DNA of 50,742 bases from Acaryochloris sp. IP29b_bin.137. Lineage in GTDB: Bacteria > Cyanobacteriota > Cyanobacteriia > Thermosynechococcales > Thermosynechococcaceae. Positions 1 to 50,742 of this stretch are shown here, in pieces. The stretch lies in NCBI RefSeq assembly GCF_028285745.1, contig NZ_JANQOP010000230.1:1-50742 (forward strand), read 5' to 3'. The position numbers and the translations under genes are program-made. Within the stretch, counting starts at the first letter, position 1, and each line of letters starts with the position of its first letter. A model generated the notes under the pieces. The model did not search any database and was not told the DNA's origin. It worked only from the letters and a program-made list of their open reading frames with translations.

Positions 1-117
1 GTTTTACTAGGGTTGGCAGGGATTGTTGTGATCGGGGGGCTCTTATCCTGGTATATTGCCGATACCAGCTCATCTGTATCAGATGATGCAAACCCCTCAC
101 CCTTGTCGTCCCACTAG
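1..117 (+). CDS. C-terminal fragment of a membrane protein (partial)
   Basis: The first frame is open from the window edge to a TAG at 115-117 and gives a 38-residue tail. It begins with a hydrophobic stretch ending in LLSWYIA (about 20 residues, one membrane helix), followed by a Ser/Asp-rich hydrophilic end. The gene upstream is cut off, so no function can be given. It ends 5 bases before the glycosyltransferase start, suggesting one transcript. Confidence 0.5.
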   Translation, partial: VLLGLAGIVVIGGLLSWYIADTSSSVSDDANPSPLSSH

Positions 118-122
118 TCCGT

Positions 123-1301
123 ATGCACATCGCTTGGATTGGCAAAAAATCCCCGCCCTGTGGCAACGTCACCTATAGCCGCGAAATTACGAACGCCTTG
201 CTAGATCGTGGTTATCAGGTCAGCTTTTTGCATTTTGCCCAAGATGCGTTTGATGAAGAAACAGGTAAGCCTCTAGAGTTTCAAGAGACACCTGTTCCCC
301 AAGAATGCCAAGAGGTTCCTCTCCCCTTCCTCTACAAATCTCAGGTCTATACGATTCCCACCCTGAAATCGAGCAAAGTGTTGGCGGAGTCTTTGCGCAA
401 CCTGAAGCCGGATCTAGTCCATGCTTCCCTCACCCTCTCGCCCCTGGATTTTGTCTTACCGGAAATTTGCCAGGAGTTACAGGTGCCCCTAGTGGCAACG
501 TTCCACCCGCCCTTTAGCCATAAACATCGCAATTTGTCTTCTGGTACCCAACACTTCATGTACCAGCTTTATGCCCCTTCCTTGGCTAATTATGATGCGG
601 TGATTATCTTTTCCCAAGCCCAGCGAGATTTGTTGATGCGCTTGGGAGTGCCGGAAGCCAAAATTGTGATTATCCCCAACGGGGTGGATACCGATAAATA
701 TTCTCCTGGCCCGTCAACCTTCAAAGCCGAACTTCATACCGAGCGCATCTTTGTCTATCAAGGACGGATTGCAATTGAGAAAAACGTTGAATCTCTGCTC
801 AAAGCCTGGAAGCAGGTGCAAGCACAGATACCGCACTCCAAACTGGTGATGGTCGGGGATGGCCCGTTGCTCAATGTGCATATGGCGAATTACGGTCCTG
901 AGCAGAATGTCCTCTGGTTAGGGGCGATTTATGACGAGCATCGCCGGATTGAAATTTTGCGTGGGGCAGATGTGTTCATCCTGCCGTCTTTTGTAGAAGG
1001 TCTATCCCTGTCGCTACTGGAAGCGATGTCCTGTGGTGTGGCTTGCTTGGCAACGGATGCTGGCGCCGATGGAGAAGTCTTGGCGGGCGGTGCTGGCATT
1101 GTCCTGAATCCGCAACGAACCAGAGGGGAACTTCGCACCTTATTGCCCGTGCTCGCGGAGCATCCCGAGATGGTGAAGCTTTTGGGGCAAAAAGGCCGCC
1201 AGCGGGTGCTAGAACGATATTGTTTGGCGCGAAATCTGGATCAGCTAGAAACGTTTTACGCTGGGTTATTTCAAAACACTAAAGTTGAAGTCTATCGCTA
1301 A
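123..1301 (+). CDS. GT4-family glycosyltransferase, candidate cyanobacterial DGDG synthase
   Basis: This 392-residue GT-B fold glycosyltransferase shows the GT4 signature. The N-terminal acceptor domain opens with MHIAWIGKKSP. The donor domain carries IPNGVDTDKYSP near residue 185 and the E-x7-E motif in EGLSLSLLEAMSCG near residue 290. The opening MHIAWIGKKSPPCGNVTYSRE resembles, from memory, the cyanobacterial DgdA group (Synechocystis slr1508 type), which adds galactose to MGDG to make DGDG. I am only moderately sure of that assignment; another sugar or lipid acceptor is possible. It starts 5 bases after the preceding partial gene and converges on queA. Confidence 0.72.
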   Translation: MHIAWIGKKSPPCGNVTYSREITNALLDRGYQVSFLHFAQDAFDEETGKPLEFQETPVPQECQEVPLPFLYKSQVYTIPTLKSSKVLAESLRNLKPDLVHASLTLSPLDFVLPEICQELQVPLVATFHPPFSHKHRNLSSGTQHFMYQLYAPSLANYDAVIIFSQAQRDLLMRLGVPEAKIVIIPNGVDTDKYSPGPSTFKAELHTERIFVYQGRIAIEKNVESLLKAWKQVQAQIPHSKLVMVGDGPLLNVHMANYGPEQNVLWLGAIYDEHRRIEILRGADVFILPSFVEGLSLSLLEAMSCGVACLATDAGADGEVLAGGAGIVLNPQRTRGELRTLLPVLAEHPEMVKLLGQKGRQRVLERYCLARNLDQLETFYAGLFQNTKVEVYR

Positions 1302-1304
1302 TAT

Positions 1305-1317
1305 CGCCGTCTCGGCG
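1305..1317. terminator. Small GC-rich hairpin between convergent genes
   Basis: CGCCG, a TCT loop and CGGCG form a 5-bp GC stem between the stops of the glycosyltransferase and queA. It is symmetrical and could serve both directions, but there is no clear T-tract, so the terminator call is weak. Confidence 0.3.
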
Positions 1318-2430
1318 TTAGAAAAGCTGATCTGAAGCGCGTTTGCCAATCACCGCTTCAGGAAGAATCAGCATAGCATCACCAAAAGAATAGAACCGAT
1401 ATTGTTGTGCGATCGCATCCTTATACAAGGCTAATAATCGCTCACGCCCTACTAGAGCACTGACCAACATCAGCAAGCTTGATTTTGGTAAATGAAAATT
1501 CGTAATTAATCCATCCACCACCCGCCATTGATAACCCGGATAGATAAATAAATTTGTGCGACCCTGCCAAGCCGTCAGAGGACCGTTTTGACAGGCTCCT
1601 TCTAGAGCTCTTGTGACAGTCGTACCCACGGCAATAATCCGTCCCCCCCTGGCTTTGGTTGCTCGAATAGCATCCACCGTCGCTGCAGGCAAATCCACCC
1701 ATTCCGAGTGCATATTATGCTGCAGAATATCATCCGTTTCGACGGGCCGGAATGTACCTATCCCTACATGCAACGTCAGACGCGCCTGATTAATACCTTG
1801 GGATTGGAGACGGTCGAGTAGCTCGGGTGTAAAGTGCAATCCCGCTGTTGGCGCAGCCACTGCCCCAGGATGCTGAGCGTAAACGGTCTGATACTGTTCT
1901 GGCTGGGCTCCCGAATCTTGAATATAGGGGGGGAAGGGAACTTCTCCCACCTGCTCTAGGAGATCCTCAAAAGGTTGTTCAACTAAAGGTTTAAATTGAA
2001 TCATCCGTCCCCGAGTATCTTCATCCGTTGCCAGTACTTCTGCTCGCAATAAGGGGTGTTCTGCAGGACCAAACTCAACTTGAGCCCCAGGCTTTAAACG
2101 ACGTCCAGGCTTAACCAATGCGAGCCAGGTCAAGGGTTGCCTTGGTTCTAACAAAAAGATCTCTACCGGCTGAGCTAGTTCAGAATTCACTTTGCGGCCC
2201 AGTAAGCGAGCTGGAATCACTCGGGTATCGTTAAAAACGAGTAAATCACCTGGCTGCAGGAGCGTCACCAAATCCTGAAAGATTAGATGCTCATGCGACG
2301 ATTGACGAACCACTAAGAGCCGGGAACAATCTCTAGGAACCAGAGGGGTTTGGGCAATTAAGGTCTCTGGTAGGGAGTAATCATAGGCTTGAAGCGTTTG
2401 ATCTAATTCAGGTGTGGAACCCACTGGCAT
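1318..2430 (-). CDS. queA: S-adenosylmethionine:tRNA ribosyltransferase-isomerase QueA
   Basis: The 370-residue product matches QueA in length and motifs: [14 protein letters not shown] at the N-terminus, [27 protein letters not shown] in the centre and [16 protein letters not shown] near the C-terminus. QueA transfers the ribosyl moiety of SAM to 7-aminomethyl-7-deazaguanine in tRNA to form epoxyqueuosine, the penultimate step of queuosine synthesis. The ATG lies after AAGAAAGT, a weak ribosome binding site. The gene stands alone, convergent with the glycosyltransferase. Its presence shows that the host makes deazaguanine precursors, which matters for the QueC-like gene at 43134. Confidence 0.96.
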
Positions 2431-2559
2431 ACTTTCTTTTGACTTACGGTAAACGGGGGTGTTCAGGCTGTGATGGTTAACTAGGTTGGGTATAACTCCC
2501 TAATTATTATGGGGATTCTGCTCTACCCATAAGCAGAGCTGATCGTGAGAATAAGTATA

Positions 2560-2613
2560 GGCAGGTATCCCTGCCCACCACAAATTCGCTGGGGTTGGTG
2601 CCAAGGCAGGCAC
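2560..2613 (+). promoter_or_regulatory. Two adjacent hairpins in a 5' leader
   Basis: GGCAGG/CCTGCC (2560-2565 and 2570-2575, 4-base loop) is followed by GTGCC/GGCAC (2598-2602 and 2609-2613, 6-base loop). The second hairpin ends four bases before the ATG at 2618, and its loop holds AAGG, the only Shine-Dalgarno-like bases. This could mask translation initiation of the 129-aa gene. No known riboswitch class was recognised. Confidence 0.3.
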
Positions 2614-2617
2614 AATT

Positions 2618-3007
2618 ATGGATTACCTATACTATCTAGGAACAGCAAGTTTAGTCTTACGCGTTGTTCAACACCTTCGCAGAACAACTTCATTACCCGT
2701 CGAGTTTATGACGGTTGTCCACCAACTCAATGGTTGGGTGTTAAGGATTAAAACAGCACCTGGTTGGACACAACAGGATTTAGATAACTTCCGCGCCTTT
2801 TTAGGGGAATTGGGTATTCCCTATCAAGTAGACACTCGAGTAAGCACAGTCCTCCAGGCCTTAGAGTCCGGCCAGTCCCCTGTAGAGGTGATGAGCCAAT
2901 ATCAAGTTGCTGTGATTGCTCACGGCACCCCCGACATGACTGAAATTGAGGCATTTCGTCAACAGTTTATTCAAGGATTGGGCTATTGTCCTGAAACGTT
3001 GGCGTAA
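2618..3007 (+). CDS. Hypothetical protein, 129 aa
   Basis: A soluble protein of 129 residues with no signal peptide, membrane helix or cysteine motif that I recognise. It has an alternating helix/strand appearance, with VEFMTVVHQLNGWVLRIK near residue 30 and YQVAVIAHGTPDMTEIEAF near residue 95, suggesting a small alpha/beta fold. Codon use resembles the neighbours, so it is probably a real gene. It stands alone behind a structured leader. No function can be proposed. Confidence 0.6.
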   Translation: MDYLYYLGTASLVLRVVQHLRRTTSLPVEFMTVVHQLNGWVLRIKTAPGWTQQDLDNFRAFLGELGIPYQVDTRVSTVLQALESGQSPVEVMSQYQVAVIAHGTPDMTEIEAFRQQFIQGLGYCPETLA

Positions 3008-3160
3008 ATAATGCGCTCAATGTCATTCATCACTGCTCATGAAGTCCGGTGATTGCCTACCACCCTGATATTCCTTGGAGTCTCTCGGCTGAAGTATCAT
3101 CTTCCAACTGCTTAACGCCAATTGCCGATTTTTGGTTTGTGTTGCTAAGGTGTTTCGTGG

Positions 3161-3493
3161 TCAGAGTATCTTGCTTTGAATAATCTTTAAAACTACAAAA
3201 AATATGGAACCCGTTGTCAAGTAAGTCAGCACAATCAAGGAAGCCGGAGGATTATTCTCAAAAGCCGCAAGATAGGCGACAAAAAGAAAGGCAAAACTAA
3301 CGGCCAGCCAAATGATCACAAACAAGATGGCTATCAGCAGCGGTAAGACTTGTTTCGTGCTGATTGCTGTGGCTGCCATATACAGGGGCAAGAGTATATT
3401 CCCCACGAATGGAATGAGCACCAAAATCACTGATATCCAATACACAAGCCAGGACATCGTCGATAGTTTGGTGCGGCGAATTACCCTAGACAT
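3161..3493 (-). CDS. Small membrane protein, three predicted helices
   Basis: The 110-residue product is largely hydrophobic, with apparent membrane segments at about residues 14-40, 50-75 and 84-103. The N-terminus is basic (MSRVIRRTKLS), which suggests it faces the cytoplasm. No catalytic or metal-binding motif is visible. It is monocistronic on the minus strand, upstream of malic enzyme. It could be a cyanobacterial orphan; no function is proposed. Confidence 0.55.
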   Translation of the reverse strand: MSRVIRRTKLSTMSWLVYWISVILVLIPFVGNILLPLYMAATAISTKQVLPLLIAILFVIIWLAVSFAFLFVAYLAAFENNPPASLIVLTYLTTGSIFFVVLKIIQSKIL

Positions 3494-3573
3494 GATGGGT
3501 ATGACCTATTGGTAACCGGGCCTTTCCAAGATAGCCAATGTTAGATCCAGATTGTATGAACTCTATTCCAGAT

Positions 3574-4965
3574 TTAGCAATGGCTGATTCCCTCTTGGCG
3601 GGCAGCTTGTTCTACTGCCGAAGCGACTGCTGTAGCAACGCGCTCATCAAAGACAGAGGGAATAATGTGATCGTGATGGAGTTCATCACTACCGACTAAC
3701 GCTGCGATCGCATAGGCAGCTTGTAGATGCATGGTCGTTGTAATCGCGGCAGCACGGCAGTTCAGGGCTCCTCGAAAAATCCCAGGGAACGCTAATACGT
3801 TATTAATTTGGTTGGGATAGTCGCTACGTCCCGTGGCAATCACGGCCACATCACTTTGAATCAGCTCAGGCTGAATTTCAGGAATGGGGTTAGCCATGGC
3901 AAACACGATCCGGTCGGGGGCCATCGTCTTAACCATCTCAGGGGTCACAACGCCGGGGGCACTCACCCCAAGAAACACATCCGCGCCTTGGAGGGCATCG
4001 GCTAAGGTGCCCGATTGCTCCACAGCAAAGGACTGCTTGGTTTCATTTAAGTCTGTGCGATTGCGGCTGATAATCCCGTTGCGATCGCACAGTCGAATCG
4101 TTTTCACACCTGCCTTCTGCAACAACCGGGCAATGGCAACACCTGCTGCCCCAGCCCCATTAATCACAATAACAATCTCCTCAAAGGCTTTATCCACAAG
4201 CTTCAAGGCATTAATTAACGCCGCCAACACCACAATTGCAGTGCCATGCTGATCGTCATGAAAGACAGGAATATCTAGTTCTCGACGCAGCCGTTCCTCC
4301 ACTTCAAAACAGCGGGGCGCACTGATATCTTCCAGATTGATCCCCCCAAAGACAGGGGCTATCCGCTTTACCGTCTCCACAATCTCATCCACATCTTGGG
4401 TGGCAAGACAAACGGGAAAGGCATTAATCTTGCCAAACTCTTGAAAAAGTAGGGCCTTACCTTCCATCACAGGTAATGCAGCTTCTGGGCCAATATTGCC
4501 TAATCCCAGCACTGCACTGCCATCGGTCACCACAGCCACGGTATTGCTTTTAATGGTGTAGCGATACACCTGATCTTTCTCTTGGGCAATGGCGGTACAA
4601 ATTCGGCCCACTCCCGGGGTATAGGCCATGGATAAATCATCCTGGCTATGGAGGGGCAGCTTACTTTGAACCGTAATTTTTCCGCCCCGGTGACAGTCAA
4701 AGGTGCGATCAGAAATTTCCAATAGCGTAATTTGGGGCAGTGCTTTTAAGGCTTCAACAATGGACCCTGCATGTTCTGTGCTAGAGGCATCGACGGTAAT
4801 TTCCCGAATTAAACAGGTGTGGATCCGTTCTAATAGATCAATATGACCTAAACTCCCCCCGGCTTCACTAATGGCTTTTAAGACCTGAGCCAACATGCCA
4901 GGTTGATTGGGCAACTTGACCCTAATAGTGAGGCTAAAGCTAGAATTGGGGGTCAGTTGAACCAT
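3574..4965 (-). CDS. Malic enzyme with N-terminal ACT domain
   Basis: This 463-residue enzyme oxidatively decarboxylates malate to pyruvate using NAD(P). Residues 8-85 look like an ACT regulatory domain (TIRVKLPNQPGMLAQVLKAI). The malic domain follows with MAYTPGVGRIC, GLGNIGPEAALPVMEGKALL and FHDDQHGTAIVVLAAL. The C-terminal Rossmann domain contains VINGAGAAGVAIARLL. It is shorter than the large bacterial or eukaryotic type and fits the compact bacterial group. The ACT domain suggests allosteric control by a small ligand. It starts at a clear ATG and is monocistronic. Confidence 0.93.
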   Translation of the reverse strand: MVQLTPNSSFSLTIRVKLPNQPGMLAQVLKAISEAGGSLGHIDLLERIHTCLIREITVDASSTEHAGSIVEALKALPQITLLEISDRTFDCHRGGKITVQSKLPLHSQDDLSMAYTPGVGRICTAIAQEKDQVYRYTIKSNTVAVVTDGSAVLGLGNIGPEAALPVMEGKALLFQEFGKINAFPVCLATQDVDEIVETVKRIAPVFGGINLEDISAPRCFEVEERLRRELDIPVFHDDQHGTAIVVLAALINALKLVDKAFEEIVIVINGAGAAGVAIARLLQKAGVKTIRLCDRNGIISRNRTDLNETKQSFAVEQSGTLADALQGADVFLGVSAPGVVTPEMVKTMAPDRIVFAMANPIPEIQPELIQSDVAVIATGRSDYPNQINNVLAFPGIFRGALNCRAAAITTTMHLQAAYAIAALVGSDELHHDHIIPSVFDERVATAVASAVEQAARQEGISHC

Positions 4966-5110
4966 GGCGATATCTACCGTACGTCAGATTTATTGCAAGC
5001 TACCGCTCCCAATTGTAATGGCATATAACGCCCCAGTATGTTCTGACCAAATCATCAGAATTGGCTCATTCCCCTCAATATTCGCCAGTCTCACTAGCGA
5101 CAAGCCTGTC

Positions 5111-6604
5111 TTAAGGTAGGCGTTTCAGTAAATTCAGTCGTTTGGTGACCTCTTTGTACACTTCAGTCCGGCCTTTTTGTTGTGCCAGACGGGCGCTTTG
5201 TTCCAAATCGGCCCGTCCCTCAATTCTTTTACCGCTCAGGGCCAGCACCGTTCCACGATTCATGTAGAACAGTGCATTACTGGGAGACAGACGGATGGCC
5301 TGGGTCAGATCCTGCAGTCCACCCGAAATATCTCTGGTACTGGCCCGTGCTAGACCTCGGGCACTATAGGCAAAAGCTGCATAGGGAGAATTAGCATCCA
5401 ATTTCAAGGCTTGATTGGCATCTGCGATGGCATTTTGCCACTGCTGCTTTTCGGTCAATAGATTGGCCCGCAGGATATAAGGCATTGCAGCTTGAGAATC
5501 TAACCTCAGGGCTTGGTTGATATCTGAGGTCGCCCCCGATCCATCTTTCAAAACAAAGTTTAGATAAGCCCTGATGGTATAAGCATCACTCAAATTAGGG
5601 TTTAAGCGAATCGCCTCATTGATATCCTGTTGCGCAGCCAAAACAATATCACGATTCTTGCTAGACCTCCCCTCTAAAAAACTCCAGCCGATCGAAGACA
5701 TGCGAGCATCCGCCCTTAAACGATAAGCATCCGCTGCACTGGGGTCCGTTGCGATCACCTGGTTTAGAGCCCCTAAAGCTGCCTCGTTATTGCCTTGATA
5801 GAGTTGATTCCCACTTTGGGCAATTAAGTCATCCACCTTTGAGGGTTTAGCAGTTGCACTTGGATCTGGCTTTTGAGTAGTCGCAACCTGCAAATCCAGA
5901 TTGAGCCCAGATTGAGGTGCTAAGGAAAGAAACGTACTAATCGGAATTCCCAGGTTATAGCCAACTTTGACCACCACATCTGGATTGCGGGTGCTTGCTT
6001 GGCGATCGGTTTCGCCACGGCCATGAATGCCTACCAATGTTCCTTCCTCACTCAAGACCGGCCCCCCAGACATTCCAGGCAAAGTATTGTTGGTATAAAT
6101 TAATCCATAACCATCATCTTGCTTGACTTGGGAATTAGCAGAGATAATCCCTTGCTGAAACAACAGCGTGGGCTGGGTAATTGCCGTTCCCGTTAATGGC
6201 CACCCAGCAACATAGGTAGTCATTCCCCGCTGGGATTGGCTGGAATTACCTAGATTTGCAACTTGGTAGGGTTTATCACTAGTGAACTGCACAACTGCAA
6301 GGTCAACACCGGGGAGTTTTTTTACCTGTGCATAGCTCAAAGCATGGCGCTGGTTATCCGGCGTAATCACGTCATACTCATCGTCTGTTGCAACGACATG
6401 AGCTGCGGTCAGCACAAAGTAAGTCTTGTCTTGCTTGGCGATCATCACTCCTGAACCTGGAGCTTGCCCATCAATCTTCACGCTGATTTGCTCAGCAATA
6501 TTTGCAACCTGTGCAGCAGACAGAGCCAGAACAACTTGTGCTTGCACCACAACTATCGTTGCCGCCCCAACCAGAACGGATGGAATTCCATAACCAAATT
6601 TCAT
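5111..6604 (-). CDS. Secreted trypsin-like serine protease with C-terminal TPR repeats
   Basis: A 497-residue protein with a signal peptide (residues 1-29, ending VLA-LSA), a trypsin-like domain at about 36-230 and five or so tetratricopeptide repeats from about 265 to the end. The catalytic triad is complete: His69 in LTAAHVV, Asp101 in GVDLAVVQ and Ser179 in PGMSGGPV. It is probably periplasmic or lumenal, with the TPRs recruiting partners or substrates. The start is supported by a strong GGAGGAG ribosome binding site six bases upstream. It lies 85 bases downstream of the COP23 gene on the same strand and may share its transcript. Confidence 0.85.
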   Translation of the reverse strand: MKFGYGIPSVLVGAATIVVVQAQVVLALSAAQVANIAEQISVKIDGQAPGSGVMIAKQDKTYFVLTAAHVVATDDEYDVITPDNQRHALSYAQVKKLPGVDLAVVQFTSDKPYQVANLGNSSQSQRGMTTYVAGWPLTGTAITQPTLLFQQGIISANSQVKQDDGYGLIYTNNTLPGMSGGPVLSEEGTLVGIHGRGETDRQASTRNPDVVVKVGYNLGIPISTFLSLAPQSGLNLDLQVATTQKPDPSATAKPSKVDDLIAQSGNQLYQGNNEAALGALNQVIATDPSAADAYRLRADARMSSIGWSFLEGRSSKNRDIVLAAQQDINEAIRLNPNLSDAYTIRAYLNFVLKDGSGATSDINQALRLDSQAAMPYILRANLLTEKQQWQNAIADANQALKLDANSPYAAFAYSARGLARASTRDISGGLQDLTQAIRLSPSNALFYMNRGTVLALSGKRIEGRADLEQSARLAQQKGRTEVYKEVTKRLNLLKRLP

Positions 6605-6689
6605 CTATCGACTCCTCCTGCCCAGCAGCATTATCCAATGCAACTTCAATGTTCAAAATCGTTATCAGCAAATACTGATACAACCTGAG

Positions 6690-7313
6690 CTACCAAATAT
6701 CATCTGGTTTAGGTTGAGACGGTGCTGAGCTTTCATCTGGTTGTGCTTGAGAGGGTGTCCCGCTTTTAGATGAGGCGGTCGGAGTTGCATCGATGGTTGG
6801 CCTGGAATTCAAAAACTCATCCATCTTGATGTAGATACGCCGATTTGTCTCATTCAGTGGATCTTGGGACGCTCGTACCCGTAAATCCATTAGCCTCTGA
6901 AGTGTTTTACCAGGATTACTTCCTGGTTTTAGGGTAAATAAAATACCCGTACATTTCTTCTTTGGAGCAGGCGCAACGCAGACAACATTTTGACGAGTGG
7001 TGCGATCTCTCTCAGTTGTTAAATAGTTCAGTGACCCTTCGCGATAATATTGCTCAAACAAGCCCGATACTTTTTGGCAACGTGCTTCTGGGGTCCAACC
7101 TGAACCTGCAAAGTGTTCTGAGGTCCACCGAATCACGGCAACAAAGCCTTGTTTGGTTTTAGCCAGCGTTGTTGGCGCATTTTGGCTTTGGCCACAGCTA
7201 AATCGCGGTTCACGTGCTTGCGCTGGGGAACGACTCACCCACAAGGTCGCACCCACGACGACGGGTAAAGTCAGCAAAGAAATGATTGGGTAACGCTTCA
7301 TAGTCAAGTCCAT
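6690..7313 (-). CDS. COP23-domain secreted protein
   Basis: The 207-residue product has a signal peptide ending in APAQA-like SRSPAQA, then a domain I recognise as COP23, named for a circadian-oscillating 23-kDa protein of cyanobacteria. Supporting motifs are FSCGQSQNAPTTLAKT, VAVIRWTSEHFAGSGWTPEARCQ, NYLTTERDRT, and GILFTLKPGSNPGKTLQRL. Four conserved cysteines may form disulfides. The C-terminus is a Ser/Pro-rich tail. Molecular function is unknown. Start could be the listed ATG or the ATG four codons later (MKRYP). It precedes the serine protease gene. Confidence 0.8.
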   Translation of the reverse strand: MDLTMKRYPIISLLTLPVVVGATLWVSRSPAQAREPRFSCGQSQNAPTTLAKTKQGFVAVIRWTSEHFAGSGWTPEARCQKVSGLFEQYYREGSLNYLTTERDRTTRQNVVCVAPAPKKKCTGILFTLKPGSNPGKTLQRLMDLRVRASQDPLNETNRRIYIKMDEFLNSRPTIDATPTASSKSGTPSQAQPDESSAPSQPKPDDIW

Positions 7314-7835
7314 GCTTAAATTACATCGAACGCTTTATACCGATAAAATCGATAAACTTGGATGTAGAAATCTTTTCTGTAGAGATTGCAATTCCTTAAA
7401 AACAACTGATTTCTAACTATATCGAGTTTATAAAGCCTAGACAAGAAAATCAATCATTAGTTCTTTATGAACCTTTGATGAAGAATTTAGCCCCCCATCA
7501 AGACTTTAAATGAGTCAATGAAACTCTTGATCAAAAATATTTTTTACACCTAATGTAATCAATAAAAATTCAAGGTTTTTAACTGAAAATAATTGTTCTA
7601 GAAGCCACTTAAGGTCTTCCATTTTCTTAAGCGATCTGACTAATTGTGTGCTTAAAATAATCATGAAAAAGTTTTTAGCCAGAAAGTCATTGCGCTTTTG
7701 CGATCGCAAAACAGGTCTATTCAAATCTCACAGTCATCCAGAAATGACACCCTGTCGTTTGATCTGTGGTTCTTATAAACGCCTAAGGACACGGCATTAA
7801 ATGGATTTAGTCTTTGCAAAGGGCGGGTTGATCGA
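7314..7835. other. AT-rich intergenic stretch without a convincing gene
   Basis: This 522-base gap is visibly richer in A and T than its flanks. A 69-codon open frame on the minus strand (7515-7724) has no recognisable motif and no ribosome binding site, and I do not call it. The stretch contains a 16-base palindrome centred on a HIP1 octamer. It may be decayed DNA between two gene blocks. Confidence 0.5.
7696..7711. repeat. 16-bp palindrome containing a HIP1 site
   Basis: TTTTGCGATCGCAAAA is a perfect palindrome. Its core GCGATCGC is the HIP1 octamer abundant in many cyanobacterial genomes, including elsewhere in this window. The flanking A/T symmetry extends it beyond the usual octamer. 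Confidence 0.7.
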
Positions 7836-8336
7836 TCAAGTCTTCCATACTTTAGCAAAGTGATGAATATCGTAATATCGCCCATCCTTGAACACTTCCC
7901 GCTTGAGTACCCCTTCCAACTCATATCCACATTTTTCGACCACTCTCATTGACGCCTTATTAGGAGCCAGAATTGGAGCATAGAGCTTCTGCAACTGGAG
8001 GTCTGAGAACGCATGGTCAGTCATCTGTTGGACAGCCTGGGTCGCAATCCCTTTACCCCAAAAGGGTTCTCCTAGCCAATACCCAATTTCAGCGAGGTGA
8101 TCGCGCCAACCCGCTTGTCGAGTGAGTCCGATACTGCCTGTAAAGGCACCGTTATACTCGATGACTTTTGTCACGCTTTCTTCGGCCTTAACACCTTCAG
8201 AAATCCACCATTCCGCATCGGCTCGGGTGTAGGGGTAAGGAAATGTATAGACGAGGTATCGCGATACCCGCTTGTTATTGGCTAAAGCTAATAGCGAGTC
8301 GAGATCCGTTCGCTCATAGTCCCGAAGCGTAATCAT
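7836..8336 (-). CDS. GNAT-family N-acetyltransferase, RimJ/RimL-like
   Basis: The 166-residue protein has the GNAT fold of the Acetyltransf_3 group. It begins ITLRDYERTDLDSLLALANN, has the acceptor/strand region EIGYWLGEPFWGKGIATQAV containing the acetyl-CoA pyrophosphate-binding signature (GKGIAT), and ends with APNKASMRVVEKCGYELEG, typical of RimJ-like enzymes. It transfers acetyl from acetyl-CoA to an amine; the substrate could be a ribosomal protein N-terminus or a small molecule and cannot be told from sequence. It starts at a clear ATG and stands alone on the minus strand after the pentapeptide-repeat gene. Confidence 0.88.
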   Translation of the reverse strand: MITLRDYERTDLDSLLALANNKRVSRYLVYTFPYPYTRADAEWWISEGVKAEESVTKVIEYNGAFTGSIGLTRQAGWRDHLAEIGYWLGEPFWGKGIATQAVQQMTDHAFSDLQLQKLYAPILAPNKASMRVVEKCGYELEGVLKREVFKDGRYYDIHHFAKVWKT

Positions 8337-8401
8337 GGCGAGGGGCGAAGTGTCTAACTGCCGTAACTGACTGTCAAACTATCATCTTCTTCAGCAGGCT
8401 G

Positions 8402-9016
8402 CTATTCCATATTGGCCAAAACTGGGGAATCGGGGAAAGCCGCAATGTGGCAATGACTCCAATCCACTCCCTTGAGCGTGACCTGACTTAAATCAACTTG
8501 TTTCAAGATTGTGCCCGTTAAAATTGCTTGGCTGAGATTGGCATTGTGGAGGATCGCGCCGGTTAAATCTGCCCCGCTCAGGTTAGCTCCCGATAGGTTG
8601 ATACCTGTTAGGTCAGCGTATCGAAGGTCAGCCCCTGCCAAGTTGGCGCCGGAACCGTTGGCTTGATGTAAACAGGCAACTCTCAAATCTGCCTTTGCTA
8701 GGAGGGCATGTTGCAAGTTAGCTTGGTTCAAAGTCGCTCGAATCAGCTTGGACTGACTGAGGTTCACCACCTCTAAATCTGCATAGGAAAAATCTGTTCT
8801 CCAGAGCAGCGCTTGGGATAGATTTGCCCCTCTTAAATGGCTTCCCTGAAGCTGCGTCAAACTCATATTGACACGGGCCAGATTTGCCCGTTCAAAGCTA
8901 ATCCCGTTCAGCACTAACTCACAGAGGCTATCGCCCATCAGAATGGTAGAGCTAAAGTCTCGATGACCAGTAGCGTACTGTTGAAGTAGGTGATCGGATT
9001 GGATTTCAACAAGCAT
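8402..9016 (-). CDS. Pentapeptide-repeat protein
   Basis: Almost all of the 204 residues are consecutive A(D/N)LXX pentapeptide repeats, for example residues around LRYADLTGINLSGANLSGADL, which fold as a right-handed quadrilateral beta helix. The repeats run from about residue 40 to 185. There is no signal peptide or membrane segment, so it is probably cytoplasmic. Such proteins are numerous in cyanobacteria and their roles are mostly unknown. It lies downstream of hli on the same strand, separated by a strong hairpin. Confidence 0.88.
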   Translation of the reverse strand: MLVEIQSDHLLQQYATGHRDFSSTILMGDSLCELVLNGISFERANLARVNMSLTQLQGSHLRGANLSQALLWRTDFSYADLEVVNLSQSKLIRATLNQANLQHALLAKADLRVACLHQANGSGANLAGADLRYADLTGINLSGANLSGADLTGAILHNANLSQAILTGTILKQVDLSQVTLKGVDWSHCHIAAFPDSPVLANME

Positions 9017-9076
9017 GGCGGTCTATCTAAGGATAAGTGCCTTGGTTTGCGAGCCCAGGACATAAACATCGAAGGG

Positions 9077-9108
9077 CCTTCACCTACGGAGGACCCGGTA
9101 GGTGAAGG
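9077..9108 (-). terminator. Strong hairpin between hli and the pentapeptide gene
   Basis: CCTTCACCTAC and GTAGGTGAAGG are perfect 11-bp arms around a 10-base loop. The hairpin lies 21 bases downstream of the hli stop on the minus strand. It has no T-tract, so it may be a non-canonical terminator or an mRNA-stabilising structure. Confidence 0.55.
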
Positions 9109-9128
9109 ACAGGTGGAAGGCTTGAATT

Positions 9129-9338
9129 TTATGCGCCCGTCACAATTTGAATGAAGTTGAGGTTGGTTGCGAGTTCTAGCAGCAGGATGGAGGTGAAGCC
9201 AATCATCGCCAGCCGACCGCTGAATCGCTCAGCATTCTTGTTAAAACCGAATACAGGCTCTTCTTGAGTGGATGTTTTGGGCTCAACGGCAAAATTGTTG
9301 GTGTAGCCGCGATCGTCTGATGTGAATCCAGAGGTCAT
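9129..9338 (-). CDS. hli: High-light-inducible protein (HLIP/SCP, one-helix CAB-like)
   Basis: The 69-residue protein carries the chlorophyll-binding one-helix signature AERFSGRLAMIGFTSILLLEL, with the ExxxGR and A-M-G features of the CAB/ELIP/HLIP family. HLIPs sit in the thylakoid membrane, bind chlorophyll and carotenoid, and protect photosystem II assembly intermediates and chlorophyll synthesis. I chose the ATG at 9338 because GGAG lies seven bases upstream and the length fits the family; a longer open frame reaching 9515 adds sequence unlike HLIPs. The gene is monocistronic and probably light- or stress-induced. Confidence 0.9.
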   Translation of the reverse strand: MTSGFTSDDRGYTNNFAVEPKTSTQEEPVFGFNKNAERFSGRLAMIGFTSILLLELATNLNFIQIVTGA

Positions 9339-9543
9339 GGAAATACTCCGTAATAGTTTGGCGTGGTGTTTATGTAAATAAATGTAACATAACTGGCCTT
9401 GATTGTAAAGAAATGATCTGTTTTGGCTCTTCGAAGCTATACATGAATCACTCTGTATTTCTTTCCAAAAAAGGATTCTGATGATTTGAATGCAAAAATA
9501 TTTTTTGTAAGACAAGTTAATTTTGTAACATTAGTTTTGACAT

Positions 9544-10452
9544 TTACCCATTACCCTCCTGCTGGGGCAGCACACCCACATTATTGAGAATCGTCATGGG
9601 GCCAAGGCGTTTCAACTGTTCAAGCTCCTGTTGATTGCGAACGAGGAGTGACCCCGCAAACCCCAAAGCGTTAATCGCTATCCCCTCAAAACTGGGTTGC
9701 GATCGCAACACCATCAACATCCATTTTCGTGTCACCAGCAGATTGTAAGCCCCCGTGGCCTGAGGACTGTTCGATTGAAAGGGTATCCCAATCGCGTCTA
9801 GCAGTTCGTGATAGAGGGCGAGTAATTTAGGGGTGAGGCTCTGAGCAGAAGCCGTCCAGTCTAGGGTTAGGGGCACCACCGCATGAACAAAGGAGAAGTC
9901 TGGAATATGGCCCAACCCCTGGAGATCCGCCGCTGCGATCAGTGGATCAATCGGTAAGTCAGGACGGCTGGGGATGAAGGGTAATGGCACCATCTGCAAA
10001 TGCTTGTGGGGCTGACTTGCCCCCGCCGCCTGCCCTCCGTTGTAAAAAGCTAATCCATCCAGTTCCGTCAAAACGAGTGCCAATGCCAACATGTCTACTT
10101 CATCTAGCCAAGTATCTTGACTGACAAACTCCCGCGTTACCATCAGGAGGTGGTGATCCATTACATTGAATTTATTCAATAGCACCAGATGCTGATCGGA
10201 TAGGTCAGCCACAAAAAGATGATCTTCATAGGGTAAAAACGGATTGAAGTTTTCGGGCTTGGGTGCTTTTTGGTGTTTGGATTTACGCTCAAGATTGGCC
10301 ACAATCCGCACCAAAAATTCTTGATGTCCTTCGGTCAAATATTCGTAATTCGTTGAAATAGACTGCAGGGCACCATTCTGCTGCGCGTGCTGCGTTCGAT
10401 GGATCAGTTGAGAGTAGAGTGTTCCTGGAATGAGCCGCTGGGTATTGTTCAT
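9544..10452 (-). CDS. apa: ATP adenylyltransferase (Ap4A phosphorylase)
   Basis: This enzyme phosphorolyses diadenosine tetraphosphate into ATP and ADP. The HIT-like active site SQPHKHLQMVPLPF is present, together with PYEDHLFVADLSDQHLVLLNKF and the C-terminal PQATGAYNLLVTRKWMLMVLR. The listed start gives 302 residues, close to the usual family length, and begins MNNTQRLIPGTLYSQL, where homologues begin. The frame stays open upstream to a TTG at 10539, which would add 29 residues that do not look conserved. No strong ribosome binding site distinguishes them. It is monocistronic and divergent from clpS. Confidence 0.9.
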   Translation of the reverse strand: MNNTQRLIPGTLYSQLIHRTQHAQQNGALQSISTNYEYLTEGHQEFLVRIVANLERKSKHQKAPKPENFNPFLPYEDHLFVADLSDQHLVLLNKFNVMDHHLLMVTREFVSQDTWLDEVDMLALALVLTELDGLAFYNGGQAAGASQPHKHLQMVPLPFIPSRPDLPIDPLIAAADLQGLGHIPDFSFVHAVVPLTLDWTASAQSLTPKLLALYHELLDAIGIPFQSNSPQATGAYNLLVTRKWMLMVLRSQPSFEGIAINALGFAGSLLVRNQQELEQLKRLGPMTILNNVGVLPQQEGNG

Positions 10453-10651
10453 AGGCTTGGTTAATATCAGTCTTGATCCATTTTTTTTGGCTATCTTGCG
10501 AACCATCCATCTGTCTGAGATTGCTTCAAGATTATTCAATGAGGCATAGGCAACTCAATATCAACAAGCTAGACTAATGTAAACTAACATTTCTCTTACT
10601 CGTCGCTGAATTAAGTTCATGCTTAAGCTTTCTTCCCTCGGTCGGCCACGC

Positions 10652-10963
10652 ATGGCGTCCACTGCAGTGCAAACGCCAGTCACCCGCCCAGAAGAAAAAC
10701 AAGCTCAAAAAACAGTTCGGAAGCCCTATCCGAATTTCAAGGTCATTGTGGTCAATGACGATATCAATACCTTCGAGCATGTTGCAAAGACCTTAATGAC
10801 ATACATCCCTCATATGACATCTGATCGGGCTTGGGAACTCACCAACCAAATTCACTTTGAAGGACAGGCCATCGTCTGGGTGGGGCCGCAAGAGCAAGCG
10901 GAACTATATCATATGCAACTCCAGCGGGCGGGCTTAACCATGGCTCCCCTGGAAGCAGCCTAA
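10652..10963 (+). CDS. clpS: ATP-dependent Clp protease adaptor ClpS
   Basis: ClpS delivers N-degron substrates to the ClpAP/ClpCP protease. The core reads YPNFKVIVVNDDINTFEHVAKTL, with the conserved NDD-x-x-TF substrate pocket, followed by the helical Clp-binding part. The 103-residue product from the ATG at 10652 aligns with family starts; an in-frame ATG at 10619 would add 11 residues. The next gene begins three bases after the stop, so clpS, the DUF2103 gene and trm1 probably form one transcript. Confidence 0.93.
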   Translation: MASTAVQTPVTRPEEKQAQKTVRKPYPNFKVIVVNDDINTFEHVAKTLMTYIPHMTSDRAWELTNQIHFEGQAIVWVGPQEQAELYHMQLQRAGLTMAPLEAA

Positions 10964-10966
10964 ACG

Positions 10967-11248
10967 ATGGCGAGCAAAGGTCGGTTAGTCCTTAACCATT
11001 CCACCCATATTCCCGGTTTATTGGTCATTTTAGAGAAACTCATTCACTTTCCCGGGATTCAAACCGTAACCCCCGGGGTGATTAGCCGTGTTAAAAGACA
11101 TTCACCCCATCTCCGATTAAGAGTGTCTGTGCCCATTCGTGGTGGATTTAAACTGTTAGCCCGCTCTGGCAAAACGGTGCAAGAAGTATTTGTTGTCACC
11201 ACCCTCCCGCAAGATCGTTTTTCCCAACTAATCGCCGAGTTGTGTTAG
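10967..11248 (+). CDS. DUF2103 family protein
   Basis: A 93-residue protein opening with KGRLVLNHSTHIPGLLVIL and continuing with GIQTVTPGVISRV and LRLRVSVPIRGGFKLLARSG, which I recognise as the DUF2103 family seen in cyanobacteria and archaea. The family has been described as a predicted metal-binding protein, but the function is not established. It begins three bases after clpS and overlaps the start of trm1 by seven bases, so translation is probably coupled. The context suggests a role linked to RNA or protein quality control, which is inference. Confidence 0.75.
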   Translation: MASKGRLVLNHSTHIPGLLVILEKLIHFPGIQTVTPGVISRVKRHSPHLRLRVSVPIRGGFKLLARSGKTVQEVFVVTTLPQDRFSQLIAELC

Positions 11249-12354
11249 AAAGTCCAAACTCTGAAGGGCAAGCCTTATTTCAGATTGGACCGGCGTTCTT
11301 TCGGCAGAGTAGCCGACCTGCCCGGGATTTAGGGGTCCTTGCTGCGGCTATCTACAAACAAGAGATGGGCCATCTACAAGTATTAGATGTGATGACGGGC
11401 TGTGGGGTGCGATCGCAACGCTATCTCTTAGAAAGCAACGCTGACTGGATTTGGGTCAACGATGCTAACCCAGAGTTAGCGGCTGTCTTGGCAAAGAACT
11501 TTAGACCGTTGCCTCCTGAACGGTATCGCCTCACCACTTATGCTGCCGAAGCGCTATTCCACGAGTGCTACCCACAGCACTGTACCTTTGATTTGATTGA
11601 CTTGGATAGCTTTGGCTTACCCACCGCCTTTTTACCAGGCTGTTTCCGAACTCTCAAACCTGGCGGGTTGCTGTATGTGACCGGAACTGATAGCCGCACC
11701 TTAGCGGGTCACAATCCAAACCATAGCCAGCGTCTGTTGGGGGCATGGGCGCGATCACACCCGGCTGCTCATGAGCAAGGTTTGCGATTACTGCTCGGGC
11801 TATGTTGGCAACAGGCTCAACCTGTGGGACTTCATATTCAGCCTATTTTTTCGTATTTTCAAGGTCAAGTCTATCGGGTGCTCATTCAAGTCACTGAGCG
11901 ACCCGTACAGAGCTGTATGGGCTTTTTGGGGTATTGCCACCATTGTGGCCACTACCAAACTGTTGCTTGGTCGCACCTGAGTCGGGCCGTCTGCCCGCAC
12001 CAAGGTCTTCCCTTAGTTCTCAGCGGCCCGATGTGGCTTGGAACCTTACACAGCCCGAACTGGTTGGGAAAAATGCAGCAGCTAGCCCGACACTGGGGGT
12101 GGACCGAGCAATCCCAGCGCTTACAAATTATGCACCAGGAAGCGGAGATGCCCCCCTACTTTTTCGCTATGGCAGATATCGGTCGTCGGGGGAAAATGGA
12201 TATTCCTAAGCGCGATCGCATCATCGCCCAGCTCCGCCAACAAGGATATCAGGCCTGCCTGACCCACATTCATCCCCAAGCGCTGAAAACCACCGCCTCT
12301 TTCCAGACCTGTCTCCAGATTGCAAAGCATCTCCAGATTGCCAAGCCCCTGTGA
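11242..12354 (+). CDS. trm1: tRNA (guanine26-N2)-dimethyltransferase Trm1
   Basis: The 370-residue product is a Trm1-type SAM-dependent enzyme, mainly archaeal and eukaryotic but also known in cyanobacteria and Aquifex. It methylates G26 of tRNA. Visible motifs are FFRQSSRPARDLGVLA, the SAM-binding region VLDVMTGCGVRSQRYLLE, and the catalytic DLIDLDSFG. The start is GTG at 11242, overlapping the previous stop by seven bases. A cysteine/histidine cluster (GYCHHCGHY) near residue 235 resembles the zinc site of the C-terminal domain. The C-terminus ends with a duplicated LQIAK unit created by an 18-base direct repeat. Confidence 0.9.
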   Translation: MLESPNSEGQALFQIGPAFFRQSSRPARDLGVLAAAIYKQEMGHLQVLDVMTGCGVRSQRYLLESNADWIWVNDANPELAAVLAKNFRPLPPERYRLTTYAAEALFHECYPQHCTFDLIDLDSFGLPTAFLPGCFRTLKPGGLLYVTGTDSRTLAGHNPNHSQRLLGAWARSHPAAHEQGLRLLLGLCWQQAQPVGLHIQPIFSYFQGQVYRVLIQVTERPVQSCMGFLGYCHHCGHYQTVAWSHLSRAVCPHQGLPLVLSGPMWLGTLHSPNWLGKMQQLARHWGWTEQSQRLQIMHQEAEMPPYFFAMADIGRRGKMDIPKRDRIIAQLRQQGYQACLTHIHPQALKTTASFQTCLQIAKHLQIAKPL

Positions 12355-12357
12355 AGG

Positions 12358-12411
12358 AACTCATTTTGGGGTTAGCAGAGAGAAGGCTTCTGGGTACTAT
12401 ACAAATGAGTT
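12358..12411. repeat. Inverted repeat after trm1
   Basis: AACTCATTT (12358-12366) and AAATGAGTT (12403-12411) are perfect 9-base inverted arms around a 36-base loop that itself holds AGAAG/CTTCT. It lies between trm1 and the ABC permease gene. It could be a terminator-like or regulatory structure; there is no T-tract. Confidence 0.45.
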
Positions 12412-12468
12412 GGTCTCCTGCTGGGGACACAGAGCTAGATTGAAGGAAAAAGGGTTAAGTTCTGAACG

Positions 12469-13242
12469 ATGAATCCTCGCCGAACTGCTGTGATTGCTGC
12501 TAACGTTTTTCGCGATATTTTTCGCGATCGCGTCTTGTATCTTGCCGCTCTATACGCAATTGGTCTTGTTTTAGTCATTCTCTTCCTAGGAGAAGTCTCC
12601 GCGGGGACGGAAGGGAAAATCAGCGTTGATGTGGGATTAGCCAGCATTAGTTTGTTGGCGCTTGCTGTGGCGGCTTTCGAGGGCGGTGGCCTGATCAACA
12701 AAGAGGTAGAAAAACGCACCGCCTTAATTTTACTGGCCAAACCCCTCAGCCGGACAGAATTCGTGCTGGGTAAACATTTGGGTTTAACAGGGGTTTTATC
12801 CCTACTGATCGCCATTATGTCCGCCATTTTAGTGAGCGTTCTCAGTTGGCAGCAGTTTGCCTATGACCTCAACAATATTCTTTTGACCACTGGCTTTTTG
12901 ATATTAGAAATGTCTCTGATTGCCGCTGTGTCAATCTTATTTGGGGCATTTACAAGCTCCTTAATGGGGACCGTGCTTACGTTTGCCGTTTATTTTATGG
13001 GGCATTTCAGCCAAAATCTGCTGAAGCTGAGTGAATCGATTAAGTCCGAGAGCGTTCAGCAGATTGCAAAAGTCATTTACCTGATTTTTCCAGATCTATC
13101 TCGCTTAGACCTTAAGAATCAAGCCGTTCATATCATTACCATTCCTCCCTCACAGATGGCGATGAATGCAGTGTATGGTTTAGTGTACGTGACCTTACTG
13201 TTAGCCATCTCCACCCTTATCTTTGCCAATCGAGAGTTTTAA
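12469..13242 (+). CDS. ABC-2 type transporter permease
   Basis: This 257-residue integral membrane protein has about six hydrophobic segments: near residues 24-40, 52-70, 107-127, 136-160, 165-185 and 235-255. The cytoplasmic N-terminus MNPRRTAVIAANVFRDIFRDR and the segment INKEVEKRTALILLAKPLSRTEFVLGK are typical of the NosY-like ABC-2 permease group. The cognate ATPase is not in this window on the same strand, so the transported substrate is unknown. Its stop overlaps that of the convergent GH57 gene by four bases. Confidence 0.82.
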   Translation: MNPRRTAVIAANVFRDIFRDRVLYLAALYAIGLVLVILFLGEVSAGTEGKISVDVGLASISLLALAVAAFEGGGLINKEVEKRTALILLAKPLSRTEFVLGKHLGLTGVLSLLIAIMSAILVSVLSWQQFAYDLNNILLTTGFLILEMSLIAAVSILFGAFTSSLMGTVLTFAVYFMGHFSQNLLKLSESIKSESVQQIAKVIYLIFPDLSRLDLKNQAVHIITIPPSQMAMNAVYGLVYVTLLLAISTLIFANREF

Positions 13243-14828
13243 AGGGGACGATACACCCGATAGTTGATATTAGGGAAAATATTGTCCATGACTTCTACCT
13301 TTTCCAACCAGCCGCTATCAATCTCTTGCTTTTTAATGCTGTGATAGAGATGCTGAAACCGAGCAATATGGGAACGAGTGCGGCGGACGGCATAGGGAAC
13401 CATCGTCCCCGTTCGCATAATAAAAGCCCAATCAGAGGACTGTGCCAGTAATAATTCTCGGGATGCTTGGTTGAGGGCTCGCCACTGTAATTCATCCGCT
13501 GGCTCTAGCTTGGCCAGTTCAATCATCCGCTCTGCTGCCTTGTGGAGATGGGGATAGATCCACGCATTCGTGTCATTCAGCCAGTATTCATGAAATCCTT
13601 TATAGCCCCAACTAGACTGGGATGGGCGGCAGACTTGTTGGTTGGGCTGTGCCTTTAAATAATCGGCTAGATGGGTCATTTCGTAGGTCTGTTGGTCATA
13701 CCACGACTTACGGAATAGATAATCAATAAACCAGGGACCTTCATACCACCAGTGACCATATAGCTCTGCATCGTAGGGAGAAATCACAATGGGGGGGCGA
13801 TGCATCATGCCGTCTAAATGCCGGATTTGCTGCTCTCGATTGAACATAAAGTTATGGGCATGTTCTGCCGCCTTTTCACGGGCCCAATAGGGATCGTATA
13901 GGGCCTTATCGGAGAGTCCTCCCCCCCGTCCAGTAATTTTGTGATACTTGATGCCCACATTTTTACGTTGGCCATTGGGCATGATATAGGGCTTGATATA
14001 TTCGTATTCCGCTTCCCAGCCCAAATCTTTATAGAACTCCCGATACTCAGGAGCACCAGGATAACCTACCTCAGAAGACCAAACCTGTTGGGAGGATTCA
14101 TGATCACGACCAAACGCAGCCACACCCGTTTCCGTAAAAATGGGGGCATAGGTGCCAAACCGAGGTCGAGGTCGGGCATAGAGCAATCCATGTCCATCCA
14201 TCAGGAAGTAGCGTAGGCCTGCATCGGCTAACATACGCTCTAGGCCTTCAAAATAAGCGCATTCTGGTAGCCAAATTCCCTTGGGCGGCCGTCCAAAGGT
14301 TTCTTGATAATGCTCACAAGCCACCTGAATCTGTGCCCACACGGCTTGGGGATACATTTTCATCAGCGGTAAATAGCCGTGGGTTGCCCCACAGGTAATA
14401 ATTTCTAGATTATTGGTGTCTAGAAATTGCTTAAAGGCTGACACTAGATCACGATCATAGTTTTCCCACACCTCTCGCACCGTGTGGAATTCATTCACAT
14501 AATACTCAGCTAGATAGCGAATATGACTATTGTGGACATTGCGCTCAACCTCTAATGTGGCCAGTTCTTCCAGCTTGGCAAGATGTTCATCGTATCGTTC
14601 TTGGAGTAAGGGGTCTTGGAGCATTGACACTAAAGGTGGCGTCATACTCATTGTCATTTTGAAATCTACGCCATCCCGCTTTAACCCCGAAAAAACCTGC
14701 AGTAAAGGGATGTAAGTTTCGGTAATGGCTTCAAATAGCCATTCTTCCTCTAGAACAAAATCACTTTCGGGATGGCGAACAAATGGAAGATGGGCATGGA
14801 GCACCAAGGCAAGATAACCAAGAGTCAT
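13239..14828 (-). CDS. GH57 1,4-alpha-glucan branching enzyme
   Basis: The 529-residue protein belongs to glycoside hydrolase family 57 with a C-terminal DUF1957 region. It begins with GYLALVLHAHLPFVRHPE. The predicted nucleophile is Glu189 in GIWLPECAYFEG, and the acid/base is Asp353 in SPYDAELYGHWWYEGPW; both are intact. Length and motifs match the characterised GH57 branching enzymes of about 525 residues, which introduce alpha-1,6 branches into glycogen. Cyanobacteria commonly carry this in addition to GH13 GlgB. The protein has no signal peptide and should act in the cytoplasm. Confidence 0.9.
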   Translation of the reverse strand: MTLGYLALVLHAHLPFVRHPESDFVLEEEWLFEAITETYIPLLQVFSGLKRDGVDFKMTMSMTPPLVSMLQDPLLQERYDEHLAKLEELATLEVERNVHNSHIRYLAEYYVNEFHTVREVWENYDRDLVSAFKQFLDTNNLEIITCGATHGYLPLMKMYPQAVWAQIQVACEHYQETFGRPPKGIWLPECAYFEGLERMLADAGLRYFLMDGHGLLYARPRPRFGTYAPIFTETGVAAFGRDHESSQQVWSSEVGYPGAPEYREFYKDLGWEAEYEYIKPYIMPNGQRKNVGIKYHKITGRGGGLSDKALYDPYWAREKAAEHAHNFMFNREQQIRHLDGMMHRPPIVISPYDAELYGHWWYEGPWFIDYLFRKSWYDQQTYEMTHLADYLKAQPNQQVCRPSQSSWGYKGFHEYWLNDTNAWIYPHLHKAAERMIELAKLEPADELQWRALNQASRELLLAQSSDWAFIMRTGTMVPYAVRRTRSHIARFQHLYHSIKKQEIDSGWLEKVEVMDNIFPNINYRVYRPL

Positions 14829-14940
14829 ATATTTTCGTTAAGAAGGGCAGAGGGAACGACGGTGCTTGACCGAGAGTATTAAATAATAGTAAAGAATGAT
14901 CCCCCCTGTTGAATAGATAGCAACCAACAAATTTCTATCT

Positions 14941-16329
14941 TTAAGCGTGATTGGGATGATCCATACGGTTGACCCGTCCATACCAACGCAATAAAACGCG
15001 GGCTAAGCGCTCTGGGCTATGACGGACGTACTGGGTGCTCGGATCCTCATCCATCACATTTGCGAGAATGACGCGACACCCTAGACGCATCAGCATTTCT
15101 CGGTCAATCACAATCGGGTGAGCGTTCTCTTGCATATATCGGGCTAGAGCCATGGAAGAGGGGAGTTTCTTTTGCACCAGCACGGCATCAAAGATTCGTT
15201 TTCCGCAGGCCGCATCTAAGGCTTTCACGTGATCAGCAACTGTATAGCCGTCTGTTTCTCCCGGTTGACTCATAATATTGCAAACATAGATCCGAGGCAC
15301 GGTCCGACGAGCAATGGCTTCGACAATTTCAGGGACCAATAGATTGGGCACCACACTGGTATAAAGACTGCCTGGCCCCAGAATAATGAGATCGGCATCA
15401 ATAATCGATTGAATGGCCTTGGGGAGGGCGGGAGGACAGTCGGGAGTACAGCCAACACGGACAATTCTTCCACCGGCAGCCGTAATATTGGATTCTCCTT
15501 CAATACAGCGGCCATCTTCCAAATCTGCCCAAAGGCTGACATCACTGAGGGTCGCTGGTAATACCTGACCCCGAATGGCTAATACTTGGGAACTTGCAGC
15601 AATGGCTTGCTCCCATCCTTCTGTAATTTCGCTCATCGCCGTGAGGAACAAATTTCCGAAGCTATGCCCGGCTAAGCCATCCCCCGCTTGAAACCGATAT
15701 TGAAATAAAGCTGTAATCAGTTTTTCTTGATCGGCCAGAGCGGCAATGCAGTTGCGAATATCACCCGGGGGGAGTCCGCCAATTTCTCGTCTTAGCCGTC
15801 CAGACGACCCCCCGTCATCTGCCACGGTAACAATTGCTGTAATATTGGCGCTGTAGGACTTTAACCCCCTAAGGAGAGTGGATAAACCAGTGCCCCCCCC
15901 AACCACAACAATTTTGGGGCCGCGGTTCAGACGACGATGAACTAACAGCCGATCGACGACTTCATCCTGACTATCGGGGGATAAGACTTCGGTGATAGAG
16001 CCGAGGGTTCTGGTTTGTCCCCACCACACCAGAAAGAGTCCCAGCAGAATCACTAAAGGGCCACTCACCTGCCGGGGTAAGAGGCGGGCCGCAAACCGCA
16101 AAGCAGATTCCAAAAACTGAATCACATAAAAGATGGGAGTTAGGCGGACCAAAATCGCCAAGCCCAGACTGGTTAAGATCACCCCAATTGCACTTAAAAA
16201 CAGCCAACGCTTGATGGATAACCCGGGAGATAGCCAGCGAATGGATCGGCTAAACCGCCCCGGCAGATGCTGAAATGGCTTATTTTTGTACTGATTTATT
16301 GTCTGTTTGGGAGACCCCATGAGCATCAA
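14941..16329 (-). CDS. YvcK/CofD-like protein with N-terminal membrane helices
   Basis: The 462-residue protein has two N-terminal hydrophobic segments (about residues 43-61 and 90-104), then a YvcK domain starting [18 protein letters not shown] near residue 139. The family motif [14 protein letters not shown] and [12 protein letters not shown] follow, with [19 protein letters not shown] further on. YvcK binds UDP-sugars and influences cell-wall precursor supply and carbon metabolism in Bacillus. The membrane-anchored version is common in cyanobacteria. Two ATGs compete for the start (residues 1 and 4). It lies downstream of minCDE on the same strand but 292 bases away. Confidence 0.88.
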
Positions 16330-16537
16330 TGGCTGAGATAATGTCCAAATATATCAAAGGCTATACGGCCCCATTGAATATTTGCCTGCCACTGTAGGAT
16401 AGCAAGTTGACCTGAGCGGATGTAAATGGGCTGAGAAAGTTGGGCGCAACTATCGCCCATACCACCCTATCGATTGCCCAAGGATCAGTCGAGCTCGAAA
16501 TAGAGGTGCCCACTCCGGCAGAGGATCAGCATTTGGG

Positions 16538-16578
16538 GGGTGAGGCAATTATTTGATCCTGGGGGTAAAACCTCACCC
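16538..16578. repeat. Inverted repeat between minE and the yvcK-like gene
   Basis: GGGTGAGG (16538-16545) and CCTCACCC (16571-16578) are perfect 8-base arms with a 25-base loop, 44 bases past the minE stop. A second hairpin, TGGGCG/CGCCCA (16441-16446 and 16454-16459), lies closer to yvcK. These may mark the end of the min transcript. Confidence 0.4.
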
Positions 16579-16621
16579 AAAGATGACGGTTGCTTGCTGT
16601 CGGCCTGAGGTCAACCTGCCC

Positions 16622-17032
16622 TTAAAGGGATAAATCAATATCTGGATTAGCAGGAGAACGAGGATCGGTGCTCGTCCGCTCTGGCTGGTCTGGGAAGGAT
16701 TGAGTCGGTTCATCTGGCACCGCAGGAAGTTCAATGCCAGATTCCGAGAGGGGGGGTGCATCCGCCTCAAATTTAATGCGACGAATGGGTAAATTGGCAA
16801 TCAGGGCAGTCGCTCGCTGGTCAGACTCTAAGCTGAAATTTAACCCTTCTGTATCAATCTCCACATAACGAGAAACCACTTCTAAGATTTCGCGGCGCAT
16901 AGATTCCATCAACTCTGGTGATAGATTCGCTCGATCATGGGCTAGGACAATTTTGAGTCGGCTTTTAACATCGTCGCGACTGGTCGTCACGTCTTGGCCG
17001 AGAAACAGCCGTTCGAGAAAATCACTAATCAT
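16622..17032 (-). CDS. minE: Cell division topological specificity factor MinE
   Basis: MinE stimulates the MinD ATPase and confines MinCD to the poles. The N-terminal MinD-interacting segment and the topological domain are visible in [29 protein letters not shown] and the region ending IANLPIRR. The core ends near residue 90. About 46 further residues form an acidic, proline/serine-rich tail that standard MinE (about 88-100 residues) lacks. It is the last gene of minCDE, 90 bases after minD. Confidence 0.94.
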
Positions 17033-17122
17033 AGAATTTCAACGGGAACGTCCACAGTTAGGAGAAATGGCTACAGCATGACGCAGGTGGGGCCAATGGC
17101 AGGGGGATATGAAAATGATAGA

Positions 17123-17920
17123 TTACCTTTTAAAGAAACGTCTAAGTCGAGAGAAAAGGGTATCGTAAGGGGCATCTAAATCTAAGAAATCTATATCCTT
17201 TCCTTCGATTCGCTGAGCAATATTTTGCAGCGCCATGCCGCTGAGGGAAAAGTTTTCTGATAGGACTAAGGGTTCCCCACGGTTAGTCGCCACAATCACC
17301 TGCTCATCATCGGGAATCATCCCAATCAGGGGGATCGCCAAAATTTCTTGCACGTCTTGAACGGACATCATGTCATTGGCCTGCACCATGGCCGGGCGAA
17401 TGCGATTGACAATCAGGTTGATGGTTTTGACATGGTGCGCTTCTAAGAGACCCACCACCCGATCGGCATCTCGAACGGCAGAAATCTCAGGCGTGGTTAC
17501 AATTAAGGCTTCATCTGCGGCTGCGATCGCATTCTGAAATCCCATCTCAATTCCAGCGGGGCAGTCAATAAGGACAAAGTCATACTTTTTCGTCAGGGCA
17601 TAAGCCAATTGCTTCATTTGCTCTGGCGTGACAGCGTCTTTATTCCGATTTTGGGCTGCGGGCAGCAACACCAAATCGTGCAACCGCTTATCCTTAACTA
17701 AGGCTTGCTCCAAGCGACATTGCCCAGCCAAGACTTCTAGAGCTGTATAGACCACTCGGTTTTCTAAACCCAGCAACAAATCAAGATTGCGCAATCCAAA
17801 GTCAGCGTCTATGAGCGCGACCGAATGGTTTAGCTTTGCTAAGGCCATTCCTAAATTGGCTGAACAGGTAGTTTTACCCACCCCACCTTTGCCAGAGGTA
17901 ATAACTATAATTCGACCCAT
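17123..17920 (-). CDS. minD: Septum site-determining ATPase MinD
   Basis: The 265-residue ParA/MinD ATPase begins MGRIIVITSGKGGVGKTT, the deviant Walker A motif (residues 10-18). Other motifs are VALIDADFGLRNLDLLLG, FVLIDCPAGIEMG and LIVNRIRP. The C-terminus ends LFSRLRRFFKR, an amphipathic membrane-targeting helix. MinD binds ATP and the membrane, recruits MinC and oscillates under MinE control. It sits between minC (82 bases upstream) and minE. Confidence 0.97.
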   Translation of the reverse strand: MGRIIVITSGKGGVGKTTCSANLGMALAKLNHSVALIDADFGLRNLDLLLGLENRVVYTALEVLAGQCRLEQALVKDKRLHDLVLLPAAQNRNKDAVTPEQMKQLAYALTKKYDFVLIDCPAGIEMGFQNAIAAADEALIVTTPEISAVRDADRVVGLLEAHHVKTINLIVNRIRPAMVQANDMMSVQDVQEILAIPLIGMIPDDEQVIVATNRGEPLVLSENFSLSGMALQNIAQRIEGKDIDFLDLDAPYDTLFSRLRRFFKR

Positions 17921-18002
17921 AGAACAGAGAGCGTTACAACTTTCGTCAATTCAGCCACGCAAATGATTAATAGTTTAGATCAATTTCGGGAATTCGCTAG
18001 GG

Positions 18003-18812
18003 TTAGATCATTTTTTTGCTCAAGTCTGCTGCCCGGGCAATTTGAATCCCATCATCAGCAATATAGGCCACCTCAGGATAAAACTGATCGGGTGGAGATT
18101 CTGGCGCACGAGCGACCCAATCCGCAATCCGTAATTGCGTAGGCTCCATTTGTAGTGCCATGATTTGGCTTTTTTCATTCCCGCTGGCGCCAGCATGGGT
18201 GATGCCTCGCAATCGCCCCCAGACTAAAATATCGCCGTCTGCGACGACTGAACTCCCAGGATTCAAGTCTCCCATAATTACCACTGTGCCCGGATGACGA
18301 ATCTCGGCCCCCGACCGCAGGGTCGTTTGGAGGTACAAGGGCGCTGCATCCTTTTCCTCAGCATCCAGCTTAAATTGAGCAATGGTCGACTGAGCCATTG
18401 GCAAGATTTGAGCTTGCTGTTCAATGGAATAGCCTGAGGTCGCTGCGGCAACTGCTGTTTGCCGACGTTTGGTGTGGAGCCGCGTTAAGTGTAACTTAAC
18501 GGTCGATAAAGCACTGGCCATCTGCTGCAATTGCCGATGATCGAGTAGACGATCACCCGTTACTAGTTCAACAAGGGTATTGGGTGGCCAGAATCGCTGA
18601 CCGACCTCCAGCTGCTTTTGCACCTCTTTGAGTAAGTCTGCCCATTCCAGTGTTGTTTCACTGGGAGCCGGTAAGTAGAGCAACAATTTGCCATCTTCAG
18701 CTTCGAGGTGGAGTTGCACTTCAGCAACCCGAGGTGACTCTGGTTCTGATTCTGGTTCTCTGCTAGCAGGGGAAGTAGAGGAAAGTGCAGCTCTAAGCCG
18801 TTCTGGATCCAT
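18003..18812 (-). CDS. minC: Septum formation inhibitor MinC
   Basis: The 269-residue protein has a variable N-terminal domain and the conserved MinC C-terminal beta-helix at about 155-255: LRSGAEIRHPGTVVIMGDLN, GSSVVADGDILVWGRLRG, and THAGASGNEKSQIMAL. MinC inhibits FtsZ polymerisation away from midcell when recruited by MinD. The first 30 residues are Ser/Glu/Pro-rich and probably disordered. It is the first min gene and lies only 12 bases after a secreted-protein gene, so the four may be co-transcribed. Confidence 0.93.
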   Translation of the reverse strand: MDPERLRAALSSTSPASREPESEPESPRVAEVQLHLEAEDGKLLLYLPAPSETTLEWADLLKEVQKQLEVGQRFWPPNTLVELVTGDRLLDHRQLQQMASALSTVKLHLTRLHTKRRQTAVAAATSGYSIEQQAQILPMAQSTIAQFKLDAEEKDAAPLYLQTTLRSGAEIRHPGTVVIMGDLNPGSSVVADGDILVWGRLRGITHAGASGNEKSQIMALQMEPTQLRIADWVARAPESPPDQFYPEVAYIADDGIQIARAADLSKKMI

Positions 18813-18824
18813 AGACGCCCTTTG

Positions 18825-19733
18825 TTATTTGCGTGACTGTTTGGCTGATTTGCTTTTGGGGACGACGTTCAGTCGTTGACTGATAATCGTCATGCCACCC
18901 TCTTGCACCAAGATGGCAGAAATCCACTCGCTAGTTGGTTTATTGCCTGCTGTACCCACCTTGAATAAGCCGCCAGCGGGGAGCAGCTCTAGCTTGAGTT
19001 CGGGTTGATTCAGATAATTCTCCATTGTGATCGGTTCTTCCAGAGCCAACCCCAATAAGGGGTTGGCTCCAAGGGGCTCATCCACAATCACATCAAATTC
19101 AAATTTCTCTCCCACCCCAACTTCCTGGGGAAGATTAACTTGCACTTTGGGAGGTTTCCGGCCTGATGTAAGTTTGCTCTGTTCCGCCAGAATCTCTTGC
19201 TTGGTAATTTGCTGCCCTACCCAATGTTGACGGGAGTGGAGGGTAGATTGTAATTTTACCGGCCCTTGATCGAGGGTTTGGGTGCCGATGATGGTGGTTT
19301 TGGTTTCAACAACAAATCCTTGAGCTTTTTTTTCCCAAGTCAGCAGTTCGGTTTTGTAGGATAAATCTGGATAATCTTCCCAGAATGTGGCAATCACTTG
19401 TTTCAGGGTTTTCCGGTTTAGGCCATCACCACTAGTAAAGGTAGGGCTATAAAAGCCGATTAGCTTGGAGAGATCGCGTTGGTTGGCCGCTAGGTCAACT
19501 TGCGCTAACTGCTCTGTCAAAGCAACCGGAGCATCAGTTGCAGCTTCTAACTGAGTAATGTCTGGTGCGACGCTTTCGGCATAAGCGAATTGAGGCAATG
19601 CTACCATCGCTAGGGTCCATAGACAGGTTGTGGACAATCCCAAGCCTAATCGGCCCAAAGAATGGCGAACGGTCCTTAACTGGCCGCCAGTCTGAGCGGT
19701 CGTAGATTGCAAAATGCAGATAGAGTGGTGCAT
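18825..19733 (-). CDS. Secreted hypothetical protein upstream of minC, NTF2-like fold likely
   Basis: The 302-residue product has a signal peptide whose hydrophobic core LWTLAMVALPQFAYA ends near residue 50. Residues of about 75-170 (AANQRDLSKLIGFYSPTFTS, VIATFWEDYPDLSYKTELLT) resemble a nuclear-transport-factor-2-like domain. A second, beta-rich part follows, with an Ig-like appearance (VNLPQEVGVGEKFEFDVIV). Translation could begin 10 codons earlier at a GTG (19763). Its stop is 12 bases before minC, which suggests co-transcription and perhaps a role at the envelope during division; that is inference. Confidence 0.65.
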   Translation of the reverse strand: MHHSICILQSTTAQTGGQLRTVRHSLGRLGLGLSTTCLWTLAMVALPQFAYAESVAPDITQLEAATDAPVALTEQLAQVDLAANQRDLSKLIGFYSPTFTSGDGLNRKTLKQVIATFWEDYPDLSYKTELLTWEKKAQGFVVETKTTIIGTQTLDQGPVKLQSTLHSRQHWVGQQITKQEILAEQSKLTSGRKPPKVQVNLPQEVGVGEKFEFDVIVDEPLGANPLLGLALEEPITMENYLNQPELKLELLPAGGLFKVGTAGNKPTSEWISAILVQEGGMTIISQRLNVVPKSKSAKQSRK

Positions 19734-19931
19734 GGGAGTATGTAATAACAAGAACCAATTCACTCTTTCAGATAGGGTTTGAGCCTTGAGCCTATAGGAG
19801 GGGCAGCATCACTGTCGAGTGGTTAGCTTTGCCACATTTACCTGAAAGTAGCATCTCAATTCTAGATTAACTTTCCTATTGAAGGCGAAAACGCTAGAAT
19901 TCTCAACTTCCACCTACCAAGGATAGCAACA

Positions 19932-21032
19932 GTGAGCCATTCCGAATCGGTTGCCAAAACAGTACAGCCTAAACGTCTCCTAATCGCTGCTAGCGGCACA
20001 GGCGGACATTTATTCCCCGCACTAGCAGTTGCCGAAGTACTTGAAGCAGAACAGTTTCAGCTAGAGTGGCTGGGGGTTAGCAACCGATTAGAAACCCAGT
20101 TAGTTCCCCAAAAATATCCACTCCGCACGGTTCCCATTGAAGGGTTGCAAACACGGATTGGTCCTAAAACGCCCATCCTCTTGGGCAAATTAGCGGTTGC
20201 AGTTTGGCAAACCCGTCAACTGTTGAAGCGAGGACAATTCCAGGGCGTGCTTACCACAGGAGGTTATATCGCTGCCCCTGCCATTTTGGCAGCTTGGTCC
20301 CTAGGGCTACCGCGAGTGATTCATGAATCGAATGCCATTCCAGGAAAAGTGACGCGATGGCTCAGTTCAATCTGTACAGGGGTGGGCTTAGGGCTAGCGG
20401 ATGCGACTCAATATTTACCTAAGGCTAAAACCATGGTTGTGGGCACTCCAGTCCGTCCCGCTTTTCTGACCCCTTGTGACCTCGATTTACCAATTCCGCC
20501 CGAGGCAATGCTGATTGTGGTGGCGGGTGGTAGCCAAGGCGCAGTCTCGGTTAACCAACTGGTGCGCGCCTGTGCGCCCGCTTGGTTAGAAACTGGGGCT
20601 TGGATCGTTCATCTAACGGGGAACCAAGATCCGGATGCCCAATCTTTTCAGCATCCCCATTATTTGTCGATGCCGTTTTATGACAATATGGCCGGTTTGC
20701 TGCAGCGTGCCAATTTAGCCATTAGTCGAGCAGGTGCAGGAACCTTAAGTGAACTTGCGATCGCATCGACGCCAGCGCTCCTCATCCCCTATCCCTACGC
20801 AGCGGAAGACCATCAGGCGTTTAATGCTGCTGCCTTTGTTAAAGCAGGAGCAGCCGAGATGTATCGCCAGGATGAGCTCACAGTGGATCAACTCCAACAA
20901 ACGGTTCTTAAATGGATTCAAGAACCTCAGATCCTAGAAGAGATGGCAACAAAAGCCTATAGCGTAGCGGTCCCCGATAGCACGGAGCGCTTCGCCCAGC
21001 TCATTCTTGAGCAGATCGAAGCGACTCCATAA
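19932..21032 (+). CDS. murG: UDP-N-acetylglucosamine transferase MurG
   Basis: MurG adds GlcNAc to lipid I to make lipid II, at the inner face of the plasma membrane. The 366-residue GT28 enzyme shows the N-terminal glycine loop RLLIAASGTGGHLFPALAVA, the acceptor-domain motifs TTGGYIAAPAILAAW and HESNAIPGKVTRWL, and the donor motifs VAGGSQGAVSVNQLV and ISRAGAGTLSELA. The start is GTG at 19932, with AAGGA about eight bases upstream. It is divergent from the secreted-protein/min operon. Confidence 0.96.
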   Translation: MSHSESVAKTVQPKRLLIAASGTGGHLFPALAVAEVLEAEQFQLEWLGVSNRLETQLVPQKYPLRTVPIEGLQTRIGPKTPILLGKLAVAVWQTRQLLKRGQFQGVLTTGGYIAAPAILAAWSLGLPRVIHESNAIPGKVTRWLSSICTGVGLGLADATQYLPKAKTMVVGTPVRPAFLTPCDLDLPIPPEAMLIVVAGGSQGAVSVNQLVRACAPAWLETGAWIVHLTGNQDPDAQSFQHPHYLSMPFYDNMAGLLQRANLAISRAGAGTLSELAIASTPALLIPYPYAAEDHQAFNAAAFVKAGAAEMYRQDELTVDQLQQTVLKWIQEPQILEEMATKAYSVAVPDSTERFAQLILEQIEATP

Positions 21033-21060
21033 AAGATTGAGATGCTGGACAGCGCTAAGC

Positions 21061-22029
21061 TTAAATCATTTTTAGGTGAGGATAAGCGGCCACCAAGTCA
21101 TCGGCACTGAGGGTATCAGACTCTGCTTGAGGCGTCCATAACACCTCCAGGGCTAGGAGTTGATCACTGGAAACAGACCCCACTTGATTCAGCGCTTGAC
21201 GGAGATCCTGATCCGACTTGATATCCGGAAGCTTTAGCTTTCCTTGGGCTGCCACTACTAGGGTCACCACTATATATTCTCCAGGGGCTTGGGTGAGGGC
21301 ATCCGCTGTTTTGGTCAGCACTCCGTCGGATTCTTGGATTTGCTGCTTAACGTTGGACAGGGTTTCTGCTTGAAACTTACTGCGTTCGGTCAGGGCCAGA
21401 TGGTTGAATTTTGCTTCTGCTGATACAAGCCGGGTTTGTTCGGATTCCGCACTGGCATAGACCCAATATTCTGGGTGACGTAACAGGGCCAAATTGGTCT
21501 CTTGCAGGACTTTTGCTAAACCGCTGCTGGAGCTGGTATTGCCCGTTTGGGCGATCCGATCTAAATCGGCTTTGAGTCCCCGGGCTTCAGCAAGCAAACC
21601 CACCTGGATTTTGGTCACTGAAACAGTAGGGTTCGCAGAGTTTTGGTCGTAACTGTTGCCACCTAAATTGAGCCCCTCGCCATCGCTAGCGATATTACGG
21701 AAGCTAGAAACCAAGAAGTTGGCAACAGCAATCAGGATCAGAATGGAAAATAAGCCGCCGCCGCCAAAACCAAAGAAGGGGATCAGGAAGGGAAAACCAA
21801 ACCCGCCCCGAGGATAAGCTCCCCGAGAGTATCCCCCCGAATATCCCCGGGAAGGACTACTGCGATAGGAGCGAGACGGCACGGAGCGACGGAAGCTACC
21901 CCCGCTAATGCGACCCCCCGTTCGGGCCGCTAAGGCAGCATCGGCATTGCTGAAGACTAGGACACCAACGAGCGCGATCGCAACGAGTAGACGGGAAAAA
22001 GTTTTATAAATGGAACGTTTTGTATTCAT
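21061..22029 (-). CDS. DUF1517 membrane protein
   Basis: The 322-residue protein has an N-terminal signal or anchor segment (LVAIALVGVLVFSNADAALA), an Arg/Ser/Gly-rich segment including SRSYRSSPSRGYSGGYS, a second hydrophobic segment around FSILILIAVANFLVSSF, and a soluble C-terminal domain of about 190 residues. This layout matches the DUF1517 family of cyanobacteria and plastids, whose function is unknown. I chose the ATG at 22029, preceded by GAAAG; a GTG three codons upstream is the alternative. It is convergent with murG. Confidence 0.8.
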   Translation of the reverse strand: MNTKRSIYKTFSRLLVAIALVGVLVFSNADAALAARTGGRISGGSFRRSVPSRSYRSSPSRGYSGGYSRGAYPRGGFGFPFLIPFFGFGGGGLFSILILIAVANFLVSSFRNIASDGEGLNLGGNSYDQNSANPTVSVTKIQVGLLAEARGLKADLDRIAQTGNTSSSSGLAKVLQETNLALLRHPEYWVYASAESEQTRLVSAEAKFNHLALTERSKFQAETLSNVKQQIQESDGVLTKTADALTQAPGEYIVVTLVVAAQGKLKLPDIKSDQDLRQALNQVGSVSSDQLLALEVLWTPQAESDTLSADDLVAAYPHLKMI

Positions 22030-22234
22030 CTTTCGCACTGAGGGCTTACATTAACGCAACCTGGGGACAGACCGTAGAGAATAGGACTGATCCGATAATC
22101 GGTAAGACAACCAGAATTATTCTGACAGTCATCGGCAACCCTCTGCCCCAAACCTTGCTTTGTCTTAAGTTTAATCCTTCTCCCTAGCCGAGGGTGAGCC
22201 CCAACAGAGAGATTACCGAAAACCGACCGTAACC

Positions 22235-23260
22235 CTAGTATCGAATCCTCGGATCAACGTAGGCATTGACAATATCGATCACGATGCTGGACATCACAGT
22301 AATAACTGAAACAAAGACGATAATTCCTTGCACTGTCGGATAATCTCTTAATGAAATTGCATCGTAAAGTCGATTCCCTAAACCTGGCCAGGAGAAAGTA
22401 ACCTCTGTTAGCACGGAACCGCCTAGCATTGCAGAAATGGTTAGCCCTAAAACAGTGATGACCGGAATTAAGGCATTTCTCAATGCATGAAATACTAGAA
22501 TTCGCCATTCAGGGATTCCTCTTGCCCGTGCAGCCTCTACATAGTCTGCTGTGAGTGATTGCTTGAGATTGACTCGAACAATCCGTTCAAAAATACCGCT
22601 TAAGAACAGTCCAAGGGTGAGACTGGGCAAGGCTAAATGATAAATCGCAACGCCAAAGGAGTGAAAATCTCCTATTAGTAAGCTATCGATTGTATAGAGA
22701 CTGGTCGGGCCTTGCGGTGCACCTAACCGAGTTGAAAAACGAGTGCTATCAGGGAACCATCCAAGTTGCACCGCGAAGAATAATTTAAATAACATTCCCA
22801 CCCAGAACATGGGTAGTGCATAAGTCCCAATTCCAAACATCCTGCCCCAGAAGTCATAACTGGTATCGGGTCTAGATGCTGACAAAATCCCAACCGTAAC
22901 TCCCAAAATCAACGCAACCGTGAGACTACAAAGAGCCAGTTCTAATGTTGCTGGAAAATGCTGCTGGATAATATTCCAGACAGGCTCTCCCCGACTACTT
23001 AATGAAGTTCCTAAATCGAAGTTGAGTAAATCCTTCAGATAGTTCGTATATTGCTGCCAAAGCGGTAGATCGAGTCCTAATTGACTCCGTATGGCTAACT
23101 TCTGAGCGGCTGGGGCTTTCGGTCCCAGAATGGCATCAATCGGATCCCCAGGGGTGGCTCGCATCAGCAAGAATACGGCAGTCGTCACTGTCCAGATCAT
23201 CAAAGGGGCCAGCAATAATCGGGCCACCACATAGGAACGAAGCGCACTGGAACGAGACAT
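22235..23260 (-). CDS. Oligopeptide/nickel-type ABC transporter permease (DppB-like)
   Basis: The 341-residue protein is a binding-protein-dependent permease of the DppB/OppB family: N-terminal helix, a loop with RATPGDPIDAILGP, several helices, and the EAA-like cytoplasmic loop EAARARGIPEWRILVFHALRNALIPV that contacts the ATPase. It starts nine bases after the solute-binding protein gene ends, with AGGA about eight bases before the ATG, so the two form an operon. No DppC-like permease or ATPase lies in the window; partners must be encoded elsewhere. Confidence 0.92.
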   Translation of the reverse strand: MSRSSALRSYVVARLLLAPLMIWTVTTAVFLLMRATPGDPIDAILGPKAPAAQKLAIRSQLGLDLPLWQQYTNYLKDLLNFDLGTSLSSRGEPVWNIIQQHFPATLELALCSLTVALILGVTVGILSASRPDTSYDFWGRMFGIGTYALPMFWVGMLFKLFFAVQLGWFPDSTRFSTRLGAPQGPTSLYTIDSLLIGDFHSFGVAIYHLALPSLTLGLFLSGIFERIVRVNLKQSLTADYVEAARARGIPEWRILVFHALRNALIPVITVLGLTISAMLGGSVLTEVTFSWPGLGNRLYDAISLRDYPTVQGIIVFVSVITVMSSIVIDIVNAYVDPRIRY

Positions 23261-23269
23261 ACTGATGTC

Positions 23270-24958
23270 CTAGGTCGCGGAACGGCTAAGAGAGGCAAAA
23301 GGCATTGCTTGGGTCGGTTCAAGCTTGACTCCCTGGATATCGGGGCGGGCAAAGGCATATTCTTTCCGTTGCCAGAGGGGGATAAAAGGAACATCTTGGG
23401 CCAGCAAATCTTGAATCTCTGCAAAGATTGTTTGCCGTTTACTGGGGTCTTGCTCTTGGCGCTGCTGATCGATCAGTCGATTCATCTTTTCGCTGTAGTA
23501 AAAAGAGCCTTGCCCAACCGTCGCACCTTCCTGACAGCCTTTCTCAGCTGATCCATCCGAACAATCTAAGAAGGGATGGATATAAGTATCCGGATCATAG
23601 TAATCACCACTCCAGTCCAGCATAAACATGGGGTAGGTTCCTTTATCCAGATTGTTATAGGCTGTCGCTGATTCGATACTTTTGAGTTCTACCTTGGCTA
23701 AATCCCCCAGTTCCTGCTCGATAAAGGCTTTGATCGTTGTAGCTGCAGGGCTATCACTGGGGACATTAGAGCGATACCAAAACTCTACTTTCAAGGGTTT
23801 GTTACCTGTGTATCCCGCCTTGGTCAACAGCGCCTTAGCCTGCGCTGCGTCTGAATGACCACTTTCACTTTGAAATACGGGCTTGCTGACCTCAAAAATA
23901 CTGGGTATCAAACTATATAAAGGATCAACTTGACCATCAAACACGCGGTTCTGGATCAGCTGCCGATCAATGGCCAGAGCTAGCGCTTGGCGAACCTCAG
24001 GTTTCTTTAGGGTTGCATCTCGGAGATTCAAGCTGAGATAAGTGATATTGCTACCTGGTCCGGTAATGGCTTGCCAATCTCCTTTATCAGCGGCTTTGGC
24101 TAGCAACTCAATTTGTTCAGGATTCAGAGATTGATAGGCAATATCTACCGAGCCCGTGCGAAAGGCGTTGTATAAGTTGGCGCTGCTGGTAAAACTTTGA
24201 ATATCGATGCCTGGATTGGCAGGTTTGTCACCCCAATATTGATCGAAGCGATCTAATCGAATCGAGTCGCTACGATTGTCCACCAGTTTATAGGGGCCAG
24301 TTCCAACGAACGTTGAGGGATTGAATTTCCCAGATCCGATTTCATAGGCTTGTGGCGAAACTGCAACTAAGCCTGAGAAGGCTAGCAAATCCGTAAACGC
24401 CGCAAATGGTTTTTTCAGCTTAATCTCCAGTTCTGACGCAGACTTTGCTTCGACCGACTCCACCACATCAGATAATAAAAAGGCCGGTTGACCGCCATTT
24501 TGGATAAAGCGATTGAGGGAAAATTCCATCGCCTTAGCATCAAACGCACTGCCATCGTGGAAAACAACGCCTGTTCTTAACGGGATGGTGTACACCAAGC
24601 CATCATCGCTCACCTTAGGCAATTCTGTAGCGAGTTGGGGCACCAGCTCTGTTGTGCCGCTCTGGTAAGCATATAGACGATCTCCCATGTTGTAGAGGAG
24701 ATTGCCCGAGAACAGTTCTAGGGCATCTGCTGGATCCAAGGTTCTGACTTTACCCGTTGTGCCCAGCGCGAGACGAGTGTCTGCTCCAGTTGTAGAGGAA
24801 CTTGGCCCCGAATTGCGAGGCTGGCAACCTACAATCAGTAATAAACAGCAACAGAACAGACTGAGATAGAACCTTGCCCCTCGCCATCGCCATCTCTGAG
24901 CCAGATAGGTCGGAGACGCTAGTACAAGACGCGTCAAAAATTTAGAAGGAGTCAACAA
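23270..24958 (-). CDS. ABC transporter substrate-binding lipoprotein, family 5
   Basis: The 562-residue product is a family-5 extracellular solute-binding protein (oligopeptide/nickel type). A lipobox ends at Cys45 (LLIVGC), so it should be a lipoprotein, though with an unusually long Arg/Trp-rich leader. Family features include YTIPLRTGVVFHDGSAFDA, VGTGPYKLVD, YLSLNLRDATLKKPEVRQAL and a late DWSGDYYDPDTYIHPF. The start is TTG at 24958; no ATG is available near it. It is the first gene of the operon with the permease. The ligand, peptide or other, cannot be deduced. Confidence 0.9.
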   Translation of the reverse strand: MLTPSKFLTRLVLASPTYLAQRWRWRGARFYLSLFCCCLLLIVGCQPRNSGPSSSTTGADTRLALGTTGKVRTLDPADALELFSGNLLYNMGDRLYAYQSGTTELVPQLATELPKVSDDGLVYTIPLRTGVVFHDGSAFDAKAMEFSLNRFIQNGGQPAFLLSDVVESVEAKSASELEIKLKKPFAAFTDLLAFSGLVAVSPQAYEIGSGKFNPSTFVGTGPYKLVDNRSDSIRLDRFDQYWGDKPANPGIDIQSFTSSANLYNAFRTGSVDIAYQSLNPEQIELLAKAADKGDWQAITGPGSNITYLSLNLRDATLKKPEVRQALALAIDRQLIQNRVFDGQVDPLYSLIPSIFEVSKPVFQSESGHSDAAQAKALLTKAGYTGNKPLKVEFWYRSNVPSDSPAATTIKAFIEQELGDLAKVELKSIESATAYNNLDKGTYPMFMLDWSGDYYDPDTYIHPFLDCSDGSAEKGCQEGATVGQGSFYYSEKMNRLIDQQRQEQDPSKRQTIFAEIQDLLAQDVPFIPLWQRKEYAFARPDIQGVKLEPTQAMPFASLSRSAT

Positions 24959-25107
24959 GAGCTTCTCTCACCGATACAGAAAGACAGTAGAGAAAGGGCA
25001 TCAAAACATCTGTGAAGATCGTTGATCCGGCTCTACTGTCTTGTCATTTTATAGTGAGAGGGCAAAATATGATGCGCCTATGCATGGGAAATTTATCCAG
25101 GCAGCCT

Positions 25108-25806
25108 TTATTTTTTGCCCTCGTTCTTATCGGCGGCTGCCAAGGCAATTGGTTCTTGGCCCACACCTACTCTTACTTCCATGCCCGATTGTTCCAGCAC
25201 AACGATAGGGGCTGAAGGATTGAGGATGATGGATTTGACCAAAACTTGGCCATTCGCAATCCGCTCACCTACACCCACTGTTCGGGTAGCTTTCTCACCC
25301 GGGGCTTTCAGAATTGCTTTGGGCCGACCGCCTAAGTTTACGACCCCTGTGACTTTCACACCCTGAGCCACTTCGGGTTTAGGGAGTTCAGGTAGAACAA
25401 TCTTACCCGGCGTGGCCGTATTAGGCTTCGTCGAAGGGCTGCCAGGATTTGACCCAGTCGACTTGGGCACATTCACCGTTGATGCGGGCCGTTCCGGGGA
25501 ATTTGAACGCGGGGGGGTGGAGCGAGCAGGAGAACTACCTGGGACAACCGCAGGTACAATTTCTGCGAAGGGATCGGAACGGCCACTTTTGACCACCCGT
25601 AAGCGTTCATCAGGGTCGGTCGGACGAGTTAAAACCACCTTTGCAGCAGGGGGAGAAGGAATTTCAGGTGAGGCGCTGGGAAAAGATTGTTCGGCGGGGG
25701 CATCAGATGACTGTTCTGTCTCAGGCTCCTCGCTACCCAGCAGACCACAACTCCCTATCCCCATGGATAGGAGAACAAAGGTTATCCCTAGTACTGTTTT
25801 TCGCAT
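25108..25806 (-). CDS. Proline/serine-rich lipoprotein, hypothetical
   Basis: From the ATG at 25806 the product is 232 residues. GGAG five bases upstream supports this start; the frame extends 11 codons further to a GTG. Residues 1-21 form a lipoprotein signal peptide ending at Cys20 or so (MGIGSC). A low-complexity Pro/Ser/Thr region (about 25-145) follows. The C-terminal 90 residues are more ordered, with VKVTGVVNLGGRPKAILKAP and TRTVGVGERIANGQVLVKSI, which recalls the small beta domain of PilP/GspC-type proteins. I treat that as a hint only. Function unknown. Confidence 0.65.
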   Translation of the reverse strand: MRKTVLGITFVLLSMGIGSCGLLGSEEPETEQSSDAPAEQSFPSASPEIPSPPAAKVVLTRPTDPDERLRVVKSGRSDPFAEIVPAVVPGSSPARSTPPRSNSPERPASTVNVPKSTGSNPGSPSTKPNTATPGKIVLPELPKPEVAQGVKVTGVVNLGGRPKAILKAPGEKATRTVGVGERIANGQVLVKSIILNPSAPIVVLEQSGMEVRVGVGQEPIALAAADKNEGKK

Positions 25807-25886
25807 CCGTTTCTCCATCGTCTTAAGCACTATATTCACACCTAAATAGTTGTTATGTTTACGATTGGGTAGGTGGTCTAGCCTGT

Positions 25887-25906
25887 CCTGAGACGATTAG
25901 CTCAGG
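25887..25906. repeat. Hairpin in the region upstream of cobA-hemD
   Basis: CCTGAG and CTCAGG pair around an 8-base loop, about 120 bases before the cobA-hemD start. It lacks a T-tract. I looked for a cobalamin riboswitch core here and did not recognise one. Confidence 0.35.
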
Positions 25907-25958
25907 ATTAGGCGGAAACTGCTTAAGATCACAACGGGTAAAAGCAAGAGAAAAATTT

Positions 25959-25992
25959 CTTGCTGTCAAGACAAGCTTGCTGTCAAGACAAG
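25959..25992. repeat. Perfect 17-bp tandem duplication
   Basis: The unit CTTGCTGTCAAGACAAG occurs twice back to back (25959-25975 and 25976-25992), 31 bases before the cobA-hemD start. Each unit begins CTTG and ends CAAG, a short dyad. It may be a recent slippage product or a duplicated operator half. Confidence 0.75.
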
Positions 25993-26023
25993 TTAGGATC
26001 GAAGCAGTTGCAGTCCACTGGTT

Positions 26024-27664
26024 TTGAGCGCTAACAACTATTCAACAACTCAAACGCCTAAGTCGCAGGGCAAGGTTTTTATCATTGGTGCTGGCCCTGG
26101 GGAACATAACCATCTTACGGTTATGGGACAAAACTTGCTTGCTCAGGCTGACGTCATCCTCTATGATGCCCTGATCGATCCAGAATTATTAAACCTGGCG
26201 AAGAAAACTTGCTTAAAAATCCTAGTAGGCAAACGGGGCAAAGGTCCTAGTACCTCTCAATCCACTATCAATCAATGGCTAGTGGATTATTGCTGTCAGG
26301 GATATCACGTTGTGCGCCTCAAAAGTGGTGATCCTTTTATCTTTGGGCGCACGCGTTCTGAGATCCTGACCCTCAACTCAGCGGGATGTCTGGTTGAGGT
26401 TTATCCGGGTCTCTCCTCTGCGCTAGCGGTCCCTTTATTGGCGGGTATTCCATTAACGGATGCTCAGTGCAGCCAACACTTTACCGTTTTAAGCGCCCAT
26501 GCGCCGGACAATCTAGATTGGTCTGTCTTGGCCCGACTGGATACGCTGGTGATGCTGATGGGGGGTAGACAGCTAAAGACCATTGTTGATCATCTGAGAC
26601 AAAACGGGCAATCGGCCCAGCACCCCATTGCCGTTATTCGATGGGGAGGTCGGCACCAGCAGCAGATATGGACGGGAACGTTAGCAACGATTGTGGCCGA
26701 GACTAGGGGGGAATTGCTATCGCCCTGTGTCATCGTGGTGGGCGAAGTGGTCAACCTTCGCTCCACCCTAGGGCTTTCTTTCCCGGCCAACACTGAATAT
26801 GCTCATAGAAGTGATGCGGGGCGATTAACGATGGGTGCTTCTTTGGTTCGGTCTGATTTGCCGTTAACGGGTAAAACCGTCTTGGTGACCCGGGCTGTGG
26901 CTCAATCTACGACTTTTAGGGATGCCCTTACCTCAGTGGGGGCGACGGTGATCGATCTGCCTGCATTGGAAATTGGTCCACCGTCCTCATGGAAAGACTT
27001 AGATGCTGCGATCGCATCCCTTGATCGCTTTGACTGGCTGATCTTGACTTCTGCCAATGGCGTAACGAACTTTCTAGACCGCTTATGCCATGCAGAACTG
27101 GATGCTAGGGCACTCGCCTCTGTCAAGATTGCGGTGGTCGGTCGCAAAACAGCCTCAACCTTGCAAAAATATGGATTAAAGGCAGATTATATCCCACCGG
27201 ACTTTGTCGCTGATGCGCTCGTCGATCATTTCCCTGATGGTGGGCAATTGGCCGGGCAAACACTGCTGTTTCCCCGAGTGGAAAGCGGGGGAAGAGACAT
27301 ATTGATTCAACAGCTCACGGCCAAAGGGGCAACTGTGAAAGCAGTCGCCGCTTACCAATCCCGATGTCCAGAGCAGATCGATCCAAACGCCCTTCAGGCC
27401 CTACGACGGCGAACGATTGATGTCGTGACGTTTGCCAGTTCTAAAACCGTTCGCTACTTCTATCAGTTGATCCAACAAGCGGCTGGCAACGAGGAGATTT
27501 CGGAATGGCTCAACCCGATCACGATTGCCTCTATCGGTCCCCAAACCTCATTCACCTGCCAAGAGGTCTTCGGCCGTGTCGATATCGAAGCCCAAGAATA
27601 TACCCTCGACGGGCTGACCCAAGGTATAGTTGACTATTTTGGTGGATCGCAAGCGATTAGCTAA
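26024..27664 (+). CDS. CobA-HemD fusion: uroporphyrinogen-III methyltransferase and synthase
   Basis: The 546-residue product joins two enzymes of tetrapyrrole synthesis. Residues about 15-255 are a uroporphyrinogen-III C-methyltransferase (SUMT): VFIIGAGPGEHNHLTV, YPGLSSALAVPLLAGIPLT and HFTVLSAHAP. Residues about 285-540 are uroporphyrinogen-III synthase: GKTVLVTRAVAQSTTFRDAL, WLILTSANGVTNFLDRL, and VTFASSKTVRYF. HemD closes hydroxymethylbilane to uro'gen III and SUMT diverts it toward sirohaem and B12. The start is TTG; an in-frame stop lies at 25994, so no upstream ATG exists. It converges on the CHAT gene with an 8-base overlap. Confidence 0.92.
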   Translation: MSANNYSTTQTPKSQGKVFIIGAGPGEHNHLTVMGQNLLAQADVILYDALIDPELLNLAKKTCLKILVGKRGKGPSTSQSTINQWLVDYCCQGYHVVRLKSGDPFIFGRTRSEILTLNSAGCLVEVYPGLSSALAVPLLAGIPLTDAQCSQHFTVLSAHAPDNLDWSVLARLDTLVMLMGGRQLKTIVDHLRQNGQSAQHPIAVIRWGGRHQQQIWTGTLATIVAETRGELLSPCVIVVGEVVNLRSTLGLSFPANTEYAHRSDAGRLTMGASLVRSDLPLTGKTVLVTRAVAQSTTFRDALTSVGATVIDLPALEIGPPSSWKDLDAAIASLDRFDWLILTSANGVTNFLDRLCHAELDARALASVKIAVVGRKTASTLQKYGLKADYIPPDFVADALVDHFPDGGQLAGQTLLFPRVESGGRDILIQQLTAKGATVKAVAAYQSRCPEQIDPNALQALRRRTIDVVTFASSKTVRYFYQLIQQAAGNEEISEWLNPITIASIGPQTSFTCQEVFGRVDIEAQEYTLDGLTQGIVDYFGGSQAIS

Positions 27665-30134
27665 GTTCATTCCACACCAAAATTTCTGGAAAATTACCGG
27701 CAATGGTATACCCCGCCCAGTACCAAGGATGGTTAAACGGGAAGGTATTGGGTGCAGAGGATTGGGCTGTATTGCGGAGATTGGACTGAAGATGCTCCAG
27801 CAGCGTTGCTTGTTGATCGTCCAATGATACTGTATCCGCCAACGCCTCTAGCCACTGGATGATATCTGCATAAGTCAGTTTGCGCAGCCAATGTTGAGCA
27901 TGTTGAAGGGCATGGACAGGATTACAGTTTTGGTGCAACAGACGATGAAAATGTACCATTAACAGCAAGCGAGAACAGTGATTGACCTGCCAAAGACTTT
28001 GAAGCACATGTTGAACACCCTTGGCTAATAGACTCGTGGCCAGATCGGGGCCGAGACTGGGGAAAACCGTTAGTCTCTGGGGGCCGCCCGCCAGGCAGAC
28101 TAAGGGGTAAGCCTGCCAGTTCATTTGCAGCAGATCATCGACGGTCAACAGATGTTCATCCGTCAACCGCCATGCAGGAGTGAGATGAGCAGGCCCCGCA
28201 GTGGTTAAGCCTGTGAAATAAAGATTCCCTCCTGAACCCGCAAGTGCAGTGGTAACGGTCGTCTGAGTGAGTTGCAAACCGCCCAGTTGGGTATTTCGAC
28301 GATAACAGGACGCAATGGCCTGTGCTTCTAGCGCTGCAAGGCTACTATCCCCGGTGGTCGATGGACCTGGGGGAACGATACTCAAGAGGTGGTCTGGAGG
28401 GGGTGGATCTGCCTTGAGCAGATTGATCCCAAGGCGCAAATTAGGCAGGAACGTAATCACAAAATTGTCTGGAAAAAGTGCCGACATAGGCAAGTAGCGC
28501 AAGGGCCGTGGAAGAATAAGAATCAGTTCCTGAATGCCAGATAAAGTCTCTTGGCAGAACGATTCAATCCCTAAAATTTGTTTGAGTTGGCTCAAAAGAT
28601 GAATGGCTTGCCCATGTAACCACCAATCTGCCCCCATTCCAAGCAGATCGACGTCGGATGCCTGAGACGTGCTCAAAGACTGAGCCTTGTCCCAATTTTT
28701 CTGCCAGATTCCCAGGTGAAATCGCTGCCCCACCGGGGATTGTTCAGCCTTCTCTGGACTGCTCAAATCAAAAGGTTGGTGCGGGGAGGCAGAATAGAGA
28801 ATAGGGTCTTCTTGGTGCTTCAGGATAAACGTGGATAGCGTAATGGGGCTGAGATGCCAATAGATGATAGCCCGCTGGGGATTGAGGAGGGGTTGCAAGT
28901 CTCCATATTGAAGTTGGACAGCCTCGTAATTGGGACCGAAACGCCAACGCCCTAAGGCACGATCTTGGCACTGCTCGGCCCAGAGGATAGCATCCTTCAG
29001 CTGTTTTTGGTGAATTAACCAATCTACCTGCAGTTGCTGAAAACCAGAAAATTGGTCCTCAATCTGCATATTTTGGTCAGAAGAGAGGGTTTTGCCTTGT
29101 TTGAAAATTTGGAGTTTAATAGCTCCTTCCAAAAGCATGGTCTGGATGGCAGCAGTTTCTTGTAAATAAAACCGGACTTTTAGAAGCGACTGCCAAAGGG
29201 TGAGGTGCTGATGGGGGAACCCATGAAAATCCAGTAAATCTAATGCTTTGAGATAGCTCAGCTTAGCTGCTTTCCACATGGTGGGGGGAGAGGGCTGCTG
29301 CCATGCATATTGAGCTTGAATATCCCCTTTGCACTGGTGCAAGCTACCACACCCTAGCTCATAGTCATCACTATCACACCAAAGCGCCTGAATCCCTTGC
29401 TCTAAGGTGTCAATGGCAGCGTCTACACCGTGAACATGCAGAACCGCCATCCCCAGATCTTCCCAAGCTTGCCAAAGTTGCTTGTCCGTCCAGCGAAGGG
29501 CTTGCTCGTAGCTGTAGATGGCTTCTTTAAATTGACCGACTTGAATCAGGATACTGGCCCGATTGTTCCAGGCTTGATACAAATCAGGTTGGTAGTCTAA
29601 GGCGCGTTCAAAACTGGCGATCGCATCCTCAAATCGGTGTAAACGGAATAACACCAGCCCTCGTCGATACCAGGATTGGGCCTGCTGCGGCTTCAATACC
29701 AATACCTTGTCATAGGCCGCTAAGGCAGCGTCATAGTCTTGGGCTTCGGTGCAGGCTAAGGCCCGCCTTTGCCAAAAGTCATAATCCCCATCAGGGACAG
29801 CGGAGCAGGGGACAGAGGATGGCGGCGGCTGAGAGGTAAGCGGCGTCACGTGTCCCTGGGCTTTCGCGAGTAACGCTTCTAGGGGAATCGTTTTCAGTTT
29901 GGCTTCAGGACTCCCAAACAACCGCTGGGCGTTGTGGTTGGCTGTGATCGCGTCTCCGTAAAAGCCCAGTTTTTGTAAGACGCTGCCACACTGAAGCCAC
30001 GCCTCAGCGTTTCGGGGAGCAAATGCCAAGCCCTGATGGATACACTGCAGGGCATCGATATACTGATTGTTTTGGAGATACGTTTTAGCCTGCTCCAGCC
30101 AAGTCAGGGAGTCAGAGAAATCAGGGCTCGTCAT
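27657..30134 (-). CDS. TPR protein with degenerate CHAT (caspase-like) domain
   Basis: The 825-residue protein has TPR repeats at about residues 10-70 and 120-250, a linker, and a C-terminal CHAT domain at about 410-815 (ELILILPRPLRYLPMSALF, GVQHVLQSLWQVN, HPWYWAGYTIAGN). CHAT proteases use a His-Cys dyad. Here the usual HFAGHG region reads NLYFTGLTTA (637-646) and the usual SAC region reads LVCLAGGP (678-685), so both the His and the Cys appear to be missing at their normal places. It is probably a non-catalytic scaffold. It is divergent from the sigma factor gene, whose start lies only 44 bases away. Confidence 0.8.
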   Translation of the reverse strand: MTSPDFSDSLTWLEQAKTYLQNNQYIDALQCIHQGLAFAPRNAEAWLQCGSVLQKLGFYGDAITANHNAQRLFGSPEAKLKTIPLEALLAKAQGHVTPLTSQPPPSSVPCSAVPDGDYDFWQRRALACTEAQDYDAALAAYDKVLVLKPQQAQSWYRRGLVLFRLHRFEDAIASFERALDYQPDLYQAWNNRASILIQVGQFKEAIYSYEQALRWTDKQLWQAWEDLGMAVLHVHGVDAAIDTLEQGIQALWCDSDDYELGCGSLHQCKGDIQAQYAWQQPSPPTMWKAAKLSYLKALDLLDFHGFPHQHLTLWQSLLKVRFYLQETAAIQTMLLEGAIKLQIFKQGKTLSSDQNMQIEDQFSGFQQLQVDWLIHQKQLKDAILWAEQCQDRALGRWRFGPNYEAVQLQYGDLQPLLNPQRAIIYWHLSPITLSTFILKHQEDPILYSASPHQPFDLSSPEKAEQSPVGQRFHLGIWQKNWDKAQSLSTSQASDVDLLGMGADWWLHGQAIHLLSQLKQILGIESFCQETLSGIQELILILPRPLRYLPMSALFPDNFVITFLPNLRLGINLLKADPPPPDHLLSIVPPGPSTTGDSSLAALEAQAIASCYRRNTQLGGLQLTQTTVTTALAGSGGNLYFTGLTTAGPAHLTPAWRLTDEHLLTVDDLLQMNWQAYPLVCLAGGPQRLTVFPSLGPDLATSLLAKGVQHVLQSLWQVNHCSRLLLMVHFHRLLHQNCNPVHALQHAQHWLRKLTYADIIQWLEALADTVSLDDQQATLLEHLQSNLRNTAQSSAPNTFPFNHPWYWAGYTIAGNFPEILVWNELS

Positions 30135-30178
30135 ACCAAACCTCTCCCTTACCTTGATACCCTGAAAGAGCAGCCAGA

Positions 30179-30841
30179 ATGCAGCGCTTTTTCGACGTCA
30201 TTGAACCAATCCTTGCTGACTTCAGTCTAAAGGATAGAGAAGAGACGCTGGTAATAAATATTGAAAACAAATTAAAGGTGAGTACTGAGCAACAATCAAC
30301 GGAGGATTCGGACCACACCCTTATTCAAGGCTGTTTGCAAGGCAGTACTCAGAGTTTTAGGGTGTTGTATCGCCGTCATCAGTATCGGGTGCGGTCGACC
30401 CTGATGTCTTTGTGCGACCCTGAGGTGCTAGATGACCTCGTCCAGGATGTGTTTGTCCGGGTGTGGAAAGGGTTGCCCAAGCTAGAAGGTCGGGCCAAAT
30501 TTACGACTTGGCTCTATCGCATTACCTGGAATGTGGCAGCGGATTATCGGCGGTCGGCAGCGCAACAGCGATCGCGCTGGCAATCCCTCACTCACCAGCT
30601 TCCCAAGCAAGCCACCGAACCCAATTGGCAGCATCTGCACTATCAGGATTTGATTAAACGAGGCTTGGTCCAACTGAGCTTTGAACACCGCAGCGTAATT
30701 GTGCTCCATGATTTACAAGATCTGCCCCAACAAGAGATTGCCGAGATGTTTGAAATTCCGATTGGCACCGTGAAGTCTCGTCTATACCATGCCAGAACCG
30801 CCCTCCGAAAATTTTTGCAACATGAAGGGATTTCCCTATGA
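30179..30841 (+). CDS. ECF-type RNA polymerase sigma factor
   Basis: The 220-residue protein has sigma region 2 at about 55-125 (SFRVLYRRHQYRVRSTLMSL, LDDLVQDVFVRVWKGLPKL, FTTWLYRITWNVAADYRR) and region 4 at about 160-212 (LSFEHRSVIVLHDLQDLPQQ, GTVKSRLYHARTALRKFL). It lacks region 3, as expected of ECF factors. The first 40 residues look non-conserved, and a GTG at 30278 is an alternative start. It overlaps the next gene by four bases (ATGA), typical of a sigma/anti-sigma pair. Confidence 0.92.
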   Translation: MQRFFDVIEPILADFSLKDREETLVINIENKLKVSTEQQSTEDSDHTLIQGCLQGSTQSFRVLYRRHQYRVRSTLMSLCDPEVLDDLVQDVFVRVWKGLPKLEGRAKFTTWLYRITWNVAADYRRSAAQQRSRWQSLTHQLPKQATEPNWQHLHYQDLIKRGLVQLSFEHRSVIVLHDLQDLPQQEIAEMFEIPIGTVKSRLYHARTALRKFLQHEGISL

Positions 30842-31356
30842 ACCCACCTTCCGACCCTGATCCGAATTTGAATCACTCTGACGCCAATGAGGAGGAATTT
30901 GCTGATGATCCAGCATTGGTGAATTTCCTTCAGCGATATCAACCCGAGGTGCCAGCATCGTCTCCAGATCTGGAGGACCGCATCCTCCATGCTGTTTTAG
31001 ACGAAGTCGCCCAGTCACCCTCAAAAGCTCATCCCCAAACGTCAGTAGAGCAGGCGAGGATAGCGAGATGGGGGATTCTGGCTGCGATCACAGCCACCCT
31101 CGCCCTGTTCTGGGGCGGATCGCAAATATGGCAGACAGCCAAGCAGTCCGTCCCACCGGATGGAGATCCAGATGGCGATCTAGAAGCGTTTGTAGCGGAG
31201 AGTTGGTCTGGCGCGTTTGACCCCTTCGATAATTTCGATGATCCAGAAGCCGATTTATTGACGGATCCTTGGGAGTGGTGGGGACAACAGCCAACATCCG
31301 CCATTGCTGAAGCCAATATCGACACATGCAAGAGGTCCAGTCCATGTCAAGAGTAA
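30838..31356 (+). CDS. Candidate membrane anti-sigma factor
   Basis: The 172-residue protein has a cytoplasmic N-terminal part with PALVNFLQRYQPEVPASSPD and LEDRILHAVLDEVA, one membrane helix at about residues 75-97 (ARWGILAAITATLALFWGG), and an acidic, tryptophan-containing outer part. I see no HxxxCxxC zinc anti-sigma motif. Position and topology, overlapping the sigma gene by four bases, are the main evidence. The C-terminal end overlaps the start of the Spy-like gene. Confidence 0.7.
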   Translation: MNPPSDPDPNLNHSDANEEEFADDPALVNFLQRYQPEVPASSPDLEDRILHAVLDEVAQSPSKAHPQTSVEQARIARWGILAAITATLALFWGGSQIWQTAKQSVPPDGDPDGDLEAFVAESWSGAFDPFDNFDDPEADLLTDPWEWWGQQPTSAIAEANIDTCKRSSPCQE

Positions 31357-31826
31357 GTAAAGGAGTCATCATTTGCTTAGCCCTGATCGGGATTTGTTCC
31401 CTGGGGCAATGGGTAGGGGATGCCTTTCCCCCTAGCGTCGCGCAAGCCCCTGAGCGTCGTCTCCCAAGGCGACGGTTTAGAGGTTTATTTCGAGACTTAC
31501 AGCTGTCTCGCCAACAGCGACAAGCCATCCGTGCCATCCGCCAACAATATGGCTCTCAGACGAGGGAAAAAGCACAGTTACTGCGACAAACCCGGAAAGA
31601 GTTGAAAGCCATGATTGCTAGTGAGGCTGCTGAGGCAGAGATTCGGGCCCAGTTTCAAACCTTAGAGCAACTCACCCAAGAGAACCTGAAGCTAAGATTT
31701 GAAAATATGATGGCTATTCGTGACGTCCTGACTCCAGACCAACGCCAGCAGCTAGCGCAAAAATTAGCAGAGCGAAGACAACAACGACGGCAGCGGCGCT
31801 TTAATCCTGAGGACTCTGAGGGGTAG
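31344..31826 (+). CDS. Spy/CpxP-like periplasmic protein
   Basis: The 160-residue product has a signal peptide (VIICLALIGICSLGQWVGDA) and a highly basic helical body. It has the LxxxQ motifs of the Spy/CpxP/ZraP/CnrX group: LQLSRQQRQAIRAIRQQ, and later VLTPDQRQQLAQKLAERR. Members act as periplasmic chaperones or metal sensors. I chose the ATG at 31344 because AGAGG lies eight bases upstream; the frame also has an ATG at 31326. It follows the anti-sigma gene with a 13-base overlap, and probably forms the sensor or output of the sigma module. The 3' end overlaps the convergent aroK by 26 bases. Confidence 0.75.
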   Translation: MSRVSKGVIICLALIGICSLGQWVGDAFPPSVAQAPERRLPRRRFRGLFRDLQLSRQQRQAIRAIRQQYGSQTREKAQLLRQTRKELKAMIASEAAEAEIRAQFQTLEQLTQENLKLRFENMMAIRDVLTPDQRQQLAQKLAERRQQRRQRRFNPEDSEG

Positions 31827-32358
31827 CTTCAGGTCTGATCACTTTGGTGATTTCTTGCACCACCGCTTGGCAAACCGACTCTACAGACTGATCGGATTTG
31901 AGCAAGATGTGAATATCCGCTTGCCGATACAGGGGACGCCGTTGAGTCAGCAACTCCTCCAAAACTTTCTGGGGATTGGGTTTTTGCAGTAGCGGACGAG
32001 ATTGGTCAGCTTGAAGGCGTTGCCACAGTTGTTCGGCCGCAACATCTAGCCAGATAACCAGGCCATGTTGCAAAAAACTCCAGTTCTTTTGCGCCAGAAC
32101 GATGCCACCACCCGTCGCCACCACGAGTTTTGTATGGGCAGCCACTTCTGACAGCACTTGGGACTCAATTTGCCGGAAATGGGCTTCACCTGATTCGGCA
32201 AAGATATCGGTAATCGCTTTACCCGTAAGTTGGACAATCAGGTCATCAGTATCCACAAAGCGATAGCCCAACTGCTGGGCCAAGGCCCGTCCAGTGGTGG
32301 ACTTACCACACCCCATCATGCCGATAAGGTACAGATTGACGCCTTTAAGATTGACCAT
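31801..32358 (-). CDS. aroK: Shikimate kinase
   Basis: The 185-residue P-loop kinase phosphorylates shikimate in the chorismate pathway. Motifs are NLYLIGMMGCGKSTTGRALA (Walker A), YRFVDTDDLI (shikimate-binding Asp), FRQIESQVL and VVATGGGIVL. The start region is unusual: a 13-base segment including the ATG is repeated 16 bases upstream, giving a second ATG with a 9-codon reading frame that ends inside aroK. DAHP synthase, another shikimate-pathway gene, lies at 48975. Confidence 0.94.
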   Translation of the reverse strand: MVNLKGVNLYLIGMMGCGKSTTGRALAQQLGYRFVDTDDLIVQLTGKAITDIFAESGEAHFRQIESQVLSEVAAHTKLVVATGGGIVLAQKNWSFLQHGLVIWLDVAAEQLWQRLQADQSRPLLQKPNPQKVLEELLTQRRPLYRQADIHILLKSDQSVESVCQAVVQEITKVIRPEATPQSPQD

Positions 32359-32374
32359 TCCTAAGATTGACCAT
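32346..32374 (-). repeat. 13-bp direct repeat duplicating the aroK start
   Basis: On the plus strand TAAGATTGACCAT occurs at 32346-32358 and 32362-32374. Read on the minus strand, each copy contains ATGGTCAATCTTA. The upstream ATG opens a 9-codon frame that stops just inside aroK in another frame. Confidence 0.75.
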
Positions 32375-32385
32375 GCCCTGAGATT

Positions 32386-33429
32386 TTATCGAGCCGCATG
32401 GTCTTTGAAAGACCGATAGGCTTTTTCAGGGTCGTATAAATGACATTCCTCAGAGATTTCTTTCATCAAAGCCCAATTAAACTGACGTTCATAAACATAC
32501 TCACCCCAGTTTTCCTTGAGGCTTTGATGGGCCATGCGTAAGTTATAGGAGGGAATTGCGGTAGAGACGTGGTGAGGGATATGAACGTTAATATCGTGGC
32601 AGAGGAACTCAACCCAGCGGGGATAATCACAATGGACTGAACCCACGAGCTGGGCTTCAGCGGCATTCCATTCTTGAGTGGGCTTAAAGGGAATGTCAGC
32701 GGCGGTGTGGTGGACGATGGTGAAGGTGCTCATCCAGAAATGGTAGACCATCCAGGGAATCAACCAGAACTTGACGAAGCCCCAGAGTCCAGTGAAGTAG
32801 ATGAGGATTGGGAATGCGATCGCAGCGAACAATACCACAACGCCGATGGAGAGTTTGACATCACCCTTATCTTTCTCATCAAAGGTGGTCCAGTTAAAGT
32901 GCAAATTGGCCCAGTGGACAATGGAACCCACCCACCAAAAATAACCGCGAATCAGCTCATAAACCGTACGAATCACTGGATCAAGGCTTTCATACTCAGC
33001 GCCATCAAAAGGCCGCCAGGCATTATCCACATCCAACTCATTGGTATGGGTATGGTGAAAGTTGTGCAAAATCCGCCAGCAATGAAAGGGATAAATCAGC
33101 GGCATCATAAACAGATGACCCACCACATCATTGACCCAGCGCTTCTTAGCAAAAGAGCGGTGCCCGGCATCATGGCCAATCACAAAAAATCCTGTCAGGG
33201 CTGTCCCCGTAAAGATCCAGGCCAAGGGCAGCAAAAACCAAGGGGAATTGACAATCGCGACATACCCGAGCGCCACCATCAAGACATTGATGATTGCCCC
33301 TGTCCAAGCCTTCACTGCATTTTGCTTAAAGCATTCCTTGGGCAGAGATTTGATAACATCTTGAAGGGTAATGGACGGATCGGTCAGTGTCCGCAGTTGA
33401 GAGTCAGACTTGACAAGGGATGCAGTCAT
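32386..33429 (-). CDS. desA: Acyl-lipid delta-12 desaturase DesA-type
   Basis: The 347-residue membrane desaturase has the three histidine boxes HDAGH (86-90), HNFHH (122-126) and HIPHH (283-287), with hydrophobic pairs at about 45-62, 65-82 and 195-230. Sequence style ([40 protein letters not shown]) matches cyanobacterial DesA, which introduces the delta-12 double bond into oleoyl groups of glycerolipids using ferredoxin. DesA genes are often cold-induced. The gene is divergent from miaB across a 379-base region. Confidence 0.9.
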
Positions 33430-33808
33430 AGCTGAATTAGGAATCTCCTGAGCTGAAATACGTGATCAAGCACCATGTATCAGGCTTGCCGCTGACCAAG
33501 CATGCTGTAATACCTCAGACTTGGACTTAAATTGTGGGCTTCTGATCCATACGGGGAAAGTATGGCAAAGCATTTGAGGGATGATTGAATCGCAAGACAA
33601 ATCAATATTTCTCAAGAGCGCTTTACACAACTAAACCTCTGTTTTTATAACATGATTTGAGGGGCATGAGGTATTTTTGCTTAGGGATAACTTAGGACAG
33701 CAACCCGTTTATAGACAAAGACTTTGGCGAACCCATTCCTGAGTGAATTACCATAGGAACAGTCTTTTTGCCCACCTCATCCAGTCCCTCACCCCTTTAC
33801 ATAACTTT
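33430..33808. other. Divergent intergenic region between desA and miaB
   Basis: This 379-base stretch should hold the promoters of both genes. I see no convincing hairpin, small gene or riboswitch. An open frame in register with miaB reaches up to a GTG at 33743, but homology-like sequence begins only at the ATG at 33809. Confidence 0.5.
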
Positions 33809-35173
33809 ATGAGTTCAGATTTGCGCCGATATCACATCACTACCTTTGGTTGCCAGATGAACAAAGCTGATTCGGAGCGGATGGCTGGAGTGCTGGAAAA
33901 CATGGGATTTCAATGGTCCGACACCCCGGATGATGCCAATCTTATTCTCTACAACACCTGCACGATTCGGGATAATGCTGAGCAAAAGGTTTATTCCTAT
34001 TTAGGGCGGCAAGCCAAGCGTAAACATGCGGAACCAGATTTGACTCTGGTAGTCGCAGGCTGTGTTGCTCAGCAAGAAGGAGATGCACTACTGCGCCGCG
34101 TACCAGAAGTGGATCTGGTGATGGGACCGCAGCATGCGAATCGTCTGCAAGATTTACTGGATCAAGTGGCGACAGGTCAGCAAATCGTGGCTACAGAACC
34201 CATCCATATTGTCGAGGATATTACTAAGCCTAGGCGAGACAGCACCGTGACGGCTTGGGTCAACGTGATTTATGGCTGTAATGAACGCTGTACCTACTGC
34301 GTCGTTCCCAATGTGCGGGGCGTTGAACAGTCTCGGACGCCAGAAGCGATTAGAAATGAAATGGTGCAGTTGGGTGAGCAAGGCTTCAAGGAAGTTACCC
34401 TGTTGGGCCAAAATATCGATGCCTATGGTCGAGATTTACCAGGAGCCACCTCAGAGGGTCGCCATCAGAATACGCTGACAGACTTGCTTTACTTTGTTCA
34501 TGACGTACCTGGAATTGAGCGTATTCGATTTGCGACGAGCCATCCTCGCTATTTTACGGAACGTCTGATTCGGGCCTGTTATGAGTTACCGAAAGTCTGC
34601 GAGCATTTTCATATTCCCTTTCAGTCCGGGGATAACGATGTTCTCAAGGCCATGTCCCGGGGCTATACCCAAGAGAAATATCGCCGAATTATCGATAAGA
34701 TTCGCAATCTAATGCCAGATGCCTCGATTAGTGCCGATGCAATTGTCGGGTTTCCGGGTGAAACGGAAGCCCAGTTTGAAAACACTTTAAAGCTGGTGGA
34801 AGAGATTGAATTTGATCAGCTCAATACCGCTGCTTATTCTCCTCGTCCCGGCACTCCTGCAGCGCTCTGGGAGAATCAACTGAGTGAAGAGGTCAAAGCG
34901 GATCGATTGCAGCGGTTAAATCATTTGGTGGGTTTAAAGGCGGGGATGCGATCGCAACGTTATGCCAACCGTATCGAAGAAGTCCTCGTCGAAGACCAAA
35001 ATCCTAAAGACCCGACGCAAGTTATGGGGCGCACTCAAGGGAATCGCCTTACCTTTTTCCCTGGCAAAATTGAGGAACTACGGGGCCAAATCGTTTCGGT
35101 AAAAGTCACTGAAGTTCGCTCTTTTAGCTTGACGGGAGAACCCCTATCAGCTTTGGCAACCACCGCTAGCTAG
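33809..35173 (+). CDS. miaB: tRNA-2-methylthio-N6-dimethylallyladenosine synthase MiaB
   Basis: The 454-residue radical-SAM methylthiotransferase has the N-terminal cluster domain ([43 protein letters not shown]), the radical SAM motif CNERCTYC in [16 protein letters not shown], and a C-terminal TRAM domain ([12 protein letters not shown]). It methylthiolates i6A37 of tRNAs reading U-starting codons. I use the ATG at 33809, where the conserved sequence starts; a GTG at 33743 would add 22 residues. Confidence 0.95.
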
Positions 35174-35255
35174 ATAAGGTCTATCTCTTGTTATCAGTCC
35201 GAATAGGCCAAGAAATCCGCAACTTTTTGGGCACTCAAGAATCGTCTGTGCTGTC

Positions 35256-35455
35256 TTAATGCTTCTGACGCACGTAGGGGTCAACCCCTTCTTTCAAACG
35301 GAGTTCAATATAGGCATATATTTCTTCAGCACCCATATAATTGAAGGTTCTCATAAATGTCTTCATATGGAAGGTTCTACTTGCCCAGATGGATCAATGT
35401 AGCAAACTGCAATTTCATCGATTCCTAGCATGGCTGTGAGCTTGTGATGCTCACA
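35256..35455 (-). pseudogene. Frameshifted remnant of an unidentified gene
   Basis: On the minus strand three frames join into one protein-like sequence. The first frame gives EHHKLTAMLGIDEIAVCYID and continues to GQVEP. A shift leads to PYEDIYENLQLYG. A second shift leads to AEEIYAYIELRLKEGVDPYV and a TAA at 35256-35258. No single frame is open across it. The pieces look coding and fit end to end, so a decayed short gene is likely. I do not recognise the family. It abuts the glycosyltransferase stop. Confidence 0.5.
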
Positions 35456-36443
35456 TAAATTTCTTAATTGTCTGCTGCCAAAACTGAGCGGGCTTTCGGT
35501 CTGGGAAATACTGGGCAATATAGTCGTGACCATTTTGGGCCAGTGTGTTTCTTAAGGTTTGATCTTCCAACTGAAACAGGCATTGCACCACCTCAGCAGG
35601 GGTCTCCCCGGTTAGGGCTGTTTTACCATGCTCCATGCAAAAGTTAGCCCCCCGGGCCGTTTTGCCCACTACCACAATGCCTGCAGCCATCGCTTCTTGA
35701 GGCGGTAAAGCACAGCCTTCCGAGGTCGCCGAGGCGAGAAAGGCTTGGGGGCGACGGAACTGCTGGGCTAACGCCTGTAATGAAATGCCATCAACCCGTT
35801 CAAATTGCCAGAACGCCCCTCCTTGCTGTTGGTAAAGAGCTTGGGTTTCCAGGATAAAATCTTTGCCCTTACGTGGGAAGGCAAAGAGTAACCCCTGTTC
35901 TCGCTGCGCTTGGGGAATAAAGGGAAACAGCTCGTTGTCAACAATATTGGGCACAATTTCAGCGGGTTTATCAGGATAGGTTTTGGCGCAAATCCCTTGC
36001 ATCAGCGCCGAGTCCGTCCACAGGAAAACGTTATCCCTGCGGTAATCGAAATTGGTTTTGGTTTGCAGGGGAGATTGTTCGTATGCGATCGCAATCCCCT
36101 CCACATCATTAATCAGCAGCGTGGCAAAATCAGGGACTATACAAATATCCTGGGGTTGTCGGTCTCGCCAAGCAATATAGGGCAGTGTCCGATTCAGCCC
36201 AAACACATCCCCATAGTTATCCTGACCACTGATCGTTGCCAGGACCGCTTCTGCCCCACATTGGCGGGCTACCCAGCAGTGGCGCATGATATTCATCGTG
36301 CCCCCAAAGACCTCATCCACATACAGCCACTGTCGCAGAAACCAATCATTGACCCGTTGACTCCGGGATTGGATCACCCCCTCTGAGAGCAGTCTCCAGA
36401 GCCAACCTTTCTTCAAATCTGGAATTAAAAAGACAAAGCGCAT
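35451..36443 (-). CDS. Glycosyltransferase, GT4-like
   Basis: The 330-residue protein has a GT-B-like layout. The N-terminal half (FLIPDLKKGWLWRLLSEGVI) is poorly conserved, while the C-terminal nucleotide-sugar domain has AEIVPNIVDNELFPF and the E-x7-E region ATSEGCALPPQEAMAAGIVVV. A late segment, RGANFCMEHGKTALTGETPAE, fits the same family. The sugar and acceptor are unknown. It lies 39 bases after the aminotransferase gene on the same strand, suggesting a small polysaccharide or glycolipid operon. Confidence 0.72.
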   Translation of the reverse strand: MRFVFLIPDLKKGWLWRLLSEGVIQSRSQRVNDWFLRQWLYVDEVFGGTMNIMRHCWVARQCGAEAVLATISGQDNYGDVFGLNRTLPYIAWRDRQPQDICIVPDFATLLINDVEGIAIAYEQSPLQTKTNFDYRRDNVFLWTDSALMQGICAKTYPDKPAEIVPNIVDNELFPFIPQAQREQGLLFAFPRKGKDFILETQALYQQQGGAFWQFERVDGISLQALAQQFRRPQAFLASATSEGCALPPQEAMAAGIVVVGKTARGANFCMEHGKTALTGETPAEVVQCLFQLEDQTLRNTLAQNGHDYIAQYFPDRKPAQFWQQTIKKFM

Positions 36444-36482
36444 GGGAGATAGAGCCAGAATCGAGGCCGAAGAATGTCAAGA

Positions 36483-37658
36483 TTAAGCGGCTACAGCAGA
36501 CATCTTTAAACAGTGGCGAACGGCGGTAATCACATCCTCCACATCAGAGTCAGTCAATTTCGCCGAGAGCGGAATACTAACGGTTTGGCGACCGATTTGC
36601 GCGGCATAAGGATAATCCTGGGGCTGCCATCCAAAGCGCTGCTGGTAATAAGGGTGTTCGGGCAGGCTCAAGTAATGCACGCCGGTACCGATATGCTGGC
36701 GGTGCATATCGACTAAAAACTGATCACGGCTAACGCCCGTTTGCTCCTCATCAATCAGCAGCGTATAGAGATGATACCCGTGGACGGTATCCGGTTCTGG
36801 AGGGGCAGGGATGCCCAGCGGCCCATCCGCAAACGCCTCATTGTATCGCTGCCAAATTTGCTGCCGTCGCTGCCAGTAAGGGGTGACTCGCTGAAGCTGG
36901 TGAATCCCGATGGCGGCCTGGATATCCATCATGTTGTATTTAAACCCCGCTTCTACGACTTGATAGTGGTTATAGCCATCGTCACTAAACCGTTTCCAAG
37001 CATCTTGGCTCATGCCGTGGAGGGCTAACACTTTAATCCGATCCGCATCCTCCTGGGTTTGGGTGAGGATCATGCCCCCCTCCCCCGTCGTAATATTTTT
37101 GGTGACATAGAAGCTAAAGCAGCCGAAGTTACCAAAGGTGCCAGCTTTACGTCCCTTATATTCTGTTTCGATTGCATGGGCACAGTCTTCGATCAGCACC
37201 AGATCATATCGTTGTGCTAAATCACAAAGCGCATCCATATCGCAGGGGCGGCCCGCAAAATGGACTGGAATAAGCGCTTTAGTGCGTTCCGTAATTTTGG
37301 CTTCTACCTGGGCCGGATCGATATTCATGGTGACCGGATCGATATCGGCTAAGACCGGAACCCCACCTGCATGAATAATGGCATTCACCGTGGCACAGAA
37401 CGTCAACGGGGTTGTGATCACCTCATCACCTGGGTTCAGGTAGGCGGCCAACATACTCAGATGTAGGGCTGCGGTACAGGAGTTCACTGCGATCGCATGT
37501 TTGCCCCTTTTATAGGTGCAAAAATCCTGCTCAAAACGCATCACTTTAGGGCCAGTTCCCAGCCACCCCGTTTTTAAACTGGCCATCACTTCTTGCATTT
37601 CCGCCTCTTCAATGGCGGGGGATCCAAACACGAGAAATTGGTCTTGAGAGCGGCTCAT
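36483..37658 (-). CDS. DegT/DnrJ/EryC1/StrS-family sugar aminotransferase
   Basis: The 391-residue PLP enzyme aminates keto sugars on nucleotide carriers. Lys187 in SFYVTKNITTGEGG is the predicted PLP Schiff-base lysine. Other motifs are GWLGTGPKVMRFEQDF, AVNSCTAALHLSMLA, and LVLIEDCAHAIETEYKGRKA. The likely product is an amino sugar for a surface polysaccharide (ArnB or similar); the substrate is not deducible. It precedes the glycosyltransferase with a 39-base gap, so the pair probably act together. Confidence 0.9.
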   Translation of the reverse strand: MSRSQDQFLVFGSPAIEEAEMQEVMASLKTGWLGTGPKVMRFEQDFCTYKRGKHAIAVNSCTAALHLSMLAAYLNPGDEVITTPLTFCATVNAIIHAGGVPVLADIDPVTMNIDPAQVEAKITERTKALIPVHFAGRPCDMDALCDLAQRYDLVLIEDCAHAIETEYKGRKAGTFGNFGCFSFYVTKNITTGEGGMILTQTQEDADRIKVLALHGMSQDAWKRFSDDGYNHYQVVEAGFKYNMMDIQAAIGIHQLQRVTPYWQRRQQIWQRYNEAFADGPLGIPAPPEPDTVHGYHLYTLLIDEEQTGVSRDQFLVDMHRQHIGTGVHYLSLPEHPYYQQRFGWQPQDYPYAAQIGRQTVSIPLSAKLTDSDVEDVITAVRHCLKMSAVAA

Positions 37659-37897
37659 AAATCACAGCCTTTTTGCAGATGAGAGGAATGGGGACAGACG
37701 ATTCAAAAAATCTGTTCTGATCCTTAATATTCCCGGTTCAATGGATAAATCCTATCCTGGTTCAAGTGTCTTCATCAGAACCATCTAGCCCCCACTAGAT
37801 ATTGTCGAACTTCAGAACACAGCCTTGAGTGAGCGACTTGAGGCATACTGGATGAGAGTTCGCTCATTCGGCTTTAAAGACCTGAATTGAAACATTA

Positions 37898-39193
37898 ATG
37901 GCGGATTTACAACCTTACTTCCAGCTTCTTCGCGTTTCTGCAGAGGTTACGCCTGCTGAGCTAAAGGCTGCATTCCGTCGTCGAGCGCGTGAGTGTCATC
38001 CCGACCTTCATCCTGACAATCCGAATGCTGAGGCGGAATTTCAGCAATTGAGTGAAGCTTATGACATTATCTCTAAAGCTCTTTATCCCGCTCACCAAGC
38101 GGCCCCATTCATCTATGCTGATGGCAGTGACAGTCAGAGCCCTGCCCAAGCCCTCTATACCAGAGCCACCCAAAAAGCGGCTGAAAGAGACTATGAAGGG
38201 GCGATCAAAGATTACACCCGGGCCATCGAATACGATCCAAAATTTGTGGATGCCTATCTTAGACGGTGCCAAATCTGGTTTGTCCAAGGAGAGGATGAAA
38301 ACGTCCTCGCAGACTGTAATGAGATTCTCAAATTAGATGATACGGTTGCTCAGGCTTATTATTATCAGGGTCGCGCCCGATTTCAGTTAGGGTCAGCCCC
38401 CTCTGCAATTGCCTCCTACAGCCAAGCCATTGCCCTAGACGAAAACTATGCCCAAGCCTGGCTGCATCGAGGGCGGGCTCGTCGGGAGATGAACGCAGAT
38501 AAATTAGCTCGTGAAGATTTAACCCATGCAGCAGCATTGTTTGAAGCGCAAGGTGAGCCAGATGAAGTCCATCGCGTCCAAATGATATTGCAAGAGATGG
38601 GGCGTCGCCCATTCACTAAACCGAAGGTTAAGCCTTCAGAGCATCGTGGGCTGGTCCAAGATATCTTCTCGACCATTCCTCAATTTTTCTGGAACCCGAG
38701 TGGGGGGTTACTGCCCACCTTTGCGCGCTTGTCTGCTCGGCGCGCCACTGAAGTGGGGGTGGGCTATGCAGGATTATCCATCATAGGCTTCGTGTTGGCC
38801 GCTAATTTATTTCCTGGGGCCTTTAGTGCTGTCTCCTGGGCAGAGCGGCTGATGCTCAGTGCGGTGCCGTTTGTCAGTTTAGTCTTTTTAAATCAACTGG
38901 CCCGTAGCTTGACTCGCACTCGGGGCAGTTGGGCCAGCGATATCTTTATCAGTGGGGCAACGTTATTACCCCTAAGCCTGTTGATTTTCCTAAGTGAGTT
39001 GGTGGCTCAATTCGGGGCAGCGGCGGTTTGGATCGCCTCGTTCTATCTGGGGTGTGATGCAATATTGATCCTGTATGTAGGCTGTACTCAAATTAATAAT
39101 TTGTCAGAGCAAAGTGCCACATTAGCCGTGCCGACACTATTATGGGTAACCAGTGCCATAACTTATGGCACTTTTACGCTACTTGCCAACTAA
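37898..39193 (+). CDS. DnaJ-domain protein with TPRs and C-terminal membrane helices
   Basis: The 431-residue protein begins with a J domain (residues 4-62) containing the HPD motif in RARECHPDLHPDNP. TPR repeats follow at about 85-205 (AAERDYEGAIKDYTRAIEYD and similar). The C-terminal 150 residues have about four membrane segments. It should recruit Hsp70 (DnaK) to a membrane site. Its 3' end overlaps the start region of a site-2 protease gene that also carries TPRs, suggesting linked function. Confidence 0.85.
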   Translation: MADLQPYFQLLRVSAEVTPAELKAAFRRRARECHPDLHPDNPNAEAEFQQLSEAYDIISKALYPAHQAAPFIYADGSDSQSPAQALYTRATQKAAERDYEGAIKDYTRAIEYDPKFVDAYLRRCQIWFVQGEDENVLADCNEILKLDDTVAQAYYYQGRARFQLGSAPSAIASYSQAIALDENYAQAWLHRGRARREMNADKLAREDLTHAAALFEAQGEPDEVHRVQMILQEMGRRPFTKPKVKPSEHRGLVQDIFSTIPQFFWNPSGGLLPTFARLSARRATEVGVGYAGLSIIGFVLAANLFPGAFSAVSWAERLMLSAVPFVSLVFLNQLARSLTRTRGSWASDIFISGATLLPLSLLIFLSELVAQFGAAAVWIASFYLGCDAILILYVGCTQINNLSEQSATLAVPTLLWVTSAITYGTFTLLAN

Positions 39194-40917
39194 GCGAAAG
39201 GAATGAAACAGCCATTGTGATTGTTACTCTGATCGTTTTCTTGGGATGGATTGTCTCCGTTTGTCTGCACGAATTCGGACATGCCATTGTTGCCTATTGG
39301 GGGGGAGACAAAACGGTTAAGGATAAAGGATACCTCACCCTCAACCCGCTCAAGTACACGGATGTTTCCCTCAGCTTGGTGCTGCCGATTGTCTTTCTAT
39401 TGATTGGCGGTATCGCTTTACCCGGGGGAGCCGTGTATATCAATCACAGCCTCATTCGGAATCGCTGGTGGGAAAGTGCTATGTCTGCCGCGGGTCCTGC
39501 TGCAACCCTTCTGGTTGCGCTATTGATATCGGTTCCTTTTCGATTGATGAATCCACCTGATTCTTTGGAAAATTCGTTCAATATAGAAGCACTGGATCAA
39601 CAAACTCTTTCATTTCAGACTCATCTGACAACCCAAGATCAACTGTGGTTAGCCCTTGCTTTCCTGGGACTTCTAGAAGTTGCGGGTGCTGTTTTAAATT
39701 TACTGCCCATCCCCTCTTTAGATGGCTTTGGCATTATTGAGCCCTGGCTTCCCCCAAGCCTGCAGCAACAAGCGAAAAAGTTTGGGCGTTATGGTTTTTT
39801 AGTCCTATTCGCTTTACTGTGGTTTGTGCCAACTGCCAATGCTGCATTTTGGGGATTTGTGTTTGGCCTGAGTCACCAGCTAGGTATCCCCGCGTTGCTG
39901 TCTGGACAAGGGGCTTTGGTGTTTCGGCAAGGGTCTTGGCTACCATTGGTGGTGCTTGTGGCGACCATTGCCATTGGTCAACGACTAAATCCCCAGACCC
40001 GAGTGCAGACCGATCAGACGAAGGATTTGCAGCGTGCGATCGCACATTCAGAGCAAGCCGTTCAGGCCCATCCTGATCAGCCCCGGTTTTGGTATCAACG
40101 GGGGCAACTCTTACTGGACGACCATCAGTACGAAGCCGCTGAAGCGGCCTTTCACAAGGCCATTCAACTTCAGCCTGACGCAGATACTTGGCATTTAAGA
40201 GGGATTGCCCTGTTATTTATGGGGCAATACGAACATGCGATCGCAGCCTTCGACGAAACCTTACATCTCCAGTCCGATCAAGCCTTAGCTTGGGTGCATC
40301 GAGGTCGTGCGCAACGAGGGTTACAACGGTTTGAAGATGAAATTGCAGACTATGATCAAGCCCTTGCTCTGGATCCAGAGAATGCGAATATCTGGTGCGA
40401 TCGTGGTTTAGCCCACTATCACCTTTCCCAATATGAAGCTGCGATTGATAATTTTGATCGAGCCGCTTTTCTGGAACCATCCGCTTGGCAAGCATGGTAC
40501 CTGAAAGGACTCGCCTTGGTGCCTCAAGAAGAATACGCGCGGGCCATGCGCTGCTACGACCATGCTTTAGATCTACGGGCAGATGCGACCCAAACCTGGA
40601 TTGCGAAAGGTTCGGTTTTATTACAGCTCCAAGATTTTGAGAGCGCGATTGCTTCCTACAACCAAGCCCTGTCTCTAGAGCCTGAGAATGCCACAGCAGT
40701 CTATAACAAGGCTTGTACTTACAGCTTACAAGGACAAAATGCGATCGCTCTTGAGACACTGGATCAGGCCTTGCAACTTGATTCGCAAGCCAGTCGCCTA
40801 GCAGCTTCGGACGTCGATCTCGATCCATTGCGATCTCTTCCTGAGTTCCAACAATTACTGGCTCGTTATACTGCTCAGGACAGCGAGGCACCCCCTCCAG
40901 CTAACGGAGTAAAATAG
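39142..40917 (+). CDS. Site-2 protease (M50) with C-terminal TPR repeats
   Basis: The 591-residue protein has an M50 intramembrane metalloprotease domain. The zinc motif is HEFGH (43-47) and the third ligand is Asp194 in LLPIPSLDGFGI. It has about five or six membrane helices to residue 265, then roughly seven TPR repeats (about 290-575). The listed ATG lies inside the DnaJ gene; a GTG at 39220 (just before the first helix) is a good alternative because AAAGGA lies upstream. The TPR tail is unusual for the family and may recruit substrates. The 3' end overlaps a convergent gene by 17 bases. Confidence 0.83.
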   Translation: MGNQCHNLWHFYATCQLSERNETAIVIVTLIVFLGWIVSVCLHEFGHAIVAYWGGDKTVKDKGYLTLNPLKYTDVSLSLVLPIVFLLIGGIALPGGAVYINHSLIRNRWWESAMSAAGPAATLLVALLISVPFRLMNPPDSLENSFNIEALDQQTLSFQTHLTTQDQLWLALAFLGLLEVAGAVLNLLPIPSLDGFGIIEPWLPPSLQQQAKKFGRYGFLVLFALLWFVPTANAAFWGFVFGLSHQLGIPALLSGQGALVFRQGSWLPLVVLVATIAIGQRLNPQTRVQTDQTKDLQRAIAHSEQAVQAHPDQPRFWYQRGQLLLDDHQYEAAEAAFHKAIQLQPDADTWHLRGIALLFMGQYEHAIAAFDETLHLQSDQALAWVHRGRAQRGLQRFEDEIADYDQALALDPENANIWCDRGLAHYHLSQYEAAIDNFDRAAFLEPSAWQAWYLKGLALVPQEEYARAMRCYDHALDLRADATQTWIAKGSVLLQLQDFESAIASYNQALSLEPENATAVYNKACTYSLQGQNAIALETLDQALQLDSQASRLAASDVDLDPLRSLPEFQQLLARYTAQDSEAPPPANGVK

Positions 40918-41485
40918 GCCAGCGGTATAGAATAAACCGCCCTACGTTAATCGCCCAAACCACCATGAGGAACCAAAGGTATAGCCGCAACCACCGCGGT
41001 TGCCGAGCTTGCCGTACCCATAACTGCCCTTGTCCAAGCTGCACAAGCCGAAATATAGAGTAAAAACTGCCAATAATGACCGAAATCCCCCGCTGAAAAA
41101 TAGGCGTCAAGATCAGCTCTGACACAATCTGGGCCAGGAAAACAATCAGATAGGCATTCAGCAGGCGGCGGATAATCGGACGACGACGATATCTAATCCG
41201 CATCATAATGGGCAGTAACAGGCCTGTTACTGCAACAAAGATATGCCAATAGGGAGAGGACGGGGGTAAGCGATCTGCAATATCTAGATGAATTGCCAGC
41301 CAATTGGCCCTAGCCAATCCGCCCATCAAAACCGAAAGACCCGTTATGCCAATAATGACTCCCAATAGGAGTTTAGGTTTGAGGGTTTGGGGGCAGGTCA
41401 TCATCCTGAATAACGGGACTTCTGCGCAGAGAGAGCTGTCACCATTTTCTGAAACTTGAACCGTTCTGTCACTAGTCTGACCCAT
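40901..41485 (-). CDS. Membrane protein, hypothetical
   Basis: The 194-residue protein has about four hydrophobic segments: near residues 39-58, 80-97, 110-130 and 165-185. Arg-rich loops (RIRYRRRPIIRR) suggest which side faces the cytoplasm. The first 28 residues are hydrophilic, and an internal ATG (residue 28) is a possible start. No motif is recognised. It stands alone on the minus strand between the site-2 protease and the BON gene. Confidence 0.6.
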   Translation of the reverse strand: MGQTSDRTVQVSENGDSSLCAEVPLFRMMTCPQTLKPKLLLGVIIGITGLSVLMGGLARANWLAIHLDIADRLPPSSPYWHIFVAVTGLLLPIMMRIRYRRRPIIRRLLNAYLIVFLAQIVSELILTPIFQRGISVIIGSFYSIFRLVQLGQGQLWVRQARQPRWLRLYLWFLMVVWAINVGRFILYRWPILLR

Positions 41486-41536
41486 CAGATGCCTGTCAAG
41501 GGATGAAAAGTGTTACGGTGAAATGCGGCCAGTTAA

Positions 41537-42067
41537 ATGGTTGTACCCGTTTGTATCGATCTGAACGCTATGCCCTTAGTATCCTTACTGATTCGGACAA
41601 CTACACTGATGTTGAGGAGAATCCCTTTACTGAAGTCTCAGCAGCTGTTGAGTTCAGCCTTGGCGGTGTGCCTGGTTGGTATCCTACTGTTCAATAACAG
41701 TGTGGCTGCACTCACCCTATCCCTCCCCCAACTGGCAGCAATGGGCGCATCAGATGATGCTTTAGATCAGCGACAGCGGGTTTTAGACGAAGACCTAAAA
41801 ATTGATCCCACTAAGCTGCGCTATCGAGGTTTGGACTATGTTCAGTTTCAGCCGGATGCCGAACGCTTCAGTGATGCTGAAATTAAATCTTTCATCAAAT
41901 CAGATATTAATAAAGATGTCTTTGTTGCCGTTGCCAGCGGTTCAGTGCAAGTCTTTGGTAATGTCCAAGATATCGATGTGGCCCGCGAAGTCGTCACTCA
42001 AATCAAAGACATTCCGGGTGTCCGAGAAGTTATGTTTGATATTGGCCTAGACACTAAAGCGGAGTAA
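41537..42067 (+). CDS. Secreted BON-domain protein
   Basis: The product is up to 176 residues. A signal peptide core (SALAVCLVGILLFNNSVAAL) sits at about 40-59, so translation may really begin at an internal ATG (41570 or 41609). The C-terminal 70 residues form a BON domain (SDAEIKSFIKSDINKDVFVA, SVQVFGNVQDIDVAREVVTQ, and PGVREVMFDI), a fold found in periplasmic OsmY-like proteins that bind lipid or peptidoglycan. It is probably exported. A short hairpin follows the gene. Confidence 0.75.
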   Translation: MVVPVCIDLNAMPLVSLLIRTTTLMLRRIPLLKSQQLLSSALAVCLVGILLFNNSVAALTLSLPQLAAMGASDDALDQRQRVLDEDLKIDPTKLRYRGLDYVQFQPDAERFSDAEIKSFIKSDINKDVFVAVASGSVQVFGNVQDIDVAREVVTQIKDIPGVREVMFDIGLDTKAE

Positions 42068-42445
42068 CCCACCCTCACCAGGCTTATTGGTGATCTAGCA
42101 GTCAGATTTGTCTGGCCAAAATCACGAAAATATGATGATTATTCGAAGTTTAAGATAAGTGAAAGCCCTGATTCTTGGCAGGACCCTGACTGCCTGACAC
42201 GCCTACTCAGTCCCTTGGATTTATCCAGTGTGGCAAATGAAGGCTGCCAGACGATCTGAACGAGCTAACCTGAGCAGTTTATGCTGCAATGCAAGTCCAG
42301 TTAGCACAAGGCTTTGAGGCACTTACGTCAGGTAGTTAGGCCATTACCTCAATGCCAAAAAGTTTTCGATTGATTGCAGTTACAGGCTGTTTGATTTCTG
42401 ACATTTAATCTAATTTTTTTATCTATATGTTGACAATGTCAGATC
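42068..42445. other. Intergenic region upstream of the QueC-like operon
   Basis: This 378-base stretch contains a hairpin just after the BON gene (TCACCA/TGGTGA, 42075-42080 and 42088-42093) and otherwise no gene I can support. It should hold the promoter of the four-gene operon. A TTGACA at 42429-42434 lies very close to the first ATG at 42446. Confidence 0.5.
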
Positions 42446-42457
42446 ATGGGGTTACCT
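42429..42457 (+). promoter_or_regulatory. Possible promoter: TTGACA near the operon start
   Basis: TTGACA at 42429-42434 with a weak TACCTT 17 bases later would give transcription from about 42464. If true, the first ATG (42446) would not be transcribed and translation would begin at the ATG at 42494, seven bases after GGGGGA. It may equally be chance. Confidence 0.25.
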
Positions 42458-43123
42458 TCGAAGAAGAGTCTACTGCAAGTGGGGGACGAAAATATGCCTG
42501 ATGGAGATATTGTGCATAGCGGCTTAGGAAGGCTATATAAGAAGCCATATGAGTGGCTATGCGAAGGAAAAGCCACCAGTGAAGAATGTGCTCGAACTCC
42601 CCTGGCAGCCCTCAAGAAAGACATCATCCGAAAAGGTAATCTGCCTGTCAGACTTTCACAATATATGGCGGAAAGATTGATTCAAACTGTCAATGCGATA
42701 GGTGATATCAGTGCTGTTAACTGGACTGCTGTCAATACAGCATTTGATCAAATAGCCCAGCAAACGCATGGAAGTCATGCTCTTAAAGAGCTAACTTTAC
42801 GGGCGGCTAAGAGTTTCCTTCACGATCTAAGGTACGGACAAGAAACTACCATTAGCAATGCACCAACCGCAATCCTAAAAGGATTCTTTCATGAAGTATA
42901 TGAATCGGAATTCAAAGATCGAATTCCCCTTACTCCAACCCACCATGCTGGAGTTGATCCGACAATTTTAGATCAACGTATTGGGAATATAGAGCCGACC
43001 ATTTTTACTGCAATACAAAAGTGGGCCAATAAGGCAGTTCATGATGGAAGTGTCAAAAATATCCGATTACCAAGGCGCGAAAAAATCAAAGAAATAGATC
43101 TAAATGAGAATATCGGTTGGTAG
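42446..43123 (+). CDS. Unknown protein, first gene of the QueC-like operon
   Basis: The product is 225 residues from the ATG at 42446 (beginning MGLPSKKSLLQVG) or 209 from the ATG at 42494 (beginning MPDGDIVHSGLGR). The first lacks a clear ribosome binding site; the second has GGGGGA seven bases upstream. The protein is soluble, with no membrane segment. Notable parts are GRLYKKPYEWLCEGKATSEE, AKSFLHDLRYGQETTISNAP and a C-terminal basic stretch. I do not recognise a family. By position it corresponds to QatB, the protein partner next to the QueC-like enzyme in Qat operons. It ends 10 bases before the QueC-like start. Confidence 0.7.
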   Translation: MGLPSKKSLLQVGDENMPDGDIVHSGLGRLYKKPYEWLCEGKATSEECARTPLAALKKDIIRKGNLPVRLSQYMAERLIQTVNAIGDISAVNWTAVNTAFDQIAQQTHGSHALKELTLRAAKSFLHDLRYGQETTISNAPTAILKGFFHEVYESEFKDRIPLTPTHHAGVDPTILDQRIGNIEPTIFTAIQKWANKAVHDGSVKNIRLPRREKIKEIDLNENIGW

Positions 43124-43133
43124 GTTAATAGTT

Positions 43134-44552
43134 ATGGAAGAACACTACAAATTCGATAAAGACTATACATTTACTTTTGGACCTATTGAGAATGGTAATG
43201 GTAGTGTTCATGTTATTGAGCATAATAGTGGATTAGAGGACCATATAGGGATCAATATCTTTGATCAAGATTTCCAATATCGTTCTTCGCATAAGTTTCC
43301 AACAGTGGTGGCTGACCTGATTGACCTTGCGGTTAGTATTCATGCTTCTGATCGCCTTGCTTTGCAATCTATCCGTTATGAACAAACTCGAATCCATGTC
43401 ATTCTTCCTGTAAGAGTCCCAGAAGTAATGAATTCCAGTACATTTCTTGTTAAGTTAGTAAACTTACTAGGATGGACTACTGCTAGCCAATGGTCATTTG
43501 AGTTTCTAAAATGTGCTGATTCTGAACGCTTGATCGAACGGCAAGGAGCTATTCCTGTTATTCCTAGGAGCTGTGAAGTAGCGCTGTGGAGTGGAGGTCT
43601 AGATGCTCTTGCAGGGCTATATGCTCGTTTAGCAAGCAGTGACGCGGAATCCTTTTTGCTATTTGGCACAGGTAGTAACAACATTACCTATGCCCGCCAA
43701 AAACAAGTATATGAAAGCCTAAAGATTCCATATCGCGTTGATCTTTCTCGGATACCCATTAGATTTACAGGCAGCAACTTACATCGAAAAAATAAGATTT
43801 CTCGTGCCAGAGGCGTTGTCTTTACATTGCTTGGTTCAGCTTGTGCATACCTGATGGGCCAAAAAACCTTGCATGTATACGAGAACGGGATTGGTGCCAT
43901 AAATCTCCCGTACCGTAAGTCAGCAGTTGGACTAGAGCACACCCGATCAGTTCATCCCCTAACGTTATTGCAAGTTAGTGGTATTGTTTCAGAGCTGATA
44001 GGAGAAAAATTCACAGTTTACAATCCTTTCTTATTTTGGACCAAAGCCGAAATGTGCAAAGAACTCGCCAAGTACGAAAAAGACGATTTAGTGGCATTGA
44101 CAATGTCCTGTGATAGCCCCCACCGTCAGCAGCCAACTCAGTGTGGATACTGTTCATCTTGTATTTTGAGAAAACAGGCTCTTGCTGCCTCTCACATCAA
44201 AGATAAAACTTCTTATGTATTACCGAGCAAAAATAAACGAACAGATGATGTAAGCTTGCATCTAAGACACATGCTAGACCAAGTTTCTACCATCCAAAGC
44301 TTGTTAAATGTATCAAGAACTCCTAGTGCTCAGTGGCAGGGCCTGACTAAACAATTTCCGATATTAGATGACATCGTTGATCGAAGTGCTAGCGCAGAAA
44401 ATCTAACAGCTTCTGAGATGCAGCAAAAATTGATCCAGCTTTATCAAAGCTATGTGAATGAGTGGGATAATGCTGGATCTCAAATCCTGGCAAATTTCTC
44501 TGATCAAATCAGTGGTATGCCGCTATCTAATCGAAGTCCCATCACTGTGTAA
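43134..44552 (+). CDS. QueC-like PP-loop ATPase with extensions (QatC/Cap9-like)
   Basis: The 472-residue protein has a central QueC-like domain. The PP-loop is EVALWSGGLDALAG (SGGLDA, 153-158), and a four-cysteine zinc site (C326, C337, C340, C343) lies in CGYCSSCILRKQA. True QueC is about 220-240 residues with the PP-loop near the N-terminus. Here about 145 residues precede it and about 125 follow the zinc site, as in QatC-type proteins. QueC converts 7-carboxy-7-deazaguanine to preQ0 using ATP and ammonia; QatC and Cap9 relatives attach a deazaguanine to a protein N-terminus. I use the ATG at 43134; the frame opens at 43104. Its stop TAA overlaps an ATG (TAATG). Confidence 0.85.
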   Translation: MEEHYKFDKDYTFTFGPIENGNGSVHVIEHNSGLEDHIGINIFDQDFQYRSSHKFPTVVADLIDLAVSIHASDRLALQSIRYEQTRIHVILPVRVPEVMNSSTFLVKLVNLLGWTTASQWSFEFLKCADSERLIERQGAIPVIPRSCEVALWSGGLDALAGLYARLASSDAESFLLFGTGSNNITYARQKQVYESLKIPYRVDLSRIPIRFTGSNLHRKNKISRARGVVFTLLGSACAYLMGQKTLHVYENGIGAINLPYRKSAVGLEHTRSVHPLTLLQVSGIVSELIGEKFTVYNPFLFWTKAEMCKELAKYEKDDLVALTMSCDSPHRQQPTQCGYCSSCILRKQALAASHIKDKTSYVLPSKNKRTDDVSLHLRHMLDQVSTIQSLLNVSRTPSAQWQGLTKQFPILDDIVDRSASAENLTASEMQQKLIQLYQSYVNEWDNAGSQILANFSDQISGMPLSNRSPITV

Positions 44553-44572
44553 TGAGCTTGGAGAAAAAAGTG

Positions 44573-45775
44573 ATGGCTACAAATGTTTTAGATAATATAG
44601 ACTTACGTCGATTAGGAGAACGTCTGCAACAGGCACGGAAAAAGTGTGGAATGACACAAGCTGATGCAGGGCAAGTGATTGATGCAGCTCGGACTACCAT
44701 CGTAGCCATTGAAAAAGGGGACCGTCGGATCAAGCCTAACGAATTGATTCAACTAGCTCGTGCTTATGGGCGAGCAGTCAGTGATTTTGTTCGTTCTACT
44801 CCGCCCTCAGAACCTTTCGAAGTTCAATTTCGAGCAGCCTATCGTCGCAATCAAGCGGAAGAGAATCAGATCAAACCAAGTATTGACCGCCTTGAGGAAC
44901 TTTGCCGAAATTACCTAGAGCTTGAGCAAGCAATGGATGCACCGCTCCCTCGTAACTATCCTCAAGAGTACGAGGTTGCTAATATGCCTATTGAGGCTGC
45001 CGCAGAAAGTATTGCGATTGCCGAACGTCAGCGTCTTGGCCTTGGGGATGCCCCTATTCCTTTATTACGCGACATCTTAGAGCAAAGTGTGGGGATTCGC
45101 ATTTTCTACCTAGAAATGCCGCCCAAATATTCGGAAGTCTATAGCTATGACGAGCAGCTTGGGGGATGTATGGCTATCAATATTTCACATCCTGAAGAAC
45201 GTCGGCGCTGGTCAATGGCTCATGGATATCTACATTTTCTAGCACATAGATACAAGCCTGTTGTGGATTTTGATGGCCAGTATCAGAGGATTCCAGAGAG
45301 TGAAAGACTTGCTGAAGCGTTTCCACCATATTTTCTGATGCCAACCAGTGGGTTGCTCAGCCGATTTAACGATATGTATCGTACTCATAATAAGTTTACT
45401 CCCACTAATTTATTTACCCTTGCTCATTACTACGGTGTATCTATAGAAGCGCTTGTTTATCGTTTGGAAGGAATGTCACTGGTACCCTCAGGCACTTGGG
45501 AGCGACTAAAAGATCGCGGCCTGAAAGTCAGACAGGTTCAGCAAGAGCTGGAATTAGAGGACATTCCACGTCGAACTGATATGGTGCCTATTCATTATCA
45601 ACACTTAGCGATTGAAGCTTTGGATCAAGGACTGATTACTGAGGGACGTTTTAGTCATCTTTTGGGTGTTGATCGACTGGAAGGTCGTCGGATTGCAGAG
45701 GAGATGCGTGAATATTCTAGTGGCATGGTAGAGCCAGTAATGTATATAGATTTGCTTGATCTCCATCAAGCGTAA
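44573..45775 (+). CDS. XRE-family HTH fused to ImmA/IrrE-like domain, zinc motif altered
   Basis: The 400-residue protein has an N-terminal XRE helix-turn-helix (about 12-66; GERLQQARKKCGMTQADAGQ) and an ImmA/IrrE (DUF955) domain around 130-260. The expected HExxH reads HGYLH (217-221, in SMAHGYLHFLAHRY), so both metal-binding histidines remain but the catalytic Glu is Gly. The downstream SERLAEAFPPYFLMP retains the third-ligand region. It may be a DNA-binding regulator with an inactive or altered protease part. I chose the ATG at 44573, nine bases after GGAG; the ATG at 44552 is the alternative. It is followed 16 bases later by the PIN gene. Confidence 0.88.
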   Translation: MATNVLDNIDLRRLGERLQQARKKCGMTQADAGQVIDAARTTIVAIEKGDRRIKPNELIQLARAYGRAVSDFVRSTPPSEPFEVQFRAAYRRNQAEENQIKPSIDRLEELCRNYLELEQAMDAPLPRNYPQEYEVANMPIEAAAESIAIAERQRLGLGDAPIPLLRDILEQSVGIRIFYLEMPPKYSEVYSYDEQLGGCMAINISHPEERRRWSMAHGYLHFLAHRYKPVVDFDGQYQRIPESERLAEAFPPYFLMPTSGLLSRFNDMYRTHNKFTPTNLFTLAHYYGVSIEALVYRLEGMSLVPSGTWERLKDRGLKVRQVQQELELEDIPRRTDMVPIHYQHLAIEALDQGLITEGRFSHLLGVDRLEGRRIAEEMREYSSGMVEPVMYIDLLDLHQA

Positions 45776-45791
45776 GCGGTGGAGAATACTC

Positions 45792-46343
45792 ATGTTAATT
45801 CAGCAATCCCACCTAGTACTTGATGCTTGCTGCGTCCTCAATTTTTCTGCTTCAGGTCATTTTCTAGAGATCATAAAAGCGATTCCTGCAAAAGTTGTTG
45901 TTAGTGAAGTGGTCAAAACGCAAGAATTGATTACCCTACAACAACTAGAAAGTGAAGGCAATGAAGCTGTTATACAGTTTGAAACAGCAATAAACAAAGG
46001 TTTGCTGTTAATTGCAGACTTTGAGTCGGCTGAAGAGGAAGAAACCTTTGTAAAGTATGTTTTTGAGCTTGGAGATGATGGTGAATCAGCAACGGGTGCG
46101 ATCGCAGTTCATCGTGAATGGGCTATCGCAACAGATGATAAAAGGGCTATTTCTTTTTTTCATCAAGAAGCATCTCAGCTCAAGATTGTTTCAACACTAG
46201 AAGTAATCAAATTTTGGGCAGACTCTGCCAATCTATCTGCGTCAGAATTGAAAAATGTGCTCAAAGATATTCGTGTAAAAGGACGGTATGTGCCACACAA
46301 GAATCATCCATTATTGGATTGGTGGCAATTGGCAATGCAGTAG
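45792..46343 (+). CDS. PIN-like domain nuclease
   Basis: The 183-residue protein has the acidic residues of a PIN domain: Asp11 (LVLDACC), Glu39 (VVVSEV), Asp95/Asp96/Glu98 (LGDDGESATGA) and Asp115/Asp116 (ATDDKRA). PIN domains are Mg2+-dependent RNases, often toxins in VapBC-type pairs. The GGAG seven bases before the ATG at 45792 fixes the start; the longer frame from 45756 overlaps the previous gene. It is the last gene of the operon and likely the effector, with the XRE-IrrE protein as its regulator or antitoxin. It holds the only HIP1 site of the operon (46098-46105). Confidence 0.78.
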   Translation: MLIQQSHLVLDACCVLNFSASGHFLEIIKAIPAKVVVSEVVKTQELITLQQLESEGNEAVIQFETAINKGLLLIADFESAEEEETFVKYVFELGDDGESATGAIAVHREWAIATDDKRAISFFHQEASQLKIVSTLEVIKFWADSANLSASELKNVLKDIRVKGRYVPHKNHPLLDWWQLAMQ

Positions 46344-46352
46344 CGGGTATTT

Positions 46353-47147
46353 CTAGGGCAGGGTCAATTGGGCTGCTGAGTTAAAAAACTGACGGTATAC
46401 GCCTTGAGCCACCAACAATGTTGTCACCAAAGTGGCAAAGGCCAACATAAACATAATCAAGATCTGGTATGACGCTGCTTCCTGGGGATCGACACCGCTG
46501 AGCAACTGTCCGGTGATAATGCCAGGGAGCTTGACAAGACCCACCACCATCATGGCGTTAATGGTTGGGATTAAACCCGCTCGGATGGCCTCGCGACGAT
46601 ATTGGGCAATCGCTTGTTGGGGTGAAGCGCCCAAACAAAGGTGAGTTTCAATTTCATTGCGATTGGCTTTTAGGCTTTGCACCAGACGCTCCCCTGCGAT
46701 CGCAGCCCCATTCATGGCATTCCCCATCACTATTCCAGCTAAGGGAATCAAATATTGAGGGTCAAACCAATTGTCAGGTTGCAAGATAAACACTGTCGTA
46801 TAGCTGAGGGTCAACACCATACTGATAAAAATCGCCCCCCACAGCCAGGGGATGAGGTAGGGAATATCCTGACCAATGCGGTTGCGAGATTCGATACTAG
46901 CAACAGTCAACATCCCTGCAATCAAGGCCAAAATAGCGCCAGGATATTTCCAAGCAAAAATAAACCCTAGCAGGTAACCCATCATCATCAGCTGTAAAAC
47001 GGTTCGCCCCGCAGCCAACAGTAGACTCCAAGTCAAATCCAGCTGCTGCCAAATGGAGAGACCCACAGCAATACCGATTAACCCCAAAGCCCAAGCTAGG
47101 TCAATGGGCTGCAGCGCAATCAAAGCAAGTACCGAGAGAATAAACAC
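46353..47147 (-). CDS. fetB: FetB-family (UPF0014) ABC transporter permease
   Basis: The 264-residue membrane protein has about seven helices and the family segments LLAAGRTVLQLMMMGYLLG, ASIESRNRIGQDIPYLIPW, AGIVMGNAMNGAAIAGERL and LGASPQQAIAQYRREAIRAG. FetB pairs with the ATPase FetA in an exporter implicated in iron homeostasis and oxidative-stress resistance in E. coli. No fetA lies next to it here. The start codon is GTG. It faces the PIN-like gene with only nine bases between stops, so it bounds the accessory operon. Confidence 0.87.
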   Translation of the reverse strand: MFILSVLALIALQPIDLAWALGLIGIAVGLSIWQQLDLTWSLLLAAGRTVLQLMMMGYLLGFIFAWKYPGAILALIAGMLTVASIESRNRIGQDIPYLIPWLWGAIFISMVLTLSYTTVFILQPDNWFDPQYLIPLAGIVMGNAMNGAAIAGERLVQSLKANRNEIETHLCLGASPQQAIAQYRREAIRAGLIPTINAMMVVGLVKLPGIITGQLLSGVDPQEAASYQILIMFMLAFATLVTTLLVAQGVYRQFFNSAAQLTLP

Positions 47148-47267
47148 GGGTTGAGCAAAGACTTAATGGTGTCGAAATGCTGAACAGTTCCTGGATAGGG
47201 TTGGCTCTGGACAAGCATTTAAGGCAATCCTAGCACCCCACTTTGCTATTTTTTATCCTGATTGTTG

Positions 47268-47651
47268 TCAGATCATGGGACTGCCATGATGATGGACTAA
47301 ATACCAGTCTTGTCCCAGGCGTTCAAAAATATTCGTCGCCATTGATTCAGCCTTTTGTTGGCGACGTTGAGCAACCTGCAAAACCTTTTCAATCAGAATG
47401 ACGTAGGCTAACTCCCCGTTGCCATTGACGGTAATAATTTTGGTGTCAATTTCTAGATACGCGGTATTGCGAAAGATCTTTTGCCAGGAGGATTCAATGG
47501 CCTCCCAGCCTTTCAGCTCACCCCGTCCAGGATGAACACAAGTGCAGGCAATACCGTGGGACCACACCTGACGCATGGCTTCGAGATCTTTTTTTTCGAA
47601 GGCTCGATAAAACGCGTCATTGGCATCCAGAATAACTTGCTCATCTTGCAT
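47268..47651 (-). CDS. NTF2-like / SnoaL-fold protein
   Basis: The 127-residue protein starts VILDANDAFYRAFEKKDLEA and contains WSHGIACTCVHPGRGELKGW, both typical of the SnoaL_3/NTF2-like small fold. The fold serves as enzyme or binding domain; the ligand is not deducible. There is no signal peptide, so it is cytoplasmic. The gene is monocistronic. Confidence 0.8.
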   Translation of the reverse strand: MQDEQVILDANDAFYRAFEKKDLEAMRQVWSHGIACTCVHPGRGELKGWEAIESSWQKIFRNTAYLEIDTKIITVNGNGELAYVILIEKVLQVAQRRQQKAESMATNIFERLGQDWYLVHHHGSPMI

Positions 47652-47809
47652 GGGGGAAGATGTCCTATGCTGTGAAACAAATGGGGCTTAATTGTCTTCT
47701 TTCTTTTTAGACGGTCCTTCTCTGATTCAGCGCCTAGGTTAACAACTTGTTATCTGCGTGGCACATTAGGAAATGAACCGATTGCAGCATTTTTGACTTT
47801 ATTTTGACT

Positions 47810-48949
47810 ATGATCAAACCCAAACTCATGTCCGTTGCGGTGGGTGCGATCGCATTCACCCTAATCGGTGCGCCTTCTCTCAAAGCCCAGCCCCAAAATC
47901 CCTTGGGCCTCTCCAAACGGCTCCGTTTCACCCCCACCCAACGGGCAAAACTGGAGCAAGCCAAGGTGAGTTTGGATGCTCAAATCAGAGGCATCCTCAC
48001 CCCCACTCAGGGGAATCGATTTCAAGGCTCGTTCGCACAAGGTACCTCTCAAGCCATTGCCCTCAGCGCCCGATCCCTCACCCCCCAGCAAATAGCCCGC
48101 TTGCAACAAGCAGAAGCGTTGGAGGGAAAGCAACTCGACGATAGTTTGAGCAAGAAACCAGAGAAACAGTTAATGGCGCTGCGAGAGTCTGGGCAAGCAA
48201 CTCCTACCATCAGCAATGCTGCCATCAGCGCAACACCGATTCCCGTCACTCAGACCGCTCAAGCCCCACCTACGAATCAAGCCCCACCTACGAATCAAGC
48301 TCCACAGGCAAATCCCCTCTCATCCTTAAACTTGAGTCCTGCTCAAGCCGCGCAAATCAAAAAAATCGATGCGCTGATTCAAGCCCAGGTTCAAAGTGTT
48401 CTCACCCCTACCCAATGGTCCGAATTACAGACTTTACAGACGGCTGGAGCTTCTAAAGGGGCAGCCTTAGCCAAGCTCAATCTCTCTGCCAACCAAGTCA
48501 CTCAATTAAAGGAAATTGAAGCCATTGCTCAACAGCGCCTTCTTTCCATCCTAAATGCAGAACAAAAAAAGCAGCTCCAAGGCGGGCAGTTGAGTGCTCC
48601 GTCTGCTTCCCCCCCGCCAAGCTCAGCCCCTGTTTCCCCGTCTGCTGCTCCCCCTCAGTCCTCAGCACCTTCTGCCCTGGCCACTTTAAATCTCACGACC
48701 GATCAGCAAGCTCAGGTTCAGCAAATTCAAGCCTTAGCCAAAGCTCAGGTTCAAGGTATTTTAAATCCTGCTCAATGGCAGCAACTCCAAACACTGCAAT
48801 CGTCCAATCTTTCACAGGCAGACGCTTTGGGGCAGATCAATCTAACGGGCGAACAAAAATCTAAGCTGCAAGACGTTGAAGTATTGACCCAACAACGCAT
48901 TTTGTCCATTTTGACAGCAGAGCAAAAAAAGCGGTTACTGACGCCCTGA
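47810..48949 (+). CDS. Secreted protein with three Spy-like helical modules
   Basis: The 379-residue product has a signal peptide ending near residue 27 (APSLKAQPQ) and three copies of an approximately 85-residue module at about 38-123, 172-256 and 291-376. Modules 2 and 3 share the pattern LNL-x-x-x-Q...IQAQVQSVLTP...QWxxLQ...QQRLLSIL-x-AEQKK. Each contains two LTxxQ-like units of the Spy/CpxP type. Modules are joined by Pro/Ser/Ala/Gln-rich linkers; one linker has a duplicated PPTNQA encoded by an 18-base tandem repeat. It is probably periplasmic. I use the ATG at 47810; a TTG two codons earlier is possible. Confidence 0.75.
   Translation: MIKPKLMSVAVGAIAFTLIGAPSLKAQPQNPLGLSKRLRFTPTQRAKLEQAKVSLDAQIRGILTPTQGNRFQGSFAQGTSQAIALSARSLTPQQIARLQQAEALEGKQLDDSLSKKPEKQLMALRESGQATPTISNAAISATPIPVTQTAQAPPTNQAPPTNQAPQANPLSSLNLSPAQAAQIKKIDALIQAQVQSVLTPTQWSELQTLQTAGASKGAALAKLNLSANQVTQLKEIEAIAQQRLLSILNAEQKKQLQGGQLSAPSASPPPSSAPVSPSAAPPQSSAPSALATLNLTTDQQAQVQQIQALAKAQVQGILNPAQWQQLQTLQSSNLSQADALGQINLTGEQKSKLQDVEVLTQQRILSILTAEQKKRLLTP
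48260..48295. repeat. 18-bp tandem repeat in the linker
   Basis: CAAGCCCCACCTACGAAT is repeated exactly (48260-48277, 48278-48295), duplicating PPTNQA in the first linker of the Spy-like triplicate protein. Confidence 0.85.
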
Positions 48950-48974
48950 GAATCGCCTCACTGACAAGCCCGAC

Positions 48975-50039
48975 CTAAACCGCCATCTTATCGGCCCCTC
49001 GGACGGACGTGGCGAGGGTCGTTAGCATATCGGTAGTGGTTTCAAAATTAACACAGGCATCCGTAATGCTTTGCCCATAGGTCAGTTGGCTTAAATCCTG
49101 GGGAATCGGCTGGTTGCCCGCCACCAAATGGCTTTCAATCATAACGCCTAAGAATTGTTGGGAGCCAGTATTGAGTTGCGCTGCAACATCTTCTAGGACC
49201 TCTACCTGCCGATTATGGTCTTTATTGGCATTGGCATGGCTACAGTCGACCATCAATCTTGGATTCAAGCTATGCTTGGCAAGATCTTGGGTGGCTTGTT
49301 CCACCTGTTCGGCGGCATAATTGGGGCCGTGTTTCCCACCCCGCAGAACCAAATGGGTATCGGGATTACCCGTTGTCTTAACGATACTGGCAAGGCCATG
49401 GTGGTTAATCCCCAGAAACCGATGAGGTTGGTTAGCAGCTAGCATGGCGTTGGTCGCAGCTTGCAGACTGCCGTCGGTGCTATTTTTGAAACCAATTGGC
49501 ATGGATAAACCGGAGGCCATCTCTCGGTGGGTTTGACTTTCGGTGGTGCGAGCACCAATGGCGGTCCAGGTAATTAGATCGGCAATGTACTGGGGGGTAA
49601 TTGGATCAAGGAGTTCTGTGGCGGCAGGTAAGCCCAAGTGAGCTAGATCCAAGAGTAGTTGACGGGCTAATCGCAAACCAGTGTTAATGTCATAACTCCC
49701 ATCAAGATGCGGGTCGTTAATCAGGCCTTTCCACCCAATGCTCGTCCGAGGTTTTTCAAAATACACTCGCATCACAATTTCTAGCTGGTCGGAGAGCTGT
49801 TCGCGCAGGACCGCTAGCTTTTTGCCATATTCATAGGCTGCATCAACGTCATGAACGGAACAAGGACCCACAATCACCAGCAACCGCGGATCCTCATGAC
49901 GCAAAATACCGCGAATGCGATCGCGGGTTTCTGCAACCAAAGCAGCCGCTGTATCCGTCAGCGGAACCTCGTGGTGGAGCAAGGCAGGGCTAATCAAGGG
50001 ACGGGTTTCAACGACATGCAGGTCAGCTGTCTTATACAT
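48975..50039 (-). CDS. 3-deoxy-7-phosphoheptulonate synthase (class I DAHP synthase)
   Basis: The 354-residue enzyme condenses phosphoenolpyruvate and erythrose-4-phosphate, the first step of the shikimate pathway. Type Ialpha (AroF/AroG/AroH) motifs are LLVIVGPCSVHDVDAAYEYG, VMRVYFEKPRTSIGWKGLIN, and LMVDCSHANANKDHNRQ. Length matches E. coli AroG. Feedback control by an aromatic amino acid is expected for the family, but which one cannot be read here. It is monocistronic. Confidence 0.94.
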   Translation of the reverse strand: MYKTADLHVVETRPLISPALLHHEVPLTDTAAALVAETRDRIRGILRHEDPRLLVIVGPCSVHDVDAAYEYGKKLAVLREQLSDQLEIVMRVYFEKPRTSIGWKGLINDPHLDGSYDINTGLRLARQLLLDLAHLGLPAATELLDPITPQYIADLITWTAIGARTTESQTHREMASGLSMPIGFKNSTDGSLQAATNAMLAANQPHRFLGINHHGLASIVKTTGNPDTHLVLRGGKHGPNYAAEQVEQATQDLAKHSLNPRLMVDCSHANANKDHNRQVEVLEDVAAQLNTGSQQFLGVMIESHLVAGNQPIPQDLSQLTYGQSITDACVNFETTTDMLTTLATSVRGADKMAV

Positions 50040-50281
50040 GGTGTCTTAAAAACTCCAGTTATGGGCCTAGATCACAAGGACCAGGGGGCGTACCTATAGT
50101 TTAGGCAATACTGTGGGGTCATGCCTAGAGATCTCTGATGCCTATGAATGAGCAAAATTGGCTCTCAGCTTCACCAGCCTTGCAAATCAGCTAAAGTTTA
50201 TGGAGACGAAATTAACAGAGGCCCCCAGTTTTTCAGGGTTTCGAGTTTTGGGGGGCTATCCAAAGCAGGGGGCAGTGGGAG

Positions 50282-50665
50282 ATGGAACCTATGGGACCAA
50301 AGGTTTGGGAGATAGTAGATGACTATTTCTCGAATCTCTTGATGTCTACAGATCCAGTTCTAACGGCAGCTCTGCAAGACAGTGATGTCGCTGGTTTACC
50401 TCAACATCATGTTGCCCCCAATCAAGGCAAGCTGCTGCATCTATTGGTCCAAATTCAGGGTGCTCGTCGCATCTTGGAAATAGGCACTTTAGGGGGCTAC
50501 AGCACCATTTGGTTAGCTCGGGCCTTGCCAGCAGATGGCTATATGGTGACGTTGGAAGCCAATCTAAATTATGCTGAGGTCGCTCGAAAGAATCTTGCTA
50601 GAGCGAATCTTATGGATAGAGTCGATCTTCGAGTTGGCAATGCCCTAGTGGGTCATTTGGTATGA
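50282..50665 (+). pseudogene. C-terminally truncated O-methyltransferase
   Basis: The 127-residue product matches the N-terminal half of class I SAM-dependent O-methyltransferases (CCoAOMT/COMT-like): LLHLLVQIQGARRILEIGTL, GGYSTIWLARALP and VTLEANLNYAEVARKNLARA. Family members are about 215-225 residues and continue with the metal-binding D-A-D region, which is absent here: the frame stops after VGNALVGHLV and the following 75 bases do not resume the family in any frame I could see. It lacks the catalytic half, so it is probably a pseudogene. Confidence 0.65.
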
Positions 50666-50723
50666 GCATCGCCATTTTGTGAGGCGTCGGTCAGTATAGA
50701 AGCGACCTCAATATTTTCTCGCT

Positions 50724-50742
50724 ATGAGCCGTCGACAACAGC
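50724..50742 (+). CDS. Possible gene start at the window edge (partial)
   Basis: An ATG at 50724 opens a frame (MSRRQQ) that runs off the window. There is no ribosome binding site to support it. Confidence 0.15.

Follow-up and report, generated by a model that had tools for sequence, protein, structure and literature searches.

Several described systems come close to parts of the locus analysed here. In qatABCD, the gene for a small helical protein (QatB) directly precedes that for a large QueC-family protein (QatC), and the set includes a KAP-family ATPase (QatA) and a TatD nuclease (QatD). QatBC is enough on its own against some phages, the N-terminus of QatB is required, and a G2D substitution abolishes both CBASS modification and Qat defence (PMC13279940); this recent Qat work was unable to establish the QatC reaction or the action of the modified partner. 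In type IV CBASS (Cap9/Cap10), a QueC-family enzyme acts on the N-terminus of its partner (PMC11996544, PMC13329287), while the canonical QueC makes a metabolite (PMC13329287). On the regulatory side, an HTH-ImmA fusion serves as an antitoxin in RipB/Spr1629 (PMC12795458), and a COG2856-Xre fusion encoded in an operon together with a PIN protein is a predicted toxin–antitoxin system (PMC2701414). The available text of the latter paper has no mention of a QueC-like enzyme, and a term search of it for COG0603 and PP-loop found none. The DefensePredictor paper mentions a PIN nuclease (PMC13092281), and a term search of its available text found no IrrE, ImmA, Qat or XRE.

The window, meaning the whole stretch of 50,742 nucleotides analysed, is contig NZ_JANQOP010000230.1 of Acaryochloris sp. 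IP29b_bin.137. At 42446-46343, it carries four tightly packed open reading frames on one strand, as originally predicted, with the first and last starts probably to be moved. The operon is probably an uncatalogued antiviral defence that recurs in many phyla. Its features are as follows:

First operator copy, TGACATT: 42399..42405, + strand, putative, lying 95 bases ahead of the g1 start.
Second operator copy, palindrome TTGACAATGTCA: 42430..42441, + strand, putative, by motif.
g1: 42494..43123, + strand, 209-aa all-helical partner protein with a flexible conserved N-terminus (MPDGD); QatB-position gene, putative g2 substrate.
g2: 43134..44552, + strand, 472-aa QatC-like QueC-family PP-loop protein (SGGLDA, TRSVHP, four zinc-site cysteines).
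g3: 44552..45775, + strand, fusion of an XRE helix-turn-helix with an ImmA/IrrE-like domain; predicted to act as an RmrA/RipB-like antitoxin and as autorepressor.
g4: 45792..46343, + strand, 183-aa PIN-fold protein, predicted ribonuclease toxin/effector.

The start of g1 is most likely 42494 (MPDGDIVH..., behind GGGGGA) and not 42446, because most homologues begin there and the 16 extra residues from 42446 have no counterpart in them. A g1 beginning M-G, with a QatB-type glycine, came from the 42446 start and was dropped once homologue starts were compared. For g4, ATG 45792 is most likely the start rather than TTG 45756, and g3 starts at 44552 or at a conserved Met at 44573. After this revision, the gaps are 10 bases between g1 and g2 and 16 bases between g3 and g4. 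The G+C content is ~42% across the cassette and ~49% in its flanks.

The four-gene arrangement is not a matter of chance, because the gene order recurs in distant genomes. A single scan of genome contigs with g2 alone gave 220 relatives, and the best 80 were surveyed. Among these best 80 of 220, g3 adjoins g2 in 79 loci and g4 follows g3 in 76, three of the four misses being contig ends; g1-g2 stands without g3-g4 at one locus. The set spans about ten phyla and includes alphaproteobacterial plasmids. Every one of 14 plasmid loci with this type of g2 has g2-g3-g4 plus a preceding gene in the g1 position, and six further plasmid records are ordinary Qat loci. The g1 profile matches 60 of the 80 loci; in the other 20, g1 was called by position and N-terminus or is cut, and ten loci have no usable g1 (five contig-end cuts, one deletion, the broken L078 and three unclear cases). 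Sequence identities correlate between genes at 0.72-0.90 over 72 loci, and for each pair none of 500 permutations reached its value; the correlations partly reflect two clades, and within the 26 cyanobacterial loci they are 0.68-0.78. Judged by these correlations, the operon is inherited as a unit. The co-occurrence on which the original prediction depended is thus seen across genomes, in a conserved order. Its claim that the arrangement lies outside the known systems also stands for PADLOC 2.0, NCBIfam June 2026 and Pfam, none of which catalogues the set, and no description was found in the literature searched, where subscription text was mostly out of reach. One weak relative was found among 21 stretches from viral contigs and two weak matches in phage records.

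The second gene encodes the QueC-like PP-loop protein that had been predicted. It matches QueC (PF06508) at E 1.7e-8, with 34.7 bits against a cut-off of 22, and PADLOC QatC at E 1.2e-40; its PADLOC match to QueC is weak (8e-7) and below that to QatC. The alignment to QatC spans residues 57-374, beyond the QueC core, and the motifs RxRG..F, ExG, HP and TK and four Cys are held in common. It differs from QatC in an altered PP-loop and in its score against NF041925 (QatC), which at 149.1 bits in the window and 119.6 in the relative L036 compares with a curated cut-off of 280, the former being about half. Among 95 aligned copies, the zinc-site Cys are kept in 94-95 and the PP-loop S, third-position G and D in 92-93, the remaining positions being altered. 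Many copies read SGGLDA or S[DNEK]GxDS in this loop, which counts against the two-module model given below.

The partner protein g1 is like QatB in being a small helical protein encoded just before the QueC-family gene and in having a flexible and conserved N-terminus, but it is unrelated by sequence (HHalign probability 1-2%) or detected fold. It has no domain above cut-off, the best being DUF6961 at E 0.056. Its AlphaFold2 model (pLDDT 92) is all helices and has no PDB fold match at E 0.001; residues 1-10 average a pLDDT of 58. The most conserved columns of the family alignment are residues 1, 3, 4 and 5. The N-terminus is mostly M-[PSAT]-D-G-[DP] instead of the MGTS of QatB, with D or E usual as the third residue. 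Residue 2 is mostly P, S, A or T; in four cyanobacterial copies it is D (M-D-G), where Met would normally stay on, and this argues against the two-module model given below. The N-terminal conservation is partly chosen, since starts were set by an M.?DG search in 56 of the 77 loci with an upstream ORF (by hand in 15) and ~10% success is expected in shuffled sequence. In an independent check, all 12 database-annotated plasmid g1 starts have D-G at residues 3-4. Because the flexible N-terminus is conserved and the gene position is the same as that of QatB, g1 is the putative substrate of g2. The earlier suggestion that the QueC-like enzyme modifies the small protein therefore stands as to N-terminus and position and falls short as to the acceptor: the glycine that QatB and CBASS need is absent, which also weighs against the two-module model. 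The lack of similarity to QatB in sequence and fold, and a g1 profile that reaches 60 of the 80 loci, weigh against it too.

A degenerate qatABCD was rejected, as g1 is unlike QatB and QatA and QatD are missing from the cassette. In the best 80 of 220, the QatB and QatD profiles match no locus and the QatA profile only L078, downstream, on the other strand and outside the cassette (the QatA profile was built from five plasmid QatA, the QatD profile from six plasmid QatD). The predicted difference from Qat, with no ATPase or TatD nuclease, was correct. Type IV CBASS was rejected as well, with no CD-NTase match among the four operon proteins and weak g2 and g3 matches that lie below QatC and RmrA. 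While action on a partner N-terminus is proposed for g2 too, its 472 aa are over double the length of Cap9 (about 190 aa), and its pocket differs.

The domains of g3 are HTH_3 (E 4.3e-13) and Peptidase_M78/IrrE (E 7.8e-24), in agreement with the XRE/ImmA-IrrE protein foreseen. It matches PADLOC RmrA at E 3e-24, above capP (9e-10) and capH (1e-7). No Pfam match was found for g4, and for the window copy no PADLOC family up to E 1. Its AlphaFold2 model (pLDDT 94) has six PDB matches at E <= 0.001, the best at 2.7e-4, including Nob1 and VapC entries; this agrees with the PIN fold originally proposed, and nuclease activity is predicted. The Rosmer/RipAB-type XRE-ImmA antitoxins share the HTH plus ImmA architecture of g3 and differ in that the partner of g3 is a PIN protein and two extra genes are present. 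The toxin of RosmerTA is called RmrT; the locus falls outside RosmerTA, with an RmrA-like g3 and a g4 lacking a PADLOC match. The same pairing of a fused HTH/zincin protein with PIN as in g3-g4 appears in the COG2856-Xre/PIN pairs, as far as that account was available. The ImmA motif is HGYLH in the window and lacks the catalytic glutamate; of the 93 g3 copies aligned, 32 have G or D in its place, that of the window among them. Therefore, proteolysis is not the general mechanism, and this idea was dropped.

The exact sequence TTGACAWTGTCA at the second operator copy occurs nowhere else in the 5.5-Mb host assembly (88% complete). Of 28 cyanobacterial loci, 26 carry TGACATT or its complement in the 300 bases ahead of g1, with 49 such sites observed against 1.6 expected. 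A palindromic operator-like site recurs upstream across phyla. From these motifs, g3 is likely the regulator of the operon through TGACAwTGTCA sites. The motif is missing at 4 of 13 cyanobacterial loci with g3 alone, which goes against the two-module model.

In that model, to which we give about an even chance, the operon is a two-module conflict system in which a QatBC-like modification module arms a regulator/PIN pair for abortive defence. The regulator g3 would bind the TGACAwTGTCA operators, repress the operon and hold the PIN ribonuclease g4 in check. The g1-g2 pair would be an add-on module built like QatB-QatC. Using ATP, g2 would accept in its active site the flexible tail of g1, which usually begins P/S/A/T-D-G once Met has been removed, and attach to this tail a small molecule of the carboxylate type. 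The regulator g3 would read the state of g1, and phage infection would then release the PIN protein, which would cleave RNA and stop growth. We infer repression and neutralisation, the modification with its chemistry, a g1-g3 link and defence against phages. In favour of the model are the conserved gene order and inheritance as a unit, the standing of g3-g4 without g2 in cyanobacteria (detailed below), the known HTH-ImmA antitoxins, the conserved and flexible g1 N-terminus, the defence by QatBC and the defence-named neighbours on plasmids. A chemically switched toxin–antitoxin system is a more tentative proposal, in which an adduct made by g2 on a non-glycine residue of g1, from a reagent other than 7-carboxy-7-deazaguanine, is read by the XRE-ImmA antitoxin without proteolysis to hold or release the PIN protein. 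The operon would give QueC-family protein modification a third context of immune type, and the first, within what was searched, to have a toxin–antitoxin output. Since it places the enzyme and its partner beside a plausible read-out that includes a recognisable toxin, a modification would have a measurable consequence. In terms of a tree, the four-gene architecture may be older than qatABCD, and Qat may have arisen from it by swapping output genes.

Enrichment in defence islands was looked for, as originally suggested. Genes named for defence, toxin–antitoxin or restriction functions lie near 7 of 10 plasmid loci and 2 of 10 control windows on the same plasmids, a weak contrast (two-sided p 0.07) for which product names were classed by reading, leaving out an HNH endonuclease in control L182. 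The genes flanking the operon in the window are not defence genes, which is against a defence role under the two-module model.

Instead, g3-g4 could be a selfish or stress toxin–antitoxin unit with no antiviral role, in which g1-g2 is hitch-hiking or is a second antitoxin module keeping PIN inactive. We consider this unlikely, although the pair does behave in part as it would require. Among 386 cyanobacterial genomes, g3 is present in 24: 10 with full-length g2, one with a g1/g2 deletion and 13 without g2. Of those 24 genomes, 20 have a full-length g4, 3 a broken one and 1 none; in the 386 genomes, and in these small numbers, full-length g4 always occurs with g3, and the sole g4 without g3 is a stop-riddled remnant. 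Because g3-g4 lacks g2 in 13 of the 24 genomes and a full-length PIN gene is never without the regulator, the pair looks like a toxin–antitoxin unit by genomic behaviour, as had been predicted, and copies on plasmids fit a selfish element. However, a hitch-hiker would not keep g3 adjoining in 79 of the best 80 of 220 loci. Remnants of g1 or g2 lie upstream of g3 at 7 of the 14 loci without intact g1-g2 (L187 being weak, at E 0.001, and a 15-base g2-like match at L193 left out of the count). At least six loci have lost g1-g2 and kept g3-g4, making g1-g2 dispensable for PIN neutralisation there.

The same losses bear on the equally improbable reading of a true Qat variant, in which g1-g2 alone is the antiviral effector, like QatBC, while g3-g4 serves just to control it or to guard it against being lost. 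With g3-g4 as such a guard, losing g1-g2 ought to be punished, yet those loci kept g3-g4, and g1 does not match QatB, whereas the defence by QatBC alone against some phages (PMC13279940, as available), the clear QatC-likeness of g2 and an operator that makes g3 the likely regulator speak for it.

A reading in which the product of g2 is a small molecule (preQ0-like or other) sensed by the ImmA domain of g3, with no protein being modified, is very doubtful: canonical QueC does make a metabolite (PMC13329287, in its accessible part) and part of the g2 family (DYRN type) has Tyr where the QueC pocket has Tyr, but the alignment of g2 to QatC extends past the QueC core, the g2 pocket is not QueC YxD, and g1 is most conserved at its N-terminus.

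A metabolic QueC was rejected, as the host has its own queC with a neighbouring queE-like gene on G000:C200. QueC is over the cut-off in all 11 cyanobacterial hosts and in 7 of 12 other hosts. Recognisable QueC and QueE are both missing in 3 of these 12, which speaks against the two-module model, and 7-carboxy-7-deazaguanine as a universal reagent is not supported. Co-variation of the g1 tail with the g2 pocket was set aside as evidence, being confounded by the two clades. To compare reagents and acceptors, naturally occurring variants of the pocket (TRS, YRN, YRG) and of the tail (MPDGD, MSDGPH, MAEN) are at hand.

The four genes fall into two modules. Module 1 is a helical partner protein (g1) followed by a QatC-like enzyme of the QueC family (g2), and module 2 is an XRE-ImmA/IrrE protein (g3) followed by a PIN-fold protein (g4). 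Inspection of the open reading frames found all four on a single strand, as originally predicted, but the starts then assigned to g1 and g4 give way to likely starts at 42494 and 45792, as indicated by homologues. The G+C content is about 42% over the cassette versus about 49% around it, which suggests horizontal gain. The neighbors encode DnaJ-TPR, M50-TPR, UPF0014, SnoaL-like and DAHP synthase proteins and one that matches BON weakly; with genes of these kinds, the window itself is no defence island. The 591-aa protein encoded next to the DnaJ-TPR gene (39142-40917) carries TPR repeats after an M50 peptidase-like domain.

A search for g2 over 386 cyanobacterial genomes gave matches in 14, full length in 10, the window included. 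All 10 full-length loci have the order g1-g2-g3-g4, though L018 has a broken g1 and L019 a broken g4; in an eleventh locus (L024), a deletion runs through g1 and g2. Scanning genome contigs with g2 patterns yielded 220 relatives. Among the best 80 of these, profiles place g3 beside g2 in 79 and g4 beside g3 in 76; of the four loci without a g4 match, three stop at contig ends and one is L098. The g1 profile matches 60 of the 80, and in the remaining 20 the gene before g2 was assigned as g1 from position and N-terminus, or is cut. By their labels, the relatives belong to Cyanobacteriota, Chloroflexota, Acidobacteriota, Actinomycetota, Planctomycetota, Verrucomicrobiota, Pseudomonadota and Armatimonadota, with more in MAGs labelled Bacteroidota and Gemmatimonadetes. 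All 14 plasmid loci examined as relatives of this g2 type carry g2-g3-g4, while six more distant plasmid matches are Qat (qatABCD) loci. Identities correlate between the genes at 0.72-0.90 (72 loci). The main idea of the original prediction, a novel four-gene operon, survives as a conserved system present in no searched catalogue.

The modules differ in their independence. Among the cyanobacterial genomes, g3 occurs in 24 of 386, accompanied by full-length g2 in 10, by a deletion in G087 and by no g2 in 13. In 7 of the 14 g3 loci without intact g1-g2, traces of g1 or g2 survive upstream of g3 (weakly in L187); those of L190 and L191 may be a single event. Of the 24 genomes, 20 have g4 at full length, three (G042, G215 and G306) have it broken and one (G229) lacks it; the only g4 without g3 in the 386 genomes is a remnant with stops (G233). 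This distribution indicates that g3-g4 stands alone, unlike g1-g2, which lacks g3-g4 in one of the best 80 of 220 loci. A likely reading is that module 1 works via module 2 and is dispensable for silencing the PIN protein. Read from gene content, the evolutionary pattern is one of a g3-g4 core with g1-g2 as an add-on. Within one genus (L190, L191 and L015, in G157, G262 and G255), related genomes differ in g1-g2 beside g3-g4, and the 3' end of g2 remains where g1-g2 is missing; this set offers a natural comparison for phage sensitivity. L098 (5256-11061), the sole exception among the best 80, has a g1-position gene and g2, then, after about 500 bases, a 1066-aa NACHT protein (Pfam NACHT, 7.8e-14). 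At this locus the output of module 1 may be a different one.

The regulator g3 matches RmrA (E 3e-24) and has an architecture matching RipB/Spr1629, an antitoxin with experimental support according to PMC12795458. Both HExxH histidines are kept in 93 of 93 aligned copies, and the glutamate position holds E in 61 copies, G in 25 and D in 7 (HGYLH in the window); g3 need not be active as a protease. The g4 model is a PIN domain with six fold matches at E 0.001 or better, including VapC and Nob1; between 85 and 91 of 91 copies retain the individual acidic positions. An alphaproteobacterial PIN gene (L036:7545-8168) weakly matches the PADLOC candidate family PDC-S70 (E 5e-7), so genes related to the toxin may have been catalogued as defence candidates before.

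Most loci have TGACATT or its complement ahead of g1, at distances of about 98 and 62 bases. One or more sites are present in 26 of the 28 loci from cyanobacteria (49 sites versus 1.6 expected from resampled sequence), in 36 of 44 loci from other phyla (51 versus 2.2) and in 9 of 13 loci with g3 and no g2 (16 versus 0.9), one of these nine having its site unusually far upstream; the motif is missing from L190, L191, L192 and L194. The palindromic candidate operator in the window is as follows.

42430: palindrome TTGACAWTGTCA, upstream of g1, single occurrence in the host assembly

Retention of the motif before g3 in most solo loci is consistent with g3 autoregulating through it.

The enzyme g2 matches QatC in PADLOC (E 1.2e-40) and in PDB 9vlk (E 5.6e-38, nine-member profile), but its score is about half the curated cut-off for QatC. 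Nearly all copies (94-95 of 95) keep the four cysteines of the zinc site. The PP-loop reads S-[G or D/N/E/K]-G-x-D-[S or A]: of 93 aligned copies, 56 have G at the second position and 37 have D/N/E/K, and the last position is S in 61 copies and A in 32. Taking T278 and T280 of QatC as reference positions from PMC13279940, our own alignment of 95 copies has mainly Y (34), S (29) and T (22) at the former and S (47), N (21) and A (11) at the latter. In a tree of 40 g2, 6 QatC, 10 QueC and 2 ungrouped rows, QatC falls as one group between two clades of g2, weakly supported (86/76), and in 4% of bootstrap trees a single branch sets the g2 rows apart; the tree thus gives no support for g2 as a clade apart from QatC. 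Near the cassette of Chloroploca, where g1 is broken, the opposite strand encodes a QatA-like ATPase (L078:10174-11673).

The g1 model has seven confident helices (pLDDT 92). Its fold search returned 70 PDB matches at E 10 and none at 0.001, from a library that may lack the QatB structures (PDB 9zee and 9vll), and profile comparison with QatB gave a probability of only 1-2%. In sequence and in its lack of the glycine, the partner differs from QatB. Columns 1, 3, 4 and 5 are the most conserved, with the caveat that the motif they form partly guided the choice of starts; all 12 starts annotated in databases are consistent with it. At residue 2, 69 of 71 copies have P, S, A or T, so removal of the methionine is predicted by the usual N-terminal rule, which PMC13279940 also gives. 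The N-terminus is M-D-G in 4 of 11 cyanobacterial copies compared and M-R-D-G in plasmid copy L046. A second conserved patch, mostly [LIM]-[DNE]-[ED], lies at the C-terminus.

All 11 cyanobacterial cassette hosts have QueC above cut-off and a QueE-like match below it, which is uninformative because cassette hosts alone were counted. QueC is above cut-off in 7 of 12 non-cyanobacterial hosts, whose genomes may be incomplete. In Nonomuraea (G386), PTPS and QueE gave no match and QueC only a marginal one (E 9e-4); in Chloroploca (G390) and a Bryobacterales MAG (G397), PTPS is present, and QueC and a convincing QueE were not found. Two hosts without QueC above cut-off have adjacent QueD-type and QueE-like genes.

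G387:C16:128844-130055: adjacent QueD-type and QueE-like genes, Actinomadura
G393:C123:4131-5203: adjacent QueD-type and QueE-like genes, Methylobacterium variabile

Such pairs could supply 7-carboxy-7-deazaguanine where preQ0 is not made. From the gene inventories, its on-site synthesis should not be assumed in every host.

For ten plasmids, neighbors with names explicit for defence, toxin-antitoxin or restriction were compared with control windows from the same plasmid record. Such names occur near 7 of 10 cassettes versus 2 of 10 controls (Fisher one-sided 0.035, two-sided 0.07), which is no more than suggestive of defence-gene surroundings for plasmid cassettes. In Roseomonas mucosa, a Shedu immune nuclease gene (L046:8206-9327) lies immediately 3' of the cassette.
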